Made by a program: the position numbers and the translations under genes
Notes under the pieces: model-generated
Seen by the model: only the letters and a program-made list of their open reading frames with translations
What the model was told of the DNA's origin: nothing
Database searches by the model: none
Shown: piece by piece, positions 1-64,000 of the stretch
Numbering within the stretch: position 1 is the first letter of the stretch
Layout: each line of letters opens with the position of its first letter
Origin: an uncultured Jannaschia sp.
GTDB taxonomy: Bacteria; Pseudomonadota; Alphaproteobacteria; Rhodobacterales; Rhodobacteraceae
DNA: 64,000 nucleotides
Assembly: GCA_947494145.1 (NCBI GenBank)
Contig: CANLTZ010000002.1
Span: 1 to 64,000, forward strand
Direction: 5' to 3'

Positions 1-88
1 TGTGGGGGGGGGGGGGCGCGGGGGGGGGGGGGGGGGGTGGGGCGGGGGGGGGGTGGGGGGGGGGGGGGCGGGGGGGCCCCCCCCCCCC
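1..88. repeat. G homopolymer-like run followed by C12
   Basis: Positions 1-76 are almost pure G with a few T and C interruptions, followed by twelve C (77-88). It has no coding sense and no ordinary repeat unit. It resembles a sequencing or assembly artefact at a contig edge more than real chromosomal DNA. Confidence 0.8.
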
Positions 89-550
89 TCGGCCATGGCC
101 GACTCCCCCCGGGATATTTCTGCCAGGAAGAAAGCCGAAAAAAGGGGCGACGGCGATGCGGATGCCCATGTCTTGCGGGGTATCGTCTTTGTCTTCAGCT
201 CTGTGGTGGGGTTGATGGTTTGACCCATTAAGGCAAGGTGCGATGTGGCGGAGAGGGGGTTGCGGAAGAGAGGGGCCACGTCTCTTTTGGTGAACGTTTC
301 CCATGTTTATCGCGGGGTGGCGTCTAGGGTCGTCATGACGGTCCAGATTGGGTGCCAACCAACCCTGCCTGGGAGAAGGAAAGGCCCCTTAGCCGGGGGG
401 ATCGACCCTGGTTTCCAATCGGACCGGCCAAGATGATGGGCTGGTGTGGGGCGAATATGGCGCAACGTGCATGCAGGTGGCTAGAAGAAGCGAACCCATT
501 TTTGCCTTGGTGGGACGCCGCGGGCGAAGGCGGCCCGAGGTTGGCGCGTG
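89..550. other. Non-coding stretch before metR
   Basis: No open frame here resembles a protein and none has a ribosome binding site. The only recognisable item is a copy of the dispersed GGATATTTCTGCCAGGAAG motif at 111-133. The rest is unassigned. Confidence 0.5.
111..133 (+). repeat. Dispersed 3'-end motif, copy 1
   Basis: Reads GGGATATTTCTGCCAGGAAG and is preceded by a C-rich stretch. It belongs to the same family as the copies at 2471, 10211, 23375 and (reverse strand) 33217. The others each sit downstream of a gene in that gene's own orientation; the gene upstream of this copy lies outside the window or in the artefact. Confidence 0.6.
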
Positions 551-1471
551 TTAGGCGGGTTCCGTGCGCTGAAGCTTCAGGGGCTCCGTTCGCATAAGGC
601 GCAGGACATGGGCCATGTAGGGCTTTGCCGCGTCGGCCTCGCGCACGGCGGCATAGAGGCGGCGGGTGACACCTGACTCTGTCAGAGGGCGGGTGACGTA
701 GTCGCTGTTGTAGCGCACCTCACGCACGACCCAATCGGGCAGCACTGAGATACCGCGATTGGAGGCAACCAGCAGCAGGATGACAGCCGTCAACTCCACT
801 TGGCGGATGGCTGCGGGTTCGATCCTGGCGGGGGTCAGAAGTTGGGAGAAGACATCTAGGCGGGGGCGTTCCACCGGATAGGTGATGAGAGTCTGGCCCG
901 CGAAATCCTGCGCCTCGACAAAGGGTTTGGCGGCCAGCGGGTGCTGGGCGGAAGCCAGGAACACGGGTTCATAGTCAAAGAGCGGCGCGAATTCGACGCC
1001 GGGCAAGTCTTCGGGGTCGGAGGAGACGACGAGGTCCACGTCTTCCTTTTCGAGCGCGGGGAGGGCCTGGAATTGCAGACCCGGGCGGATGTCCACATCC
1101 ACGTCCGGCCAGGCGCGGCGGAATTGTTCGAGCACGGGGAACAGCCATTCGAAACAGGCATGGCATTCGATGGCGATGTGCAGCCGCCCAGTTCGACCGG
1201 ATTTCAGACCGGCGAAATCCTGTTCCACCGCCTCGATCTGCGGCAGGACCTGGTCCGCCAGGCGCAGAAGGCGCTGGCCTGCAGGCGTCAGCGTCATGGG
1301 TTTGGACCGGCGCACGAAAAGCTCCACCCCGATCTGGGCTTCCAGGTTCTTGACCTGATGGCTGAGTGCGCTTTGGGTGATATTCATGCGATCGGCGGCG
1401 CGGGCCAGGCCGCCGCAATCATGGATTGCCTTGATCGTCCGCAGGTGGCGGAATTCTAGGTGCAGCTTCAT
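551..1471 (-). CDS. metR: LysR-family regulator, MetR type
   Basis: A 306-residue LysR-type regulator. The N-terminal winged helix-turn-helix covers about residues 1-60 (core NITQSALSHQV), and the rest is a periplasmic-binding-like effector domain. It resembles MetR, which in other proteobacteria regulates methionine genes with homocysteine as co-effector. It is divergent from metF, 88 bp away, which supports that role. Start 1471 was chosen because it gives the canonical LysR N-terminus MKLHLEFRHLRT; the frame stays open to 1672 but that extension would run into metF. The specific MetR assignment rests on context plus overall likeness. Confidence 0.85.
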   Translation of the reverse strand: MKLHLEFRHLRTIKAIHDCGGLARAADRMNITQSALSHQVKNLEAQIGVELFVRRSKPMTLTPAGQRLLRLADQVLPQIEAVEQDFAGLKSGRTGRLHIAIECHACFEWLFPVLEQFRRAWPDVDVDIRPGLQFQALPALEKEDVDLVVSSDPEDLPGVEFAPLFDYEPVFLASAQHPLAAKPFVEAQDFAGQTLITYPVERPRLDVFSQLLTPARIEPAAIRQVELTAVILLLVASNRGISVLPDWVVREVRYNSDYVTRPLTESGVTRRLYAAVREADAAKPYMAHVLRLMRTEPLKLQRTEPA

Positions 1472-1476
1472 GGCTG

Positions 1477-1504
1477 CCTCATGTTCGTGATGAGGATTAT
1501 GAGG
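1477..1504. promoter_or_regulatory. Probable MetR operator in the metR-metF intergenic region
   Basis: CCTCAT (1477-1482), seven bases, then ATGAGG (1490-1495) form a perfect inverted repeat. A second ATGAGG lies at 1499-1504. It is just upstream of the metR start and between the two divergent genes, as expected for a LysR-type site. MetR binding itself is inferred. Confidence 0.5.
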
Positions 1505-1559
1505 CTGTCCCACGAAAGCGGGGCGCGGCACAAGGGGAACATCCGTCAGGAGAGCCCCC

Positions 1560-2417
1560 ATGCCCGCCGTATCCTTCGAATTCTTCCCGCCGAAATCGCT
1601 GCAAGGCTCTTTCCGGCTATGGGATTGCGTGTCCACATTGGCACCACTCAAGCCGGAATGGGTATCGGTCACCTATGGCGCGGGCGGCACCACGCGGGAA
1701 TTGACGCGCGACGCCGTGGCCGCCTTGGGTCAGGAATTTGGGTTGAATGTCGCGGGGCATCTGACCTGCGTCGATGCCAGCCGGGAAGAGACGCTGGATG
1801 TGGCGCGCGGCTTCCGGGCGGCGGGCGTCACAGATATCGTAGCCTTGCGCGGCGACCCGCCCAAAGGTGCAGACGGGTTCACGCCCCATCCTGACGGTTT
1901 TCAGAACTCGGTGGAGTTGGTGGAAGCCTTGGCCGCGGACGGGTTCAATGTGCGCGTGGGGTGCTACCCCGATATTCACCCGGAAGCGGCGGGGCCGGAT
2001 GCGGATCTGGACTGGCTCAAGCGCAAGATCGACGCGGGCGCCAGCGAAGCCGTGAGCCAGTTCTTCTTCGAGGCGGAGACCTTCCTGCGGTTCCGCGACC
2101 GCGCCGTGAAGGCGGGGATTGAAGCGACTTTGGTGCCTGGCATCTTACCCATTGAAGATTGGACGAAAGCGTCCAAGTTCGCCCGGGCCTGCGGCGCGAC
2201 CATCCCAGAGGCGTTGGAGGCGGCGTTTGAGCGGGCCCTGCGAGACGACCGGGCGGATTTGCTCGCCATCGCCCAGGCGACGGAGCTTTGCGACATGCTG
2301 GTCGAAGAAGGCTGCGACCACCTCCATTTCTACACGCTCAACCGGCCCGAATTGACCCGCGATGTCTGCGCGGCCCTGGGCCTCGTGCCGGAAGCATCTT
2401 TGAGCCGGGTGGCCTGA
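1560..2417 (+). CDS. metF: Methylenetetrahydrofolate reductase MetF
   Basis: A 285-residue flavoprotein that reduces 5,10-methylene-THF to 5-methyl-THF, the methyl donor for methionine synthesis. It has the family N-terminus SFEFFPPKS, the TYGAGG segment near residue 40, the ALRGDPP loop, and GCYPDIHPEA with the conserved YP-x-x-HPE core. Length is normal for bacterial MetF. An AGGAG lies about 5 bases before the ATG. It is divergent from metR, and no methionine synthase gene is adjacent. A dispersed hairpin-type motif follows at 2471. Confidence 0.95.
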   Translation: MPAVSFEFFPPKSLQGSFRLWDCVSTLAPLKPEWVSVTYGAGGTTRELTRDAVAALGQEFGLNVAGHLTCVDASREETLDVARGFRAAGVTDIVALRGDPPKGADGFTPHPDGFQNSVELVEALAADGFNVRVGCYPDIHPEAAGPDADLDWLKRKIDAGASEAVSQFFFEAETFLRFRDRAVKAGIEATLVPGILPIEDWTKASKFARACGATIPEALEAAFERALRDDRADLLAIAQATELCDMLVEEGCDHLHFYTLNRPELTRDVCAALGLVPEASLSRVA

Positions 2418-2470
2418 CCTTGCCAGCGCCGTGACCGCGACGCAGCCCGTGCGAGCCAGCGGCGGATTTT

Positions 2471-2493
2471 GAGTATTTTTGCCAGGATGAAGG
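2471..2493 (+). terminator. Dispersed 3'-end motif, copy 2 (after metF)
   Basis: GAGTATTTTTGCCAGGATGA lies 53 bp after the metF stop and in metF's orientation. It contains a T-run and matches the other copies. A role in transcript 3'-end formation is inferred from its consistent position. Confidence 0.5.
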
Positions 2494-2545
2494 GGGCTGC
2501 GGACGCTCTGGCCCAGGGCTGGAGATGCCAGCAAGGCGGCTTACT

Positions 2546-2785
2546 TCAACCATCGCGCCGCGTGGACACGCCGAGCAGGTAGTAGACGCTGCACCGGCTG
2601 CGGAGTCCCGTTATTGCCCCGAGCAGCCCGAAGACCGTTATGGCGCTGGTAGACCAACCGGGCCACGAGACCAGGTTCACCAACGGGAGGGCAATGAGCG
2701 CGGGTCCTGAAAGGACGCGAAAAACGCTGTCTGCGCCGCCCATATTCTTGGGGAACGTGTTCGTGATGAGCTGCTTCGCGGACAT
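2546..2785 (-). CDS. DUF2892 (YgaP-like) small membrane protein
   Basis: A 79-residue protein with the DUF2892 pattern: an N-terminal FPKNMGGADSVFRVL segment, two hydrophobic stretches, and a C-terminal CSVYYLLGVST that matches the family's CP-LY-LLGI-T ending. It is probably an inner-membrane protein of unknown function. Its start codon overlaps the stop of the upstream dehalogenase pseudogene (TAATG), so the two were probably translated from one transcript. Confidence 0.75.
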   Translation of the reverse strand: MSAKQLITNTFPKNMGGADSVFRVLSGPALIALPLVNLVSWPGWSTSAITVFGLLGAITGLRSRCSVYYLLGVSTRRDG

Positions 2786-2820
2786 TATGGGATCCTTTTG
2801 CGATGTCTTGGAGTGCCGTC

Positions 2821-2860
2821 GCGGTTCTCGAAGATGTTGATCCTGGTTCTTCGAAAACCG
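2821..2860 (+). repeat. Short derivative of the fold-back element
   Basis: A 40-bp inverted repeat with GCGGTTCTCGAAGATG at one end and TTCGAAAACCG at the other. It matches both termini of the ~109-bp element without its centre. It lies in the extreme 3' end of the dehalogenase pseudogene and replaces the normal C-terminus. Confidence 0.6.
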
Positions 2861-3359
2861 TGCTCACCGCCCGTGGCCAGGTGATATTGGGGCAATGTGG
2901 CGAGCCAGGCCCTGAGGGCTTCACCGATGGCATCGGGGTGGTCTTCCTGCACGAAATGGACGCCCGCGCCAAAGCGCATATGGGTCAGGTTCGCGGCGTT
3001 TGCCTCGACATAGCCCACGACGGGTGCGGGCATCAGGGCATCGGGCTCGACCGAGAGCATGAGTTTCGGGATGTCTGTTGAGTAGAGCCAATCGCCATTG
3101 GCCTTAACGACGGTACTCGTTTCAGCGGGCTCACCCGAGATGGGGATTTGGCGTGGCCAGACCAGCGTCGGTTTGCGGCTTTCGGGCGTGGGAAAGGGCG
3201 CGCGATAGGCGTCCATCACGTCTTCGGGCAAGGGGCCAGCGACGCCGATCCTGCCAGCACTTCTTCGACGAAGAAGTTGTTTTGCAGTATCATGTCTTCG
3301 CCCGTGGGGCTGCGACGCGTCTCGAACAATTGCGCGTTTTCGGTGCCCATGGCTTCTAC

Positions 3360-3469
3360 AGCGGTTCTCAAAAAAACCTGAGCCATCAGCTTTTCGTGAA
3401 ACGGTGCAACATCAATGCGATGTCGGGATGTTTTTCGAAAGTACTGATTCAGGTTTTTCGAAAACCGCT
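3360..3469 (+). mobile_element. MITE-like fold-back element, copy 1 (inside the dehalogenase gene)
   Basis: About 110 bp with imperfect arms of ~45 nt starting AGCGGTTCTC and ending GAAAACCGCT, and an apical mini-hairpin ACATCAATGCGATGT. It is flanked by the direct repeat GCTTCTA at 3352-3358 and 3467-3473. Deleting the 115 bp between equivalent points rejoins the host gene in frame as ASLEAMGT. The real target duplication may be shorter than 7 bp, possibly just TA, because element ends and target share bases. Confidence 0.85.
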
Positions 3470-4138
3470 TCTAAGGAAGCGGCGGGGAAGGCGGGCGGGA
3501 TCGCGGCTTCCATGAAGGCAAGCGCGCGGACCTGGCCGGTGCCTTCCGCCTTTCGGGCGATCTCCATCCCCGGGACGGAACCCCAATCGTGGACCACAAG
3601 GACGATCTCGCCCAGTTCGAGCTCGGTCAGAAATGCGCCAAGATACGTGGCGTGGTCTCGGTAGGTATAGCCGATATCGGGTTTGCCGCTGTCGGCCATG
3701 CCGATAAGGTCAGGCGCGATGACGCGGTATTCATCTGCGATATCGGTGATGATGTTGCGCCAAAGGTAAGACGAGGTCGGGTTGCCATGGAGCATGACCA
3801 CCACAGGCCCCTTGCCTTCATCGACGTAAGCCATGGTGGAGCTGAGGATTTCGACGGTTTGCTTGGCGAATGGAAAGCGGGCGGAGGGGGTGTCTGCGGC
3901 GGAAGGCGCGGCGATGAGCAGGACAGCGGTCACGGCCGCGAGGCCGATTTTTTTGGATCGTTTGCATTGGGTCACTCCGTAGGGTTGTGGGGTGAGGTTG
4001 CTGCTGCGTTTATGTGATAGCGAGTTGGATTTTCGCAGCCTTATGGTGCGGATTTGCTCTCCCCGGCCGCCCGTGCCGGGACCCAACCCGCAGGGTGCCG
4101 GCCTGTTGAATCTGTTTCGGCATTAAAGAAGAGGGGCG

Positions 4139-5058
4139 ATGCCTGACCGCCCATTGAATCTGGGACGCAATCCAGACGGCCACAGTGGTAGCACGGCACC
4201 GCACCGTGCGCGGGGCGGCGCAGGAACTGGGTGTGCATCATACCACGGTCAGCCACCGGATCGATCGGTTCGAAGAACGGCTCGGTGCGGCGTTATTCGC
4301 CTGCCATCCCGACGGCTTTGTCTTGACCTCTGCCGGAGAGACCCTGACACGCGCGGGGCGTGATTTCGGCGACGCTGTCATAGAGGGGCGGCGCAAGATC
4401 TATGGGCAGGATGACGCCTTGTCGGGCATGGTGGCTGTGACGCCTATTGAGCCGCTGTTCACGCGGCTTTTTGCGCCGAGATTGCCAGATTTCCTAGCCG
4501 CGCATCCCGAGCTTGAGCTGTAGTTCGAGACCGGCTTTGGGCTTCTCGATATCGCCCGGCACGAGGCCGATGTCGCCATTCGCATGGACAACAACCCGCC
4601 GGATACACTGGTGGGCAAACGACTTTTCCCTTACTATCAGACGGTCTATGCGGCGCCCGCCTATCTGGAGGCCGCGATACCGTGGTCCACGCCGGAGCGG
4701 GCGCGCTGGCTGGCCTGGCGGCAGGGGGAGGCGCAGTTTCCAGATTGAACGCAAGAGACCGCGTTTGCCCGCGTACCCACCTGGGGCGCTCCACTCACTT
4801 GATGCGCAGGGTGCGGCGGCAGAGGCGGGGTTGGGTTTGCTGCCATGTCTTTTTGGGGATCCACGACCGGGGCTTGTGCGCGCGACGGAGCGGCCACCGA
4901 CGCCATCCCGGGATATCTGGATTGTGACCCATGCGGATTTGCGACGCACCGCCCGTGTGCGGGCGGTGATGCGCTTCGCAGAGGCTGTGCTGCGCGATGC
5001 AAAGCGCGATATCATCGGTGCGCCCCCGAAGGATGGCGGCACACTCGCCCTGTGGTAG
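4139..5058 (+). pseudogene. LysR-family regulator, inactivated
   Basis: Remnant of a LysR-type regulator. The HTH is clear (AAQELGVHHTTVSHRIDRF), as are pieces of the effector domain (DIARHEADVAIRMDNNPP; AAAEAGLGLLPCLFGDP). It is broken by a frameshift near 4158 between the ATG and the HTH frame, an in-frame TAG at 4521-4523 where ELQFETGFG would be expected, and a further frameshift between about 4740 and 4790. It is divergent from the dehalogenase pseudogene, which it may once have regulated. Confidence 0.8.
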
Positions 5059-5093
5059 CTCAGGTCGGTGACGACCAAGAAGGGGGGGCGGCG

Positions 5094-5513
5094 ATGTCTG
5101 ACATCATGGAACGGATCGGCGCGAGCTTTCGCCAGCAGGGCATGATGCGCACCATCGGCGCCCGGCTTGTGGGGTTGGAAGAGGGCGAGGTCCGCATCGA
5201 GGCGGAGGTGATGCCTGCCACCAGCCAGCACCACGGCGCAGGCCATGCAGGGTTGACCTTCAGCCTGGCCGATTCGGCGGCGGGCTATGCGGCTTTGACC
5301 ACAATGCCGGAAGGCTATGACGTCGTGACATCGGAATTCCGCATATCGCTGCTGGCACCTGCCAAGGGCCGGTTGGAGGCGATCGGCCGGGTAATCCGGC
5401 CCGGGCAGCGGCTCGTGGCTGTAGCGTCAGATGTTTGGGGCGATGGCGACGGGACCCGCGTACATGTGGCGACGGCGTTGGGCACAATGATCCCGCTCGC
5501 GCCGCGGGATTGA
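5094..5513 (+). CDS. PaaI-type hotdog-fold thioesterase
   Basis: A 139-residue hotdog protein of the PaaI/YdiI acyl-CoA thioesterase type. Supporting segments are HHGAGHAGLTFSLADSAAGY, covering the substrate and catalytic helix region, and the strand motif TSEFRISLLAPAKG. The start at 5094 follows a G-rich ribosome binding region. It lies 35 bp after the broken LysR gene and in the same direction. The acyl substrate cannot be inferred; PaaI acts on phenylacetyl-CoA intermediates, but no paa genes are nearby. Confidence 0.8.
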   Translation: MSDIMERIGASFRQQGMMRTIGARLVGLEEGEVRIEAEVMPATSQHHGAGHAGLTFSLADSAAGYAALTTMPEGYDVVTSEFRISLLAPAKGRLEAIGRVIRPGQRLVAVASDVWGDGDGTRVHVATALGTMIPLAPRD

Positions 5514-5631
5514 GCTTGCCCACCGGATGCGACGTGAATTTGCGATAGTTCCCCGGGGCGATCTACCGGTTTGTAAGTCCGCCCATGGTCCAAAGCCGGG
5601 GTTTTAACCAGCCTTTGGTGTGGAGCGGGAT

Positions 5632-7031
5632 ATGGCGATCGGCGAAGCCGGTAGCATCACGGCGAGTTCCCCATCGCCGACTCACGAGCTTACCGTCACC
5701 TTCTCGGAGGCGATCACGAACCCGGTGATCGCGCTGACAGGCTCCGCCAATGGCGACCCTTACATCCTGCGGGTCATCGAGATTCAGACGAATGCCGACG
5801 GCAATGCGACCGGGTTCAGCTTTCGGATCGAAGAATGGGAATATCTCGACGATATCCACACCACGGTCGAAGACATCAGCTGGATCGCGCTGGAAGCCGG
5901 GGTCCATACCTTGCCCGACGGGCGGGTGATCGAAGTCGGTACCACATCGGCGGCCCACGACGATTCAGAGGTGACCTTCGCGGGCAGTTTCAGTGGCACA
6001 CCGGTCGTCCTGACCTCGGTCATGTCGGAAAACGATCTGGTCGCGGTGGACAGTGACCCCAGCAGCCTCGATGCCACCGGCTTCACAGTATCATTGGAGG
6101 AGGAAGAGGGGCAGGACGGCCTGCACGCTGCGGAAACGGTGGGATATATCGCCATTGAGGCGGGCAGCGCCGCCGCCAGTGGCTCTGCCAGTTCGGCGCA
6201 TCTGGTGGACGATGACGGTGACACGTATGCGTTGGGGGAAATATTCTCCAACCCGGTGATTTGGGGGAAACCCAAACGCTGAACGGCCCTGACCCGGGCA
6301 ATGTCATGCTGACGGGCAATGACGGGTCCAGCGCAGATTTCTTCTTTCAGGAGGAGCAATCCTCCGACGTGGAAACAAATCATGCGCCCGAAGGGCTGGG
6401 CATCGTGGCGTTCGAGGCGGGGCTTATCATGTGTTTCACGCCCGAAGGTCAGGTGGCGACGCCCCATGGCGTGCGCCGGATTGCGGATATCACACACGGG
6501 GATGCAGTACTGACGCGCGATAGCGGTGTCGCGATGGTCCGGGCTCGGACAGAAACGCGGCTGAGCGCACGGCAGTTGCGAGATGCCCCGGATCTGGCGC
6601 CTGTGCTGATTGTGCAAGATGCACTCGGGCCAAGTGTGCCGGGTCGGGACTTGATCGTATCACCCCAACATCGCCTGTTGATAACCGGCTGGCATGCCGA
6701 ACTCGCCATCGGAGAGCGTGAAATCCTTATTCCGGCGAAAGCCTTGGTCAACGGCCGCTCAATCCAGCGGCTAAGGGAACTGGACGAGGTGACGTATATG
6801 CATCTGGTGCTCGACAGCCATCAGATCGTCACTGTGAACAACGTGCCGTCTGAAAGTCTGCATCTGGGGCATGCCAACAAGGCGTCACTTGGCGAAACGG
6901 CGCGTGAGACGTTGTTTGCCTTGGTTCCCGGTCTGCGAAGCGCGCCGAAAAGTTGGGGGCCCCCGGTTCGTCCGGTCGTGTCGGTGCAGGAAGGGCGCGT
7001 GTTGGCGACGGAGGCGGGCGTGCGGTTTTGA
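5632..7031 (+). pseudogene. Hint-domain protein with lectin-like repeats, frameshifted
   Basis: Reads as one gene split at a G5 run (6263-6267); one extra G would join ...NPVIWG to ETQTLNG. The N-terminal part (to about residue 210) has two repeats, each ending in an 'IALEAG'/'IAIEAG' strand, resembling H-type lectin modules. The C-terminal part is a Hint_2 (Hedgehog/intein-like) domain with the splice-block N-terminus CFTPEGQVATPHGVRRI and a block-B-like VSPQHRLLI. Start 5632 has GGAG six bases upstream. Such proteins in Rhodobacterales are often surface or secreted. Whether the frameshift is real or a homopolymer error cannot be told here. Confidence 0.75.
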
Positions 7032-7240
7032 AGCGGCTTCTTGGTGAACGGGTTCTGAGCCTTTCGATGTATCGGCTTTGGCGAAGTCGACGTGCGGGGC
7101 CGGAAGATGATCAGTTGGGCGACGGCGCTTGGCCAAGTAGTCGCGCGAGGCACGCGGCAGAAAGGCCGACGCGTCGCTAAAGCGCAGCCGACAAGCGGCT
7201 CAAGACGCTTGCGAATAGATGCCGTTTTATCTGGTTAGAT

Positions 7241-7969
7241 TCAGTCGGCGGCGCGGGCGTTTTCGACCATTTCGCGAAGCTGTGAGGCCTCGATCAGCCC
7301 AGGGGCGCGCGCGTCGCCCACGACGAAGCTGGGCGTGCCTGTGAAGCCAAGCGATTGGGCCAGTTGGTGCGAAACTTCGATATGGGCATCGACCTCGGGG
7401 GCGTCCATGTCGGTGCGCAGCTTATCGAGATCCAGCCCGACATCAGCCGCAAGATCCATGACGGCCTGTTCGTTGACGCGACCCCGCGCGCCCATGAGCG
7501 CCTTGTGAAACACATCGTATTTGCCTTGGGCGCGCGATGCCAGCGCAGCCCGGGCCGCAAAGACGGATCCCTCGCCCAGGATCGGCCATTCGCGATAGAC
7601 GATGCGAACATTGTCGTCGGCGGCCAGAAGTGCATCCACTTCGGCCCCGGCGCGGCGGCAATAGGGGCAGTTGTAGTCAAAGAACTCGACAACGGTGACG
7701 TCGCCATCTGGGTTGCCCAGGACGGGGGCGTTGGGGTCGCGTTCAAGCAGGTCGCGGGAATCACCCAAGGTTGCCTTGGCCTGGGCCTCGGCCTCTGCGG
7801 CTTCGCGTTCCTGCAGGATGGCCACGGCTTCCATGACGATATCCGGGTTTTCCAGAATGGCCTGCAGCGCAAGTTGCTTGATCTCCTCCTCCGTGAAATC
7901 CTGGGCGAAGGCGGTCGCGGCGGTCAGCGTCATGGCGCAGGCCGCGGCGACGGCGAGGAAACGGCGCAT
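7241..7969 (-). CDS. scsC: ScsC-type thiol:disulfide protein (DsbA family)
   Basis: A 242-residue periplasmic thioredoxin-fold protein. It has a signal peptide (residues 1-22, AFA-QDF), a helical N-terminal segment typical of ScsC (about 24-70), the active site CPYC (C101, C104) and the cis-proline loop GTPSF. It probably acts as a disulfide isomerase or reductase kept reduced by ScsB. It is divergent from scsB, with 128 bp between the starts, which fits the ScsB-ScsC pairing known in Caulobacter. Confidence 0.85.
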   Translation of the reverse strand: MRRFLAVAAACAMTLTAATAFAQDFTEEEIKQLALQAILENPDIVMEAVAILQEREAAEAEAQAKATLGDSRDLLERDPNAPVLGNPDGDVTVVEFFDYNCPYCRRAGAEVDALLAADDNVRIVYREWPILGEGSVFAARAALASRAQGKYDVFHKALMGARGRVNEQAVMDLAADVGLDLDKLRTDMDAPEVDAHIEVSHQLAQSLGFTGTPSFVVGDARAPGLIEASQLREMVENARAAD

Positions 7970-8097
7970 GGAAAGCTCCTGTCGGTCGAGATTTTGTGCA
8001 GGGTGACTTGGCCAGGGGGCGGGCGCAAGCGGAAGGCGTGGTCACAAGCGTGTCATGACGCGATCCGCCGCACTTCTGTGTCCGGTCTGTTGGCTAT

Positions 8098-10113
8098 ATG
8101 AGTAACAGAATGCTGCGCGCTCTTATCATAATTATGTGCCTTCTGCCGATGCCCCTTTTGGCGGCGGAATCGGCGCCTGTGGAAGGCAACGCCGTCACGG
8201 CGCGCCTTATCACCGCCGAAGACGGTGTCGGTACCGGCGTAGGGCGATTGACGGCCGGTTTGGATCTGGACCTCAAGGACGGCTGGAAGACTTATTGGCG
8301 CTCACCCGGGGAAGTGGGCTTGCCGCCGGATCTGCATTGGGACGGAAGCGAGAACATCGCTGCGGTCGATGTGTCCTTTCCTGCGCCCACGCGCTTCGAA
8401 GCCTTCGATATACAGAATTTCGGCTATGGCGAAGAAGTGGTCTACCCGCTTGCCATCACCCTGGTCGAGCCGGGGGCGCCGGCGCGGCTGGACCTGACGG
8501 CAAACCTGTTGGTTTGTGCCGAAGTCTGCATTCCCGAAACGGTGGAATTGTCGCTGGAACTGCCCGCTGGCGGGGGCGTAGATAGTGTCGCAGCCGCGCG
8601 CTTGGCAGAGTGGATCGCACGGGTGCCTGTCGACGGCCCCGAAGCGGGGATTTCGTTAGAAGACGTGCACTTGGACGACCAGGCGTTGACCCTGGTGGCC
8701 CGCTCGTCGGAGCCCTTCAAGGGGCCGGACATCTTCCCGGAACTGGGTGAATTCGCCGCCTTCGGAAAGCCCGAGATCGTGCTGTCGGACGATGGGCGCA
8801 GCTTATGGGCGCGCTTGCCGGTTCTGTCAAAAGATGAGGGCGTCTTGGACCTGACCATCGCCGACGGCGCGCGGGCCGCGACATTGCGCGCAGACCCAGG
8901 CGAGATCGCGCCAGAGCGGCCGACAGGTGGCGCCGGACTTCTGGCGATGGTGCTGGTGGCAATGCTGGGCGGGTTGATCCTGAACGTGATGCCCTGCGTG
9001 TTGCCGGTGCTATCGATCAAGTTGGCCTCGGCCTTGCAAGCTGCGGACAAGTCCGCGGCACGGGTGCGCGCGGGGTTTTTGGCATCAGCGGCGGGGGTGC
9101 TGACCTTCTTTGGCGCGCTGGCTGTTGGAACGATTGCGCTGCAATCTGCGGGTGTGGCCGTGGGCTGGGGCGTGCAGTTCCAAAACCCAGCCTTCCTGGC
9201 GCTGATGATCGGTTTGATGACGCTTTTTGCCGCGAATATGTTCGGCTTCTTCTCCGTCAATTTGGGGCAGGGGGCCATGACGGGCCTCGCGCGAACCGAG
9301 GCTCGGGGCGGCTGGGGCGGGGATTTTGCCACCGGGGCTTTTGCGGCGGTAATGGCGACGCCCTGTTCGGCGCCGTTCATCGGGACGGCAGTAACCTATG
9401 CCTTGACCAGCGGTTCCAAGGAGGTCGTGGCGATTTTCTTGGCCATGGGGTTTGGACTAGCCCTTCCATACATCCTGGTTGCGGCGCGGCCTGGTCTGGT
9501 TCAGCGGCTGCCGCGCCCAGGACGCTGGATGGCCAGCTTGCAGCGGGTGATGGCGGTGCTGTTATTGGCCGCTGTCGTATGGTTACTGACGGTGCTGGCA
9601 GCTTCGGCGGGGTTGCAGATGGCCCTGGTGGTCGGCCTGCTTGCGGTGTCGATGTTGGGCGCCTTCGCGTTGCGCCGGATGCCGAAGCTTGTGGGCGCGG
9701 GCGGGTTGGCCGCGGTTGTGCTGGCGGCTTTCCTGGTGCCCGCGGGGCCCGTTGGACCGGCCAGCGCGGATGCCGGTTGGGAAGTCTTCGTGCGGGAGCG
9801 GATCGCCGACGAAGTGGCCGCGGGCCATGTGGTTTTCGTGGATGTCACGGCGGATTGGTGTTTGACCTGCAAGGCCAACAAACGCTTGGTTCTTGCGCGC
9901 GGAGACGTGGCCATGCGGCTGGCGGAAACGGTCGCCATGCAGGCGGATTGGACCCGTCCCGATCCAGAAATCGCCGCGTATCTGAAGGAAAAGGGTCGCT
10001 TTGGCATCCCGTTCAATGCGGTCTACGGGCCCGGTGCGCCGGACGGCGTGCTGCTGCCGGAGCTTTTGACGGAGAGTATCGTGCTGGACGCGATCCGCGC
10101 CGCGGAGGGGTAA
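8098..10113 (+). CDS. scsB: ScsB/DsbD-like transmembrane thiol-disulfide transporter
   Basis: A 671-residue protein that carries electrons from cytoplasmic thioredoxin across the inner membrane to periplasmic partners. After a signal peptide there is a periplasmic alpha domain with a cysteine pair (VCAEVCIPE), then about eight membrane spans with the two DsbD-type cysteines (MPCVLPVLS and TPCSAPF), then a C-terminal thioredoxin domain with CLTC (C588, C591). It is divergent from scsC, its likely substrate. The first ATG (8098) is used; an ATG at 8110 with GAG upstream is also possible. Confidence 0.9.
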   Translation: MSNRMLRALIIIMCLLPMPLLAAESAPVEGNAVTARLITAEDGVGTGVGRLTAGLDLDLKDGWKTYWRSPGEVGLPPDLHWDGSENIAAVDVSFPAPTRFEAFDIQNFGYGEEVVYPLAITLVEPGAPARLDLTANLLVCAEVCIPETVELSLELPAGGGVDSVAAARLAEWIARVPVDGPEAGISLEDVHLDDQALTLVARSSEPFKGPDIFPELGEFAAFGKPEIVLSDDGRSLWARLPVLSKDEGVLDLTIADGARAATLRADPGEIAPERPTGGAGLLAMVLVAMLGGLILNVMPCVLPVLSIKLASALQAADKSAARVRAGFLASAAGVLTFFGALAVGTIALQSAGVAVGWGVQFQNPAFLALMIGLMTLFAANMFGFFSVNLGQGAMTGLARTEARGGWGGDFATGAFAAVMATPCSAPFIGTAVTYALTSGSKEVVAIFLAMGFGLALPYILVAARPGLVQRLPRPGRWMASLQRVMAVLLLAAVVWLLTVLAASAGLQMALVVGLLAVSMLGAFALRRMPKLVGAGGLAAVVLAAFLVPAGPVGPASADAGWEVFVRERIADEVAAGHVVFVDVTADWCLTCKANKRLVLARGDVAMRLAETVAMQADWTRPDPEIAAYLKEKGRFGIPFNAVYGPGAPDGVLLPELLTESIVLDAIRAAEG

Positions 10114-10181
10114 GGCCTGTGCCGCTTCAGGTGAGCTTTCGGCTTCCTGTGCACGTTGGCGCCAACCTTACCTATGGGAAA

Positions 10182-10234
10182 GCGGGGGTTTCACACCCCC
10201 GCACCCCCGTGGGATATTTTTTGCCAGGAAGAAG
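10182..10234 (+). terminator. Hairpin plus dispersed 3'-end motif (after scsB)
   Basis: A perfect 8-bp stem (GCGGGGGT / ACCCCCGC, 10182-10202, 5-base loop), then GGGATATTTTTTGCCAGGAA at 10211 with a run of six T. It lies 69 bp after the scsB stop in scsB orientation. It is the clearest copy of the element family in this window. Confidence 0.6.
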
Positions 10235-10256
10235 TTGCGATTCTGCGGACGCCAAT

Positions 10257-10784
10257 TCAGCTTTGCTGGGCGCGGGCGGCGGCAAGATGGTGGTCGACGA
10301 GGTCGGTTTCCTCGGCGCTGATGGGTTGAGCGCGGGTATAGATGGGCGCGGCCCGGTCGTCGCGGATGGGGGCCTGCCAGCCCTCGGTCGTGTCGAAGAA
10401 ATGGGCGACGCCGGAGGGGCCGAATTCGCGCAGGTAGCCTTGCACTACCACGTCGAGATAGCTGCGCAGGATGGGGTGGGTGTCGGTGGCGGGGCCGTGA
10501 TGGCCATCGGGGATGTGGTAGATTTGGGCGCCTTCGGGTGTATGGGCGCGCAGATAGGCGGCTTCGCGGGCATCAAGGGCGGACCAGTCGCCATCCGGGA
10601 CATCGGCGGCGAGCCCGTCAATTTCCGCGTCGGGCGCGGGAATAGCCGTCAGAAAAGCCACGGGGCGCAGGGGCGTATGGGCCCAGGCGCGCTTCCAGCC
10701 GCGGATGCGCAGCGGGGCGGCGTTGGGGTAGTCGTGGGTGCGGCGATTCACCAGGCTGCCGTAGCCGAAGAAGCGGTGGGTCAT
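10257..10784 (-). CDS. Gamma-glutamylcyclotransferase-like protein
   Basis: A 175-residue protein with the gamma-glutamylcyclotransferase fold. The N-terminal FFGYGSLVN contains the YGSL substrate loop, and LDAREAAYLR carries the usual catalytic Glu. Such enzymes release 5-oxoproline from gamma-glutamyl compounds. Its start overlaps the arsR stop (ATGA), so it is translationally coupled to an ArsR-type repressor. A link to glutathione or metalloid stress is inferred from that context only. Confidence 0.8.
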   Translation of the reverse strand: MTHRFFGYGSLVNRRTHDYPNAAPLRIRGWKRAWAHTPLRPVAFLTAIPAPDAEIDGLAADVPDGDWSALDAREAAYLRAHTPEGAQIYHIPDGHHGPATDTHPILRSYLDVVVQGYLREFGPSGVAHFFDTTEGWQAPIRDDRAAPIYTRAQPISAEETDLVDHHLAAARAQQS

Positions 10785-11092
10785 GGGCAGCAAGCCTTGA
10801 GGCTGGGGGATCCGGCGCAGCAATCCTCAATCAGCCAGGACACAAGCGCGCCCAAAGTGTCGAAACGGATCGTGTAAATGATGGTGCGGGCATCGCGGTG
10901 GGACGTAACCAGGTCGGCCTCGGCCAGTTTGGCCAGGTGAAAGGACGTGCGCGACGGCGTGGCACCCAAATCGCGGGCGATGCTGCCTGCAGCCAGGCCA
11001 TCGGGGCCCGCACGGACCAGGGCGCGCAGGATGGCCAGGCGCGACGGGTCGGACAGGGCGGCGAAGCGGGGAGCGGCTTGCGCGTCGTTCAT
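10781..11092 (-). CDS. ArsR-family repressor
   Basis: A 103-residue ArsR/SmtB-type winged-helix repressor (ALSDPSRLAILRALV; recognition region ATPSRTSFHLAKLAEADLV). The C-terminus carries Cys pairs (EDCCAG and KACCP) that could sense a thiophilic ligand such as arsenite. A 20-bp palindrome overlaps its start codon, pointing to autorepression together with control of the divergent gene at 11132. It is the first gene of a two-gene operon with the cyclotransferase. The actual inducer is unknown. Confidence 0.85.
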   Translation of the reverse strand: MNDAQAAPRFAALSDPSRLAILRALVRAGPDGLAAGSIARDLGATPSRTSFHLAKLAEADLVTSHRDARTIIYTIRFDTLGALVSWLIEDCCAGSPSLKACCP

Positions 11093-11112
11093 ATTTCAAC
11101 TATCGTTGAAAT
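11093..11112. promoter_or_regulatory. ArsR-type operator palindrome
   Basis: ATTTCAAC-TATC-GTTGAAAT is a perfect 8+8 inverted repeat. It sits at the arsR start codon and 20 bp before the divergent DUF6428-like gene, a good position for repressing both. Confidence 0.75.
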
Positions 11113-11131
11113 GAAGGCAGGAGGTATGGCC

Positions 11132-11536
11132 ATGGCATGGACACTCGATGATATGTTGGATGCGCTCAATGCGCTTCCCCCGGATTTGCCCGCCAGTTTC
11201 GCCGGACCCCATGGGCAGACGCAAGGCCATTGGCATGTGACGCGTCTGACGCTTGCGCGGCGCAGTCATGTGGATTGTGACGGCGGCCAAGGTGCCGACT
11301 TGGAAACGGTGTTGGAAGTTTTGGACGGACCACCCGGCGCCCCCATGGAGGTGGACCGATTGGTCAAAATCCTGTCGCGCTGCCGCAGCTTGCAGCCGGA
11401 GACCGGGGCAGCACCGCTTCAGGTATTTCACCGATCCATGCGCTTCACGGTGACGGGGGTCGAAGACGGATGCGTGCAGTTGCAACCTGCCACTGCGCTC
11501 TGCCGCCCGCTCGCGCGGATGGAGTGCTGTGCGTGA
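11132..11536 (+). CDS. DUF6428-like protein divergent from arsR
   Basis: A 134-residue protein starting MAWTLDDMLDALNALPPDL, with GHWHVTRLTLARRSHVDCDG in the middle and TALCRPLAR near the end. This matches my recollection of DUF6428, a family often found beside ArsR regulators. Start 11132 was chosen because AGGAGG lies 7 bases upstream; the ATG at 11126 is too close to it. Function is unknown. The shared palindromic operator suggests ArsR control. It ends in ECCA, so thiol chemistry is possible. Confidence 0.6.
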   Translation: MAWTLDDMLDALNALPPDLPASFAGPHGQTQGHWHVTRLTLARRSHVDCDGGQGADLETVLEVLDGPPGAPMEVDRLVKILSRCRSLQPETGAAPLQVFHRSMRFTVTGVEDGCVQLQPATALCRPLARMECCA

Positions 11537-11583
11537 AGGTGCTTGCACCCGGGTCGCTGGTTTTGCCATACCGGGGCTGCGTA

Positions 11584-11735
11584 GACGGGAGACTCTGCCC
11601 CATGGCAGGGCCGAAGGAGCAACCGCCCCGGTAAACTCTCAGGCGAACGGACCGCTGCGCGACGACAACTCTGGAGAGACCCTCGACCGAGGGCGCCGAA
11701 GGGATAGCGATCTCAGGCGAAGGGACAGAGGGGGC
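11584..11735 (+). promoter_or_regulatory. Tandem glycine riboswitch
   Basis: Two consecutive glycine aptamers. The first has GACGGGAGACTCTG, GCCGAAGGAGCAA and AAACTCTCAGGCGAACGGAC. The second has CTCTGGAGAGACC, GGCGCCGAAGGGATAGC and ATCTCAGGCGAAGGGACAG. It ends about 30 bases before gcvT, the standard location. Glycine binding to tandem aptamers usually switches on the glycine cleavage operon. Confidence 0.95.
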
Positions 11736-11763
11736 GAGAACACCGCGCGGCGGAGACTTGCCC

Positions 11764-12885
11764 ATGGCCGATGGCCCCGATCAGACAAATCCGCTGCCTT
11801 TGGCGGCATTGCATGAGGAACTGGGCGCCAAGATGGTGCCCTTCGCGGGCTATGCCATGCCGGTGCAATACCCCGCGGGCGTCATGGCCGAACATCTGCA
11901 CACCCGTTCGAATGCAGGGCTGTTCGATGTCAGCCATATGGGCCAGGTCACCGTGCGGGGCCCCGACCCGGCTGCGGCATTGGAGCGGCTGGTGCCGGTC
12001 AATCTGCAGGGTCTGGCCGAGGGGCGGCAGCGCTATGGCTTGCTGATGTTACCCGATGGCGGGGTCGCCGATGACCTGATGGTGGCCAATCGCGGCGACC
12101 ATCTGCTGCTGGTGGTGAACGGCGCCATGAAGCATCTGGACATGGAAATTTTGCGCGCGGGTCTGCCGGACCATGAGGTCACGTTGCTGGAGGATCGCGC
12201 GCTTCTGGCGCTGCAAGGGCCGACGGCACAGCGGGCCTTGGCGGCGCTGATTGGCGGCGTGGCGCAGATGCGGTTCATGGATGTGGGTGTGTTCGACTGG
12301 GGCGGACATTCGCTTTGGGTCAGTCGGTCGGGCTATACCGGCGAAGATGGGTTCGAAATTAGCGTGCCGCTGGCGGGCGCCGAGGCCTTGGCGCGGGCGC
12401 TTTTGGCGCAGGCGGGCGTGATGCCCATCGGCTTGGGCGCGCGGGATTCGCTGCGGCTGGAGGCGGGGATGCCGCTTTACGGCCAGGACCTGACGCCCGA
12501 AATTTCGCCCGTGGAAGCTGGGCTGGGCTGGGCCATCCAGAAGGTGCGCCGCAGGGACGGCGACCGCGAAGGCGGCTTTCCCGGTGCCGCGCGGGTGCTG
12601 GCAGAGTTGGAGGATGGTCCGGCACGTCGCCGCGTGGGCCTGCTGCCCCAGGGGCGGGCGCCCATGCGGGCAGGCGTGGCGCTGTTTGCGTCCGAAGACG
12701 CGACGGAGCCTTTGGGCAACGTGACCTCGGGCGGTTTCGGCCCGTCCATCGGAGCGCCGATTGCCATGGGATATGTTCCCAAATGTTATGTGACCGGCGA
12801 CGTCTTATATGGTGACGTCCGCGGCAGGCGGCTGCCTGTCACGGTGGCCGACCTGCCCTTTCACCAACCGCGCTATGTGCGCTGA
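11764..12885 (+). CDS. gcvT: Glycine cleavage system T protein (aminomethyltransferase)
   Basis: A 373-residue THF-dependent aminomethyltransferase that releases ammonia from the lipoyl-bound aminomethyl group on GcvH and forms methylene-THF. Family signatures are MVPFAGYAMPVQY, GLFDVSHMGQ near residue 55, SRSGYTGEDGFEI and GLGARDSLRLEAGMPLYG. The ATG at 11764 has GGAG 8 bases upstream. It is the first gene of the riboswitch-controlled gcvT-gcvH-gcvP operon. Confidence 0.97.
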   Translation: MADGPDQTNPLPLAALHEELGAKMVPFAGYAMPVQYPAGVMAEHLHTRSNAGLFDVSHMGQVTVRGPDPAAALERLVPVNLQGLAEGRQRYGLLMLPDGGVADDLMVANRGDHLLLVVNGAMKHLDMEILRAGLPDHEVTLLEDRALLALQGPTAQRALAALIGGVAQMRFMDVGVFDWGGHSLWVSRSGYTGEDGFEISVPLAGAEALARALLAQAGVMPIGLGARDSLRLEAGMPLYGQDLTPEISPVEAGLGWAIQKVRRRDGDREGGFPGAARVLAELEDGPARRRVGLLPQGRAPMRAGVALFASEDATEPLGNVTSGGFGPSIGAPIAMGYVPKCYVTGDVLYGDVRGRRLPVTVADLPFHQPRYVR

Positions 12886-12906
12886 CAAGACCCGCGAGGC
12901 CCCGCG

Positions 12907-13266
12907 ATGAAATACACCGAAGAACATGAATGGCTGGACGCCAAGGACGAAGTCGTCACCGTAGGCATTACCGAATATGCCGCGACCCAGTTGGGCGACG
13001 TCGTCTTCGTTGACCTGCCCGAAGTGGGGCGCGAAATCACCAAAGGCGAGGAAATCGTGGTGATCGAGTCGGTCAAGGCGGCCTCCGACATCTTGGCGCC
13101 ACTGGATGGCGAAATCCTTGAGGTGAATGACGCGCTGACGGACAACCCCGGTCTCGTGAACGAGGATGCGGAGGCCGCGTGGTTCTTCCGCATGACGACG
13201 ACCACGCCGGAAGAGATGGACGATATGATGGATGAGGATGCCTATAAGGACCTCATCGGGGATTGA
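12907..13266 (+). CDS. gcvH: Glycine cleavage system H protein
   Basis: A 119-residue lipoyl carrier protein that shuttles the aminomethyl intermediate between GcvP, GcvT and lipoamide dehydrogenase. The lipoylated lysine is K57 in ESVKAASD. Full length, in the usual place 21 bp after gcvT. A broken VOC gene follows after 3 bp. Confidence 0.97.
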   Translation: MKYTEEHEWLDAKDEVVTVGITEYAATQLGDVVFVDLPEVGREITKGEEIVVIESVKAASDILAPLDGEILEVNDALTDNPGLVNEDAEAAWFFRMTTTTPEEMDDMMDEDAYKDLIGD

Positions 13267-13269
13267 TCG

Positions 13270-13611
13270 ATGCGGGTCGTCGCAAGTCTTTCAACGAACG
13301 ATCCGGCGGGGTTGGCCGCGTCTTGCACGCGAGTCTTCGGCTTGGAAGCGGTGACGGATCATGGCTTCATCGCAACAAGCGCCGGGGGGTGGAACCCAGG
13401 CGACCCAGCTCTTCTTCGCGTCCGAAGGCGGGGCGGCGACAGAGGTGCCGCGCCTATCCATCGAAGTGGCGAACCTTCAGGGGACTTTGGCCCACGCCCG
13501 GCATGCGGGGGCCAAAGTCCCCATGGGCCCGTCGACGAACCCTGGGATGTGCGGCGCTTCTATCTGGTCGATCCAGTCGGGCATCTGGGCAACGTTCTTT
13601 GCCATGACTGA
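13270..13611 (+). pseudogene. VOC/glyoxalase-family gene with two frameshifts, between gcvH and gcvP
   Basis: A single-domain VOC protein whose pieces lie in different frames: MRVVASLSTNDPAG...HGFIATS in frame 1, GGGTQATQLFFASEGGAATE...LAHARHAGAKV in frame 2, then VDEPWDVRRFYLVDPVGHLG back in frame 1. The shifts fall at a G6 run (13384-13389) and near GGGCCC (13525-13530). It appears to have been co-transcribed inside the gcv operon. Either a decayed gene or two compensating indel errors. Confidence 0.7.
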
Positions 13612-13707
13612 GATGCGCACCGAGACCTTGGGCACACGACCCCCTTGCAAGATGGGGTTTCAGCCCAGTGCCTGTCCAAAAGGGCCGACCCATTCGAGAA
13701 ACCTGCC

Positions 13708-16566
13708 ATGTCAATCCAACTGAGGACCCACCCTGTGACCCAGCTGACCGACTACGACACCTACGATTTCGCCAATCGCCGCCATATCGGCCCCTCGCCT
13801 CAGGAAATGGCGGAGATGTTGGCGGTTGTGGGCGCGCCAAGCCTCGATGCGTTGATCGACGAGACGGTGCCAAGTTCGATCCGGCAGGCGGAGCCATTGC
13901 CTTGGCCGCAGATGACCGAGCATGCGATTTTGGCGCGGATGCGGGCGTTGGCGGACAAGAACCGTGTCACGACGTCGATGATTGGGCAGGGCTATCACGA
14001 TACGGTCACGCCGCCCGCCATCCAGCGGAATATTCTGGAAAATCCGGCTTGGTATACGGCCTATACGCCCTATCAGCCTGAGATTGCCCAAGGCCGGCTG
14101 GAGGCGCTTTTGAACTTCCAGACCATGGTGAGCGATCTGACGGGATTGCCCATCGCCAATGCGTCGCTGTTGGATGAGGCGACGGCCTGTGCCGAAGCCA
14201 TGGTCATGGCGCAGCGCATGGCCAAGTCGAAGGCGGGGGCCTTCTTCGTGGACGTCAATTGCCACCCCCAGAACATCGCAGTCATGCGCACCCGGGCCGC
14301 GCCCTTGGGGATCGAGCTGATCGTGGCCGAGCCAGAGGCGCTGGATCCCGATGCCGTCTTCGGCGCGATCTTCCAATACCCCGGTACCCATGGCCATGTG
14401 CGCGATCTGTCGGCGCAGATGGCAGCCCTGCATGACGCCAAGGCGCTTGGCATTGTCGCCTGCGACCTGCTGGCTTTGTGCCTGCTCAAAGAACCGGGGG
14501 CCATGGGCGCCGATATCGCCGTGGGCTCGGCCCAAAGATTTGGGGTGCCGCTGGGCTATGGCGGCCCCCATGCGGCGTTCTTTGCCTGTACAGATGCGCT
14601 GAAACGCTCCATGCCGGGGCGGCTGGTGGGCGTGTCGGTCGACAGCCACGGCAACAAGGCCTACCGCCTGTCGCTGCAAACCCGTGAGCAGCATATCCGC
14701 CGCGAAAAGGCGACATCCAACGTTTGCACGGCGCAGGCGCTTCTGGCCGTCATGGCCAGTTTCTACGGCGTGTTTCACGGGCCCAAGGGGCTGCATCACA
14801 TTGCCACCACGGTCCATGCCCATGCCGTGGCATTGCGTGACGCGCTTGTGGCGGCGGGGTTCCGCGTCGCGCCGCAGCACATCTTCGACACGCTAACGGT
14901 GGATGTCGGCGCCATGCAGGGCGTCATCTGGCGATCTGCCCGCGCCGAAGGGATCACGCTGCGCAAGGTTGGTGCGGATCGGATCGGCATCGCCTGCGAT
15001 GAGCTGACCGACACGGATGTGCTGACGCGGCTTCTACGCGCCTTCGGGCTCGATGGCGCGGTTGAGGTTACACGCATCGACATTCCACCCGCCTTGCAAC
15101 GGCGCAGCGCCTACCTGACCCACCCCATTTTCCACATGAACCGGGCCGAGGCCGAGATGATGCGCTACATGCGCCGTCTGGCCGACCGGGACCTGGCGCT
15201 TGACCGCTCCATGATCCCGCTCGGGTCTTGCACCATGAAGCTGAACGCCGCGGTCGAGATGATGCCGGTCACCTTCCCCGAATTCGGCCGGCTGCACCCC
15301 TTCGCCCCCGCCGAGGACGTGGAAGGCTACCGGGAGATGATCGACGAATTGGCAGAACGGCTTTGTGTGATCACAGGCTACGACGCCATGTCCATGCAGC
15401 CCAATTCCGGCGCGCAGGGCGAATATGCGGGGCTTCTGACCATCGCGGCCTATCACCGGGCGAACGGCGAAGACCGGCGCATCTGCCTCATCCCCACCTC
15501 GGCCCACGGGACCAACCCGGCTTCCGCCAATATGGCGGGGATGAAGGTCGTGGTGGTGAAATCGGCTGAGAACGGGGATATCGACCTGGACGATTTCCGG
15601 GCCAAAGCGGCGGCGGCGGGCGATGACCTGGCCGCCTGCATGATTACCTATCCGTCTACCCATGGTGTGTTCGAAGACACCGTGCGCGAGGTCTGCGACA
15701 TCACGCATCACCATGGCGGACAGGTCTATCTGGACGGCGCGAACCTGAATGCCCTGGTCGGTCTGGCCAAACCGGGCGAGATCGGCGCGGATGTGAGCCA
15801 TCTGAACCTGCACAAGACGTTCTGCATCCCCCATGGCGGGGGCGGCCCTGGCATGGGGCCCATCGGGGTGAAAGCCCACCTGGCGCCCCACCTGCCCGGC
15901 CACCCGGAGCTTGGGACGGACGCGCCGGTCTCGGCGGCGCCCTATGGCAGCGCGTCGATCCTGCCGATTTCCTATGCCTATGTGCTGATGATGGGCGGCG
16001 CGGGGCTGACCCAGGCCACGAAGGTGGCGATCTTGTCGGCGAACTACATCGCGCGGCGGCTGGATGGGGCTTACGGCGTGCTCTTCACGGGGCAAAACGG
16101 GCGGATCGCCCATGAATGCATTCTGGACACGCGGCCCTTCGCCGATAGCGCCCATGTCACCGTGGATGATATCGCTAAGCGTCTGATGGATAATGGCTTC
16201 CACGCGCCGACCATGTCCTGGCCTGTGGCCGGGACACTCATGATCGAACCCACGGAGTCGGAGCCGAAGCCCGAACTGGACCGCTTTATCACAGCGATGC
16301 TGGCCATCCGCGACGAAATCCGCGCCATCGAAGAGGGTCGGATGGACGGCGCGAACAATCCGCTGAAAAACGCGCCCCACACGATGGAGGATTTGGTCCG
16401 CGATTGGGACCGGCCCTATAGCCGCGAAGATGCCTGCTTCCCGCCGGGCGCTTTCAGGGTGGACAAGTACTGGCCCCCGGTGAACCGCGTGGACAACGTG
16501 GCCGGGGACCGGAACTTGGTCTGCACATGTCCGCCGGTCGAGGACTACCTTGAGGCGGCGGAGTAG
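13708..16566 (+). CDS. gcvP: Glycine dehydrogenase (decarboxylating), GcvP
   Basis: A 952-residue PLP enzyme (fused P protein) that decarboxylates glycine and passes the aminomethyl group to GcvH. The N-terminal half begins with [15 protein letters not shown]. The C-terminal half holds the PLP lysine K703 in [16 protein letters not shown] and the STHGVFE segment. The start at MSIQLRTHP gives a normal family length; the frame is open a little further upstream. Last gene of the gcv operon. Confidence 0.97.
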
Positions 16567-16587
16567 GTGGTCTTCGCGTTCGGCGCG

Positions 16588-16815
16588 TTAGCCGTCTGAC
16601 ATCATCGCTTCCCACTGCGCGAGCATTTCGGGCGTGGGATGGGTGTTCTGAGACGCGAAGGGCTGCATCAGCAGGACCGCGATCAGGCCAGCTGTCAGCA
16701 GCGTCAGCGCCGCAAGGCGCAACCAGCCACCGCGGGACATATGGCCAAGGGTGTTACGGCCCAGGTCGGGCATGACAGAGAAGGCTGGTGCGTGGAATGT
16801 GGAGGTCGTCGTCAT
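16588..16815 (-). CDS. Small membrane protein with a PEM-x-A-x-WEAMM C-terminus
   Basis: A 75-residue protein with a cytoplasmic-type N-terminus, one membrane span (about residues 31-50, LRLAALTLLTAGLIAVLLM) and a short tail ending NTHPTPEMLAQWEAMMSDG. The ATG at 16815 has GAGG 8 bases upstream. A second protein with the same architecture and C-terminal signature lies at 52610-52780. I do not recognise the family. Near-palindromic ACTTAAGT-type sites lie in its promoter region. Confidence 0.75.
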   Translation of the reverse strand: MTTTSTFHAPAFSVMPDLGRNTLGHMSRGGWLRLAALTLLTAGLIAVLLMQPFASQNTHPTPEMLAQWEAMMSDG

Positions 16816-16826
16816 GTTGGTTGCCT

Positions 16827-16854
16827 CACTCAAGTGAATAACACTAACTTAAGT
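16827..16854. promoter_or_regulatory. Paired ACTTAAGT-like sites upstream of the small membrane protein
   Basis: CACT-CA-AGTG (16827-16836) and the perfect palindrome ACTTAAGT (16847-16854) are centred 19 bp apart, about two helical turns, just upstream of the gene's start. They could bind a dimeric regulator. No protein is identified. Confidence 0.3.
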
Positions 16855-16999
16855 AAAGGCCCCACATTTTCAATGACGTTAGGTCACCTATTTTGCGAGA
16901 CTGAGATGTGCACAACATCATACCTGTGTCGGGTGGCCTGTGGATACGGTTTCCACGCGCTTGACGCAGCGGACCGCCCCAGCCATATGAGCCCCCGTT

Positions 17000-17075
<76 letters not shown>

Positions 17076-17191
17076 ATCAAGTCTTTGAATTACCGGCATT
17101 GCATGATTGGGATGGCGCATTGCGGTCCGGCTACGTTGACGTTGCTGCGCCTACGCGGCACTGTTGCCGCGCCGCAGCATCGGGGGACCCA

Positions 17192-17830
17192 ATGGCAATC
17201 GTGATCACGCTGGCCCAGCAAAAGGGCGGATCGGGCAAGACGACGGTCTGCGCGAACTTGGCGGTGGAACTGGCTGCCCGGGGGCACCGGGTGGCGGTGC
17301 TGGACAGCGACCCGCAGGGATCGCTCGGGCGGTGGTTCATGGCGCGTGTTGAACGCGAAAGCGGCGTGTCTGGCGATATGGACTTTTCCACCGCGTCTGC
17401 CTGGGGCGTCAGTTATGAAGCCAGTAAGTATAAGAAAACCCATGATTTCGTGTTGATTGACACGCCTCCGAAAATCGACAGTGACCTGAAGCCCGCGCTT
17501 AAAGTGTCGGATTTGGTCGTGGTGCCGGTTTCGGCCAGTCAGGTGGATCTGTGGGCCACGGAAGGCGTGCTGGAAATGGCGGCGCGGGAAGGCAAGCGGC
17601 CTCTGGCCGTGCTGAACCGGGCACGGTCAGGCACGAAGCTGACCGCGAAGATCCGAGGCGAGTTGTCGGAGTTGGAAGCCAACGCCGCCGAGACCGTGAT
17701 CGCCAACCGCGTGGCCTATGCGGAGGCCATGGGGGTCGGACAGGGCGTTTGTGAATATGGCCGCGCGGCGGCGGCAGCCTCTGAGATCAAGGCTTTGGCC
17801 GACGAAGTGTTGGCGGTGGTCGAGGGGTGA
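17192..17830 (+). CDS. ParA/MinD-family ATPase (orphan)
   Basis: A 212-residue ATPase with the deviant Walker A motif KGGSGKTT (K11, K16), the A' motif VLDSDPQGS and Walker B VLIDTPP. There is no ParB or centromere-like repeat nearby, so this is probably not the chromosome-partition ParA. Short orphan ParAs of this type position other cargo or regulate cell-cycle and surface machinery. The start at 17192 has GGGGG just upstream. It lies right after tRNA-Ala and converges on the kps cluster. Confidence 0.85.
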   Translation: MAIVITLAQQKGGSGKTTVCANLAVELAARGHRVAVLDSDPQGSLGRWFMARVERESGVSGDMDFSTASAWGVSYEASKYKKTHDFVLIDTPPKIDSDLKPALKVSDLVVVPVSASQVDLWATEGVLEMAAREGKRPLAVLNRARSGTKLTAKIRGELSELEANAAETVIANRVAYAEAMGVGQGVCEYGRAAAAASEIKALADEVLAVVEG

Positions 17831-17896
17831 AGCCCACACCTGACGAGACGTATCGCGGAACCTGTCTGCTTGGCCCGTTCCGATGATCTCGCCTAT

Positions 17897-18005
17897 AGCG
17901 GTTCTCGAAAAACCTGAAGCATCGGCTTTTCGAGAAACGGTGCAACATCAGTGCGATGGCGGGACGTTTTTCGGAAATGCTGATTCAGGTTTTCCGAAAA
18001 CCGCT
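17897..18005 (+). mobile_element. MITE-like fold-back element, copy 2
   Basis: A 109-bp copy with the same arms and apical loop as copy 1, in the convergent gap between the ParA gene and kpsC. The element's CTTTA end supplies the kpsC stop codon (TAA on the minus strand, 18006-18008). The hairpin could also act as a two-way transcription terminator. Confidence 0.8.
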
Positions 18006-20003
18006 TTAGCGCCATATCCAAGCGTAGCTGGCCAACGCGCCTTGGGCTTTTGAAAGTGCTCTGTTGAACGGCCCCGGCGTGGGCATTGGGCCATAGGCAA
18101 GGCGATGGGCGGCCACTTCGGGGGGGCAGGCCGTCCGGATCACGGGGTCGAAATAGCGCGGATAGGTGATGAGAACGGCGTGGACGAGCGCGTCTAGGGA
18201 CGGGCGGGCGGCGCGGCGTCGGGCAGGCACGTCGCCCCGGTCATGGGTCAGGCCCCAGCCTGCATAGAACGGTGCACCCAGCGTGATCACGGGGCGGTCG
18301 CGCAGTAGGGCCTCGAAGCCCAGGGTTGAGGTCATGGTCCAAATTTCGCTGGCTTTTTCAATCAGTGCGGCAGGGTCTGCCTGGGTGGCGACCAGATCGG
18401 CATCGGCTGCGTCAATGGCCCCGTCTCGCAGCCCGGCTTCCACATCGGGGTGGGGTTTGTAGACGATGAAGGTGTCGGGATTGGCCTGACGTGCCGCGGC
18501 GAGCAGGGCTGCATTGTCAGCCACATGCCCGGTGCCCAAACGGATGGAGGCATCATCGGCCACTTGGCCGGGCACCAGCAGGATCGGGCTGTCGGGCAGG
18601 TCCGGCAATTGGCCCGGAACGTTGTATTTTGTCAGCCGGTCCGAGACAATCTGACGTCTGAGTGCCTGCGCGCGGGCCAATGCCTCGGGCGGCAAGTTGG
18701 CGGCGGCGATGATGGCGGCCTCCATGTCTGAGGGCCGGGTGGGGTCGTAGTAGATACCGCTGCGATCCAGAGCGAGCGACAGGGGCGCGATCAGTTCTGC
18801 CCCCAAGCCACGGGACCGCAGGAACCCGTCTTCCAGATGGGTGACGCCATCGGGCCTGGGGGCGTCTTCCAGCGGATTGGCTGGGCTATCGGTGCCCGCA
18901 CCCCAGACAAGACGGGGCCGCGTGGGGTCATCGCGAAAGGTGACCCGCCGCGACAGGAAGTGTCGCAGCGGCGCGCGCTTCCACAGGCGCATATCAGGGG
19001 CCGACCAGCCCGCGCGGTCGTCGCGCCAGGCGCGGGTGCGGGCTTCCAGGATGCGGATGATGTCCAGTGGGTCACACAGGCGGTCATGGTGCGGGTCGTA
19101 CCAATGGGGGTAAAGCACCATGGCCCCGGCAAAAAGCTGGCCGCGCGTCAATTTGCGCTGCCGCCGGTCCAGCGGTGCGCGGTCATCGTCCAAGCCCCAG
19201 CCGGAATAGAAGGGCTGGCCGAACGTTATGGGCCGATGGCCATGCAAGATCGCCTCGAACCCCAATTGGCTGGTGACGGTATAGACCTTGATGGCGCCGG
19301 CCAGCAGGCCGGCGGGGGGCAAGGGGCGGTCTTCCAGCGTGGCGCCGTGGACGGCATCGGCCTGACTGAAATAGCCGGGGCGGTGGCCCTGCTGGGTTTC
19401 GGGATGGGTCTTGATGAGGAGGCGCGCGCCCGGGTTTTCCTCACGCGCGATCAGCAGCATCTCCCGGAAGGTGGCGTCAGTCGCGCCGCCCAGGCGAACC
19501 GAGGCATCGCCGCGCGTCTGGTCGATGACCAGGACATAACCGGGCTCGGGCAGGGGAAGGTCGGTGCGCGTGGCGGCGTATTTGGTGACGCCAGAGCGGG
19601 TCATTTCCTCTATCGCGGCGCGGGCGCGGGCGATCAGATTGCCATCGTCAAATGGGTGCGTGGCCAGCAGCGTTTCCAGCCCTGATAGCTGGGTGGCGTC
19701 GTAATAGGCGCCGTTTTTGTCGATCAGCAGGCCCAGCGTCGGCTCACCGCCGCGCCCAGGATGGAGCGAGCGTAGAAAGGCATCCTCAAACCGAAGAATG
19801 GGGGCACCGCGGCGGGCCGAGATGGCGGTGGCGCGGCGCGCCGAGGGGCCGTCATGGCCCCAGGCGGCAATGTATTCGTCGCCCTTCGGAAGGCCCGGGC
19901 GCAAATCCACGCCCGCCAGCCAGGCGATGCGTCGTATCCGGCGGCTGAAGAAGCCGCCGGATACGAACCGGGCGATTGTTGGGGCGTCGCCCGGATCGGA
20001 CAT
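18006..20003 (-). CDS. kpsC: KpsC-type beta-Kdo transferase (capsule linker)
   Basis: A 665-residue protein with two homologous halves, as in KpsC, which adds beta-Kdo residues to a lipid anchor for group-2-type capsules. The halves carry parallel signatures: TVTSQLGFEAILHG with FGQPFYSGWGL, and TMTSTLGFEALLRD with LGAPFYAGWGL. It is the last gene of kpsS-kpsD-kpsC, 3 bp after kpsD. Its stop codon coincides with the end of the adjacent repeat element, so the C-terminus may have been trimmed or changed by that insertion. Confidence 0.9.
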   Translation of the reverse strand: MSDPGDAPTIARFVSGGFFSRRIRRIAWLAGVDLRPGLPKGDEYIAAWGHDGPSARRATAISARRGAPILRFEDAFLRSLHPGRGGEPTLGLLIDKNGAYYDATQLSGLETLLATHPFDDGNLIARARAAIEEMTRSGVTKYAATRTDLPLPEPGYVLVIDQTRGDASVRLGGATDATFREMLLIAREENPGARLLIKTHPETQQGHRPGYFSQADAVHGATLEDRPLPPAGLLAGAIKVYTVTSQLGFEAILHGHRPITFGQPFYSGWGLDDDRAPLDRRQRKLTRGQLFAGAMVLYPHWYDPHHDRLCDPLDIIRILEARTRAWRDDRAGWSAPDMRLWKRAPLRHFLSRRVTFRDDPTRPRLVWGAGTDSPANPLEDAPRPDGVTHLEDGFLRSRGLGAELIAPLSLALDRSGIYYDPTRPSDMEAAIIAAANLPPEALARAQALRRQIVSDRLTKYNVPGQLPDLPDSPILLVPGQVADDASIRLGTGHVADNAALLAAARQANPDTFIVYKPHPDVEAGLRDGAIDAADADLVATQADPAALIEKASEIWTMTSTLGFEALLRDRPVITLGAPFYAGWGLTHDRGDVPARRRAARPSLDALVHAVLITYPRYFDPVIRTACPPEVAAHRLAYGPMPTPGPFNRALSKAQGALASYAWIWR

Positions 20004-20006
20004 GGG

Positions 20007-21158
20007 TCAGAAGGTGCTGCTGACCTGGTTCACCGTCGCCACGGGCTGGACGAGACCGGTGACAGAGCCGAGCAAGACGCCAACGGCGCGGTTGAAGGCC
20101 ACGACAGGTGCTTCGGTTACGAAGATCGTGTCACCGTCGCGCATCACGAAGTCGCGGGCCTGGAACATGCCGTTGGGCGCGGTCAGGTCGAGTACATAGA
20201 CCATGCGCTGGGTGCCCACGATGTCATCGCGGCCCAGCACCGCCTTGGCGACGGCCTCGGGCTCGTTGCGGAAGACGAAGACGCCGGTGGGGTTGGCCAG
20301 GCTGGGGTTGAGCCCGCCGACTTGGGCCAGTGCTTCGATCGCGGTGATGATGTCGGTGTCGAATTCCACCCGGTTCTGCGTGCCAGTGGCGCCCAGCACG
20401 GTGAAGCCGCGGGTGTCTTCCTCGATGAAGATCGTGTCGCCATCGCGCAGGGCGATGTCGAGATGGGGGTTGGTGTAAAGGTCCTGCAGGTAGGCCGTTT
20501 CCACATGCTGGCCGCGCGTGACCGTTACCAGCGCGACCGACGGCGAAACGGCGATTCCACCGGCAGCCGCGATCATGGAGGTGAGCATGCGGCTGGACCG
20601 CTCGATCGGGTAGACGCCTTGGGCGCTGGCCCCGCCCACGACACTGACGGTTGCGCCGTCGCCGGCAAGGCGCCGGACGACAACCTGTGGGTCAGGTGTC
20701 TGTTCGTCGAGGCGCCGGGTGATCACATCGCGCACGGCGTTGGGCGTGTTGCCCGCGGCGCGGATGCGGCCCGCATAGGGGATGAAGATGAAGCCGCTGC
20801 TGTCGACCTGTAATTCTTCGACCACGGCGCCCGAGACGCCGGGCCCGGTGAAAAGCCCATCTTCGACGTTTTCGTAGATCAAAAGGCCGAGCGTGTCGCC
20901 CGCCCGGATCGTGTCGGAGCCCAGCGGGTGGGCATTGCGGAACGCCTCGGAAAAGCCGAGGGCCTCGGTCACGCCGGTGGCCCGCGTCACGCGGTCATTG
21001 ACGGTGACAACGAAAGCGTCGCCTTCCTGCATGACCGAGCCTGCGAAGATTTCGCCTTTGCTTGGCCCCGACCGTGGAAGCGATGCGCATGACGCCACCA
21101 GGCCCACGGCCAGTGTAAGGGCGACGGCCTTGGCCCCCCTGGATACCTGTCTGCTCAC
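20007..21158 (-). CDS. kpsD: Wza/KpsD-type polysaccharide export lipoprotein
   Basis: A 383-residue outer-membrane polysaccharide export protein. It starts with GTG and has a lipoprotein signal (LVASC, lipidated C24), then the Poly_export/SLBB pattern (RAGDTLGLLIYENVEDG; VDSSGFIFIPYAGRI; VSVVGGASAQGVYPI; RDGDTIFIEED). It forms the channel that carries capsule polymer across the outer membrane. It sits between kpsS and kpsC. No kpsM, kpsT or kpsE is in the window. Confidence 0.85.
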   Translation of the reverse strand: MSRQVSRGAKAVALTLAVGLVASCASLPRSGPSKGEIFAGSVMQEGDAFVVTVNDRVTRATGVTEALGFSEAFRNAHPLGSDTIRAGDTLGLLIYENVEDGLFTGPGVSGAVVEELQVDSSGFIFIPYAGRIRAAGNTPNAVRDVITRRLDEQTPDPQVVVRRLAGDGATVSVVGGASAQGVYPIERSSRMLTSMIAAAGGIAVSPSVALVTVTRGQHVETAYLQDLYTNPHLDIALRDGDTIFIEEDTRGFTVLGATGTQNRVEFDTDIITAIEALAQVGGLNPSLANPTGVFVFRNEPEAVAKAVLGRDDIVGTQRMVYVLDLTAPNGMFQARDFVMRDGDTIFVTEAPVVAFNRAVGVLLGSVTGLVQPVATVNQVSSTF

Positions 21159-21238
21159 GTGTTCTGCCTTTCACTCTGCCTCGTGCCTCTTGCGGGGGTT
21201 GGCCCCCGTCCGGGCTTTTGATTTCGATTCGCGATACC

Positions 21239-22522
21239 CTAGCCGGATACCAATTTCAGGTTCTGCCGGGGCGCGGGTTTACCCGTCGCTAACCGATCAT
21301 ATGGGTCCAAATCGGACAGCATCATGTCCACAACTTGGCGAAGCAGTTGCCGACGGCCCCGCGCGGAATAAAAGCCTCCCGCCACTTGGCTGGTTTCCAG
21401 CAAGTAGTGGCGGTAGTCCCTGTAAGCCCGGCTGTCGGGGCGGCGCGGGTCTGCGAAGAAGTCGGCCAAGGGTTGGTCAGAGACGAATTCGGGTTTGGAA
21501 TAGACCGAGCGGCCCAGGGCTTTGACGGGCAAGCCACGCCAAAGCGCCTGTTGCGCGGCGGTCGAATTGACGGTCACGGCACTGCGGGCCTCGTTCATCA
21601 GCCCGGCAAGCTTGCCACCGCGCAGGTAGTGGATGCGCCCTTCCAGACCGTGATCGCGCGTTAATCGTTTGATAGTTGCACGGATGGGCGCGCGGCCATC
21701 TTCCAGCGGATGGGCCTTGAAGACCAAGTGGTGATGCGTGGGCGCACCGCGGGCGAAGGCGGCCACGACCTCCTCCAGGAAGTCGGTCATGGAGGCGAAG
21801 GGCGAGTGGGCGCGGAAGCTGGAATCATGTTCCAGCTGCATTAGGCAAAGGTGGTAAGGGAAGCCGCCATTGGTGATGCGCGCCTGAGATACGCGGCGCT
21901 GAAGCGCAGTGATGGGCATGGTGACCATTCGGCGCAAGTAGAGGCGGAATTCCTTGAGCACGGTGATGTCGCGATGGGGTTTGTAAGCCCGGTAGCGGCC
22001 AGGCCGTGTCAGCACGAACCAGTGATAAAGCATCCCGTAGAAGATGTGATGCCGCATGTCGCCCCAATGGGCGGGGGCATCGGGCAAATCCAGATCAAGT
22101 TCAGCCAAGGCGGCCTGCATTTCCGGCACGGATTTGTCCATGAGCCGGGAATTGGCGTTGGAGCCGCCGCGTTCGTAGCTTGTCCACCAGGGACGCAGGT
22201 AGCCTTCTTCGAAGACATGGACGGTCAAATTGCGGGCCTTTGCAATGTCGACGGCGTGCGCGTGGACCGGGCGTGTATCGCCATAGAGGACGATGTCGGT
22301 GATGGCGTGTTCGTCCAGAAGGCCTTCAAGTGCGGCAGGCCAGTCTTCCAGGCTGTCTTGGTAGGGGATGTAGCTGTCGCGGTGAAACCAGAAGGCGTCA
22401 TCGCCGCGATTAAAGCCCACGCGCCACGTATCTGCGCCCGCCGCTCGGAGAAGTTTCCCCAAGTGGTGGAAGAAGGGCCCGTGGGGTCCTTGCAGAAATA
22501 GGAATCGACGCGTCGGACGCAT
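21239..22522 (-). CDS. kpsS: KpsS-type Kdo transferase (capsule linker)
   Basis: A 427-residue capsule protein of the KpsS type, which adds the first Kdo to phosphatidylglycerol in capsule linker synthesis. Recognisable segments are FLFLQGPHGPFFHHLGKLL at the N-terminus, FEEGYLRPWW, LVFKAHPLEDGR and VTVNSTAAQQALWRGLPVKALG. The start at 22522 has GGAGGG upstream; the longer open frame lacks family likeness. First gene of the kpsS-kpsD-kpsC block. Confidence 0.85.
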   Translation of the reverse strand: MRPTRRFLFLQGPHGPFFHHLGKLLRAAGADTWRVGFNRGDDAFWFHRDSYIPYQDSLEDWPAALEGLLDEHAITDIVLYGDTRPVHAHAVDIAKARNLTVHVFEEGYLRPWWTSYERGGSNANSRLMDKSVPEMQAALAELDLDLPDAPAHWGDMRHHIFYGMLYHWFVLTRPGRYRAYKPHRDITVLKEFRLYLRRMVTMPITALQRRVSQARITNGGFPYHLCLMQLEHDSSFRAHSPFASMTDFLEEVVAAFARGAPTHHHLVFKAHPLEDGRAPIRATIKRLTRDHGLEGRIHYLRGGKLAGLMNEARSAVTVNSTAAQQALWRGLPVKALGRSVYSKPEFVSDQPLADFFADPRRPDSRAYRDYRHYLLETSQVAGGFYSARGRRQLLRQVVDMMLSDLDPYDRLATGKPAPRQNLKLVSG

Positions 22523-22736
22523 GTCGCCCTCCGATGAAAACGCCCCTTTATCGGCCGATGAGGCGGCGGCGAAAAGGCAGCAATGTGGCAGGAATGTGGC
22601 CCGTGCAGGGGTGCAACACTGTGTCAAATGGGCCGCATGGTGTGGCTTTATGGTAATTTCGCTGCCCTTGGGTGAGGGTTTCCGCCCCGGGCGTTTGCTG
22701 CGAAACTACAATTCCATTCGCGCAATCGGAGTTGTC

Positions 22737-23336
22737 ATGTTCACAGGGATCGTCACGGATATCGGCATTGTCCGCGGACTTGAAAATCGCGGCGATCTGC
22801 GGGCGAGAATCGGCACGGTCTACGACCCCGACGGGATCGATCTGGGGGCGTCCATTGCTTGCGATGGGTGCTGTCTGACGGTGGTCGACCGGGGGCGCGA
22901 TGAGGATGGGGCGTGGTTCGAAGTGGATGTCAGCGCCGAAAGCCTGTCCAAGACCGCCCTGGGCGATTGGACCGAGGGTGCCCGGGTCAATCTGGAGCGC
23001 GCTTTGCGGGTGGGCGATGAGTTGGGCGGTCATATCGTCTCGGGCCATGTGGATGGGGTCGCCGAGATCGTGACGGTCACGCCGGAAGGGGATTCCATGC
23101 GCTACGCCTTCCGCGCCCCCGAGGAATTGGCACGGTTCATAGCCCCCAAAGGTTCAATTGCTCTTAACGGGACGTCTTTGACGGTGAACGAAGTGGACGG
23201 CCCCGTCTTCGGTGTGAACCTTATCCCCCATACGCAGGAGGTGACGACTTGGGGCACGGCTGCCCCAGGCGACCGGGTGAACCTGGAGATCGACACGCTG
23301 GCCCGCTATGTCGCGCGGCTGGCCGAAGTGGGCTGA
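22737..23336 (+). CDS. ribE: Riboflavin synthase alpha subunit
   Basis: A 199-residue riboflavin synthase that dismutates two 6,7-dimethyl-8-ribityllumazines. It has two lumazine-binding barrels, the first starting MFTGIVTDIG and the second at GGHIVSGHVDG, with NGTSLTVNEV near the end. GGAG lies 5 bases before the ATG. ribBX and ribH follow 1.7 kb downstream with three small genes between. No ribD is in the window and no FMN riboswitch precedes it. Confidence 0.95.
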   Translation: MFTGIVTDIGIVRGLENRGDLRARIGTVYDPDGIDLGASIACDGCCLTVVDRGRDEDGAWFEVDVSAESLSKTALGDWTEGARVNLERALRVGDELGGHIVSGHVDGVAEIVTVTPEGDSMRYAFRAPEELARFIAPKGSIALNGTSLTVNEVDGPVFGVNLIPHTQEVTTWGTAAPGDRVNLEIDTLARYVARLAEVG

Positions 23337-23358
23337 CCGGCGCGCCCAAGACGCGGTT

Positions 23359-23397
23359 TCGGCCTGCCGGCCGAGAGTATTTGGGCCAGGATGAAGG
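23359..23397 (+). terminator. Hairpin plus dispersed 3'-end motif (after ribE)
   Basis: The perfect stem TCGGCC-TGCC-GGCCGA (23359-23374) is followed by GAGTATTTGGGCCAGGATGA at 23375. It lies 22 bp after the ribE stop, in ribE's orientation. Confidence 0.6.
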
Positions 23398-23484
23398 TGG
23401 GCGCGGCAGTTGATCTGCGTCAAGGCCGCGCACCCGTCGCGGTGCCAGGGTGGTTGGGCATCACCAACAGCGGAGCAGCCCCTC

Positions 23485-23730
23485 ATGTCCCACGTCCCCC
23501 ACGAGTTGAGCGAAGAATTTCCGGATGCGGGCGCCGCCATGGCCAAGCTCAAGGCGGAGAATGCGCATTTCGTGAAGCTGGCTGAACGATACCACGAATT
23601 GAACCGCGATATTCACCGCGCCGAGACCGATGTGGAGCCATGCTCAGACGATCATATGAACCAGATGCGGCGAGAGCGTTTGCATCTGAAGGATCAGATT
23701 GCGGCGATGCTGGCGGACGAGCCAGCCTGA
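23485..23730 (+). CDS. DUF465 (YdcH-type) protein
   Basis: An 81-residue helical protein of the DUF465/YdcH family. It starts MSHVPHELSEEFPD, then a basic helix, and ends with the usual RRERLHLKDQIAAML. Function is unknown; such proteins are small, soluble and widespread in Proteobacteria. It converges on the damaged acetyltransferase at 23549-24254, whose open frame runs through it on the other strand. Confidence 0.85.
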   Translation: MSHVPHELSEEFPDAGAAMAKLKAENAHFVKLAERYHELNRDIHRAETDVEPCSDDHMNQMRRERLHLKDQIAAMLADEPA

Positions 23731-24254
23731 AGCACTCATCTGGGCGCCGCAGTTCGAAGACCGGTTCAGGGAAGCCCGCATCATGGAGCGTGTCGGTCTG
23801 GCGTGCGCCAAGCCGCGTGAACAGGCGCAGGGCGGCGGTGTTGGGGGCGTCGGTAATCAGCAGGGTGCGCTGAGGCCCAGTGTTTGCGAAGGTGGCTTTG
23901 GCTGCAAGGCCCGTGGCCTCCTGTGCGATGCCGTGGCCTTGGGCGGTGCGCTCTAAGGTGATACCCAGTTCTAGCTCCGCGCCGCCTTGGGCGAGATGCA
24001 GGCCGAAATCGCCGAGAAGGGCATTTGTTGTCGCATCGGCGATTGCGATCTGCCACCACTGGCCTTCAGAAAAGGGGGGCCGTTTCCATGGCGGCCGTGA
24101 AGCCCCGACAGCGGTCGAGATCCATCGCTTCCCAACCCTGGAAGCACGCCACGTCCGGGTCGCTGCGATAGGCGTGGAATGGGCCTGCATCCGTTGGGCG
24201 GAGACGCCTGAGGCGCGCCAGCTTGCCGGTGATGGGAAGGGGGTCTTTTGCCAT
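23549..24254 (-). pseudogene. GNAT acetyltransferase, frameshifted
   Basis: A RimJ/RimL-like acetyltransferase in two frames. The N-terminus is MAKDPLPITGKLARLRRLRP to AAMETAP; after a G6 run (24074-24079, plus strand) the rest follows as FSEGQWWQIAIAD...HGIAQEATGLAAKA with the acetyl-CoA loop, ending at about VFELRRPDE. Removing one base of the run restores METAPFSEGQ. The second frame has no stop where the family ends (~23727) and continues into the opposite-strand DUF465 gene to 23549, suggesting another lesion there. Confidence 0.75.
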
Positions 24255-24339
24255 GTCCGCATGGTCAAACGCGGCGCCCATGCGGTCAAGGCTTGCCATT
24301 CCCGCGTGGGCATGGCCCGATCCGAATTAGGAGGCAGCC

Positions 24340-24897
24340 ATGACTGAAACCCCCGGCATCGGCCACAATTCGCGTCAAGATTTCAACGGCTATACGGGCC
24401 GTCTGCACCAATGGCGCCGGGCCCGTGCCGCGCTGGTGTCAAACCGGGTGCCTGTCGAGGTGGTGCGCTTACGCGTGAAGCGGGCCGCGGCGCTGGGGCT
24501 GGATTACGGGACCTATGCGGGGATCCGGGCGACGACGGGGCGCGATATCGTGGCGCTTCTGTTTTCGTCCAACGCGCTGGGCATGCTCCGACGGGCCGAG
24601 GTGGCCGCCCGCGAGGCCGAGAAGATCGCGGCGCTCGCTGCGGAGCGGGGTGCGCTGGTTCATCGCCCCTTGGCGCCCGTCGCTGCGCCGCCCTTGGATT
24701 GGGCCGCCACCGCGCCGCGCTTTACCGATAGTGACGGGCAGGCGCGCGAGGCCCTGCTGACCCCGCTGCGCCAGCGCAAGTTGCCAGCCGACGCGGTCTT
24801 GTTGGTGGGCCTTCCGGGGTGGGAGGCGTCCTGGTGCGCCAGCGCGCGTCTGGCGGGCTTTGTCCCGGCTGAGCGGTTCTTTGCACCCGGACGCTAA
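24340..24897 (+). CDS. Conserved hypothetical protein upstream of ribBX
   Basis: A 185-residue basic protein starting MTETPGIGHNSRQDFNGYTG, rich in Arg and Ala, with no signal peptide or membrane span. I do not recognise a domain. It lies 95 bp before ribBX on the same strand. Confidence 0.65.
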   Translation: MTETPGIGHNSRQDFNGYTGRLHQWRRARAALVSNRVPVEVVRLRVKRAAALGLDYGTYAGIRATTGRDIVALLFSSNALGMLRRAEVAAREAEKIAALAAERGALVHRPLAPVAAPPLDWAATAPRFTDSDGQAREALLTPLRQRKLPADAVLLVGLPGWEASWCASARLAGFVPAERFFAPGR

Positions 24898-24992
24898 GGC
24901 TAGACCCTTTCGCAGTTTTGCACGTGATCTATGCGCCAGCGCTCTGGCCCCGGAAGGGGCGGGCGGCTACACGTGTTGCAAAGGAGACACCC

Positions 24993-26111
24993 ATGGCCGA
25001 CCCAATCCCTTTCGAACAGCCCGGACCCGTTGAGCGCGAGAATTCCGAGGTGATCTCTGCCATCGAGGACGTCATCGAAGACGCCCGCAATGGCCGCATG
25101 TTCATTCTGGTGGATCATGAGGACCGCGAAAATGAGGGCGATCTGGTCATCCCCGCCCAGATGGCGACGCCCGATGCCATCAACTTCATGGCCACCCACG
25201 GGCGCGGGCTGATCTGTCTGACCCTGCCGGGGGAGCGGATCGACGCGCTGGGCCTGCCACTGATGGCCTCGCATAACTCATCCCGGCACGAGACGGCCTT
25301 TACCATTTCCATCGAAGCGCGCGAAGGCGTGTCCACGGGCATCTCGGCCCATGATCGGGCGCGCACTGTCTCGGTGGCGATCGACGCATCCAAAGGGGCC
25401 GCCGATATCGCCACACCCGGACATGTATTCCCCCTGCGCGCCCGCGACGGGGGCGTGCTGGTGCGGGCCGGTCACACGGAGGCGGCATGCGATATCTCGC
25501 GACTGGCGGGGCTGAACCCGTCCGGGGTGATTTGCGAGATCATGAAGGAAGACGGGAGCATGGCCCGGCTGCCTGACCTGATCGCGTTTGCGCAACTCCA
25601 CGGGTTGAAGATCGGGACGATCAGCGACCTGATTTCCTACCGGCGGCGCCATGACAACCTAGTGAACCAGACAGCGTCTCAATCTGTGACGTCGCGCATT
25701 GGCGGCGAGTGGTTGATGCGGGTCTTCACCGACGAAACCCAGGGGGCGGAACATATCGTTCTGACCAAGGGCGATATCTCGAACGGGCCGGTTCTGGTAA
25801 GGATGCATGCCATGAACCCGATGGAAGATGCGTTGGGTATTGGCGATAGCGATCTTGCCGGGGCGATGCAGGTGATTGCCGATGAAGGCCGGGGCGTCGT
25901 GGTGCTGCTGCGCGATACCGAGATGAAGTTGGATCCAGGCGGCGTGAGCCCTCAGAAGCTGCGGCAATATGGGTTAGGTGCGCAGATTCTCGCCGCGCTC
26001 GGCATCCATGAGATGGAGTTGGTAACCAATTCCGGGGCACCCAAGGTGGTGGGGCTCGATGCTTACGGCCTCACGATCACGGGCACACGGCCCATTCCGA
26101 AAGGCGCCTGA
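24993..26111 (+). CDS. ribB: RibBX: DHBP synthase fused to a degenerate GTP cyclohydrolase II domain
   Basis: A 372-residue protein. The N-terminal ~200 residues are 3,4-dihydroxy-2-butanone-4-phosphate synthase with DHEDRENEGDLVIPA, NFMATHGRGLICL and the GHTEAACDI region. The C-terminal part resembles GTP cyclohydrolase II but lacks its zinc cysteines: where RibA has HSECLTGDVFGSLRCDCG, here it reads MHAMNPMEDALGIGDSD. That matches the RibBX variant reported in Proteobacteria, active only in the RibB half. AGGAG precedes the ATG. ribH follows after 1 bp. Confidence 0.9.
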   Translation: MADPIPFEQPGPVERENSEVISAIEDVIEDARNGRMFILVDHEDRENEGDLVIPAQMATPDAINFMATHGRGLICLTLPGERIDALGLPLMASHNSSRHETAFTISIEAREGVSTGISAHDRARTVSVAIDASKGAADIATPGHVFPLRARDGGVLVRAGHTEAACDISRLAGLNPSGVICEIMKEDGSMARLPDLIAFAQLHGLKIGTISDLISYRRRHDNLVNQTASQSVTSRIGGEWLMRVFTDETQGAEHIVLTKGDISNGPVLVRMHAMNPMEDALGIGDSDLAGAMQVIADEGRGVVVLLRDTEMKLDPGGVSPQKLRQYGLGAQILAALGIHEMELVTNSGAPKVVGLDAYGLTITGTRPIPKGA

Positions 26112-26112
26112 C

Positions 26113-26619
26113 ATGGCCGGACATTCCGACAATGTGCTGGATCTGCCCAGCTTTGACGAGGCGCCCAAGGTCTTGATCGTGATCGCGCCCTATTACGGTG
26201 CGATATCTGCGGCGCAGCTGGCCTCTGCCCGTGTTGTGTTGGAAAGTGCGGGCGCCAAGCATGAAACGCTGGAGGTGCCTGGGTCGCTCGAAGTCCCCAC
26301 GGCGATTGGCATCGCGCACAGGCAGGCGGAGTTCGACGGCTATGTGGCGCTTGGCTGCGTGATCCGGGGGCGGACGTCGCATTACGATATCGTCGTGAAT
26401 GAAAGCGCCCGGGGGATCGCAACGCTGGGCTTGACCGGGGCGTGCATCGGCAACGGGATCATCACGGTCGAGAATATGGAACAAGCTGAGGAGCGCGCCG
26501 ACGCGGCGCGGCTGGATACGGCGGGCGGGGCGGCTGCGGCGGCTTTGCATCTGATCCATATCCAGCGGACCCTGAAGAAGGAAACCAAGGGGATCGGGTT
26601 CAAGGCTGCCGGGGTTTAA
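26113..26619 (+). CDS. ribH: 6,7-dimethyl-8-ribityllumazine synthase
   Basis: A 168-residue lumazine synthase that condenses the RibB product with the ribitylaminouracil precursor. The conserved GCVIRGRTSHYDIV contains the active-site His H90, and FDGYVALGCVIRG and GLTGACIGNGIITVEN fit the family. It starts 1 bp after ribBX. nusB follows 271 bp downstream, as usual in this order. Confidence 0.95.
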   Translation: MAGHSDNVLDLPSFDEAPKVLIVIAPYYGAISAAQLASARVVLESAGAKHETLEVPGSLEVPTAIGIAHRQAEFDGYVALGCVIRGRTSHYDIVVNESARGIATLGLTGACIGNGIITVENMEQAEERADAARLDTAGGAAAAALHLIHIQRTLKKETKGIGFKAAGV

Positions 26620-26828
26620 GAGGCCGTGGATCTCGGTGGGGTCTTGGCCAGGAAGCGCCCCATGACCACTCAGAGCAACCCGCTTGAGGGGCCCGAATGC
26701 GAGGTCACCGTCTTGGTTGCGTGGAACTATTCGTATGCGACTGTTGCACCTTGAGAGGGCTGGGACTTGAAAGGTCCTCGACGGCATGCCCCTGTGTGGC
26801 ACCAACGGCCCTTCAAGCCGGTTGCACC

Positions 26829-26842
26829 TCCGTTCGAACGGA
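26829..26842. promoter_or_regulatory. 14-bp perfect palindrome upstream of nusB
   Basis: TCCGTTCGAACGGA is perfectly symmetrical and lies 49 bp before the nusB ATG. A weak promoter-like pair (TTGACC at 26855, CATAGG at 26876) follows it. No regulator is identified, and chance is possible for a 14-bp site in GC-rich DNA. Confidence 0.25.
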
Positions 26843-26890
26843 AGTGCGTCGTGCTTGACCCGGACCCTTGGCCCCCATAGGTCGCGGCCT

Positions 26891-27376
26891 ATGTCTAATG
26901 CCTCCAATGATGAGAAGCGCGCGCTCAAGCGCCGCATGAAATCCGCCGCCCGGCTTTATGCGGTGCAGGCGCTCTTTCAGATGGAGGCCATGGGGCAGAG
27001 CGTCGATGTGGTCCGTGTGGAATTCGAGGACCATCGCTTCGGCATGACCGTCGAGGAGGGCGCGTTTTCGGAGGCGGATGTGGACCTTTTCCGCAGTTTG
27101 CTCGACGCGGCGGTGGATCATCAGGCCAAGGTCGACCAGATGACCGACCGGGCGCTGGTGGCGAAATGGCCCATCGACCGGATCGACCCAACCCTGCGCG
27201 CGCTGTTTCGGGCTGCCGGAGGCGAGATGGTCGGGCGGGACACGCCGCCCAAGGTGGTCATCAACGAATATGTCGACGTGGCGCGGGCGTTCTTTCCCGA
27301 GGGGAAAGAGGCAGGTTTCGTCAATGCGGTGCTGGACCACATGGCGCGTGAGGCGCGACCCGAGGCGTTTTCGTAG
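26891..27376 (+). CDS. nusB: Transcription antitermination protein NusB
   Basis: A 161-residue all-helical RNA-binding protein of the rRNA antitermination complex. It shows RLYAVQALFQME near the N-terminus and ends FVNAVLDHMARE, the expected NusB pattern. The lysine and arginine-rich start (ALKRRMKSAARL) fits the RNA-binding face. The ribosome binding site is weak. The usual ribH-nusB order is kept. Confidence 0.92.
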   Translation: MSNASNDEKRALKRRMKSAARLYAVQALFQMEAMGQSVDVVRVEFEDHRFGMTVEEGAFSEADVDLFRSLLDAAVDHQAKVDQMTDRALVAKWPIDRIDPTLRALFRAAGGEMVGRDTPPKVVINEYVDVARAFFPEGKEAGFVNAVLDHMAREARPEAFS

Positions 27377-27410
27377 GTTTCAGGTTCCCGTGCATCTGCC
27401 CTGGCCCCCG

Positions 27411-30400
27411 TCAGACCAACGCCCGTCGCCGCCCCACGAACAAAGCCGAAGCCAACCAAACTACCAGTAGCAGAGCCGCACTTCCCCCAAGGAAGGCAAG
27501 GAAGGCCGACCCAATCCCGCCCACCGGCAAGGGCACCAAGGGCGCGCCGGTGATCAGCGTCCAGCCCAGCGTGCCCGCCCCCCAGACGGTGATGGCTGTG
27601 CCCAGCATCAGCCCGGCCAGTCCCACCCCCCGGCCCCGGCCTCGGGCGGGCAGGCGCAGTAGGCGGCGCAGGGCGGTGCCCATGCGTGACAGATCGTGGC
27701 CCATGGCCAACAGCGCTGGCACCAGGATCAGGACCAGCAGCATCCCGAAGCCCAACCCGTAGCTAAGCGTGATAACCGTCGGGCGCAGGAATTGCGCCTG
27801 GCTCGATGTCTCGTACAGCAACGGTGTCAGGCCCAGCACGGTCGTCAGTGTTGTGAGCAGGATGGGCCGCAGTCGGTCGCAGACCGCATCCAGAATGGCC
27901 GGGCGAAGGGCCCTGTCCTTGGCATATTCATCCACTGTGGTCACCAGCACGATGGAATCGTTGATGATGATACCGGTCATGCCGATCAGCCCCACCACCG
28001 AGAACATCGACAGCGGCACGTCCCAATACCAATGGCCCCAGACGGCGCCGATCAGGCCGAAGGGAATCACGGCCATGATCACGGCGGGCCGCGACCAGGA
28101 TGAGAAGATCCAGGCCAGAACCAGATAGATGCCCAGAAGGCAGGCCATCAGGCCGATCAGCGCATCGGTCAGGAAGGCGCGTTCCTGTTCGGCCAAACCG
28201 CCCAGTTGGTAGGACACCTGATGGATCGCCGCGATTTCGGGCAAGATTTCTTCGTCGAGCGCGGTGCGGATTTCGTTGGCGCGGGCGGCGTCGTCTTGCT
28301 CCATATCGCCCGAAACGGTGACGACCTGCACGCCGTTTTCTCGCCGGATCGTGGCGAACCCCGATTGCACCGTCACCCGCACGATATCGGACAGGGGGAC
28401 ATCGCCGCCGCCGGGCGCCGCTAGGCGCAGCGTGTCGAGGAAATCGGCGCGGACTTCACCGGGCGGAAGCTCGACCCGGATGGCGCCGGTGCGGGGGCCC
28501 ACGGGGAAGGTGGCAGCCTCGATCCCGTTGAGGCGGTTGCGCAAGGTGCGGCCCAATGCGTCGATGTCGAAGCCAAGCGCCTCGCCCTGGGGGGTGAGTT
28601 CCAAGATCAACTCATCCTTGTCGAAGGGCAGGCTGTCTTCGATGCCGGACACCTCTGGAAATTGGATGACGGCGGCTTTCAGCGCCTCGGCGGCGTCCTT
28701 CAAGGTGGCACTATCCGCGCCGTAGAATTCGACCGATAGGGCATCGCCCCCCGGTCCCGACCGCCAACCGCGGAAGCTGATTTCTTCGGTCAAAGGCAGT
28801 TGGCGCGCGGCCTCTTGCAAGTCACCGACGAAGCGGAAGGACGAATAGGGGCGCAGATCGGCGTCGATAAGCTCGATGGAAATTGCGCCAAGTTGGTCGG
28901 CATCCTTGTCGTCGGCCGATGGCAGGGGGCGGCCGGAATTGCCGCCCACTTCGGCCAAGACATAAGCGACGGGGTTGGTGCCGTACTCTTCCTCATATCG
29001 TTCGCCCAACTCGGCCACGGCGCGCTGCAACTCACGCATCTGCGCGATGGCATCGGCCCGTGTGGCGCCATCGGCCATGGCGAAATTCCCGGTAACCGAG
29101 CCACGCTCCGGCGCGTTGAAGAACCGCCACTGTACGTCGCCCTTGATGAAGAGCGCGGCCTGCGTGGACAAAAGCACAATGGCCATTGCCGCAACCGGGT
29201 AGCGCGCTTGCATGCAGAGGCGAATGAGGGGGCGGAACAGCCGCTCGCGCGTCCAATCGAGGCCGCCATTGACCAGGCTGGACGCCACGTCGACCCCCTT
29301 CTCGGCCATCCAATCCAGCAACCGTGCCCGCCGCTCGCGGGGCAGAACCCAATAGACGGCCGGGATGACCAGCGCCAAGGCGCCCGGTGTTGCCAGGACC
29401 GAAAGCTGCGTGGCCCAATCGATCCAGTCGCGCGCCCAGAAGCCCCAGGTCGCGCCCGTCTCTGTCAACCCGTCGGAGACAAGGCCCAAGGCAAGACCGG
29501 CCAGCATCAGCGCCAGACCAGACGCAAAGGCGTAGATGGCCCAAGCCAACGCGCCGAGCAGAATAAGCAAGGGCACCAGCACCAGCCCCGCGACGCCGAT
29601 CCGCAACCAGCGAATGCCGGTGCCTTTGCGCACCCGCAACGCCCCGGCCATATGGTGGGGCAGGATCAGGAAACATTCGGCCAGTGACGCGATCAGCACG
29701 ACGATGACGGTAAAGGGAATGTCGGCAATCAAATTTCCGAAGCGCCCCCCGATGGCGACCAAGCCGAAGAAGGCGATAACGGTGGTCAGCGTCGCGCTGA
29801 AGACGGGTGTGAACATCCGCTTGGCCGCGTTTTCCGCCGCGGTATAGGGGTCTTCGCCCAGGCGGCGGGCGCGGAAATCGGCATGTTCCCCCACCACGAT
29901 GGCATCATCTACCACGATGCCCAGCGTGATGATCAGCGCAAAGAGCGAGACCATGTTGATGGTCAGTCCCGCCAACCACATGAGCGCGATGGCCGACAAC
30001 ATGGCCACCGGGATGCCCGCCGCTACCCAGAAGGCGGTACGCGCGTTGAGGAACAGAAACAGCAGTATTACGACAAGGGCGAGGCCCAGAGCCGCGTTGT
30101 CCACGAGCACGTCGATGCGGCCCGAAATGGCTTCGGTCCGGGTGCGGATCAACTCAACCGCGACGCCGTTTGGTGCATTGGCCGTGACCTCGGCTGCGAT
30201 GTCTTCGACCCGCGATTGCAGTTCGATCGCGTCCCCGTCGGCTGAGCGGTCCACGCGGATGCTGATGGCCGGGTTGTCGCCCACGAAATAGGCGCGGTCG
30301 CGGTCCACCCCGCCGGTGATAACGCGGGCCACATCGCCCACCTTCAGTGTCCCGCCCTCGCGGTCGCGGCGCAGAACGATGGTTTCGATCTCGGCGGCGT

Positions 30401-31085
30401 TGCGCCGCTCGGCCCCGGTGCGCACGCGCGCATTGGCGCCGCTCACGTCGCCTGCTGGGTCGGCCTGGGCTTGGGCCCCCAGGGCTGCGGCGATGTCTGC
30501 CATGGTCAGGTTGTGGCGCAGCAGGTTGGCGGTGGGGACTTCGACGATGATTTCGGGCGCGGCCACTCCGCGGATGGTTGTGCGCGTCACCCCTTGCGCA
30601 AAAAGCCGGATGACGAATTCATCGGTGATCCGCGCCAATTGATCGACGCCGACGGGGCCTGTCACGATGACGTCCGTTACGCGGTCGCGCCAGCGATCTT
30701 GCCGGATCACGGGGTCTTCAATGCCATCGGGCAGGCCCGATACCGCATCCACGGCGGCCTGCACATCGTCGGTGGCGCGCGCCACGTCAGTCCCGGCTTC
30801 AAACTCCAGCGTGATCGAGGCGGAGCCTTCGCGCGCCGTCGCCTCGCTTTCGGTGACGCCGTTGACGGCCAGAAGCGCGGGTTCCAACACTTGCACCACG
30901 CCGCGATCAACGTCTTCGGCGCCCGCCCCCTCCCAGTCAACCGAGACCGAGACGCTTTCGACCACCACATCGGGGAAGAATTGCGCGCGCATGTTGGGCA
31001 GGGCCAGCACGCCTGCGGCCAGCATCAAAATCAGCAGCAGGTTGGCGACGGTGCGGTGGCGCGTGAAGTAGCTCAGCACGCCCAT
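27411..31085 (-). CDS. RND efflux transporter, inner-membrane subunit, with extra membrane segments
   Basis: A 1224-residue RND permease, longer than the usual ~1030-1050. Core features are present: N-terminal FTRHRTVANLLLILM, the proton-relay pair in GIVVDDAIVVGEH, and the second-half match MTGIIINDSIVLV. The extra length comes from an insert of about 100-150 residues between the first and second halves, rich in hydrophobic stretches (around GLVLVPLLILLGALAWAIYA), and about 70 residues at the C-terminus with two further likely spans. The ATG at 31085 follows the adaptor stop by 1 bp; GTG 31094 is an alternative. Substrate unknown. Confidence 0.9.
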   Translation of the reverse strand: MGVLSYFTRHRTVANLLLILMLAAGVLALPNMRAQFFPDVVVESVSVSVDWEGAGAEDVDRGVVQVLEPALLAVNGVTESEATAREGSASITLEFEAGTDVARATDDVQAAVDAVSGLPDGIEDPVIRQDRWRDRVTDVIVTGPVGVDQLARITDEFVIRLFAQGVTRTTIRGVAAPEIIVEVPTANLLRHNLTMADIAAALGAQAQADPAGDVSGANARVRTGAERRNAAEIETIVLRRDREGGTLKVGDVARVITGGVDRDRAYFVGDNPAISIRVDRSADGDAIELQSRVEDIAAEVTANAPNGVAVELIRTRTEAISGRIDVLVDNAALGLALVVILLFLFLNARTAFWVAAGIPVAMLSAIALMWLAGLTINMVSLFALIITLGIVVDDAIVVGEHADFRARRLGEDPYTAAENAAKRMFTPVFSATLTTVIAFFGLVAIGGRFGNLIADIPFTVIVVLIASLAECFLILPHHMAGALRVRKGTGIRWLRIGVAGLVLVPLLILLGALAWAIYAFASGLALMLAGLALGLVSDGLTETGATWGFWARDWIDWATQLSVLATPGALALVIPAVYWVLPRERRARLLDWMAEKGVDVASSLVNGGLDWTRERLFRPLIRLCMQARYPVAAMAIVLLSTQAALFIKGDVQWRFFNAPERGSVTGNFAMADGATRADAIAQMRELQRAVAELGERYEEEYGTNPVAYVLAEVGGNSGRPLPSADDKDADQLGAISIELIDADLRPYSSFRFVGDLQEAARQLPLTEEISFRGWRSGPGGDALSVEFYGADSATLKDAAEALKAAVIQFPEVSGIEDSLPFDKDELILELTPQGEALGFDIDALGRTLRNRLNGIEAATFPVGPRTGAIRVELPPGEVRADFLDTLRLAAPGGGDVPLSDIVRVTVQSGFATIRRENGVQVVTVSGDMEQDDAARANEIRTALDEEILPEIAAIHQVSYQLGGLAEQERAFLTDALIGLMACLLGIYLVLAWIFSSWSRPAVIMAVIPFGLIGAVWGHWYWDVPLSMFSVVGLIGMTGIIINDSIVLVTTVDEYAKDRALRPAILDAVCDRLRPILLTTLTTVLGLTPLLYETSSQAQFLRPTVITLSYGLGFGMLLVLILVPALLAMGHDLSRMGTALRRLLRLPARGRGRGVGLAGLMLGTAITVWGAGTLGWTLITGAPLVPLPVGGIGSAFLAFLGGSAALLLVVWLASALFVGRRRALV

Positions 31086-31086
31086 G

Positions 31087-32538
31087 TCAGCCACCCGCGC
31101 GCGCTTCGAGACGTTCGATCATCTCGGCAGGGACCTCATCCTGGTCAAGCCGTGCCAGCATCCGGGCCTTCACGTCCGATGGGATGCGGGCATTGGCTTC
31201 CACGATGGCCTTCAGGCGCGCCCGGCGTTCCGGGTCCAGCGCGACCATGGCGGCCTGCTCAGACGCGCTGCCATCATTGCGCAACGGGCGGACCCTGATG
31301 CCCGCGCCCAAGGCTAGCGTACGCTCGGTGACGACTTCGCGCCCGGCGATCTGGCCGCGCACCAGCACGTCATCGCCCTGGCGGCGCAGAAGTTCGACCG
31401 AGACTTGTTCCAACCGGTCACCATCACCCAGTACAAGCACTTCGCCCTGGGCTGACAAGGCCCTGGCAGGCAGGCGGATCGCGCGGGGCAAGGGTGGTTC
31501 TTCCACCTCGATGCGGACGAAATCGCCGGGGCGGAAGCCGCGCGGGTCATCCAGCGTGGCAAAGACCAGCCGCCCGGTCTGCCCTTCACCCACGGCGGCG
31601 GCTTCGCGCGTGATCGTGCCGCTGGCCGTGACGTCCAGGCCCAGGACATCCAGCACCGCCCGCACGGGCGCGCCCACCAGATCGCCATTGCCATCCAGCA
31701 GGCGCGCATGTTGCGCCGCCGACAGTCGGAACGCCACTTCCAGCTCGGCGGGGTCGATCAGCGTGGCCACCTGTTCGTTGGGCGACACGAGGCCGCCGCG
31801 CAGGACGGACACGTCCGACAATTGCCCCGAGAATTCCGCGACCAGGCGGTGATCGTCCAGATCGCGCTGGGTTTGATCGCGCTCGATCTGGGCCCGGGCG
31901 ATAGCGAGGCGGGCGCTGTCCACCCGTGTTTCGGCCTGGGCCACAGCGCCGCGCTGGGTCAGGATGGTTTGCTCGGCGGACGACATCGTCAACTCGGCGG
32001 CCTCGACCCCCGCGGCAGACCCAACGCCGCGGTCCAACAGATCCCGCTGCCGCTGCATGGCCTGCATCTGCAAGTCACGCTGCGCCAGCGCGCCTTCCAA
32101 CTCCGCCTGGGCCAATTCCAACCCGCGCTGCGCATCCCGCAATTCGGCCTCGGCCCCCGAAACATCGGCTTCGGCCACGGCCAGCAGGGCTTCCGCCGCC
32201 GATGTATCCACCCGCAGTAGCAATTGCCCTTCATCCACCTGGCCGCCTTCTTCAAACCCTTCGGCCAGGGCCACCACGCGGCCGCCCACGGGCGCGCGCA
32301 ATTCCAGCACGCGGCGGGCGCGGACCTCGCCGAAAGCGGTCAGGATGGGCGTGATTTCTGCGAATTCGGCGCGTGTGACGTTGGCAGCCAAGACACGCTC
32401 CCGCCCCGGTGGGCCGCCGCTTTCGCGCGCTGCGCGTTCGTCCAACGCAGCCCATGTGATCTGCACCGCCCAGGCCAGCAGACCGGCGGTCAGGGCAGCC
32501 AGGAACAAGGCCGTCAGGCTTCGGGCAAGAAAACGCAT
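31087..32538 (-). CDS. RND efflux periplasmic adaptor (membrane fusion protein)
   Basis: A 483-residue HlyD/MFP-type adaptor. It has an N-terminal membrane anchor (residues 5-30), a lipoyl-like half (LRAPVGGRVVALAEGFEEGG), a long coiled-coil hairpin from about 120 to 230 (LRDAQRGLELAQAELEGAL), the second lipoyl half and a beta barrel. A hydrophilic helical C-terminus of ~60 residues (from LDPERRARL) is longer than in most adaptors. It is encoded just before its transporter. No outer-membrane TolC gene is present. Confidence 0.88.
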   Translation of the reverse strand: MRFLARSLTALFLAALTAGLLAWAVQITWAALDERAARESGGPPGRERVLAANVTRAEFAEITPILTAFGEVRARRVLELRAPVGGRVVALAEGFEEGGQVDEGQLLLRVDTSAAEALLAVAEADVSGAEAELRDAQRGLELAQAELEGALAQRDLQMQAMQRQRDLLDRGVGSAAGVEAAELTMSSAEQTILTQRGAVAQAETRVDSARLAIARAQIERDQTQRDLDDHRLVAEFSGQLSDVSVLRGGLVSPNEQVATLIDPAELEVAFRLSAAQHARLLDGNGDLVGAPVRAVLDVLGLDVTASGTITREAAAVGEGQTGRLVFATLDDPRGFRPGDFVRIEVEEPPLPRAIRLPARALSAQGEVLVLGDGDRLEQVSVELLRRQGDDVLVRGQIAGREVVTERTLALGAGIRVRPLRNDGSASEQAAMVALDPERRARLKAIVEANARIPSDVKARMLARLDQDEVPAEMIERLEARAGG

Positions 32539-32629
32539 CGTGTCTCCGGGCTTACGATTGCTCTCAAGATAAGGCCCTCGGCGATGTTATCCAATCGCGG
32601 CCCGCTGTGACGTTACACGCCGCCCGCCA

Positions 32630-33160
32630 TCACTTCCTTCGCAGATGTTCATCCAGCCGCGGCATGATCTCGACGAAGTTGCAGGGCTTGTGGGTGTAGT
32701 CGAGCTGGTGAACCAGGATTTCATCCCACGCATCGCGGCAAGCCGACGGCGAGCCAGGCAGCGCAAACAGATAGGTCCCCTGCGCCACGCCGGCACAGGC
32801 CCGACTTTGCACCGCAGAGGTGCCGATCTTCTTCATGCTGACGATCGTGAACATGGTCGAAAAGGCGTCGATTTCCTTCTCATAGACATCGCGATGGGCT
32901 TCCACGGTGACGTCGCGACCCGTCAGGCCAGTGCCCCCCGTACTAAGCACGACATCGACATCGGGGTCCGCACACCAAGCCCGTAGCTTGTCCGAGATAT
33001 CCGCCCGCTCATCGGGCAGGATCGTGCGATCTGCCAGCAAATGCCCAGCCTCGCTGAGTCGTGCCACCAACGTGTCGCCCGAGCGGTCTTCTGCCAGGGA
33101 CCGCGTGTCGCTCACCGTTAGAACGGCGATACGGCAGGGCATGAATGTTCGGTCGCTCAT
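32630..33160 (-). CDS. moaB: Molybdenum cofactor biosynthesis protein MoaB
   Basis: A 176-residue MoaB/MogA-family protein involved in molybdopterin adenylylation. It shows IAVLTVSDTRSLAEDRSGD, the nucleotide/MPT-binding LSTGGTGLTGRDVT, and FALPGSPSACRDAW. Full length. No other moa or mob genes are adjacent. Confidence 0.92.
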   Translation of the reverse strand: MSDRTFMPCRIAVLTVSDTRSLAEDRSGDTLVARLSEAGHLLADRTILPDERADISDKLRAWCADPDVDVVLSTGGTGLTGRDVTVEAHRDVYEKEIDAFSTMFTIVSMKKIGTSAVQSRACAGVAQGTYLFALPGSPSACRDAWDEILVHQLDYTHKPCNFVEIMPRLDEHLRRK

Positions 33161-33216
33161 GGGATACTCCGGAACTGTGTGCAGATGCCGTCACCCCAAT
33201 GACAGCCGCCGCCTTC

Positions 33217-33262
33217 CTCATCTTGCCAGAAATACCTTGGGGGGCCCGGGGGCAAAGCCCCC
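33217..33262 (-). terminator. Hairpin plus dispersed 3'-end motif (after yghU)
   Basis: On the minus strand a GGGGGC-TTT-GCCCCC stem precedes AAGGTATTTCTGGCAAGATG. It lies 42 bp after the yghU stop and in yghU's direction, so even this reverse-strand copy keeps the gene-then-motif order. Confidence 0.6.
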
Positions 33263-33303
33263 CGACGGGCCGCTCCGCCTGCCGAGCGACACCGAAGCCG
33301 CAT

Positions 33304-34125
33304 CTATCTGTCGAAATCCGCAGCCGAATGTCGTTCGGGCAGTTTGAGACTTTCGTCATCCCCAAAGGCACGGTTCACCATCCGACCGCGCCGCACGGCG
33401 GGCCGGGCGTCGATGCGTTTGGCCCAATCCATGACGTTGCTGTAGCTTTCCACCTCCAGAAACTCGGCGGCGCCGTAAAGCCGACCCAGGCAAAGCTGCC
33501 CATACCAGGCCCAGATGGCCATGTCGGCGATGGAATAGCTGCCGGCCATCCATTCGGCATCGCCCAGATGGCGGTCGAGTACATCCAATTGACGTTTCGT
33601 TTCCATGGCATAGCGATTGATCGGGTATTCGAATTTCTCGGGCGCGTAGGCATAGAAATGCCCGAACCCGCCCCCCAGAAACGGTGCGCTGCCCATCTGC
33701 CAGAACAGCCAGGACAGCATCTCGGTCCGCGGGCTACCCAGAAAGGCGTCATAGCGTTCTGCCAGGTGCAGCATGATTGCCGCGCTCTCGAAGATACGGG
33801 TCTCTGTGCCGCCCGTGCGGTCCATCATGGCGGGGATCTTAGAATTGGGGTTCACTTCGACGAAGCCCGACCCGAATTGGTCGCCTTCGCCGATGTCGAT
33901 CAGCCAGGCGTCGTATTCCGGGCCGATGCCCGCCTCCAGCAACTCCTCCAACAAGACGGTGACCTTCACGCCGTTGGGCGTGGCCAGGGAATAAAGCTGC
34001 AACGGGTGTTCGCCCACCGGCAACGCCTTGTCGTGAGTCGCACCGGCGATGGGGCGGTTGATGCTGGCGAACTTCCCGCCGGATTCGGAATCCCAGGTCC
34101 ATTTGGCGGGGGGTGTATAGGTCAT
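33304..34125 (-). CDS. yghU: Glutathione-dependent disulfide-bond oxidoreductase (YghU-type GST)
   Basis: A 273-residue Nu-class glutathione transferase. The N-terminus (NRPIAGATHDKALPVG) and the glutathione-site loop SLATPNGVKVTVLLEEL match YghU, which reduces disulfides using two bound glutathiones. Then come NPNSKIPAM and a helical C-terminal domain. It stands alone, without an obvious operon partner. Confidence 0.92.
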   Translation of the reverse strand: MTYTPPAKWTWDSESGGKFASINRPIAGATHDKALPVGEHPLQLYSLATPNGVKVTVLLEELLEAGIGPEYDAWLIDIGEGDQFGSGFVEVNPNSKIPAMMDRTGGTETRIFESAAIMLHLAERYDAFLGSPRTEMLSWLFWQMGSAPFLGGGFGHFYAYAPEKFEYPINRYAMETKRQLDVLDRHLGDAEWMAGSYSIADMAIWAWYGQLCLGRLYGAAEFLEVESYSNVMDWAKRIDARPAVRRGRMVNRAFGDDESLKLPERHSAADFDR

Positions 34126-34223
34126 GGGGCGCTCCCGAGATGCGATTCGCGTGGGTGCCGAAGGTGCAGCGCCCGCGCGCTGGGGGCCAGCCCCGCAGGC
34201 GCCCTATGCCGGGCGTTCGCATG

Positions 34224-35018
34224 TCACGTCTGCGCGAGGCGGGCATTGAGGCTAAGCAGATCGGCCCAAGCCTCCCGCTTGGCGGCGGGCTGGCGCAGCA
34301 GATAGGCGGGGTGGAGCATGGGCAACGCGGGCCGCCCCAACGCCTCCGTCCATTGGCCGCGCAGGCGGGTGATGCCGCGCTTGCCGGTCAGGGCGTGGCA
34401 GGCATGGTTGCCCATCAAGACCAGCAGATCGGGCGCGGCCAGGTCCACATGGCGGCGCAGGAAGGGCAGCATCATGGCCACTTCGTCGGGCTGCGGGTCG
34501 CGGTTGGAGGGCGGGCGCCAGGGCAGCACATTGGCAATGTAGATGGCCCGTTCCGCATCTGCGTGGTCGCGTGCCAGGCCAATCGCGGCCAGCATCCTGT
34601 CCAGCAATTGCCCCGCCTGACCGACGAAAGGGCGCCCGGCGCGGTCTTCTTCGCGGCCCGGCGCTTCGCCCACGATCATCACGCGCGCCTCCGGGCGGCC
34701 ATCGGCAAAGACCAGGTTCTTGGCCCCCATGCGCAGGTCGCACCAGGGATAGGCGGCAAGGGCATCTTGCAGGGCGGGCAAGGTGGCTGCCGCGGCCGCG
34801 CTTCGTTCGGCTTCGGCCACCGGGTCCGACGGGGCGTCGGGGTCGGCGGCGGCGATGCTTGGTGCGGCTGGGGCTTTGGCCGCTTTGGGCGGGCCGGGCA
34901 TCCGGTCGGGCAGGGCGTAGCGGTCCAGCGGGGCCGCTGCGATGGCCTCATCACAGCCCATTTCGACCAGCCATTCCAGCGTGGCGCGCGCGGTGTATGG
35001 GTCGAGATCGGGTTCCAT
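34224..35018 (-). CDS. Uracil-DNA glycosylase, family 4 type
   Basis: A 264-residue DNA repair enzyme that excises uracil. Motif 1 is GEAPGREEDRAGRPFVG, motif 2 is HPAYLLRQPAAKREAW, and WRPPSNRDPQPDE lies between. The N-terminal ~80 residues are Ala/Pro-rich and variable, as in alphaproteobacterial members. Only one Cys (YPWCDL) is obvious in the region where an Fe-S ligand is expected, so cluster binding should be checked. Confidence 0.85.
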   Translation of the reverse strand: MEPDLDPYTARATLEWLVEMGCDEAIAAAPLDRYALPDRMPGPPKAAKAPAAPSIAAADPDAPSDPVAEAERSAAAAATLPALQDALAAYPWCDLRMGAKNLVFADGRPEARVMIVGEAPGREEDRAGRPFVGQAGQLLDRMLAAIGLARDHADAERAIYIANVLPWRPPSNRDPQPDEVAMMLPFLRRHVDLAAPDLLVLMGNHACHALTGKRGITRLRGQWTEALGRPALPMLHPAYLLRQPAAKREAWADLLSLNARLAQT

Positions 35019-35146
35019 GTCTGCAATGTATCTCGGGCTTTGGAAAATCGGAAGTTAGGGAGGGCCCACGTCCCCCGCCGCCACGTCAAAGTTTCGCCAC
35101 CTTGATCTGAAACCTTCCGCGCTCGCGACAAGTTGCCGCGCCAATA

Positions 35147-36508
35147 ATGCCAAAAGCCTTTCTATCTCTGATACTTCTTGCCGCGCTGACACTTGGAGTA
35201 GCGCCTGTGGCCCACGCGCGGATTGATATCGCGACTTGCCTTGAGGCGCCAACACGAGATTGCGTCCTGCGCATCGCGGTGGAATCCGGGCAGCGGAATA
35301 GCCATACGCAGTTCTATATCCAAACCATGTTACACATCGCCAATATTTCAGAGGCTTCCGGGGATCTGTCTCCAGACGGGATCCTGTCCACGTTGATGGA
35401 CGGTCTTGCCAGGCGTGAACCCGAACTGTCGCAAAGGCTCAGACATTTGTCCGCACAAGCTTGTCGACGTCGACGCGACGATAGAGCGTCTTTTGACACT
35501 GTTGCGCGCCGTTTGATCCATGAGGTTCGGGCGCTTCATGAACAGCTCACCGCTGAAGGCGTGGCGGCCAATGCGACGCACTGGGGGACGATCCCACGCT
35601 GTCTGGGCGTTTTGGGCCAGTCCGAGCCGCTGGATGCGCTGATCAACCAGCCCAATGCGGATGCGGACGCGATTAGATCAGCTTGGATTGATAGACTCGT
35701 CACAGGCGAGCGGTTCGACATCCTGGAGAACTTGCGGGTCGATACCCTGCCAGAAGGGTCAAAGCCCCTCATTGAACGTGCCGCCTTTGGTCATCTGGCG
35801 CGGCAGGACAGCCGCGCTGCGGTCACATTCATTGAAACAATGCCGGACCCGGAAACGCGGAGAAAAAGTCTTTATTCGTTGAGCCAATGGGCGAAAACGG
35901 CCGAAGACCGCGCGGCACTTCTGCCTCTTGCCCAAGCCTTGGCCGCAGAGATCGAAGGCGACCTTCCTGCCTTCCTCGTGGAGCTTCTGGCCGAACCCAA
36001 GGCGTTGGCCGGGGATTGGCAGGGGACACTCGACGTGTTGGCGCGGGTCAGACCCGGCCTGGAGACCGACGAGGTGGTCTCTCAGGCACTGGCCCGGCTG
36101 GGCGGTGCGCGCGGTGAATACGACGTGGTCAAGACCTTGCTGCGGGACGGGTCCGGTCACCATATTGATCGTTGGAACAGGCAGATCGTCGGCGCGGCTG
36201 CGGCCGGTGCGCGCGCGGCTCGTCGTAGCGATCTGGATATCCTGCTGGCGGAGCTGCCCGACGAAGCGCTGCTTCCCGTGATGATGGTTACCGTTCAACA
36301 CGCCATCGAACGCGGGGATGTCGCGACGGCCCATCGGACTTATGTCAAAATGTGGCATCTGGATCCCGGCGCCGCCGAGACGCGAATGACGCGCGATAGC
36401 TTTGCGCTTTGGCTTGCCGAGCGGGGGGACGGAAGGCGTGCGATGGCACTCGACTACCGCTATCGCGATGCGGTGTTGCTGGCAAGGATCGCGATGTTGC
36501 TCGACTGA
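35147..36508 (+). CDS. Exported helical-repeat protein, function unknown
   Basis: A 453-residue protein with a signal peptide (about residues 1-24, ending AHA) followed by a mostly helical chain with HEAT/TPR-like spacing (for example AAFGHLARQDSRAAVTFIETM). It has no membrane span after the signal. It lies 54 bp before pyrB on the same strand. I do not recognise a named family. Confidence 0.65.
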   Translation: MPKAFLSLILLAALTLGVAPVAHARIDIATCLEAPTRDCVLRIAVESGQRNSHTQFYIQTMLHIANISEASGDLSPDGILSTLMDGLARREPELSQRLRHLSAQACRRRRDDRASFDTVARRLIHEVRALHEQLTAEGVAANATHWGTIPRCLGVLGQSEPLDALINQPNADADAIRSAWIDRLVTGERFDILENLRVDTLPEGSKPLIERAAFGHLARQDSRAAVTFIETMPDPETRRKSLYSLSQWAKTAEDRAALLPLAQALAAEIEGDLPAFLVELLAEPKALAGDWQGTLDVLARVRPGLETDEVVSQALARLGGARGEYDVVKTLLRDGSGHHIDRWNRQIVGAAAAGARAARRSDLDILLAELPDEALLPVMMVTVQHAIERGDVATAHRTYVKMWHLDPGAAETRMTRDSFALWLAERGDGRRAMALDYRYRDAVLLARIAMLLD

Positions 36509-36562
36509 GGTCCGACGTGGAAGCCCATTGATCCCTGCGGTCCGACCGCGCAAAAGCGCCCC

Positions 36563-37489
36563 ATGTTCACGCAGCGCCATCTTCTGGGGATCGAGCCCCT
36601 GCACCCGACCGAGATCACGGCCCTTTTGGATCGCGCGGAACATTACGCCGAAGCCGGGCGGCGCCATGAAAGCGTGGAGCCTGTGCTCCGCGGCCAGACC
36701 CAGGTGAATATGTTCTTCGAGAACTCCACCCGTACCCAGGCGAGCTTCGAGATTGCGGGCAAGCGGCTGGGCGCGGATGTGATGAACATGGCCATGCAGG
36801 CCTCCAGCGTGAAAAAGGGCGAGACGCTGATCGACACGGCGCTGACGCTTAACGCGATGCGGCCCGATCTGTTGGTGGTGCGCCATCCCCATTCGGGCGC
36901 GGTGAACCTGCTGGCTGAAAAGGTGAACTGCGCCGTTTTGAACGCGGGTGACGGGCGCCACGAACACCCCACCCAGGCGCTGCTGGACGCGCTGACCATC
37001 CGCCGTGCCAAGGGAAGGTTGCACCGCCTGACCGTGGCGATTTGCGGCGACATTGCCCATAGTCGCGTGGCGCGGTCCAATCTGATGCTGCTAGGCAAGA
37101 TGGAAAACCGCCTGCGTCTCGTGGGCCCGCCCACGTTGATGCCCGCGGGCGCTGCGGATTTGGGGGTAGAGGTCACCGACGACATGGAAGAGGGACTGCG
37201 CGGCGCCGATGTCGTGATGATGCTGCGTCTTCAGAAAGAACGTATGGATGGCGGCTTCATCCCGTCAGAGCGGGAATATTACCACCGCTATGGTCTAGAT
37301 GAGATCAAGCTGGCCCATGCTGCGCCTGATGCCATCGTCATGCATCCGGGGCCCATGAACCGCGGGGTGGAAATCGACGGCACGCTGGCCGACGACATCA
37401 ACCGCTCGGTCATCCAGGAACAGGTGGAAATGGGCGTGGCCGTCCGAATGGCTGCCATGGAGATGCTGGCGGCGGTTCGTGCGGGCTGA
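36563..37489 (+). CDS. pyrB: Aspartate carbamoyltransferase catalytic subunit
   Basis: A 308-residue enzyme that joins carbamoyl phosphate and aspartate, the first committed step of pyrimidine synthesis. The carbamoyl-phosphate loop is FFENSTRTQ (S55-T58), with [13 protein letters not shown] and [10 protein letters not shown] further on. No regulatory pyrI is present. The next pyr gene is a non-catalytic dihydroorotase (pyrX), which in other bacteria assembles with PyrB. Confidence 0.96.
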
Positions 37490-37557
37490 GTTGTATGCGG
37501 GCCGCGGCGCTGCCACCAATGATGCCCTGATCGCAGACGAGATCACACCAGGCGCCC

Positions 37558-37593
37558 CGGACCGGAATCACTTGCCCTTGGCCCCCCGGTCCG
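37558..37593 (+). terminator. Inverted repeat after pyrB
   Basis: CGGACCGG (37558-37565) and CCGGTCCG (37586-37593) are a perfect 8-bp inverted repeat with a 20-base loop and no real T-run. A terminator or attenuator is possible but weak. Confidence 0.25.
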
Positions 37594-37722
37594 TTGATGG
37601 ACTGGCTCTGTTTCAGGCCCAGGCAAAACGCGCTGTCCTGCCGTCTTGCTCCCGCCGCAGGCTACCGCCAACCTGGCCTCGGCTGGGCGTCCCATCCCCG
37701 GCACAGAAGATCGGAGCCGCCC

Positions 37723-38265
37723 ATGACCCTTACCCTTCCGCCCCGTGATCCGCGCATCCATGTCTTCTCGGTCAGCGACGGTGCCATGAAACTGGCCCAC
37801 CAGACCTATCTGTCGCGCCTGACCGAGACGCCTGCCGATGCCACCCCGGTGACCGAAGCTGTCGGCGCCCCGGTCGACACCACCTATGCGGAAGTCTTCG
37901 CCATCGCCGATCTGGCCCCCATGGGCCTGCGCGCCTATCTGGCCCAGGCCCATGATATCCCAGAAGACAACTTGGCCCCCGATGCCGCCAAGCTCGACTA
38001 CCTGTCGGGCGATGTGCTCGTCTTGGCTCCCAAGGCCCTAGACGACCTGACCGAGCTCGATCCGCGACCTGAATTGACCTTCATCGGCAGCTATAGCCCG
38101 GCCGAGGCGGACGACACCCGCCGCGAATTGCCCCCTGCGCGCCCAGCCACGGCGGAACCGGCGATACCCGCGCCCGAGGCCGCGCCCACCAACAACCGCC
38201 AGATCCGGCTCATCGTGGTCGCGGGTTTAGCGGCGGCGGTCCTTTTGTTGGTCTGGTTACTCTAA
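37723..38265 (+). CDS. Tail-anchored membrane protein between pyrB and pyrX
   Basis: A 180-residue protein with no signal peptide, a hydrophilic first 145 residues, a Pro/Ala/Glu-rich linker (about 135-160) and one C-terminal span (IRLIVVAGLAAAVLLLVWLL), so probably tail-anchored with the bulk in the cytoplasm. GGAG lies 7 bases before the ATG. Unknown function; its position between pyrB and pyrX may or may not be meaningful. Confidence 0.7.
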   Translation: MTLTLPPRDPRIHVFSVSDGAMKLAHQTYLSRLTETPADATPVTEAVGAPVDTTYAEVFAIADLAPMGLRAYLAQAHDIPEDNLAPDAAKLDYLSGDVLVLAPKALDDLTELDPRPELTFIGSYSPAEADDTRRELPPARPATAEPAIPAPEAAPTNNRQIRLIVVAGLAAAVLLLVWLL

Positions 38266-38313
38266 GATCGTTGCCCGATTGCCTTGACCTGACGCCCCCG
38301 TTAACCCGGGGCC

Positions 38314-39591
38314 ATGACCGCGACGCTTTTCACCAATGCTCGGCTCATCGACCCGGTCTCTGGGACAGAGGCGACGGGCGATCTGCGTATCGAAAATGGC
38401 AAAATTACCCCGCCGGGCCCTGCGCCTGACGTGATCGATTGCCATGGCAAATGCCTGGCGCCGGGTATCGTCGATGTCGGTGTGAAAGTCGGTGAGCCGG
38501 GCGAGCGCCACAAGGAAAGCTTCCGCACAGCCGGGCAGGCGGCGGCGCGCGGCGGGGTGACGACCATTGTCTGCCGGCCCGACACTGCGCCCGTGATCGA
38601 CAGCCCCGAGCTGTTGGAACATGCCCGCACGCGCGCATCTTCGGCCTGCGTGCGTGTCCACCAGATGGCCGCCCTGACCCGCAATCGCGATGGGCGCGAA
38701 ATGGTTGAGATTGGCTTCCTGCGCGATGCCGGGGCCGCCGCTTTCACCGATGGCACCCATGTGACGCGCGACAATAAGGTGCTCTCGCGTTGCCTGACTT
38801 ATGCCGGTGCGCTGGGCGCACTGGTCATCGGTCATCCGCAGGATCCTGGGCTGTCTGCCGGTGCGTCGGTTACCTCAGGCAAGTTCGCGTCGCTCAGGGG
38901 CTTGGCGGGTGTCTCCCCCGTCGCGGAGCGCATGGGGTTGGAGCGAGACCTGGCCTTGGTTGAGGCCACGGGTGCCCGCTACCACGCCGACCAGATCACC
39001 AGCGCGTCGTCGCTGCCCGCGCTGCGCCGCGCGCGAGCCATTGGGCTCGATGTGACGGCAGGCACATCGATCCATCACCTGACGCTCAACGTACTCGACG
39101 TGGCCGATTATCGCACTTTCTTCAAAGTCACGCCGCCTCTGCGGTCCGAAGAAGACCGGATCGCCACGGTCGAGGCATTGGCCGAGGGGACCATCGATAT
39201 CATTTCGTCCATGCACACCCCCCAGGACGAAGAATCAAAACGCCTTCCCTTCGAGGAGGCCGCGCCAGGCGCCGTGGGGCTGGAGACCTTGCTGCCCGCC
39301 GCCATGCGTTTGGTCCATGCGGGGCATCTGGACTTGCCGCATCTGTGGCGTGCCCTGTCGCTTAGCCCTGCGCGGCGTCTGGGGTTGGAAGGTGGCAGCC
39401 TTGCAACGGGTGCGCCTGCTGATCTGGTCTTATTCGACCCCGATGCACCTTTTGTGTTAGACAGATGGACGCTGGCTTCGAAGGCAAAGAATACGCCCTT
39501 CGACGGGGCGCGTATGGAAGGCCGCGTGATCGGCACCTGGGTCGGGGGCAACCGTATCTGGGATCGGGAGACAGCATGTTCCGCTGGCTGA
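38314..39591 (+). CDS. pyrX: Dihydroorotase-like protein lacking metal ligands (PyrC'/PyrX type)
   Basis: A 425-residue amidohydrolase-fold protein clearly related to dihydroorotase (APGIVDVGVKVGEPGERHKES; EEAAPGAVGLETLLP), but the metal-binding D-x-H-x-H is D54-V-G-V-K58. The later D-H-A-P-H segment reads SMHTPQDEE. It therefore should not hydrolyse dihydroorotate. Such proteins act as structural partners of PyrB. A true pyrC must lie elsewhere. The next gene overlaps its last 16 bp. Confidence 0.85.
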   Translation: MTATLFTNARLIDPVSGTEATGDLRIENGKITPPGPAPDVIDCHGKCLAPGIVDVGVKVGEPGERHKESFRTAGQAAARGGVTTIVCRPDTAPVIDSPELLEHARTRASSACVRVHQMAALTRNRDGREMVEIGFLRDAGAAAFTDGTHVTRDNKVLSRCLTYAGALGALVIGHPQDPGLSAGASVTSGKFASLRGLAGVSPVAERMGLERDLALVEATGARYHADQITSASSLPALRRARAIGLDVTAGTSIHHLTLNVLDVADYRTFFKVTPPLRSEEDRIATVEALAEGTIDIISSMHTPQDEESKRLPFEEAAPGAVGLETLLPAAMRLVHAGHLDLPHLWRALSLSPARRLGLEGGSLATGAPADLVLFDPDAPFVLDRWTLASKAKNTPFDGARMEGRVIGTWVGGNRIWDRETACSAG

Positions 39592-40475
39592 AACGTAAGA
39601 ATCCGCAGGACGCCATGGCGCAGGCCCTGTTGTCTGCCGCCCAGGCTGCGCCCCATGTGGACAGCATCGAACGGGTCGATGCGCTTTCCTTCGAAGTTCG
39701 TTTGAACGGCAATGCGGATGAGCCGATGCGCGTCAATGGCCATAATTGGTGGCCCATTTGGCAAGAGGCCGATTCTCAGGACCGCCAGACCGTCGTGGAC
39801 AAGGTCGTTGCGTCTTGGTCGGATGGGCTGAACGCGGAGGAGACGGATTTCGACAAGGTCTTCATCGTCGCCCGTCACGCCGATTTGGTTGCGCGCCTTG
39901 GCAAAGACAAGGTCCGGGACGGTCCCTGGCACAGGCCGTTGGGCGGGGATCTCGTCCTGCTGGCCATCGAGGATATGCCCAATTCCACGCGCACTGTCCC
40001 AGCCGCCAAGATCGAGGAAGCGGGCCTCGACGACGCAACGCTTCTGGATCGGGCGCTGGCCAACTGGACCCGGATGGACCCGGAGGTGATCGCGGACGAA
40101 ATCCAGGATGGGCTGATTGCGATCAGCGTCCATGGGGATGCCTGGCTGACTGGGGCGCTGCTGCCGATGAACGGCATCGATGATGTGATGCGTGCTTTGG
40201 GTTGGTCCCAAGCCTTTCTGACCTTCCCCGAGCGGGAAGTATTCTATGCCGTCGAGGCCTTTGCCCCCAACGCCACCCGCCAGATCTGCCGAACCCTTCT
40301 GGACGATGACTTGCCCTACCGCCAATCGGATATGGTCTGGCGCTGGACGGAAGATGACGGGCCAGTTCCGATGCTCGAACACACGTCCGATGGCCGCTTC
40401 GTCGCGGTGGACCCGAAGGCTGAGATGGATGTGGGCTTTAAGGTCGAACTTCACCGTCTGGCCAGCGATGCCTGA
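39576..40475 (+). CDS. DUF1444-like protein
   Basis: A 299-residue soluble protein. The middle (LGGDLVLLAIEDMPNSTRTV and EEAGLDDATLLDRALANW) resembles DUF1444 (YtpQ), a family of unknown function. It overlaps the end of pyrX by 16 bp and the start of plsY by 8 bp, suggesting tight co-expression. The family call is from pattern memory. Confidence 0.55.
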   Translation: MFRWLKRKNPQDAMAQALLSAAQAAPHVDSIERVDALSFEVRLNGNADEPMRVNGHNWWPIWQEADSQDRQTVVDKVVASWSDGLNAEETDFDKVFIVARHADLVARLGKDKVRDGPWHRPLGGDLVLLAIEDMPNSTRTVPAAKIEEAGLDDATLLDRALANWTRMDPEVIADEIQDGLIAISVHGDAWLTGALLPMNGIDDVMRALGWSQAFLTFPEREVFYAVEAFAPNATRQICRTLLDDDLPYRQSDMVWRWTEDDGPVPMLEHTSDGRFVAVDPKAEMDVGFKVELHRLASDA

Positions 40476-41079
40476 TCTGATGGCTGCGCCTTTCGTGCTG
40501 CCGGTGGTGGGACTTCTGGCCTATCTGCTGGGTTCGGTCCCGTTCGGCATCGTTATGGCTCGGCTTTTCGGTCTGGGCGACCTTCGCCAGATCGGCTCCG
40601 GTAATATCGGTGCGACCAATGTCTTGCGGACGGGCAACAAGCTGGCCGCCTTTCTGACCTTGATTGGCGACGCGGGCAAAGGGGGTGCCGCGGTGCTGCT
40701 GGCGCGTGCCGCGGTGGGCGAAGACGCGGCACAGGTGGCGGGGCTTTGCGCCTTTCTGGGCCATGGCTTCCCGGTCTTTCTGGGCTTCAAGGGCGGCAAG
40801 GGTGTGGCGACCTTCCTTGGTACGCTTCTGGCGCTGGCCTGGCCTTTGGGCGTGTTGGCCTGTGCATCCTGGCTCGTGGTCGCAGCGCTTACGCGGATAT
40901 CGTCGGCGGGCGCGCTTGGCGCGGCTGGGCTGGCCCCTGTGTGGGCATTGTGGCTGGCACCCGATGCAGTCCTGCTAGCCGCGGTTCTGGCGCTTCTTGT
41001 CTTCTGGTGGCACGCTCCGAATATTCGCCGCATCCTGGACGGGTCAGAGCCGCGGATCGGGGCAAGCCGGAAGGACTGA
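40468..41079 (+). CDS. plsY: Glycerol-3-phosphate acyltransferase PlsY
   Basis: A 203-residue inner-membrane enzyme that acylates glycerol-3-phosphate from acyl-phosphate, the first step of phospholipid synthesis. It shows GSVPFGIVMARLFG, GSGNIGATNVLR and GFKGGKGVATFLG, the three family motifs, among five hydrophobic stretches. ATG 40468 overlaps the preceding stop; ATG 40480 is possible too. Confidence 0.95.
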   Translation: MPDLMAAPFVLPVVGLLAYLLGSVPFGIVMARLFGLGDLRQIGSGNIGATNVLRTGNKLAAFLTLIGDAGKGGAAVLLARAAVGEDAAQVAGLCAFLGHGFPVFLGFKGGKGVATFLGTLLALAWPLGVLACASWLVVAALTRISSAGALGAAGLAPVWALWLAPDAVLLAAVLALLVFWWHAPNIRRILDGSEPRIGASRKD

Positions 41080-41086
41080 CCGTTCG

Positions 41087-41797
41087 ATGCTACCCTATGT
41101 GCTCATCATCGTGTCCGTTCTTGCCTATGCGATCTTCCCTCTAGTCATCGTATCCATCCCCACAGGGCAGATCCCCGCACCTGTCTTTCTGCTGACACTC
41201 AGCGTTATCGGCGCCATTGTTCTTGTCCTGTCGAGCGGCTTTCTCTTTCTGCAAAGTGGCGCCACCACCGGTATTCGCCGCGCCGTTCGGTTGGCCCTGC
41301 GGCGTGAATCGCTCGGCCTGGGGTTCATCAACGCGGTGCGCGACAACATGGGCTATGCGTTTCTCTACCTTGCGATCCAATCCGGTTTGGTCCTGACAGG
41401 CGCCGTTCTTTATAAGCTTTGGACGACGGTTTTCCTGCTGGCATCCTGGTGGTTGCGAGAGGACAAACACGGTGCTTTCGGTGCGCGACTGGGCGGGCCG
41501 ACGACCCTGGTCTTCTTCTTTGTCGGAATGATTGGGCTGTTGATCGTGGGCTATGCTGGGGCGCAATCCCACGGCACACAATCTGGCCCGGCGGGCGGTG
41601 GGGCGCTTCAATCCTCCGACTGGCTCGGGCTGAGCCTGGCCATTTTGGCGCCGGTTGCCATGGGCATCTCGTTCGTCTTTGGCACCGAAAACGGGCAGCG
41701 TATCGCGGCGCGCCTAGAGGACGAGACCGATATCGACGAAAGCTGCGCGCGCGTGATTGGCGGGGACGTTCATCAATGCTTCTGCGGCTCTTCTTGA
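41087..41797 (+). CDS. Polytopic membrane protein, N-terminal part (DMT-like)
   Basis: A 236-residue hydrophobic protein with about six spans, resembling the first half of an EamA/DMT-type transporter (VLTGAVLYKLWTTVFLLASWW). It ends in a polar stretch (DETDIDESCARVIGG) that looks like a mid-protein loop. The next frame starts inside it at 41776. One more G in the GGGG at 41762-41765 would fuse the two into a ~530-residue protein. Substrate unknown. Confidence 0.6.
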   Translation: MLPYVLIIVSVLAYAIFPLVIVSIPTGQIPAPVFLLTLSVIGAIVLVLSSGFLFLQSGATTGIRRAVRLALRRESLGLGFINAVRDNMGYAFLYLAIQSGLVLTGAVLYKLWTTVFLLASWWLREDKHGAFGARLGGPTTLVFFFVGMIGLLIVGYAGAQSHGTQSGPAGGGALQSSDWLGLSLAILAPVAMGISFVFGTENGQRIAARLEDETDIDESCARVIGGDVHQCFCGSS

Positions 41798-42663
41798 TGC
41801 TGATCCAGACGGTTCTCCTGCTCGTGCTGGTCCTGGCGGATGCCGTTTCGCTGCCAAATCTCGGCCCGTTAAGCAACGTTTGGCCCCCGCTTCTGGCCTG
41901 CGGTTTCCTGGTGGCCATCGGCGGCAGCTTCGCGACCATCGGTAATACATTGGCAACGAACGCTAATCTTAACCTTCTTTACTATTTCGTACCGTTTCTC
42001 ACGCTAATCGCGCTTTGGGCCTTCGGCTTCATCGCCACGATTGGATCGCTCGCCTTCTTCGGTTGCATCCTTGTTCTCGCTGCGAACTATGTCCTTACGG
42101 CCGCCTGCTGGCATTCCCTGGCCTTCCGGTTTGCCATCGCGGGGACCCGTCTGGCCTCGGCCTCAGTGCTTTACACGCCTGGAAACGGGGTGGCCCTTCG
42201 AATTGATCTGGTGGCCATTCTGCTGGGCCTGTTCGGATTGCTCGCGGCTTTCCTGATCGACAGGATCGGCCGTGACGGCGACCGACTTTTCGGAACAGAG
42301 CAGCAAGAGAGTGCTGCCATGACCTCCCGCCGGTCGAAGGCGTTGGAAAGCTATGGGCAGAACGTCTTCGTCCTTTGGACGCTGGCTTTTGGCTCACTGG
42401 CCTTGATGTTCATTTTTAGAACCGGATCAGACATGATGTATGATTTCTTCGCCGTCGTGACCGCCGTCGCCATTTTGTACCTCGCATTGCTGCCCGTGGA
42501 CCTGATGGAGCGGTTTTCACCCATGTGGTGGACACGGCAGGCTGACCGCGAAATGCTCGGCTACGAACAATTGGTCCTGTCGCTTCTGGTCTCGGTGCTG
42601 TTCCTCTTCGCCCTCCTTGCGCTACTTCTTTTGGCCTTGCAGATGCGTCAGGTGACACCATGA
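41776..42663 (+). CDS. Polytopic membrane protein, C-terminal part (DMT-like)
   Basis: A 295-residue protein with about eight hydrophobic stretches. It begins MLLRLFLMLIQTVLLLVLVL, and NLNLLYYFVPFLTLIALWAF is DMT-like; four further spans follow a central polar loop (GTEQQESAAMTSRRSKA). It starts 22 bp before the end of the 41087 gene. Either a coupled second subunit or the frameshifted continuation of the same gene. Confidence 0.6.
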   Translation: MLLRLFLMLIQTVLLLVLVLADAVSLPNLGPLSNVWPPLLACGFLVAIGGSFATIGNTLATNANLNLLYYFVPFLTLIALWAFGFIATIGSLAFFGCILVLAANYVLTAACWHSLAFRFAIAGTRLASASVLYTPGNGVALRIDLVAILLGLFGLLAAFLIDRIGRDGDRLFGTEQQESAAMTSRRSKALESYGQNVFVLWTLAFGSLALMFIFRTGSDMMYDFFAVVTAVAILYLALLPVDLMERFSPMWWTRQADREMLGYEQLVLSLLVSVLFLFALLALLLLALQMRQVTP

Positions 42664-42709
42664 AAGCGCGTCATAACCAACGGACTTGCGCGGCACGGGG
42701 TCTGGGCCA

Positions 42710-43135
42710 ATGAGCTTCGAGGTCGCCGTTGTGACCTGCTTCCAGAAATACGCTGACATCCGGGGCCGGGCATCTCGGTCGGAATATTGGTGGTTCCAGG
42801 CGTTTCTGTTTTTGATGGCGTTCAGCGTTGGTCTTATCGTCTCGCTCAGCCCTCTGGTCGGTGGGCTTCTATCAATCGCTGTCGCCCTGGGGTTTGTGGT
42901 GCCGAGCATTTCGGTCACCGTCCGACGGATGCATGATGTGGGTTGGTCGGGCGCCTGGCTTTTGTTGTACTTGATGCCTTTTGGCGCTTTGGCAGTCTTT
43001 GTGATCACCCTTTTGCCCAGTGCGCTGAAAACCAATCGCTGGGGCCCGCCGCCAGGCCAACAGGTCGCGCCGCTGGGGGACGATTACCGCGCGACGCGCA
43101 TTCCCGTGGTTCGCAATCGAAATCGGCGCCCGTAG
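42710..43135 (+). CDS. DUF805 membrane protein
   Basis: A 141-residue protein of the DUF805 (YhaH/YhaI) family: CFQKYADIRGRASRSEYWWF at the N-terminus, three or four spans, and the signature VTVRRMHDVGWSGAWLLL. Function unknown. It follows the membrane-protein pair by 46 bp. Confidence 0.88.
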   Translation: MSFEVAVVTCFQKYADIRGRASRSEYWWFQAFLFLMAFSVGLIVSLSPLVGGLLSIAVALGFVVPSISVTVRRMHDVGWSGAWLLLYLMPFGALAVFVITLLPSALKTNRWGPPPGQQVAPLGDDYRATRIPVVRNRNRRP

Positions 43136-43190
43136 TGTCGAAGCCGAGTTGCACCAGCGGTCTGTCATCGCCCGACTTGTCGTCTGCCCC

Positions 43191-43478
43191 ATGATCGATG
43201 AACGCGCCGAAGCGGTCTCCGCTGCCTTGTTGCACTTGCCCTTGGGCGCGTTTCGGGGCCGCGCGTTGGGCCGCGATTGGCTGGTGATCCGCAGCCTCTA
43301 TGCAGGGGGCGCGTCGGAAAAGCTGGTGGCCCGCGCGCTCGACGGATCGGATTATATCAGCCTGAACCTCTATCGTCTGGAAAGCGGCCCGCGCTTGAAA
43401 CCCTGTGAAATGCCCGCCGCAAAGGTCGCTGCTTTTCTAGCCGATCTGGTGCCTTGTGAGGCGAAGACGTTCGATTGA
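43191..43478 (+). CDS. Small conserved hypothetical protein
   Basis: A 95-residue protein, MIDERAEAVSAALLHLPLG at the N-terminus, then SEKLVARALDGSDYISLNLY and LKPCEMPAAKVAAFL. The pattern looks like a conserved Rhodobacterales family, but I cannot name it. A TTG at 43149 is an alternative start. Confidence 0.6.
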   Translation: MIDERAEAVSAALLHLPLGAFRGRALGRDWLVIRSLYAGGASEKLVARALDGSDYISLNLYRLESGPRLKPCEMPAAKVAAFLADLVPCEAKTFD

Positions 43479-43914
43479 CGCGACTCAATTCGCTCAGGCA
43501 GACGGGCGTGGCGCTCTATTCGTAAGTACTAGCGAACGCATATCCCATGTAGTCCGAATCAATCTGGACCTACGATCAGATCGGCGCAGACTTTTCAGAT
43601 CGGCCGCTCGATTTCAAAAAACTGATCTCTCGCTCAGTGCAGAAATATGAAATGAAGGACCGATTGGCTGTGACTTTTCGGCGCCGAGTCATGGGAAGTG
43701 TGGCAAGATCTGGACCGGTGCGATCAAGATGCGACGCCAGTCATTCTGAAATTCCCGATCCGTTTCGAGAACGGAAAGGCCGTAGTTACCCTGGGTCAGC
43801 GGCTTATCGGGCGCGTCGAGAACACCCTTTTTGGGGATCAGTTCCAGAAGTTCCGACGGGGTTTCCCGCCGGCCGATAGGTCGCGCGCGAAGTTCTTATC
43901 GGAAAGGAACGAAA
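43479..43914 (+). other. 436-bp gap before the porin gene, possible gene remnant
   Basis: Lower in GC than its surroundings. No complete gene is supported. One frame from 43698 reads protein-like for about 40 residues (PVILKFPIRFENGKAVVTLG) before losing sense, so a decayed fragment is possible. The porin promoter should lie within it, but I see no clear -35/-10 pair. Confidence 0.35.
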
Positions 43915-45363
43915 ATGAGGACAAGAAGCAGAAAATTACCCCCAACGGGGTTGCGAATGCTGATGGCGGGCACCGCTGTCGCCTTCGCATTGCCCGGCGG
44001 CGCGTTGGCCGACGATCTATCGGACCTACGGGCGCAGCTTGAGGCGCTCGCCCAGCAGGTGGAACGCTTGGAGGCGGCACAAGCCAGCGAAGAACTTCGG
44101 GTGAGACGCGTGGAGGAGCGGATTGCGAATACGCAAGTCGCCACGCCGATCATCGCGCCACTCCGCAATCCGGCAGCAATTGGATCCAAGCGCCGCGACG
44201 TGCCATCCGACGATGAATTCCAGTCTTCGCCAGGAACGGCTTTCGTCCTGGGCAACACGGAAATCGAGATCGGCGGCTTCGCGAAACTGGACCTGATCTT
44301 CGATACCGAGGAATCCACGGGCGATTTGTTCGTTCCGCAAGGTATCTCTGTATTGAACGATACGGATAACGAGGCGTTCCGCGCCCATGCCAATGAATCG
44401 CGCTTGTTCTTCAAGACGAACACGCCGACCACAATTGGCGATATCCGGTTCCACATCGAAGCCGACTTCTTCGCATCGACGATTTCGTCGAACGAGATCG
44501 TCACTAACTCCTTCCCATTCCGACTGCGGCACGCCTATGGCGCGTTGCAACGGGGCAAGCACGAAGTGCTCGCCGGGCAGTTCTGGTCGGCCTTGGTGCC
44601 CATCGAAACCTATCCCTCCACGGTGGACTTTGGTGGTCCTGCTGGCAACTCGTTCCTGAGGCAGGCGCAGTTGCGCTACACATACGACGCCTCAGAATCC
44701 TTGCGCTTCGTCATCTCGCTCGAAAACTCGGAGACGACGCTAAGAGATGATGCGCTTGAATTCGGCGGTGGTTTGGGCGGTGCTTCGACCGGCTTCGGCG
44801 TGGATGCCGGTCTTGATGTAATACCCGACTTTGTTCTTACCGCCCGTCACACAAGCGAAAACAGCTTGGTCAAGGGTGCGGTCCTGCTGCGCCAGCTCAA
44901 CGCACCGTTCTCGTCCGATTCGGAGCTCGGTTACGGCCTGCAAGTGTCGGGTAAATACGACTTCACCGATCGCTTCACCCTGTCGGGTGCCGCGCTTTAT
45001 GGGGAAGGCGTGGGCCGCTACGTGTTCGTCGGCATTAACCAGGGCGCGTTCCTGGGAACGGGCGACAACGGCCAGGAAGAAGGCACCATCGACGCCATCG
45101 AAACCGTCAGCGGCTTTGCCCGCGCGAGCTACGGCTTGACGGATACGGTGACGCTGGTGGGCACCTACGGCTATTACGACCTGTTGGAGACCTTCACGGA
45201 GGCCGACACCGACGATATCCAAACGGCGCATCTGACCATGTTCTGGACACCGCTGCCCGACTTAACCGTCGGGTCCGAGGTAATCTTGGGTCGTCGCGAA
45301 TTGGTGTCAGGTGCCGACGACGATTTCCTGCGCTTGCAGGCATCGGTCAAGTGGTCGTTCTGA
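43915..45363 (+). CDS. DcaP-like trimeric outer-membrane porin
   Basis: A 482-residue porin. A signal peptide ends near GGALA-DD, then a short coiled coil (LSDLRAQLEALAQQVERLEA) that probably trimerises, then a beta-rich barrel beginning IEIGGFAKLDLIFDTE. The chain ends LQASVKWSF with the terminal Phe typical of outer-membrane barrels. GGAAAGG precedes the ATG. It converges on gshA with a fold-back element between. Confidence 0.85.
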   Translation: MRTRSRKLPPTGLRMLMAGTAVAFALPGGALADDLSDLRAQLEALAQQVERLEAAQASEELRVRRVEERIANTQVATPIIAPLRNPAAIGSKRRDVPSDDEFQSSPGTAFVLGNTEIEIGGFAKLDLIFDTEESTGDLFVPQGISVLNDTDNEAFRAHANESRLFFKTNTPTTIGDIRFHIEADFFASTISSNEIVTNSFPFRLRHAYGALQRGKHEVLAGQFWSALVPIETYPSTVDFGGPAGNSFLRQAQLRYTYDASESLRFVISLENSETTLRDDALEFGGGLGGASTGFGVDAGLDVIPDFVLTARHTSENSLVKGAVLLRQLNAPFSSDSELGYGLQVSGKYDFTDRFTLSGAALYGEGVGRYVFVGINQGAFLGTGDNGQEEGTIDAIETVSGFARASYGLTDTVTLVGTYGYYDLLETFTEADTDDIQTAHLTMFWTPLPDLTVGSEVILGRRELVSGADDDFLRLQASVKWSF

Positions 45364-45450
45364 CGGTCTGACCAAGGAACACATCGCCCCTTCGGCGGTG
45401 GCCTGGGCCCCATCCATTGGGTGGGGCCTGGGTGAAAGGCTGGCGTCTTT

Positions 45451-45559
45451 AGCGGTTCTCGAAAAATCTGAGCCATCAGCTTGCCGAGAAACGGCGCAAT
45501 ATCAATACGATGGTGGGGCGTTTTTCGGAGATACTGATTCAGGTTCTCCGAAAACCGCT
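45451..45559 (+). mobile_element. MITE-like fold-back element, copy 3
   Basis: A 109-bp copy in the convergent gap between the porin gene and gshA. It keeps both arms (AGCGGTTCTCGAAAA... / ...CCGAAAACCGCT) with more point changes than copies 1 and 4. CTTTA occurs on both sides. Confidence 0.8.
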
Positions 45560-45579
45560 TTAAGTAACTCCAAACGCCT

Positions 45580-46950
45580 TCAGTAACTCCGCTCCGCATA
45601 AATCCGCGTCAGGTCACCATTCCATGGCCCCCGATAGTCGTCGATCAATTCGTCCGCCAAGGTGCGCCCAGTCTCGACCGATTCCACCAGCGCATTGAGG
45701 AAGTGCGTCTCATCGGGGACAAGGCCGCCCGCCCCGGGCCGCGCCCGTGCCTTCAGCCCCGCCTGAGAGATGGCCAGCAATTCCCGCGCCAGGTCGTGCA
45801 TCTTTACGTCGCCCACCCGCGCTTGCAGGCCATCGACGCTGGCAGCCACGCGCAGATCAAGCCGCATCTCCTGATCCCAGTCCTTGCACAGATCCCACGC
45901 CGCATCGAGCGCGCCTTGATCGTAAAGCAGCCCTACCCAGAAGGCGGGCAGCGCGCAAAGCCTGCGCCAAGGCCCGCCATCGGCGCCGCGCATCTCCATG
46001 TATTTCTTGATCCGCGCCTCGGGGAACAGCGTCGTCAGGTGGTCCGCCCAATCCGACAGAGTCGGTGTCTCACCTGGCAAGGCAGGCAGTTTGCCTTTCA
46101 TGAAGTCGCGGAAGGACTGGCCCAAAGCGTCAATGTATTTGCCGTCGCGGTAGACGAAATACATCGGCACATCGAGCGCGTAATCCGCCCAACGCTCAAA
46201 CCCGAACCCGTCTTCGAAGACGAAGGCCGGGATGCCCGTGCGGTCCGCATCCAGGTCGCGCCAGACCCGGCTGCGCCAGGATTTATGGCCGTTGGGCTTG
46301 CCCTCGAAGAAGGGCGAATTGGCGAACAACGCGGTGGCCACCGATTGCAGTGCCATGGCCACGCGCAGCTTTTGAACCATGTCCGCCTCGGACGCGAAAT
46401 CCAGGTTTACCTGCACGGTACACGTGCGCCGCATCATCACCCGACCCATCGTGCCGACACGGCCCATATAGCCGTCCATCAGCTTGTAGCGGCCCTTGGG
46501 CATGAGCGGCATTTCCTCATGGGTCCAGATGGGGGCCGCGCCCAGGCCGATGAAGCGCACGCCGATTTCGTCGGCCACGGCTTTGACTTCGCGCAGGTGG
46601 TCGTTCACCTCGTCACAGGTCTGGTGGATGTTGTCGAGCGGGCCGCCCGAAAGCTCCACCTGGCCGCCGGGCTCCAGGCTGATATTGGCGCCGTCCTTTT
46701 CGAGCCCGATCAGCAGGCCGCCTTCTTCGACGGGGGACCAGCCGAAGCGGTCGCGCAGGCCCGACAGAACGGCCTGGATCGACCGCTCGCCGTCATAAGG
46801 CAGGGGCATGAGCGTGTCTTTGCAATAGCCGAACTTCTCGTGCTCGGTGCCGATGCGCCACTGGTCGCGGGGCTTGCAGCCTGACGCCATGTATTCCGCC
46901 AGTTGCGCGTGATCGGTGATCGGGCCGCCGCCGGATTGGGGAATAGACAT
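45580..46950 (-). CDS. gshA: Glutamate-cysteine ligase
   Basis: A 456-residue enzyme that makes gamma-glutamylcysteine, the first step of glutathione synthesis. It is of the plant/alphaproteobacterial class: WRIGTEHEKFGYC, GLEKDGANISLEPGGQVELSG (quoted in part), RRTCTVQVNLDFASE and LFANSPFFEGKPNG. Full length. gshB is not in the window. Its stop lies 21 bp from the fold-back element. Confidence 0.95.
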   Translation of the reverse strand: MSIPQSGGGPITDHAQLAEYMASGCKPRDQWRIGTEHEKFGYCKDTLMPLPYDGERSIQAVLSGLRDRFGWSPVEEGGLLIGLEKDGANISLEPGGQVELSGGPLDNIHQTCDEVNDHLREVKAVADEIGVRFIGLGAAPIWTHEEMPLMPKGRYKLMDGYMGRVGTMGRVMMRRTCTVQVNLDFASEADMVQKLRVAMALQSVATALFANSPFFEGKPNGHKSWRSRVWRDLDADRTGIPAFVFEDGFGFERWADYALDVPMYFVYRDGKYIDALGQSFRDFMKGKLPALPGETPTLSDWADHLTTLFPEARIKKYMEMRGADGGPWRRLCALPAFWVGLLYDQGALDAAWDLCKDWDQEMRLDLRVAASVDGLQARVGDVKMHDLARELLAISQAGLKARARPGAGGLVPDETHFLNALVESVETGRTLADELIDDYRGPWNGDLTRIYAERSY

Positions 46951-46998
46951 GGGGGCCTCGCGCTTGACTTGCGCGTCACGAGTGCGGGGATGGCGCGG

Positions 46999-47511
46999 TC
47001 AAGTCAAGGCACGCAAAGGGTCGCGCCGCCACACGGAGATGAGACCGGGTGTGCGTGCCTGCACCGCCCGTACCATGTACCCCCCGTCGAAGCCGGGCAG
47101 CGGGGCCAGCGCATCCAGCAGGGCATCCGCCCCTTCGGCCCCTTCGGGCACGTCCAGTGGCGGCGCGCTCTCGGAAATCAGGCGCCAGGTGGCTTGGCCG
47201 TCGCTGTTGCGCAGCAGGGTCACTTCGATCAGGTCATCGAGCGCCACCACGCCGCCGGTGATGGGGCCCATATAGGCGATGCGGCCTTCATCGGTGCGCA
47301 ATATGCCAGGGCCCAGCGCGCCGGTGCGAAAGCGCCCGTGACGCAGACCCGAGACGATCAGGAAGGTGCTGACCACCATGAGGGCCAGGCCGAAGAGGGT
47401 CGGCAGACCCGATGAGGTGACCGCGAGGTAGGCGCCGAACAGAAGGGCCCCCAGCCCCCCAATCGCTTCCCGCCAGCGCAGGATCTGGGCGCGCAATTCG
47501 GGGCGGATCAT
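46999..47511 (-). CDS. Membrane protein, conserved hypothetical
   Basis: A 170-residue protein with two adjacent N-terminal spans (about residues 15-55) and a soluble C-terminal domain of ~110 residues. Its ATG overlaps the stop of the acetyltransferase gene (ATGA). Family not recognised; it is the third gene of rsmE - GNAT - this gene. Confidence 0.7.
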   Translation of the reverse strand: MIRPELRAQILRWREAIGGLGALLFGAYLAVTSSGLPTLFGLALMVVSTFLIVSGLRHGRFRTGALGPGILRTDEGRIAYMGPITGGVVALDDLIEVTLLRNSDGQATWRLISESAPPLDVPEGAEGADALLDALAPLPGFDGGYMVRAVQARTPGLISVWRRDPLRALT

Positions 47512-48329
47512 GGCGTCACCTCTCCGTCGAACAGGACCAGCGCGAAATCGCCGATCCGCTGGAAGCCCAATGGCGTGTAGCAGGCGACGGCGGCGTCAGA
47601 GGCGGCGAAGAGTGTCGCCTGCCGCACGCCTTGCGCCCTCGCCTCGGCCAGATGCAGCGCCACGACGCGGCGCGCCAAGCCCCGCCCTCGTGACGCCGGT
47701 GGCGTATATACGCCGCCGATTTGGACAATGTCCGGCAGGCGGGCGTTGAGCCCGGTCATGGCAAGTGGTGTCCCGCGATCCACCAGCATCCGGTATGTTC
47801 CATTCGTGGCCCATTCGGGCGGATCCTCGGCCGAGATTGGGCGCGCGGGGGGATGCAATTCGTCTTCATAGGCCATGCGCCAACCTATGGCAGTTTCAAG
47901 TTGATCCGAGACGGGAACCAGATGTCCTGGCCCTGCAGGCACGTCCAACTCGGCGAGGTCCAACAGAAATTGGGGTTCATCCGCATCGAGGATCGCAGGC
48001 GCCCCCGTCAAACCTGCCGCCGCCATGACGGCGCGCACAGGTCCGGCAGCGCCGTTGATGCCCGTCAAAGCGCGGCCCTTTAGGATGGCGGCCATGGCGC
48101 CGGGGTCGAAGGTGTCGGGGCCATAGACCATCGCCCCGCCGCTTTGCGTCAGGCCCAGTACCGCGCTCGGGTCTGCGGTGTCGTCGACCCAATAGGTCGT
48201 GGCGTTTCGGTGGCCTGTGCCCGACATGCCATGGGCCGCAAGGTTGCCCAGCGGGAACATGGCGCGGGCCGCGTCGCGGCGAAGCGCGCGCTCCAGCGCG
48301 GGGCGGTGGGCTTCGGTCGCGCGGATCAT
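47508..48329 (-). CDS. GNAT-family N-acetyltransferase
   Basis: A 273-residue protein with a C-terminal GNAT domain. The acetyl-CoA loop is VYTPPASRGRGLARRVV, and FAASDAAVACYTPLGFQRIG is the usual last helix and strand. The N-terminal half is a second, degenerate GNAT-like module. It is coupled to rsmE by an ATGA overlap. Substrate unknown. Confidence 0.8.
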   Translation of the reverse strand: MIRATEAHRPALERALRRDAARAMFPLGNLAAHGMSGTGHRNATTYWVDDTADPSAVLGLTQSGGAMVYGPDTFDPGAMAAILKGRALTGINGAAGPVRAVMAAAGLTGAPAILDADEPQFLLDLAELDVPAGPGHLVPVSDQLETAIGWRMAYEDELHPPARPISAEDPPEWATNGTYRMLVDRGTPLAMTGLNARLPDIVQIGGVYTPPASRGRGLARRVVALHLAEARAQGVRQATLFAASDAAVACYTPLGFQRIGDFALVLFDGEVTP

Positions 48330-49042
48330 CCCCAATCCCCCCGCGCCGCCTGCCAAAGCGTCAGCGCCGCAACCGCCGCCGTGTCGGCCCGCAGGATCCG
48401 GGGCCCCAGGGCCAGCGTGATCCCTTGTCGCATCGCGCGCAGGCGCGCGCGCTCCTCGGGGGAAAAGCCGCCTTCGGGGCCGATCAACAGCGCGGCGGGG
48501 GCAGGCGGCAGCGGGGCAGTGGCCTCGCCCGCAAGCGTTTCATCACAGAAAATCAGCGCCCGATCCTCGGGCCAGGTATCGAGCAGGCGGGTCAGGGGCG
48601 CCAGTTCCGCAACCTCGGGCACGTAGGTGCCACCGCATTGCTCGGCGGCTTCCACCGCGTGGGCTTGCAGGCGGTCGCGGCGGATGCGCTCGGAATTGGT
48701 GTATTGCGTCGCCACCGGCAGGATGCGGGCGGCGCCCAGCTCTGCCGCCTTTTCCACGATGAAATCGGTGCGGGCCTTCTTGATGGGTGCGAAAACCAGC
48801 CACAAATCCGGCGGATCGCGCTGCGCGGCCACCTGCGCGTCGCAGATCAAAGTCGCCCCGCGTTTGGCGGCCGCGTCGATCCGAGCGCGCCACGCGCCCG
48901 CGCGGCCATCGAACACGGTCAGCGTGTCCCCCACTGACAGCCGCATGACCCCGGTCAGGTAATGCGCCTGATCGCGCGTCACCTCGACCGATTGCCCCGC
49001 CCTAAGGGGACCGGCTACATGCAGCCTGACCTTGCTGTCCAT
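48326..49042 (-). CDS. rsmE: 16S rRNA m3U1498 methyltransferase RsmE
   Basis: A 238-residue SPOUT methyltransferase. The knot motifs are LLIGPEGGFSPEE and LGPRILRADTAAVAAL, with QYTNSERIRRDR and AAEQCGGTYVPEV before them. The start at 49042 gives MDSKVRLHV; the coding frame is open beyond it. It heads a three-gene operon and is divergent from ubiA with only 10 bp between the starts. Confidence 0.94.
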   Translation of the reverse strand: MDSKVRLHVAGPLRAGQSVEVTRDQAHYLTGVMRLSVGDTLTVFDGRAGAWRARIDAAAKRGATLICDAQVAAQRDPPDLWLVFAPIKKARTDFIVEKAAELGAARILPVATQYTNSERIRRDRLQAHAVEAAEQCGGTYVPEVAELAPLTRLLDTWPEDRALIFCDETLAGEATAPLPPAPAALLIGPEGGFSPEERARLRAMRQGITLALGPRILRADTAAVAALTLWQAARGDWG

Positions 49043-49052
49043 GGGACCTCCG

Positions 49053-49994
49053 ATGACCGATACCTCCGACCAAGGACAAGTGGCCGACGCCGTCAAGGGC
49101 AACTGGGTGGATACGATCGCGCCCGAAGCTGCGCGTCCCTATCTGCGTCTGTCCCGCGCCGACCGTCCGATCGGCACCTGGCTGTTGCTTCTGCCCTGTT
49201 GGTGGGGACTGATGCTGGCGGTGGCTTTGCATGGATTCACTTGGTTCGCGGCCTGGATCGCACTGGGCTGCGCCATCGGCGCCTTCCTGATGCGCGGCGC
49301 AGGCTGCACTTGGAACGATGTGACCGACCGGGATTTCGACGGCGCCGTGGCGCGCACCCGGTCGCGGCCCATTCCGTCGGGGCAGGTCAGCGTCAAGGGC
49401 GCGCTGACTTGGATGGTCGCTCAGGCGCTGGTGTCCTTCGCCATCCTTCTGACGTTTCCGCCCGCAGCCATTGCACTGGGTGTGCTGTCGCTGCTGCCAG
49501 TCGCCGTCTATCCCTTCGCCAAACGCTTCACCTGGTGGCCCCAGGTCTTTCTGGGTCTCGCCTTCAACTGGGGCGCGCTGCTGGCCTGGACGGCGTTGAC
49601 CGGCGCGCTGGCCTGGCCCGCAGTGCTTTTGTACCTGGGTGGGATCGCTTGGACGCTGTTCTACGATACGATTTACGCTTACCAAGACGTGGAAGATGAC
49701 GCGCTGATCGGCATCAAATCCACCGCGCGTCGGTTCGGTGACAGGCCCGCCCCTTGGATGCGGGCCTTCCTGGCGGCCACCGTTATCTTGCTGGGCGCGG
49801 CCGTCTTGCTGGCCCTTCCGGTATTGCCGGGCCTCGTTGCGCTGCTTGGGGTCTGGGCCATGGGCTGGCACTTGGCGCTGCAATTGGCGCGGCTCGACAT
49901 CTCGGACGCCCAGGGCTGCCTGAACCTGTTCCGGTCCAACCGAACGGCGGGACTGATCCCCCTGCCATTTTTCGCCATTGCCGCGCTGCTTTGA
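49053..49994 (+). CDS. ubiA: 4-hydroxybenzoate polyprenyltransferase UbiA
   Basis: A 313-residue membrane enzyme that prenylates 4-hydroxybenzoate in ubiquinone synthesis. The two Asp-rich motifs are present (NDVTDRDFD, residues ~90-98, and YDTIYAYQDVEDD) among about eight spans. Its promoter must overlap rsmE, whose start is 10 bp away. Confidence 0.95.
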   Translation: MTDTSDQGQVADAVKGNWVDTIAPEAARPYLRLSRADRPIGTWLLLLPCWWGLMLAVALHGFTWFAAWIALGCAIGAFLMRGAGCTWNDVTDRDFDGAVARTRSRPIPSGQVSVKGALTWMVAQALVSFAILLTFPPAAIALGVLSLLPVAVYPFAKRFTWWPQVFLGLAFNWGALLAWTALTGALAWPAVLLYLGGIAWTLFYDTIYAYQDVEDDALIGIKSTARRFGDRPAPWMRAFLAATVILLGAAVLLALPVLPGLVALLGVWAMGWHLALQLARLDISDAQGCLNLFRSNRTAGLIPLPFFAIAALL

Positions 49995-50049
49995 TTGCCC
50001 CGCCCGTCCGCGCTGGGTAAGACGCCCGGGGGGGACAGCCGGAACATCC

Positions 50050-52035
50050 ATGAGCCGACGAACGAAATTTGCCACGCTCGCCGCCTTTGCCGTTGCCGCC
50101 TCCGCCGCGACGGCCGGGGCTTGGTATGCCGCCGATTTCGTCGAACGGACATCGCGTGACGCGGTCGAAGACCGCTTGGCTGAGGCCAGGATGGACTGGG
50201 TCGAGGTCAGCACCGACGGGCTGCAACTGATCCTGTCGGGTTATGCGCCCGATGAACCGTCGCGCTTCCGCGCCATCACCGAAGCGGGTGTCATGGTGGA
50301 TCCGGGCCGCGTGATCGACGCCATGGACGTGGTGCCCAGCCGCCCGGTCACGGCGCCTGCGTTTTCGCTGGAAATCCTGCGCAACGAAGCGGGCGTGTCG
50401 CTTATCGGATTGATCCCGTCCGAAGGTGGGCCAGAAATGCTGAGCGGGCTTTTGGGTGACATCCCTGGGGCCACGGCGCTGGATGTGACCGACATGGTCG
50501 AGACGGCCGATTACGATAAGCCCGACGGCTGGGAAGACGCGTTGCGTTTCGCAGTGCGCATCCTGGCAGACTTGCCCCGTTCCAAACTGTCGGTGTCGCC
50601 GGGCCATGTCATGGTGGCCGCCGTGGCCGACAGCGCCGAGCAGAAAGTGTCGCTTGAGCGGCGATTGCGCGCAACGAAGCCCGATGATGTTTCGCTCGAT
50701 TTGCAGATCAAGGCGCCCCGTCCCGTCATCGCCCCTTTCACGCTGCGCTTTGTCATGCCACCCGGCGGCGCGCCCCGTTTTGAGGCCTGCGCTGTGGACA
50801 GCGAAGGCGCGCGCACGCGCGTTCTGGCGGCGGCGACTGATGCGGGCTTTCGCGGAAATGCCCGCTGTGTGATCGCACTGGGCGTGCCGTCGGCCACGTG
50901 GGGCATCGCGGCATCCCGCGGGATCGTGGCGCTGGGCGCGCTCGGCGGGGGCACGCTGACGCTGTCGGATGCCGATGTGGCACTTGTCGCGCCCGAGGGC
51001 ACGGACCGGCGCACCTTCGACCGCGTCGTGGCCGAGCTGGAAACGGAACTGCCCGATCTCTTCGTGCTGTCCGCCATGCTGCCAGAGACGCCCGAAAACG
51101 AAGATGGCAGCCAGACCGCAGGCATACCGGAATTCACCGCGACCCGTTCGCCGGAAGGCCAAGTCCAGTTACGCGGACGGCTCTTCGATGAAGCGCAGGA
51201 AGCGGCGGTCCTATCCTATGGCCGCGCGCTTTTCGGGGTGGGTAACACCTATATCGCCACGCGCGAAGATCGGACCTTGCCCCAGGGGTGGCCGATCCGT
51301 GTCTTGGTCGCGCTGGATGCGCTATCGCGGTTGGAAAACGGCGCTGCCATCGTCGACCCGGAGCGTATCGAAATCCGCGGTGTGACCGGCAACGCCAATG
51401 TGGCGGCGGAATTGTCGGGGCTCTTCTCCGAGAAGCTGGGCGCAGATGCGACCTACAATATCGACGTCGAGTACCGCGAAGAACTGGACCCGCTTCTCAA
51501 TATTCCGACGCCCGAGGAATGTGAGACGCGCCTCAACTCCATCCTGGTGGAACAGAAGCTGACCTTCGCCCCAGGGGAGGCCGTCATCGAGGCGGCGGGC
51601 GACGGGCAGGTGGGGCGCCTGGCAGCGCAGCTTGGCGAATGCGAACGCGCTGCCTTTGAGATCGGTGGGCATACCGACAGCCAAGGCCGCGAGGAAATGA
51701 ACGCCGATTTGTCCAAGCAACGCGCCGAAGCCGTGCGGGCGGCCTTGATTGCCCGCGGTGTGGCGCCCGACCAACTCGTGTCGCGGGGTTACGGTGAAAC
51801 CCAGCCCATTGCTGACAACGACACCGAAGAAGGGCGCGAGGCCAACCGCCGGATCACGTTTACGCTGCTGGGTCGGCGCCAGGCCGATAGCGGCGCGCGT
51901 GTCACGGCCCCCGTGCCCAGTGACGCCGATCCTGCCGACGCCACGCCGGTCGACGAAGCCTCCGACGAAGACGGCACAGCAGACGCATCGGAAAGCCCCA
52001 CCGAAGAGACCACCGGGGAAGGGACCGGAGAATGA
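50050..52035 (+). CDS. OmpA-family protein with repeated BON-like modules
   Basis: A 661-residue envelope protein. A signal or anchor lies at residues 8-30, then repeated ~75-residue alpha/beta modules (segments such as DWVEVSTDGLQLILSGYAPD and FTATRSPEGQVQLRGRLFDE), then an OmpA peptidoglycan-binding domain (FEIGGHTDSQGREEMN; LSKQRAEAVRAAL; GYGETQPIADNDT; EANRRITF). The last ~50 residues are acidic and low-complexity. The next gene overlaps its stop (ATGA). It probably links envelope layers; exact role unknown. Confidence 0.85.
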   Translation: MSRRTKFATLAAFAVAASAATAGAWYAADFVERTSRDAVEDRLAEARMDWVEVSTDGLQLILSGYAPDEPSRFRAITEAGVMVDPGRVIDAMDVVPSRPVTAPAFSLEILRNEAGVSLIGLIPSEGGPEMLSGLLGDIPGATALDVTDMVETADYDKPDGWEDALRFAVRILADLPRSKLSVSPGHVMVAAVADSAEQKVSLERRLRATKPDDVSLDLQIKAPRPVIAPFTLRFVMPPGGAPRFEACAVDSEGARTRVLAAATDAGFRGNARCVIALGVPSATWGIAASRGIVALGALGGGTLTLSDADVALVAPEGTDRRTFDRVVAELETELPDLFVLSAMLPETPENEDGSQTAGIPEFTATRSPEGQVQLRGRLFDEAQEAAVLSYGRALFGVGNTYIATREDRTLPQGWPIRVLVALDALSRLENGAAIVDPERIEIRGVTGNANVAAELSGLFSEKLGADATYNIDVEYREELDPLLNIPTPEECETRLNSILVEQKLTFAPGEAVIEAAGDGQVGRLAAQLGECERAAFEIGGHTDSQGREEMNADLSKQRAEAVRAALIARGVAPDQLVSRGYGETQPIADNDTEEGREANRRITFTLLGRRQADSGARVTAPVPSDADPADATPVDEASDEDGTADASESPTEETTGEGTGE

Positions 52036-52355
52036 ACCGCACCGAATTCGTCATCGCCATTGCGGTGATCTTGTTCCTGGCCTTTGTCTTGGGTTGGTTC
52101 GCCTCGTGGCTGGTCTATCGCTTCAGCCGGGTCACGGTTTCTGACGTGGCCGAGTTGGAGGAAATGGCCAAGGCGCTGCATAATGCCGAAGAACAGCGCG
52201 ACGAGGCCATAACCTATCTGCAATATCGCGAGAATGAGCTGTCGACGAAGCTGACCCAATCCGAGGCGGAACTTGGCGCCGCTATGGACGGTTTGCGGGA
52301 AGCACGGCAGGAAGCGGCTGAACTGCGGAAATATGTTGAATCGTTGAACGCCTGA
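52032..52355 (+). CDS. Membrane-anchored coiled-coil protein coupled to the OmpA gene
   Basis: A 107-residue protein with one N-terminal span (FVIAIAVILFLAFVLGWFAS) and a coiled coil over residues 40-105 (ELEEMAKALHNAEEQRDEAI). Its ATG overlaps the OmpA-gene stop by four bases, so the two are translationally coupled and probably interact. No family name known to me. Confidence 0.75.
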   Translation: MNRTEFVIAIAVILFLAFVLGWFASWLVYRFSRVTVSDVAELEEMAKALHNAEEQRDEAITYLQYRENELSTKLTQSEAELGAAMDGLREARQEAAELRKYVESLNA

Positions 52356-52609
52356 GGGCCGGTGGAATGCCATCTTAGACGCGGCAGGTCGCATTTCGGG
52401 GTGCCTTGGTCTCAAGATCTCAATTGACGATCCAAGGCTTTTTTACGGGTCCGGTGATGTGTTTGGCTTGGAGCTTGGCCCAAGCGGAACAGCGGTCTTG
52501 CCGTTGCAACGTACAGCAGAACGACCGCCAGGTTGTCGGATCGCCGCCCGTCGGTGGACTGACTCGCACGCCGCTCAGCCAGGTCCAGCCAACGTAGAGC
52601 GATCTCATC

Positions 52610-52780
52610 CTATCCCTCCCGCATCATCGCCTCCCAGGCGGCCTGCATCTCAGGCGGGGCATGGTTGTTGTGCGGCGCAAAGGCATCAAGGTGCAGAACG
52701 CTGAACGAGGCGATGGCCAGCAGGGCCAAGGCGGCGAGTGGCGGGCACGGGCGGGCGGACTGTGATGCAATCCGGCTCAT
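52610..52780 (-). CDS. Second small membrane protein with a PEM-x-A-x-WEAMM C-terminus
   Basis: A 56-residue protein starting MSRIASQSARPC with one span (about residues 15-30, LAALALLAIASFSVL) and tail NNHAPPEMQAAWEAMMREG. It aligns over the whole span and tail with the protein at 16588-16815. Its ATG overlaps the stop of the oxidoreductase gene (ATGA), so it belongs to the TetR-controlled operon. Unknown family. Confidence 0.75.
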   Translation of the reverse strand: MSRIASQSARPCPPLAALALLAIASFSVLHLDAFAPHNNHAPPEMQAAWEAMMREG

Positions 52781-53406
52781 GACGACACCGCCACGGCCTG
52801 ACCGGCATATCGCCTGTCAGAGATTTGCCGCGCCAGGAACGCGGCCACATCAGCGCGAGAGATCTTGAGGCGCAGCCCTTGTTCCGCCGGGTCGAACCCT
52901 TCGCGGATTGTTCCGCCCGCGGGACCATCCGTGAACGCGCCGGGCCGGACGATGGTCCAGTCCAGGCCGCTGGCGCGGACCATATCCTCCTGCCGTTCGT
53001 GGTCTTTGAAGACGGGACGCAGCAGCGCACCGAACATGATACGTTTCCAGAAGAAGTTGAGGTTTGGCCAGCTTTCATGCGCGCCCAGCGTCGATTGGCA
53101 GATCAGGCGGCGTACGCCATGGCGCTGCATCCCATGAATAACGTTGAGCGTCCCGGCCGAGCGGACGCGCCCGGTGCGGGACATCCCGGCGCCAAGGGCC
53201 ACGACGACCGCCTCCTGGCTTTCGATGGCGGCGGCGACGGCAGCTGCGTCTTCAGCATCGCCAGCCACGCGACGCAGCTCGGAATGGTCGATGTCCAACC
53301 GCTCGGGGCGGCGGGCAAAGGCGGTGACGCGGTGGCCCTGATCCAGCATCTGAGCCGTGGCAAGGCGGCCGACCGATCCGGTGGCGCCGAAGACGATGAC
53401 ATTCAT
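52777..53406 (-). CDS. NAD(P)-binding oxidoreductase (NmrA/SDR-like)
   Basis: A 209-residue atypical short-chain dehydrogenase of the NAD(P)H-binding type. The N-terminal Rossmann motif is VFGATGSVGRLATAQML, with SGLDWTIVRPGAFTDG near the end. It is divergent from a TetR regulator, with a perfect palindrome between them that points to direct repression. Substrate unknown. Confidence 0.85.
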   Translation of the reverse strand: MNVIVFGATGSVGRLATAQMLDQGHRVTAFARRPERLDIDHSELRRVAGDAEDAAAVAAAIESQEAVVVALGAGMSRTGRVRSAGTLNVIHGMQRHGVRRLICQSTLGAHESWPNLNFFWKRIMFGALLRPVFKDHERQEDMVRASGLDWTIVRPGAFTDGPAGGTIREGFDPAEQGLRLKISRADVAAFLARQISDRRYAGQAVAVSS

Positions 53407-53426
53407 GGTGGGTCCTTTCGTATTTT

Positions 53427-53445
53427 ACTTTACACTGTGTAAAGT
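53427..53445. promoter_or_regulatory. TetR-type operator palindrome 1
   Basis: ACTTTACAC-T-GTGTAAAGT is a perfect 9+9 inverted repeat, 21 bp upstream of the oxidoreductase start and 34 bp before the tetR start. Confidence 0.75.
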
Positions 53446-53469
53446 TGACGTCCCGTCTATGACTGATAT

Positions 53470-53486
53470 CTTGACACGATGTCAAG
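53470..53486. promoter_or_regulatory. TetR-type operator palindrome 2, over the tetR start codon
   Basis: CTTGACA-CGA-TGTCAAG is a perfect 7+7 inverted repeat that contains the tetR ATG (53479). It could mediate autorepression. It differs in sequence from palindrome 1. Confidence 0.55.
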
Positions 53487-54087
53487 TGATCCTCGAACCA
53501 CCCGCGACCGCATTCTGGACGCCGCCCTTCAACTTTTGGAAAACAAGGGCGAAAAGCCCGTCCGCATGTCCGATATCGCGAAGGCGGCGGGGCTCAGTCG
53601 GCAAGCGGTCTATCTGAACTTTCCGAATCGCGCGGAGCTTCTGATCGCCGCGACCCGTCATCTGGATGCCCGTGAAGACGTCGATGCGCGCCTGGCCGAA
53701 AGCCGGGCCGCCACCACGGGCGAGGCCCGGCTCGCGCTTTGGGTCCGGGCATGGGGCGACTACATTCCCGTCATTCACGGCGTTTCCCGCGCGCTGACGG
53801 CCATGGCGGCGACCGACCCCGATGCCGCGGCAGCCTGGGGCGATCGGATGTCGGCGGTGCACCAGGGATGTACCGCGGCAGTCGCGGCGCTGGCCCGTGA
53901 TGGGCGGCTCGCGCCTGACCTTACGGAAAAGGTTGCGGCCGACCTTCTTTTTGCGATTCTGTCGGTCAACACCTGGGAAGTGTTGCGGCTTGAACGCGGC
54001 TGGTCCCAAGCCGACTACCTGTCTGAGATGGAGCGGCTGGCCCGCGCCAGATTGTTGGGGGCCACAGCCCCAGGGGCGAACACTTAG
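53479..54087 (+). CDS. TetR-family regulator
   Basis: A 202-residue TetR regulator. The HTH is RMSDIAKAAGLSRQAVYLNF (residues ~29-48), followed by an all-helical ligand domain. It is divergent from the oxidoreductase/small-protein operon, with two palindromes in the gap, so it very likely represses that operon and itself. Ligand unknown. Confidence 0.9.
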   Translation: MSSDPRTTRDRILDAALQLLENKGEKPVRMSDIAKAAGLSRQAVYLNFPNRAELLIAATRHLDAREDVDARLAESRAATTGEARLALWVRAWGDYIPVIHGVSRALTAMAATDPDAAAAWGDRMSAVHQGCTAAVAALARDGRLAPDLTEKVAADLLFAILSVNTWEVLRLERGWSQADYLSEMERLARARLLGATAPGANT

Positions 54088-54210
54088 CCCCGCACTATCG
54101 GGGCTTGACGGTCGTCAAATGGCCCGGCTGCGGTCCGGTCTATCCTTCAAATCGTGCCGAGGCGTTGCCGTTCTGGCCTCGACCCGTGCAATACAAATGG
54201 AGAGAGGACG

Positions 54211-54732
54211 ATGAAGTATCTGAGCACGATTTCCGCGACCATCCTGGTTCTGGCTGCAGGCGCCGTGGCGGCGCAGACGGTGACACCAAGTATGGAAGCC
54301 ACGAAGGAACAGCTTGCCCGGCACCTGAACGTGGACCCCAATGATTTCACCCTGTCGGAACTGTCCGACTTGGCCTGCAAGATCGAAGCCGCCAGTTCTG
54401 AAGCCGAACGCAGCCAAATCCTGCGCGCCGCGACTGAGGCAGAAACGAGCGGGCAGGAAATCACATCGGGTGACATGAACCAGCTCGCCGCCGAACTGGG
54501 TGTGAACGCAGCTGATTACACGCCTGAACAGCTTTTCCTACTGAAAGCGCTCGTCGAAAGCGATGATTGCAATGTGGGCGACCCGGCCGTCTACGTGAAG
54601 GCGGGCGAAAGCCTGACGCCCGTGGGTGCCGAAGCGAAACGCCAACTGGCCCTGTCGCTCGGCGTCGACCCTACGGCCTATACGTTGGACGAATTGGCCG
54701 CCATGCGGTTCGAGCGCGACAACGACAACTGA
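54211..54732 (+). CDS. Exported protein with three LGV-x4-YT repeats
   Basis: A 173-residue protein with a signal peptide (AVAAQ near residue 22) and three repeats built on the same plan: EQLARHLNVDPNDFTLSEL, NQLAAELGVNAADYTPEQL and RQLALSLGVDPTAYTLDEL. Each ends in a short helix. One Cys occurs in repeat 1 (LACKIE) and one after repeat 2 (DDCNVG), so a disulfide is possible. GAGAGGA precedes the ATG. Family not recognised. A strong terminator follows at 54823. Confidence 0.7.
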   Translation: MKYLSTISATILVLAAGAVAAQTVTPSMEATKEQLARHLNVDPNDFTLSELSDLACKIEAASSEAERSQILRAATEAETSGQEITSGDMNQLAAELGVNAADYTPEQLFLLKALVESDDCNVGDPAVYVKAGESLTPVGAEAKRQLALSLGVDPTAYTLDELAAMRFERDNDN

Positions 54733-54822
54733 ACCACACCAGATCCGCGGCAGCCAGTCCCCGCGCTGCCGCCGGACGGCCCGGATGTGCGCCTGTGGCA
54801 GAAGGCGGACGGGTCGAAAACT

Positions 54823-54875
54823 GGGGGCGCATGGACGAACCTTGGTGAGTGGGTCCGGACATGCGCCCCCTTTTT
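54823..54875 (+). terminator. Rho-independent terminator between convergent genes
   Basis: An 11-bp perfect stem (GGGGGCGCATG 54823-54833 with CATGCGCCCCC 54860-54870) with a 26-base loop, then TTTTT. It lies between the repeat-protein gene (+) and trcR (-). The minus-strand side has only TTTT, so it favours the plus-strand gene. Confidence 0.85.
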
Positions 54876-54884
54876 GTGGCCGCT

Positions 54885-55643
54885 TCAGCGGTCGGCGTCC
54901 TCTTCGTCGTCACTATCGGGCAGGTTGAAGAAGCTGTCCGCATCGGGCGTTTCTTCGTTTCGCGGGTCATCGTCACCGTCATCTTCGTTGCCGGACAGGC
55001 TGAAGGTTTCCAGTCCCGAGATGGACGACGGCACTTTTGGATCCGCATCCATGCCCAGTGATTGCTCGGTCGAGACGAGCTTGCGACGCTCATCATCGGT
55101 CATCACTTCGCCATCGGCGGCCTTCTTGGCCGCGGCCTTCTGAACCACGGCATCCAACTCGGTTTGTTTGCACAGGCCGAGCGCCACGGGGTCGATGGGC
55201 TGGATGTTCTGGATGTTCCAGTGGGTCCGCTCGCGGATGGACTGGATTGTGGGTTTCGTGGTGCCGATCAGTTTGGAAATCTGGGCATCCGTCAATTCGG
55301 GGTGAAACTTCACCAACCACAGGATGGAGGCAGGCCGATCCTGGCGCTTGGACAAGGGCGTGTAGCGCGGGCCACGGCGCTTTTGCTCGCCTTCGGCGGC
55401 GGGGTTGTGCTTGAGCTTCAGCTTGGCCACCGGATCCTTTTCGCAGCGGGCGATTTCGTCTGTGGTGAGCTGGTTGTTGGCCACGGGGTCGAAGCCCTTC
55501 ACGCCGATGGCCACGTCGCCATCGGCGATCCCCTGGACTTCAAGCTCATGCAGGTCGCAGAAGTCGCCGATCTGCTTGAAGCTGAGCGTGGTGTTGTCGA
55601 CCAGCCAGACGGCGGTTGCCTTGGCCATGATGGGTTTGTTCAT
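54885..55643 (-). CDS. trcR: TrcR-type cell-cycle regulator (DUF1013)
   Basis: A 252-residue protein of the DUF1013 family, annotated as cell-cycle transcriptional regulator TrcR in alphaproteobacteria. It begins MAKATAVWLVDNTTLSFKQI, shows the HTH-like TDAQISKLIGTTKPTIQSIR, and ends in an acidic tail (SFFNLPDSDDEEDADR). The ATG at 55643 has GGAGG 5 bases upstream, a strong site. Stands alone. Confidence 0.9.
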   Translation of the reverse strand: MNKPIMAKATAVWLVDNTTLSFKQIGDFCDLHELEVQGIADGDVAIGVKGFDPVANNQLTTDEIARCEKDPVAKLKLKHNPAAEGEQKRRGPRYTPLSKRQDRPASILWLVKFHPELTDAQISKLIGTTKPTIQSIRERTHWNIQNIQPIDPVALGLCKQTELDAVVQKAAAKKAADGEVMTDDERRKLVSTEQSLGMDADPKVPSSISGLETFSLSGNEDDGDDDPRNEETPDADSFFNLPDSDDEEDADR

Positions 55644-55770
55644 TGTCGCCTCCTTCAAGACATGCCTGTCGCGTCGCCCGGATCAGGGGCTGCGGCCGGG
55701 CCGCTTGTTCTCGCTTTCAGGGAACTTGAGGCGGTATATAGGCAAGGCACCCAGGGAGGGGAAGGGAATA

Positions 55771-56406
55771 ATGAGACGTCTTCTGGCCGCGCTTGCGCTC
55801 CTCATCGCCGTCCCCGCCTGGGCCGAAGGGGAGCGGGCGGGCGACTTTGACTATTACGTGCTCGCCCTGAGCTGGACGCCCAGCTGGTGCGCGCTGGAAG
55901 GCGATGCGCGCGGCTCGGCGCAATGCGATGCGGGGCAGGGCTATGGCTTCACGCTGCATGGCCTTTGGCCACAATACGAATCTGGCTGGCCCAGCTATTG
56001 CCCCACAAGTATCCGCCCCGCCACCCGGGGCCAGACCGGCGCCATGGTGGATATCATGGGCTCCGGGGGGTTGGCTTGGCACCAATGGAAGAAGCACGGC
56101 ACCTGCACGGGCCTTGATGCGGCGCAGTATTTCGATCTGTCGCGCCTGGCTTATGGGCGCATCGCGCGACCGGACGTGATCCGCCAGCTTGACCGCGACG
56201 TGATGCTGCCCGCCCAAGTCATCGAAGACGCCTTCCTGGAGGCCAACCCGGCACTCGACCCGGACGGTGTCACCGTGACCTGCCAGGCCGGCCGCGTGCA
56301 GGAGGTGCGCATCTGCCTCACCCGAGATCTTGAGCCGCGCGATTGCGGCGCCGATGTGCGACGCGATTGCCAACTTGACGACGCGTTGCTGTCGCCCATG
56401 CGCTAG
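55771..56406 (+). CDS. RNase T2-family ribonuclease
   Basis: A 211-residue secreted or periplasmic endoribonuclease. The signal peptide ends AWA-EG. The two catalytic boxes are present: FTLHGLWPQ (CAS I) and WKKHGTC (CAS II). Six or more Cys fit the family's disulfides. G-rich ribosome binding region before the ATG. Confidence 0.92.
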   Translation: MRRLLAALALLIAVPAWAEGERAGDFDYYVLALSWTPSWCALEGDARGSAQCDAGQGYGFTLHGLWPQYESGWPSYCPTSIRPATRGQTGAMVDIMGSGGLAWHQWKKHGTCTGLDAAQYFDLSRLAYGRIARPDVIRQLDRDVMLPAQVIEDAFLEANPALDPDGVTVTCQAGRVQEVRICLTRDLEPRDCGADVRRDCQLDDALLSPMR

Positions 56407-56416
56407 GCGTCGCTTC

Positions 56417-57763
56417 CTACCGGGCCAAGATACGCGCCCATTCGTCAGCCGGGGCAGGGCGCCCTAGGTGATAGCCCTGGCCCCAGTTGATGCCGAGATC
56501 GCGGACGGCTTTGGCCTGGGCCTCGGTCTCGATACCTTCAGCGACGATGTTGATGTCGAGACCTTGCGCCAAGGCGACAAGGCTGGCCAAAACGGCCTCT
56601 TCGCGCCCCGTGCCGCCCAGGCCGTCAATGAAAGTCCGATCGATCTTTACGATATCGACCTGAAAGCGGCGCAGGCGCTCCAGGTTCGAAAGCCCCGTTC
56701 CGAAATCGTCCAACGCGATGCGTACCCCTTTAGCACGCAGCCGGTCCAGAAGGCGGTCCGCGCGGGCCGGGTCCACAATGACGGCGGTTTCGACGATTTC
56801 GAGGACGAGCCGGTCTGACGGGATGCGTTCCAAGATGTCTTCCAGCCAGCGCCCCACAGGGCTGCGCGTCGTGTCGAGAACCGCTCCGGTGATGTTGAAG
56901 GACACGTAAAGCTTCGGATCCCCCGTCACGAAAGGCTTCGCCGCAGCGACCGCCATATTTTGAAGCGGGTCGATCCCCACTTCGGGGACGCGGTTGACGG
57001 TGTCGATAAAGGCGCTGGGTGAAACCGCGGCGCCGTCATCGCGGTGCCAACGCAGCAGCGCTTCTACTCCGGCGGGGGCATTGCTGCGTAGATCGACGAT
57101 TGGTTGGACGTGGTATTCCATCCGCCGCTCGGCGATGGCTTGGGCGATCTCGGATCGGGCGGGCACGACCGAGGGCACGGGCTGCGCGCGGCTGGCCTCT
57201 GTCCTGTCGCCGCCCAATCCTTTGGCCCGGGCCAAGGCGGCGTCGGCCCGCAGGATGGATCGCGCGCGGCTTTCACCTGGCGTTGACATGACAACGCCCG
57301 CCGAAAGCGACCGGGACAAACTGCCCACTTCGCTGTCGACCACAGTCGAAGAGGCGATGCTGCGCAACGTTTCGCCCGCATCCGTCGCGGCCTTCAGGTC
57401 AGTAAGGGCCAACCAGACCAGGAAGCGACCACTTTCCAACCGCTCAATTCCGCTGCCCGGTGGTAGGGCGCGGCGCAGCACGTCGCCCACGGCACCCAAC
57501 AGCCGATCCCCCAGGTCGAAATCATCGCCGATATTGACGCCCTTAAGGTTGTCGACATCCAAAAGCACCAATGCGCCTTCGCGCCGGGGCGGCACCGTGC
57601 GCTCCACCATGGGCGGTATCTTCGCTTCGATGATGGTCGGCTCGCGCAGCGTTCGGGGGGGCTGTGTTGTCGTCACAACTGCGCGTTTGGTGTAGCGCCC
57701 CAGGGCAAGGCCTGCCCCAACGGAAAGCGCCATTAGCACCAGAACGACGACAATATCTGTCAT
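56417..57763 (-). CDS. Cyclic-di-GMP phosphodiesterase (EAL) with degenerate GGDEF domain
   Basis: A 448-residue membrane protein. One N-terminal span (VVVLVLMALSVGAGLALG), a GGDEF-like domain whose signature is replaced by ESGRF (so no cyclase activity expected), then an EAL domain with its active residues: GVEALLRW, SFNITGAV, ALDDFGTGLSN, VAEGIETEAQ and QGYHLGRP. Likely degrades c-di-GMP, with the degenerate domain as a possible sensor. It follows RNase T2 convergently, 10 bp apart. Confidence 0.9.
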   Translation of the reverse strand: MTDIVVVLVLMALSVGAGLALGRYTKRAVVTTTQPPRTLREPTIIEAKIPPMVERTVPPRREGALVLLDVDNLKGVNIGDDFDLGDRLLGAVGDVLRRALPPGSGIERLESGRFLVWLALTDLKAATDAGETLRSIASSTVVDSEVGSLSRSLSAGVVMSTPGESRARSILRADAALARAKGLGGDRTEASRAQPVPSVVPARSEIAQAIAERRMEYHVQPIVDLRSNAPAGVEALLRWHRDDGAAVSPSAFIDTVNRVPEVGIDPLQNMAVAAAKPFVTGDPKLYVSFNITGAVLDTTRSPVGRWLEDILERIPSDRLVLEIVETAVIVDPARADRLLDRLRAKGVRIALDDFGTGLSNLERLRRFQVDIVKIDRTFIDGLGGTGREEAVLASLVALAQGLDINIVAEGIETEAQAKAVRDLGINWGQGYHLGRPAPADEWARILAR

Positions 57764-57854
57764 TTTGACCGAATCCCCTAGAATCAGGCACGGTCCGTCC
57801 ATTTAATGTCACAAATAGGGCGGAATCGCGGGGGAATGCTCCCAAATTTCGCTG

Positions 57855-58451
57855 TTAATATGGCTTTCTTGAGGACAATGCGGCTCTGAGCGTCCCATCG
57901 TCCATGTAATCGAGTTCTCCACCCACCGGCACACCCTGGGCCAAACCACTGACTGTGACCTCTGTCGGCTCCAATTCCCGCGCGACGTAGTGGGCTGTCG
58001 TCTGTCCGTCGACAGTAGCGTTGAGGGCAAGGATAACTTCCGCCACATTTTCCGATGCGATACGGTCGCGCAGCTTTGGAATCCGAAGGTCGTCCGGCCC
58101 CACATCATCGAGCGGTGACAGCGTTCCGCCCAAGACGTGGTAGCGGCCCTGGAAGACCTGCGCGCGCTCCATCGCCCACAGATCGGCGACATCTTCGACC
58201 ACGCAAATTTGGCCATTGGCGCGTTTTTGGCTATCGCAGATGCCGCAGATATCCTGGGCCGACAGGTTCCCGCAATTGAGGCAGGTTCGGACAGAACGAC
58301 CCACATCCCCCAGCATCTCGGCCAGGGGCAAAAGCTGGGTGTCGCGTTTCTTGAGCAGATGCAGCACCGCGCGCCGCGCTGAACGGGGCCCCAGACCGGG
58401 CAGGCGGGCCATCATCTCGATCAGGGTCTCGATGTCGCGATGGGTATCCAT
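57855..58451 (-). CDS. recR: Recombination protein RecR
   Basis: A 198-residue DNA repair protein that helps RecF/RecO load RecA. It shows the HhH segment ([15 protein letters not shown]), the zinc finger C-L-N-C...C-G-I-C, and the Toprim segment ([12 protein letters not shown]). It follows ybaB by 19 bp, the usual pairing. Confidence 0.96.
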
Positions 58452-58470
58452 GGCCTTGCCCCGGTGGCGT

Positions 58471-58815
58471 CTAGAAAGGCAGCTTCATCCCGGGTGGCAG
58501 GCCAAGACCTTCGGCCATCTTGCCCATTTCTTCCTGCGAGCGTTCCGCGGCGCGGGCTTGGGCATCCTTGATTGCGGCCAGGATCAGGTCTTCGACCATT
58601 TCCTTTTCCTCGGGATCGAAGATCGAGGGGTCGATATCCAGCGCCGTCAATTCCCCCTTTGCCGTCGCCGTTGCCTTTACAAGGCCCGCCCCGGATTCCC
58701 CGGTCACCATGATGGCGTTCAGGTTGTCCTGCATCTCGCCCATCTTGGCCTGCATTTCCTGGGCCTTCTTCATCATCCCGGCCATGTCGCCGAGGCCGCC
58801 CAATCCCTTGAACAT
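58471..58815 (-). CDS. ybaB: Nucleoid-associated protein YbaB/EbfC
   Basis: A 114-residue DNA-binding protein: [20 protein letters not shown] at the N-terminus and a central beta region ([17 protein letters not shown]). It is normally the middle gene of dnaX-ybaB-recR; here a phosphatase gene on the other strand separates it from dnaX. Confidence 0.95.
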
Positions 58816-58973
58816 TGCGCCTGATCCTTCTCGTGAGATTTCCCACTGCAGGTAGCGACCCGGAACCTCGACCGCAACCTATCGCCTATCCGACTAAAAC
58901 AATCAGAATAATCTTGAGTAATTTTGTAGGATATAGTTCTTTGCTCTCACACCCCCAAACCGGAGCATTTGAA

Positions 58974-59588
58974 ATGACTGCCACGAAGACGAGATCACCC
59001 CTGCTGCGCCTGTTGTTCGTAGGTCTGACGCTGCCCGCCTCCGCGACTGCGGCTGACATGTCGCCGCCTGACCTTGTCGACCTATTGCGCGATGGCGGCT
59101 ACGTCATCTATGTCCGCCATGCCCAAACGGAAGCAGACTACGCCGATCAGGTAACGGCGGACCCCCTGGATTGTTCGACCCAACGGGTTCTTAGCCGGAC
59201 GGGCTGGGCGCAAGCCAAACAGATCGGCGCCGGCTTCGAGCGACTGGGCATTCCGGTGGGTGACGTGGTGACGAGCCAGTATTGCCGCGCTTGGCAGACG
59301 GCCGACCTGGCCTTCGGTCAAATGCGCGAAGACGCGGCGCTGAACTTCGAACCGGCGGAAGACTATACGGAAGCACAGATGGCTGCGATGCGGGACCGGG
59401 TAGCCCCCCTGATCACGGCGCCGCTGGAAAATGGCATGAACCGGGTAATCGTCGGACATGATGATCCGTTCGAAGCGGTGACCGGGGTCTATCCTGAACC
59501 GCAAGGCGTTACCTACGTGCTCAGTGTGGAGGGAACTTCAATCGAGGTTCTGGGCGCGATCCCGCCGGACGCCTGGTCCGGGCTTTAG
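58974..59588 (+). CDS. Exported histidine phosphatase
   Basis: A 204-residue histidine phosphatase-superfamily protein. A signal peptide precedes ADMSPP; the phospho-His motif is VRHAQTE (RHG variant RHAQ), followed by TSQYCRAWQTADLAF and the second His in VIVGHDDPFE. The 100 bp upstream are clearly AT-richer than the neighbourhood. It sits on the plus strand between dnaX and ybaB and looks like an insertion. Substrate unknown. Confidence 0.8.
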   Translation: MTATKTRSPLLRLLFVGLTLPASATAADMSPPDLVDLLRDGGYVIYVRHAQTEADYADQVTADPLDCSTQRVLSRTGWAQAKQIGAGFERLGIPVGDVVTSQYCRAWQTADLAFGQMREDAALNFEPAEDYTEAQMAAMRDRVAPLITAPLENGMNRVIVGHDDPFEAVTGVYPEPQGVTYVLSVEGTSIEVLGAIPPDAWSGL

Positions 59589-59721
59589 GTTCAAATCATT
59601 TCTACTTGTCGGTCGGCAGGCGGGCATAAGACAACCTGCTTGCGACACTGACCCAGTGATCCTACTGTTTCCTGCAGGTCCGGTCCTGCCTCTACCTATG
59701 CTGGGCCTTGCGCCGGACCCA

Positions 59722-61434
59722 TCAGTCTTCGTCGAAGGGATCCCATTCGTCCTCCACCTCCGCAAGCGCCTCCTCGGCGGCGGCCTCCACAATATCGGCG
59801 CGGCTGCGCACTTCCACTAACTCCGCCCCTGGAAAGGCCTGCAAGATCGCCTGGGTCATGGGATGGGCCAAGGCTTCGGCCTCGGCGGCGCGGGCCGTGG
59901 CGTCGCGCATCTCCGCGATGCTGGGCGCGCCGCCTTCGTTGACGACGGTCACCACCCAGCGCACGCCCGTCCAGCCTTGCAGACGCCCCGCCAGCCGCTG
60001 GGCCAGGTCTCCCGCCGCCCCCGGCGCAGGCTCATATTCCACGCGGCCCGGCGCATAGCGCACCAGACGGATGCCCGTCTCCACCTCCACCAGCAGCTTC
60101 ACGTCGCGATTGGCGCGGATCAATTCGATCACTTGGGGAAAGGTCTGGAACCGCGCCAGGGCCTGTTCCGCATCGGCCTGCAAGGCGGGCTGGGCGCTGC
60201 CCCGCGCCCGGGCCACCGGCGCGCCACCATCGCCCGATGGCGCAGGCCGCGGGGCGGGCGCCGCCCCTTGGGGCGCCGGGTTGTCGCGCAGCTTGCGCAC
60301 CAATTCGTCGGGTGATGGCAGGTCCGCCACATGGGTCAGCCGGATGATCGCCATCTCGGCGGCCATCATCGCGTTGGGTGCGTTCGATACCTCCTCCAGC
60401 GACTTGAGCAGCATCTGCCACATCCGGGTCAGGCTGCGCATTTGCAGCCCTTGGGCAAAAGCCTGGCCGCGCGCGCGCTCATCGGGGCTGACAGTGGGGT
60501 CTTCGGCGGCATCGGGCGTGATCTGGATGACCGACACCCAATGCGTGATCTCGGCCAAATCGCGCAGAACGGCCATGGGGTCCACGCCGTCGGAATATTG
60601 CGCCCCCAGTTCTGACAAAGCGCCCGCCGCGTCGCCCCGCATAATCATGTCGAACAGGTCCATGACCCGCCCGCGATCCGCCAGGCCCAACATGGCGCGC
60701 ACCTGGTCCGCCGTGGTCTCGCCTGCGCCGTGACTGATGGCCTGATCCAGCAGCGACATGGCATCCCTGGCCGACCCCTCGGCAGCCCGCGCTATCAGGG
60801 CCAGCGCATCGTCCGCGATCTGCGCGCCCTCTTTCCAGGCAATCCCGCGCAGATGGTCGATCATCACGTCCGGCTCGATCCGACGGAGGTCGAAGCGCTG
60901 GCAACGGGACAGAACGGTGACGGGGACCTTCCGTATCTCGGTGGTCGCAAAGATGAATTTTACGTGGGCGGGTGGCTCTTCCAACGTTTTCAAAAGCGCG
61001 TTGAAGGCCGAATTCGACAGCATGTGGACCTCGTCCACGATGTATATCTTGTAGCGCGCCGACGCCGCCCGGTACTGCACGCTGTCAATGATCTCGCGGA
61101 CATCGTTGACGCCGGTATTCGACGCCGCGTCCATTTCCAGCACGTCCACGTGGTTGCCCTTGGCGATGGCGATGCAGGGCTCGCATTGGCCACAAGGCTC
61201 CGTCGTGGGCCCGCCTGTCCCGTCGGGCCCCACACAATTGAGCCCCTTTGCCACAATCCGCGCCGTGGTCGTCTTGCCGGTGCCCCTTATGCCCGTCAGG
61301 ATGAAGGCCTGGGCGATCCGGTCCGCCGCGAACGCGTTTTTCAGGGTGCGGACCATGGCATCCTGGCCGATCAGATCGGCGAAGGTGGCGGGGCGGTATT
61401 TGCGCGCCAGCACCTGATATTCGGAATCGCTCAT
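59722..61434 (-). CDS. dnaX: DNA polymerase III subunit gamma/tau
   Basis: A 570-residue clamp-loader ATPase. Walker A is GIRGTGKTTTARI, the zinc-module Cys are in CVGPDGTGG...CGQCEPC, Walker B/sensor region IYIVDEVHMLS, and SRC in VTVLSRCQRF. The C-terminal tau-type region runs to EDEWDPFDED. I see no clear slippery site for a frameshifted gamma form. The start at 61434 gives MSDSEYQVLARKYRP. Confidence 0.96.
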   Translation of the reverse strand: MSDSEYQVLARKYRPATFADLIGQDAMVRTLKNAFAADRIAQAFILTGIRGTGKTTTARIVAKGLNCVGPDGTGGPTTEPCGQCEPCIAIAKGNHVDVLEMDAASNTGVNDVREIIDSVQYRAASARYKIYIVDEVHMLSNSAFNALLKTLEEPPAHVKFIFATTEIRKVPVTVLSRCQRFDLRRIEPDVMIDHLRGIAWKEGAQIADDALALIARAAEGSARDAMSLLDQAISHGAGETTADQVRAMLGLADRGRVMDLFDMIMRGDAAGALSELGAQYSDGVDPMAVLRDLAEITHWVSVIQITPDAAEDPTVSPDERARGQAFAQGLQMRSLTRMWQMLLKSLEEVSNAPNAMMAAEMAIIRLTHVADLPSPDELVRKLRDNPAPQGAAPAPRPAPSGDGGAPVARARGSAQPALQADAEQALARFQTFPQVIELIRANRDVKLLVEVETGIRLVRYAPGRVEYEPAPGAAGDLAQRLAGRLQGWTGVRWVVTVVNEGGAPSIAEMRDATARAAEAEALAHPMTQAILQAFPGAELVEVRSRADIVEAAAEEALAEVEDEWDPFDED

Positions 61435-61475
61435 CTCGGGTCCCCCATGCGCGACCCTGTGTAACGCCCCCGCCG

Positions 61476-61859
61476 TCAGAGCGTCCAGAGCACGCCGCAC
61501 ACCGCCATGGCTCCAAGTGAGAAGACCGTGGCCAGCAATCCGAACATCCGAGTGCTCTGTTCTTCCGTGTCATGGGTGTCGAGACGCCGATGGCCTTTGC
61601 TGGAATTGCGCCACGCCGCGTAAAAGATCATCAGAGCCGCCAGGATGAATACTGTCGCTACGGCCTTGGGCACCCAGGTTGGTTCCGCCGCATTGAAGAC
61701 CGCACGCAGGCCGATGGCGATGGCGATGGCGGCCATGCCGGTGCGCATCCAGCCCGCAAAGGTCCGCTCATTGGCCAACATCGTGCGGTCCTCGGCCCAA
61801 TCCGTGCGGTCTTCGGCCCAGTCGGTTTTCTTGTCCTGATCGTCGCTGCCTTGCTTCAT
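61476..61859 (-). CDS. DUF202 membrane protein with a duplicated DWAEDRT
   Basis: A 127-residue DUF202 protein: the family signature LANERTFAGWMRTG, then three spans. The N-terminus holds a perfect tandem DWAEDRT-DWAEDRT encoded by a 21-bp direct repeat (61783-61824), three differences between the copies. It starts 36 bp before copy 4 of the fold-back element. Function unknown. Confidence 0.85.
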   Translation of the reverse strand: MKQGSDDQDKKTDWAEDRTDWAEDRTMLANERTFAGWMRTGMAAIAIAIGLRAVFNAAEPTWVPKAVATVFILAALMIFYAAWRNSSKGHRRLDTHDTEEQSTRMFGLLATVFSLGAMAVCGVLWTL

Positions 61860-61895
61860 GCCCCGCCACGTAAGGCGGGGCAGGGCAGCGTCTAT

Positions 61896-62004
61896 AGCGG
61901 TTCTCGAAAAACCTGAGCCCCCAGCTTTTCGTGAAACGGTGCAACGTCAATGCGATGTCGGGACGTTTTTCGAAAGTACTGATTCAGGTGTTTCGAAGAC
62001 CGCT
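61896..62004 (+). mobile_element. MITE-like fold-back element, copy 4
   Basis: A 109-bp copy between the DUF202 gene and the lipoprotein gene (both minus strand). Closest to copy 1 in sequence (shares CGTGAAACGGTGCAAC and CGAAAGTACTGATTCAGG). All four copies read in the same orientation on the plus strand. Confidence 0.85.
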
Positions 62005-62012
62005 TTGGCGGC

Positions 62013-62717
62013 TCAACGCGCCTGGACGGCAAGCTGCGTTAGCATTTCGTCCACCTGGGGCAACAACTTCGCCGCGACGCGACCCGTCGCGCGTTCCCGC
62101 AAATCACGCTGGGCGCGTCCCGTGCCGAAGCTGCGCGCCAGACCCGACAGGTCTTCGGTGGCCGACGCCGTGGCATAGGGGTAGCCGTTGCGCACATCCA
62201 GGAAGATGGCATTGCCGATCCCCGTGACCCGATTGATCCGGGTGGGCAGGATCGCGCCGCCGATCAAGGTCACATCGGCCAGGGCAAAGGGCGTGTCCCG
62301 GGTGCCACGGGACCGCGCGCCCAACTCATAGACCAGCACGTAATCCAGATGCTGGCGCGCAGCGGTGCGGCGCAGGCGGTCCACCACAGGACCCCGCCGG
62401 TCGGTGTTCACCATCCCCTCCACCAGCGGGCTGACGGGGACGAAAGTGCCCAGACCTGCGTGGCGCGCGGCGAAATCGGCGAACATCTCCGCCTCTTCCG
62501 GCGGTGCCACGGACAGGGCCCCGTTGACCACGCGGGCCAGGCCGATGCGGGCGGGGAACGTCAAATCCGGCTCGACGAGGGCGATGTCGCGGATCTCAGG
62601 GTCGATCAGGCCCGGGCGCGCCGCGACGTAATCGGCGCCAGACGTCTCTTGGAAGGTCGGCTGGCAGGCCGCCAGTGTCAGGAGGGCGGCGGCAGCAAGG
62701 GGCAAAAGGGGGCGCAT
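62013..62717 (-). CDS. Lipoprotein divergent from DUF6502
   Basis: A 234-residue lipoprotein. Lipobox LTLAAC places the lipid on the Cys near residue 18. The body reads FPARIGLARVVNGALSVAPP, LDYVLVYELGARSRG and a long helical C-terminus. I do not recognise a named family. The ATG at 62717 is chosen over an upstream in-frame start because it begins the signal peptide. It shares a divergent promoter region, with two matched palindromes, with the DUF6502 gene. Confidence 0.75.
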   Translation of the reverse strand: MRPLLPLAAAALLTLAACQPTFQETSGADYVAARPGLIDPEIRDIALVEPDLTFPARIGLARVVNGALSVAPPEEAEMFADFAARHAGLGTFVPVSPLVEGMVNTDRRGPVVDRLRRTAARQHLDYVLVYELGARSRGTRDTPFALADVTLIGGAILPTRINRVTGIGNAIFLDVRNGYPYATASATEDLSGLARSFGTGRAQRDLRERATGRVAAKLLPQVDEMLTQLAVQAR

Positions 62718-62736
62718 TTTTGAGTATCCTTTATGA

Positions 62737-62753
62737 ATGTGTAAAAAGCACAT
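62737..62753. promoter_or_regulatory. Operator-like palindrome A (lipoprotein / DUF6502)
   Basis: ATGTG-TAAAAAG-CACAT, 20 bp from the lipoprotein start. With site B it matches over 18 bp (ATGTGTA-wwAw-GCACATG). The two sites are 47 bp apart centre to centre. Confidence 0.6.
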
Positions 62754-62783
62754 GCATCGATAATTGTAGTATAGTCAAGAAAT

Positions 62784-62800
62784 ATGTGTATTATGCACAT
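62784..62800. promoter_or_regulatory. Operator-like palindrome B, abutting the DUF6502 start
   Basis: ATGTG-TATTATG-CACAT ends one base before the GTG start of the DUF6502 gene. A repressor bound here would block that gene directly. The DUF6502 protein itself is a candidate binder. Confidence 0.6.
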
Positions 62801-63544
62801 GTGAACGATCTTCTGACCCATATCTTCCTGCCCATCGCGCGGCTTGCCATCGGGCGCGGTCTGGGCTTCCGCGACCTGACGGACCCGCTCAAGCGGGCCT
62901 TCCTGCGCGCCGCGTCCGAAACGGTTCAGGGGCGGGCCACCGATAGCCGCCTGGCTCTGATGACGGGGTTGCAACGCCGCGACGTCGTCCGCTTGCGCGA
63001 TGTGGGTGTGGCGCCCCGCGCGCCCTCGGCCCCGGCCCGCGTTGTGGCCGCCTGGCTGGCGCACCATGGGGAGGATGGGCCGCGCAGCCTGCCGCGCAGT
63101 GGCCCCGCCCCCTCATTCGAGGCGTTGGCCCGCGCCGTGCGTCAAGATGTGCATCCCCGCAGCTTGCTCGATCTATTGCTGGCCGCGGGCACAGTGACGC
63201 TGGACGACCAAGACCGCGTCCACCTCGTGGCGCGGGCCTATGCGCCCGGCGGCGGCTCACCGGAACAACTGGCCTATCTGGCCGACAATCTGTCGGATCA
63301 CGGCGCGGCTGCGGTGGCCAATGTGCTGTCGGATGCGGGCTTTTTCGACCGCGCGCTTCACTATGATGGCCTGACCGATGCGCAAGTGGCCGCACTGTCC
63401 GCCGCCTTCGCGGCTGAGCAAATGGACCTGCTGCGCCGCTTCAACGACCGCGCAGCCGCTCTGCAATCCGAAGACGGCACCGGCCCCGCGCGCATCCGCT
63501 TCGGCGGTTATGCCTATTCCGAAAGACGAAGGGACACATCATGA
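62801..63544 (+). CDS. DUF6502 family protein
   Basis: A 247-residue protein starting at GTG 62801 (VNDLLTHIFLPIARLAIGRG). It has the DUF6502 pattern: N-terminal helix pair, then TDSRLALMTGLQRRDVVRLRD, a helix-turn-helix-like segment. The family's function is not established. The start is chosen because family likeness begins there; upstream sequence in frame is promoter DNA. It overlaps the next gene by ATGA. Confidence 0.75.
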   Translation: MNDLLTHIFLPIARLAIGRGLGFRDLTDPLKRAFLRAASETVQGRATDSRLALMTGLQRRDVVRLRDVGVAPRAPSAPARVVAAWLAHHGEDGPRSLPRSGPAPSFEALARAVRQDVHPRSLLDLLLAAGTVTLDDQDRVHLVARAYAPGGGSPEQLAYLADNLSDHGAAAVANVLSDAGFFDRALHYDGLTDAQVAALSAAFAAEQMDLLRRFNDRAAALQSEDGTGPARIRFGGYAYSERRRDTS

Positions 63545-63663
63545 AACCCCTCCTGCTCATCGCCCTTCTGGTCCTTGCGGCGTGCACGCCATCCGCGCCG
63601 CCCGATGGGGGCCTTGGCGGGACGGGCGCCGCCATCAAAGTCGAGGATGAGTTAGAGGAGTAG
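63541..63663 (+). CDS. 40-residue lipoprotein with GGLGGTG
   Basis: A very short lipoprotein, MKPLLLIALLVLAACTPSAP (lipobox LAAC, lipid on C15), then GGLGGTGAAIKVEDELEE. Its ATG overlaps the DUF6502 stop by four bases (ATGA), supporting real translation. Proteins with GG-x-GGTG motifs (DUF5666 type) are recalled next to DUF6502 elsewhere; this may be a minimal form. It overlaps the convergent TetR-like gene by 12 bp. Confidence 0.7.
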   Translation: MKPLLLIALLVLAACTPSAPPDGGLGGTGAAIKVEDELEE

Positions 63664-64000
63664 TCCTGGCATCGCCCGCAAAGGGGCAGGGTCTTTCTGC
63701 GCATCCGCCAACGTCCAGCACCCAATCAGCGTCACCCAGACGCGCGTGGCGGCTGTATCCGGCTCAGGGTGGCCAAGTCTTGTCGCCTGTGTGGCGGTCG
63801 CATCGATCCAGCCTTGCAACAAGGGGGCCATCTCCGCCTCCATCGGACCTTCTAGCAGCAGGGTCTGGACAGGGCAGGCGCGCCAATGGGCGTGGCGTTC
63901 GAACAGCCGCGCGAACTTTTCGGCCAAGCGGGTGGTGCCCTGAGTGAAATCTTCTGCCGGTTCATAGGCCGCGGTGACGATATCCAGCATCACGTCTGAC
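63652..64000 (-). CDS. TetR-family regulator, C-terminal part (cut by the window end)
   Basis: About 115 residues of a helical domain (LDIVTAAYEPAEDFTQGTTR; LLLEGPMEAEMAPLLQGWID) like the C-terminal ligand domain of LmrA/YxaF-type TetR regulators. The frame is open to the window edge; the HTH would lie beyond 64000. An internal start cannot be excluded. Confidence 0.55.
   Translation of the reverse strand, partial: SDVMLDIVTAAYEPAEDFTQGTTRLAEKFARLFERHAHWRACPVQTLLLEGPMEAEMAPLLQGWIDATATQATRLGHPEPDTAATRVWVTLIGCWTLADAQKDPAPLRAMPGLLL

Follow-up and report, generated by a model that had tools for sequence, protein, structure and literature searches.

Stowaway and other Tc1/mariner-type MITEs are eukaryotic elements that duplicate a TA target, fold as hairpins and have no coding capacity; the RPE repeats of Rickettsia lie in-frame inside protein genes. 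Among the repeats described in bacteria, RUP, the repeat unit of pneumococcus, is about 107 bp long, with terminal inverted repeats, a TA target and 110 copies in one strain; IS630-type mobilisation has been proposed for it and it inserts in IS transposase genes (PMC3049150, PMC2229807). ERIC/IRU/RU-1, of 127 bp, has TA ends, duplicates TA, forms a stable stem-loop and is mostly intergenic (PMC2229807, PMC2759123). Gene 3′ ends are among its possible locations and, in the case of an amidase, the protein was lengthened by loss of the normal stop (PMC2759123). CIR, from Caulobacter and Brucella, is an alphaproteobacterial repeat of about 110 bp with terminal TA, GANTC and two arms joined by a linker (PMC2229807).

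Within what these accounts outline, the family described here resembles RUP in its size, inverted ends, TA target and a copy in an IS transposase gene. It belongs, however, to another phylum, and whereas the ends of RUP resemble those of IS630-Spn1 from the same species, no IS sharing the element's ends was found here; the comparison with RUP is by description. With ERIC/IRU/RU-1 the family shares the TA duplication, the stem-loop and a mostly intergenic location that includes gene 3′ ends, but ERIC is enterobacterial and its amidase case lost a stop, whereas the right end of the present element supplies one. Size (about 110 bp), an alphaproteobacterial host and terminal TA are shared with CIR, as outlined in the source, and a GANTC (CcrM-type) site occurs in 39 of 47 aligned copies; the two arms and linker of CIR, compared by description only, contrast with one end-to-end hairpin here. 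Stowaway and Tc1/mariner elements, as generally described, are similar in their TA duplication, hairpin and lack of coding sequence, but are eukaryotic. Unlike RPE, 8 of 72 copies are genic, and the net insert is usually 113 bp, which is not a multiple of three. No report of this family was found in the literature searched, which covered few subscription journals and consisted in part of titles and the starts of abstracts. So far as seen, the family is apparently new and its kind, a RUP/ERIC-like IS630-type MITE, is known.

The copy from which we started lies on the forward strand at 3359-3471 of the window, the whole 64-kb stretch of DNA that was analysed. It measures 113 bp, against a consensus core of 111 bp; of its two additional bases, one is close to the left terminus and the other is a C at the right terminus, before TA. 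The TA dinucleotides at 3357-3358 and 3472-3473 are the two copies of the duplicated target, which was a CTAA site. The inverted arms (3360-3375 with 3454-3469) are 88% complementary and both strands fold much better than shuffles (z of -4.5 and -7.3; 0 of 200 shuffles as good), in agreement with the fold-back element reported in the first-pass annotation. Four full-length copies are present in the window, the other three, all on the forward strand, lying at 17893-18009 (including the flanking CTA and TAG), 45447-45563 (diverged) and 61892-62008. Where the interrupted gene reaches its 3′ end, at 2816-2863, there is a short, decayed fold-back related to the element (nhmmer E 3.1e-5 over 2816-2860). 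An Rfam search of the window gave no match on the element; elsewhere it identified one tRNA and two glycine aptamers, the latter forming a tandem riboswitch at 11575-11738.

The interrupted gene, on the minus strand, is a haloalkane dehalogenase, as had been proposed. Its 5′ part occupies 3474-3963 (start codon not fixed) and its 3′ part 2868-3356 (end approximate). ORF 3412-4086 matches Pfam PF00561 (E 1.9e-19) and NCBIfam NF002938, haloalkane dehalogenase (E 5.1e-52), while the stretch 2785-3231 also matches NF002938 (E 2.5e-35). The two halves cover positions 5-138 and 181-292 of the 298 in the NF002938 profile; each falls below the whole-protein cut-off, as expected for pieces of a gene. 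Homologues were found in 8 of 148 other genomes of the family (E ≤ 1e-30), at 11 loci. When the 115 bp at 3359-3473 are removed, the protein reads ...PPAFPAASLEAMGTENAQLF... and is gap-free at the site relative to all five of the loci that were aligned (L060, L062, L064, L065 and L069). Thus, the earlier statement that this removal restores the frame holds locally, but not for the gene as a whole, which has a second frameshift near 3250-3255. At the C-terminus, the stop of the homologues is also missing and reading continues into the short fold-back at about 2816-2863. Since these lesions could have occurred in any order, the insertion is not necessarily recent, nor necessarily the earliest damage, and the gene may already have been dead. 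The window copy is 96% identical to its best other match (best 40 of 106 blastn candidates scored), and with another lesion in the gene, the suggestion that the element was caught fresh in the act of inserting is not sustained.

Searching the genome and its relatives for the repeat, as the first-pass annotation had recommended, revealed a large family. In its own genome the element has 60 strand matches by blastn (best 40 of 106 candidates scored) and at least 146 with a covariance model (best 150 of 1766 candidates scored). At least 97 non-redundant places were counted on the analysed stretches (98 minus one duplicate), including five pieces at contig ends and some short forms, and at least 73 copies are full-length; copy numbers are lower bounds, the best 150 candidates having been scored per genome. 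The core of the 73 full-length copies is 107-113 bp long (111 bp in 52 of them), too short for a transposase gene. Six copies at different places have identical cores, indicating that the family moved recently. Fold-backs of about 50 bp, with little beyond the two ends and in some cases TA on both sides (L101-L106, L109 and the one at 2816-2863 of the window), are either deletion forms or a separate mobile class. Five contig ends lie inside copies: L107 and L113 on contig C21, L048 and L114 on C22, and L047 at the start of C28. The end and start of the contig overlap by 48 bp in C21 and by 69 bp in C22, reflecting either circular replicons or assembly breaks at the repeat.

The alignment consensus (43 rows, one Roseovarius copy included) reads Y-TA-[T/G/C]AGCGGTTCTCGAAAAACCTGA ... 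TTCAGGTTTTCCGAAAACCGCTT-TA-R, with ends about 20 bp long that form terminal inverted repeats. TA is found on both sides of 50 of the 73 full-length copies, and of 43 of the 50 best scoring, although TA accounts for just 1.5% of dinucleotides in the window. The remaining 23 copies lack TA on at least one side, through decay or misjudged ends. As the outer base, 70 of the 73 copies have C or T to the left and 69 have G or A to the right. The GCTTCTA repeat originally read as a target duplication is not one: GCTT precedes the right target in 60 of the 73 copies and is therefore the element's own right end. The true target duplication is TA, at YTAR sites (most often CTAG), as the first-pass annotation had allowed when it mentioned a TA-sized duplication of IS630/Tc1 type.

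Three kinds of occupied and empty site further show that the repeat is, or was, mobile. The empty sites are homologous genes of other genomes and plasmids, plus the element consensus, rather than the same site compared between strains. The first is the dehalogenase site, empty in 5/5 aligned homologues. The second is on contig C9 (L052), where a copy sits inside an IS630-type transposase gene. This gene matches 164 plasmid records; in the three that we aligned, the element plus one TA is absent, the site reading CTG-GTC in Dinoroseobacter shibae, CTG-CTC in Qingshengfaniella alkalisoli and CTT-GTC in Roseibium aggregatum, compared to C-TA-[element]-TA-ATC in the present genome. In the third case, on contig C15, a full copy has inserted into an older copy, GTTC-TA-[element]-TA-GAAGAACC. 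The nested insertion is at CTAG where the consensus has CTCG, suggesting a CTCG to CTAG mutation in the older copy. The IS630 gene and the nested copy both confirm the TA duplication.

The element is absent from all 19 congeners searched with the covariance model (best 150 candidates per congener) and from 59 relatives searched by blastn. The end pattern, with at most one mismatch, gave two single matches among 344 other genomes of the family; this is chance level, since a backward control matched in at least three genomes. Distant blastn searches of plasmid and phage collections found no element, and the 21-bp terminal pattern did not occur in viral contigs. Two Lachnospiraceae MAGs carry the exact pattern, but the alignment is limited to those 21 bp and we dismissed them as chance matches. 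A Roseovarius MAG (OX638333.1) has copies at no fewer than 26 distinct places (best 150 of 1872 candidates scored), one of them beside a tRNA-Ala gene. The consensus of this subfamily is 84-85% identical to those of the first genome. The relatives of the IS elements and the Roseovarius MAG point to the Rhodobacterales.

The window copy and consensuses A and B each fold as one end-to-end hairpin; the minus strand of the Roseovarius consensus has more than one stem. In an alignment of 47 rows (27 of the 73 own copies and all 20 full-length Roseovarius copies), pairing is kept in 87.4% of cells. Cells with a double change number 30, compared to 15.0 in shuffles, whereas, counted by pair, double changes show no excess over shuffles (7 vs. 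5.9). One pair has flipped from A-U to U-A in 13 sequences. The hairpin is thus maintained, with modest covariation. Rows dropped from alignment A1 were L056 (the same as L138), L190 (the same as L038) and L023 and L046 (both the same as window copies).

We looked for a transposase with matching terminal repeats, as the first-pass annotation had advised, and found none. A MITE usually resembles some IS in its ends, although this is not obligatory. No IS with matching ends was detected at the two loci of this draft assembly or the seven of the Roseovarius MAG that match the DDE_3 (IS630-type) model, the one model used; a mobiliser is therefore inferred. The two own loci are on contigs C9 and C22. 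The C9 element (L052), itself interrupted by the MITE copy described above, has the ends TA-GAGCGCGTCTGG, which by eye have little beyond AGCG in common with those of the MITE. Its transposase gene is split over two overlapping frames, and the likely frameshift position has a run of A. The C22 locus has no inverted ends by the criterion used. None of the seven Roseovarius loci has paired matching ends; inverted ends were sought at three of them (L191, L193 and L194) and the end motif alone at L197. L191 and L192 are identical, as are L194, L195 and L196 over at least the 2.8 kb that they share. L194-L197, four equally scoring DDE_3 matches, represent an IS630-type element with inverted ends AAGCGCGAGAA near TA that resemble the MITE ends only loosely.

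To place the copies relative to genes, we used a home-made codon-usage caller on sequence from which the element had been excised. The caller has known errors: L155, L160 and L176 are called intergenic though a Pfam-recognised gene ends on the element, L028 is called right-end although frame scores favour left, and L043, called as a stop-codon copy, is in fact an IS transposase that has been interrupted (its rve domain breaks off at position 38 of 102). Of 72 own copies used (out of 73), 52 are intergenic, 8 are genic, 10 lie in a stop codon with the right end towards the gene and 2 with the left end, compared to 107, 72, 6 and 12, respectively, for 197 control YTAR sites. Genic positions are thus depleted (8/72 vs. 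72/197, Fisher P 4e-5). The 20 Roseovarius copies are 13 intergenic, 0 genic, 6 right stop and 1 left stop, compared to 82, 76, 2 and 7 for control sites.

The share of stop-codon sites among non-genic copies is not above control in the own genome (12/64 vs. 18/125, P 0.53), but is in Roseovarius (7/20 vs. 9/91, P 0.009); the pooled effect is weak (19/84 vs. 27/216, P 0.03). The idea that stop codons are sought beyond what YTAR preference and selection provide is accordingly unsupported in the own genome and supported in Roseovarius. The stop-codon sites can be attributed, at least in part, to YTAR targeting plus selection. The caller places 19 of the 92 copies of both genomes, including the false call L043, in stop codons, the gene lying on the right rather than the left by 16 to 3 (15 to 3 without L043, P 0.008). 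In the own genome alone the ratio is 10 to 2 (P 0.04), or 9 to 2 without L043 (P 0.07), and frame reading combined with Pfam gives 10 right-end vs. 3 left-end genes (P 0.09). Control sites lean the opposite way (right to left, 8 to 19), so that the difference from control is exaggerated; both the stop-codon and orientation tests are post hoc.

A frame-score method found a gene ending in phase at the element in 11 of 21 confident calls on the right and 3 of 12 on the left, compared to 12 of 111 in the control. Ten of the 11 right-side genes were scanned, having been chosen because their stop adjoins the element, and each could be assigned to a Pfam family (Lhr-type helicase, AcrB-type pump, MarR, ATPase inhibitor zeta, methyltransferase, FMN-dependent dehydrogenase, MatE, 2OG-Fe(II) oxygenase, PMSR and 3-hydroxyacyl-CoA dehydrogenase); the eleventh is L043. 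Their stops are TAA in eight cases and TGA in two. At least ten copies therefore adjoin the stop codon of a recognisable gene, with the right end usually completing TAA. On the left, three of five proteins scanned have a family (short-chain dehydrogenase, RmuC and acyl-CoA dehydrogenase); in five of six cases the protein runs on for YSGSRKT or YNGSRKT and then stops, and in the sixth TAG follows immediately. Among the better own copies, 56 of 58 begin their right end, as read from the gene, with A, and so do all 20 in Roseovarius.

For two right-side genes we compared the stop with that of the congeners. In 18 of 19 congeners the Lhr-type helicase stops at the same residue as here, and in the remaining one it is two residues longer; the congener stop is TGA in 16, TAG in 2 and TAA in 1. 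Here the stop is TAA, made of TA and the element's first base. For the 3-hydroxyacyl-CoA dehydrogenase, the distance between the last FY and the end is the same in 15 of 19 congeners and one to five residues greater in the others; its stop is TGA in 18 of the 19, and TGA here too. In both genes, then, the element lies in or at the native stop. Since most congeners use TGA, which is not a YTAR site, we infer that this lineage once had a TAR stop. In the 3-hydroxyacyl-CoA dehydrogenase gene, TG stands in place of the expected TA, which may be due to a later change or to TG having been the target itself. It is conceivable, though doubtful, that the element is a stop-codon-healing MITE, steered by YTAR into TAA and TAG stops, with its right terminus maintained because it re-forms TAA on insertion. 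Stop healing does not by itself account for the right lean in Roseovarius (6 to 1), where copies mostly carry A at both ends (17 of 20 at the left).

Could these hairpins instead be kept for an RNA role at gene ends, as terminator, 3′ stabiliser or processing site, with mobility accounting for their spread only? The stop-codon copies with their favoured orientation, the conserved pairing with its excess of double-change cells, and the 25 of 46 intergenic own copies (gene called on both sides) that lie between converging genes would all fit such a role. However, control intergenic YTAR sites are also mostly between converging genes (35/69), the excess disappears when double-change pairs are counted, the own stop-codon share does not exceed control and a pattern scan found no terminator-like site in the window copy. 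We consider this explanation improbable.

The palindromic, multicopy and mostly intergenic nature of the repeat also recalls REP/BIME-like palindromes moved as single-stranded DNA by a RAYT (Y1) transposase. REP/RAYT elements are not known to make a TA duplication, whereas here TA is duplicated at YTAR sites by an element with long terminal inverted repeats. At 111 bp, it is also longer than single REPs, given as 20-40 bp in the part of the literature that we draw on (PMC3733652), and this origin is very unlikely. That the sequence is an ancestral part of the dehalogenase gene has nothing beyond its position in its favour and is refuted by the five aligned homologues, continuous across the site, and by the same sequence at dozens of unrelated places; we give it practically no chance. 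By far the most probable explanation is that the element is a non-autonomous IS630/Tc1-type MITE with a core of 111 bp, duplicating TA and mobilised in trans, which has interrupted a gene in the window. In this scheme, a transposase supplied in trans would join the element into the TA of a YTAR site, most often CTAG, and thereby duplicate TA. Genic copies would mostly be lost by selection, or genes avoided as targets. The copies that remain are intergenic or sit precisely in stop codons; read from the gene, the right end there adds an A to TA and gives TAA. In the window, a copy occupies a CTAA site of the dehalogenase gene, which it interrupts.

Globally, our data point to a recently active IS630-type MITE in one alphaproteobacterial species, with clean pairs of empty and occupied sites. 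As it is absent from the 19 congeners searched, one could date when it arrived and spread. The stop-codon sites suggest, in a concrete and testable way, how dozens of insertions can be absorbed by a dense bacterial genome, one end of the element restoring what the insertion splits. Stop healing, if true, would let the element settle where genes end and leave the protein unchanged, in a genome in which an insertion near a gene would otherwise mostly do harm.
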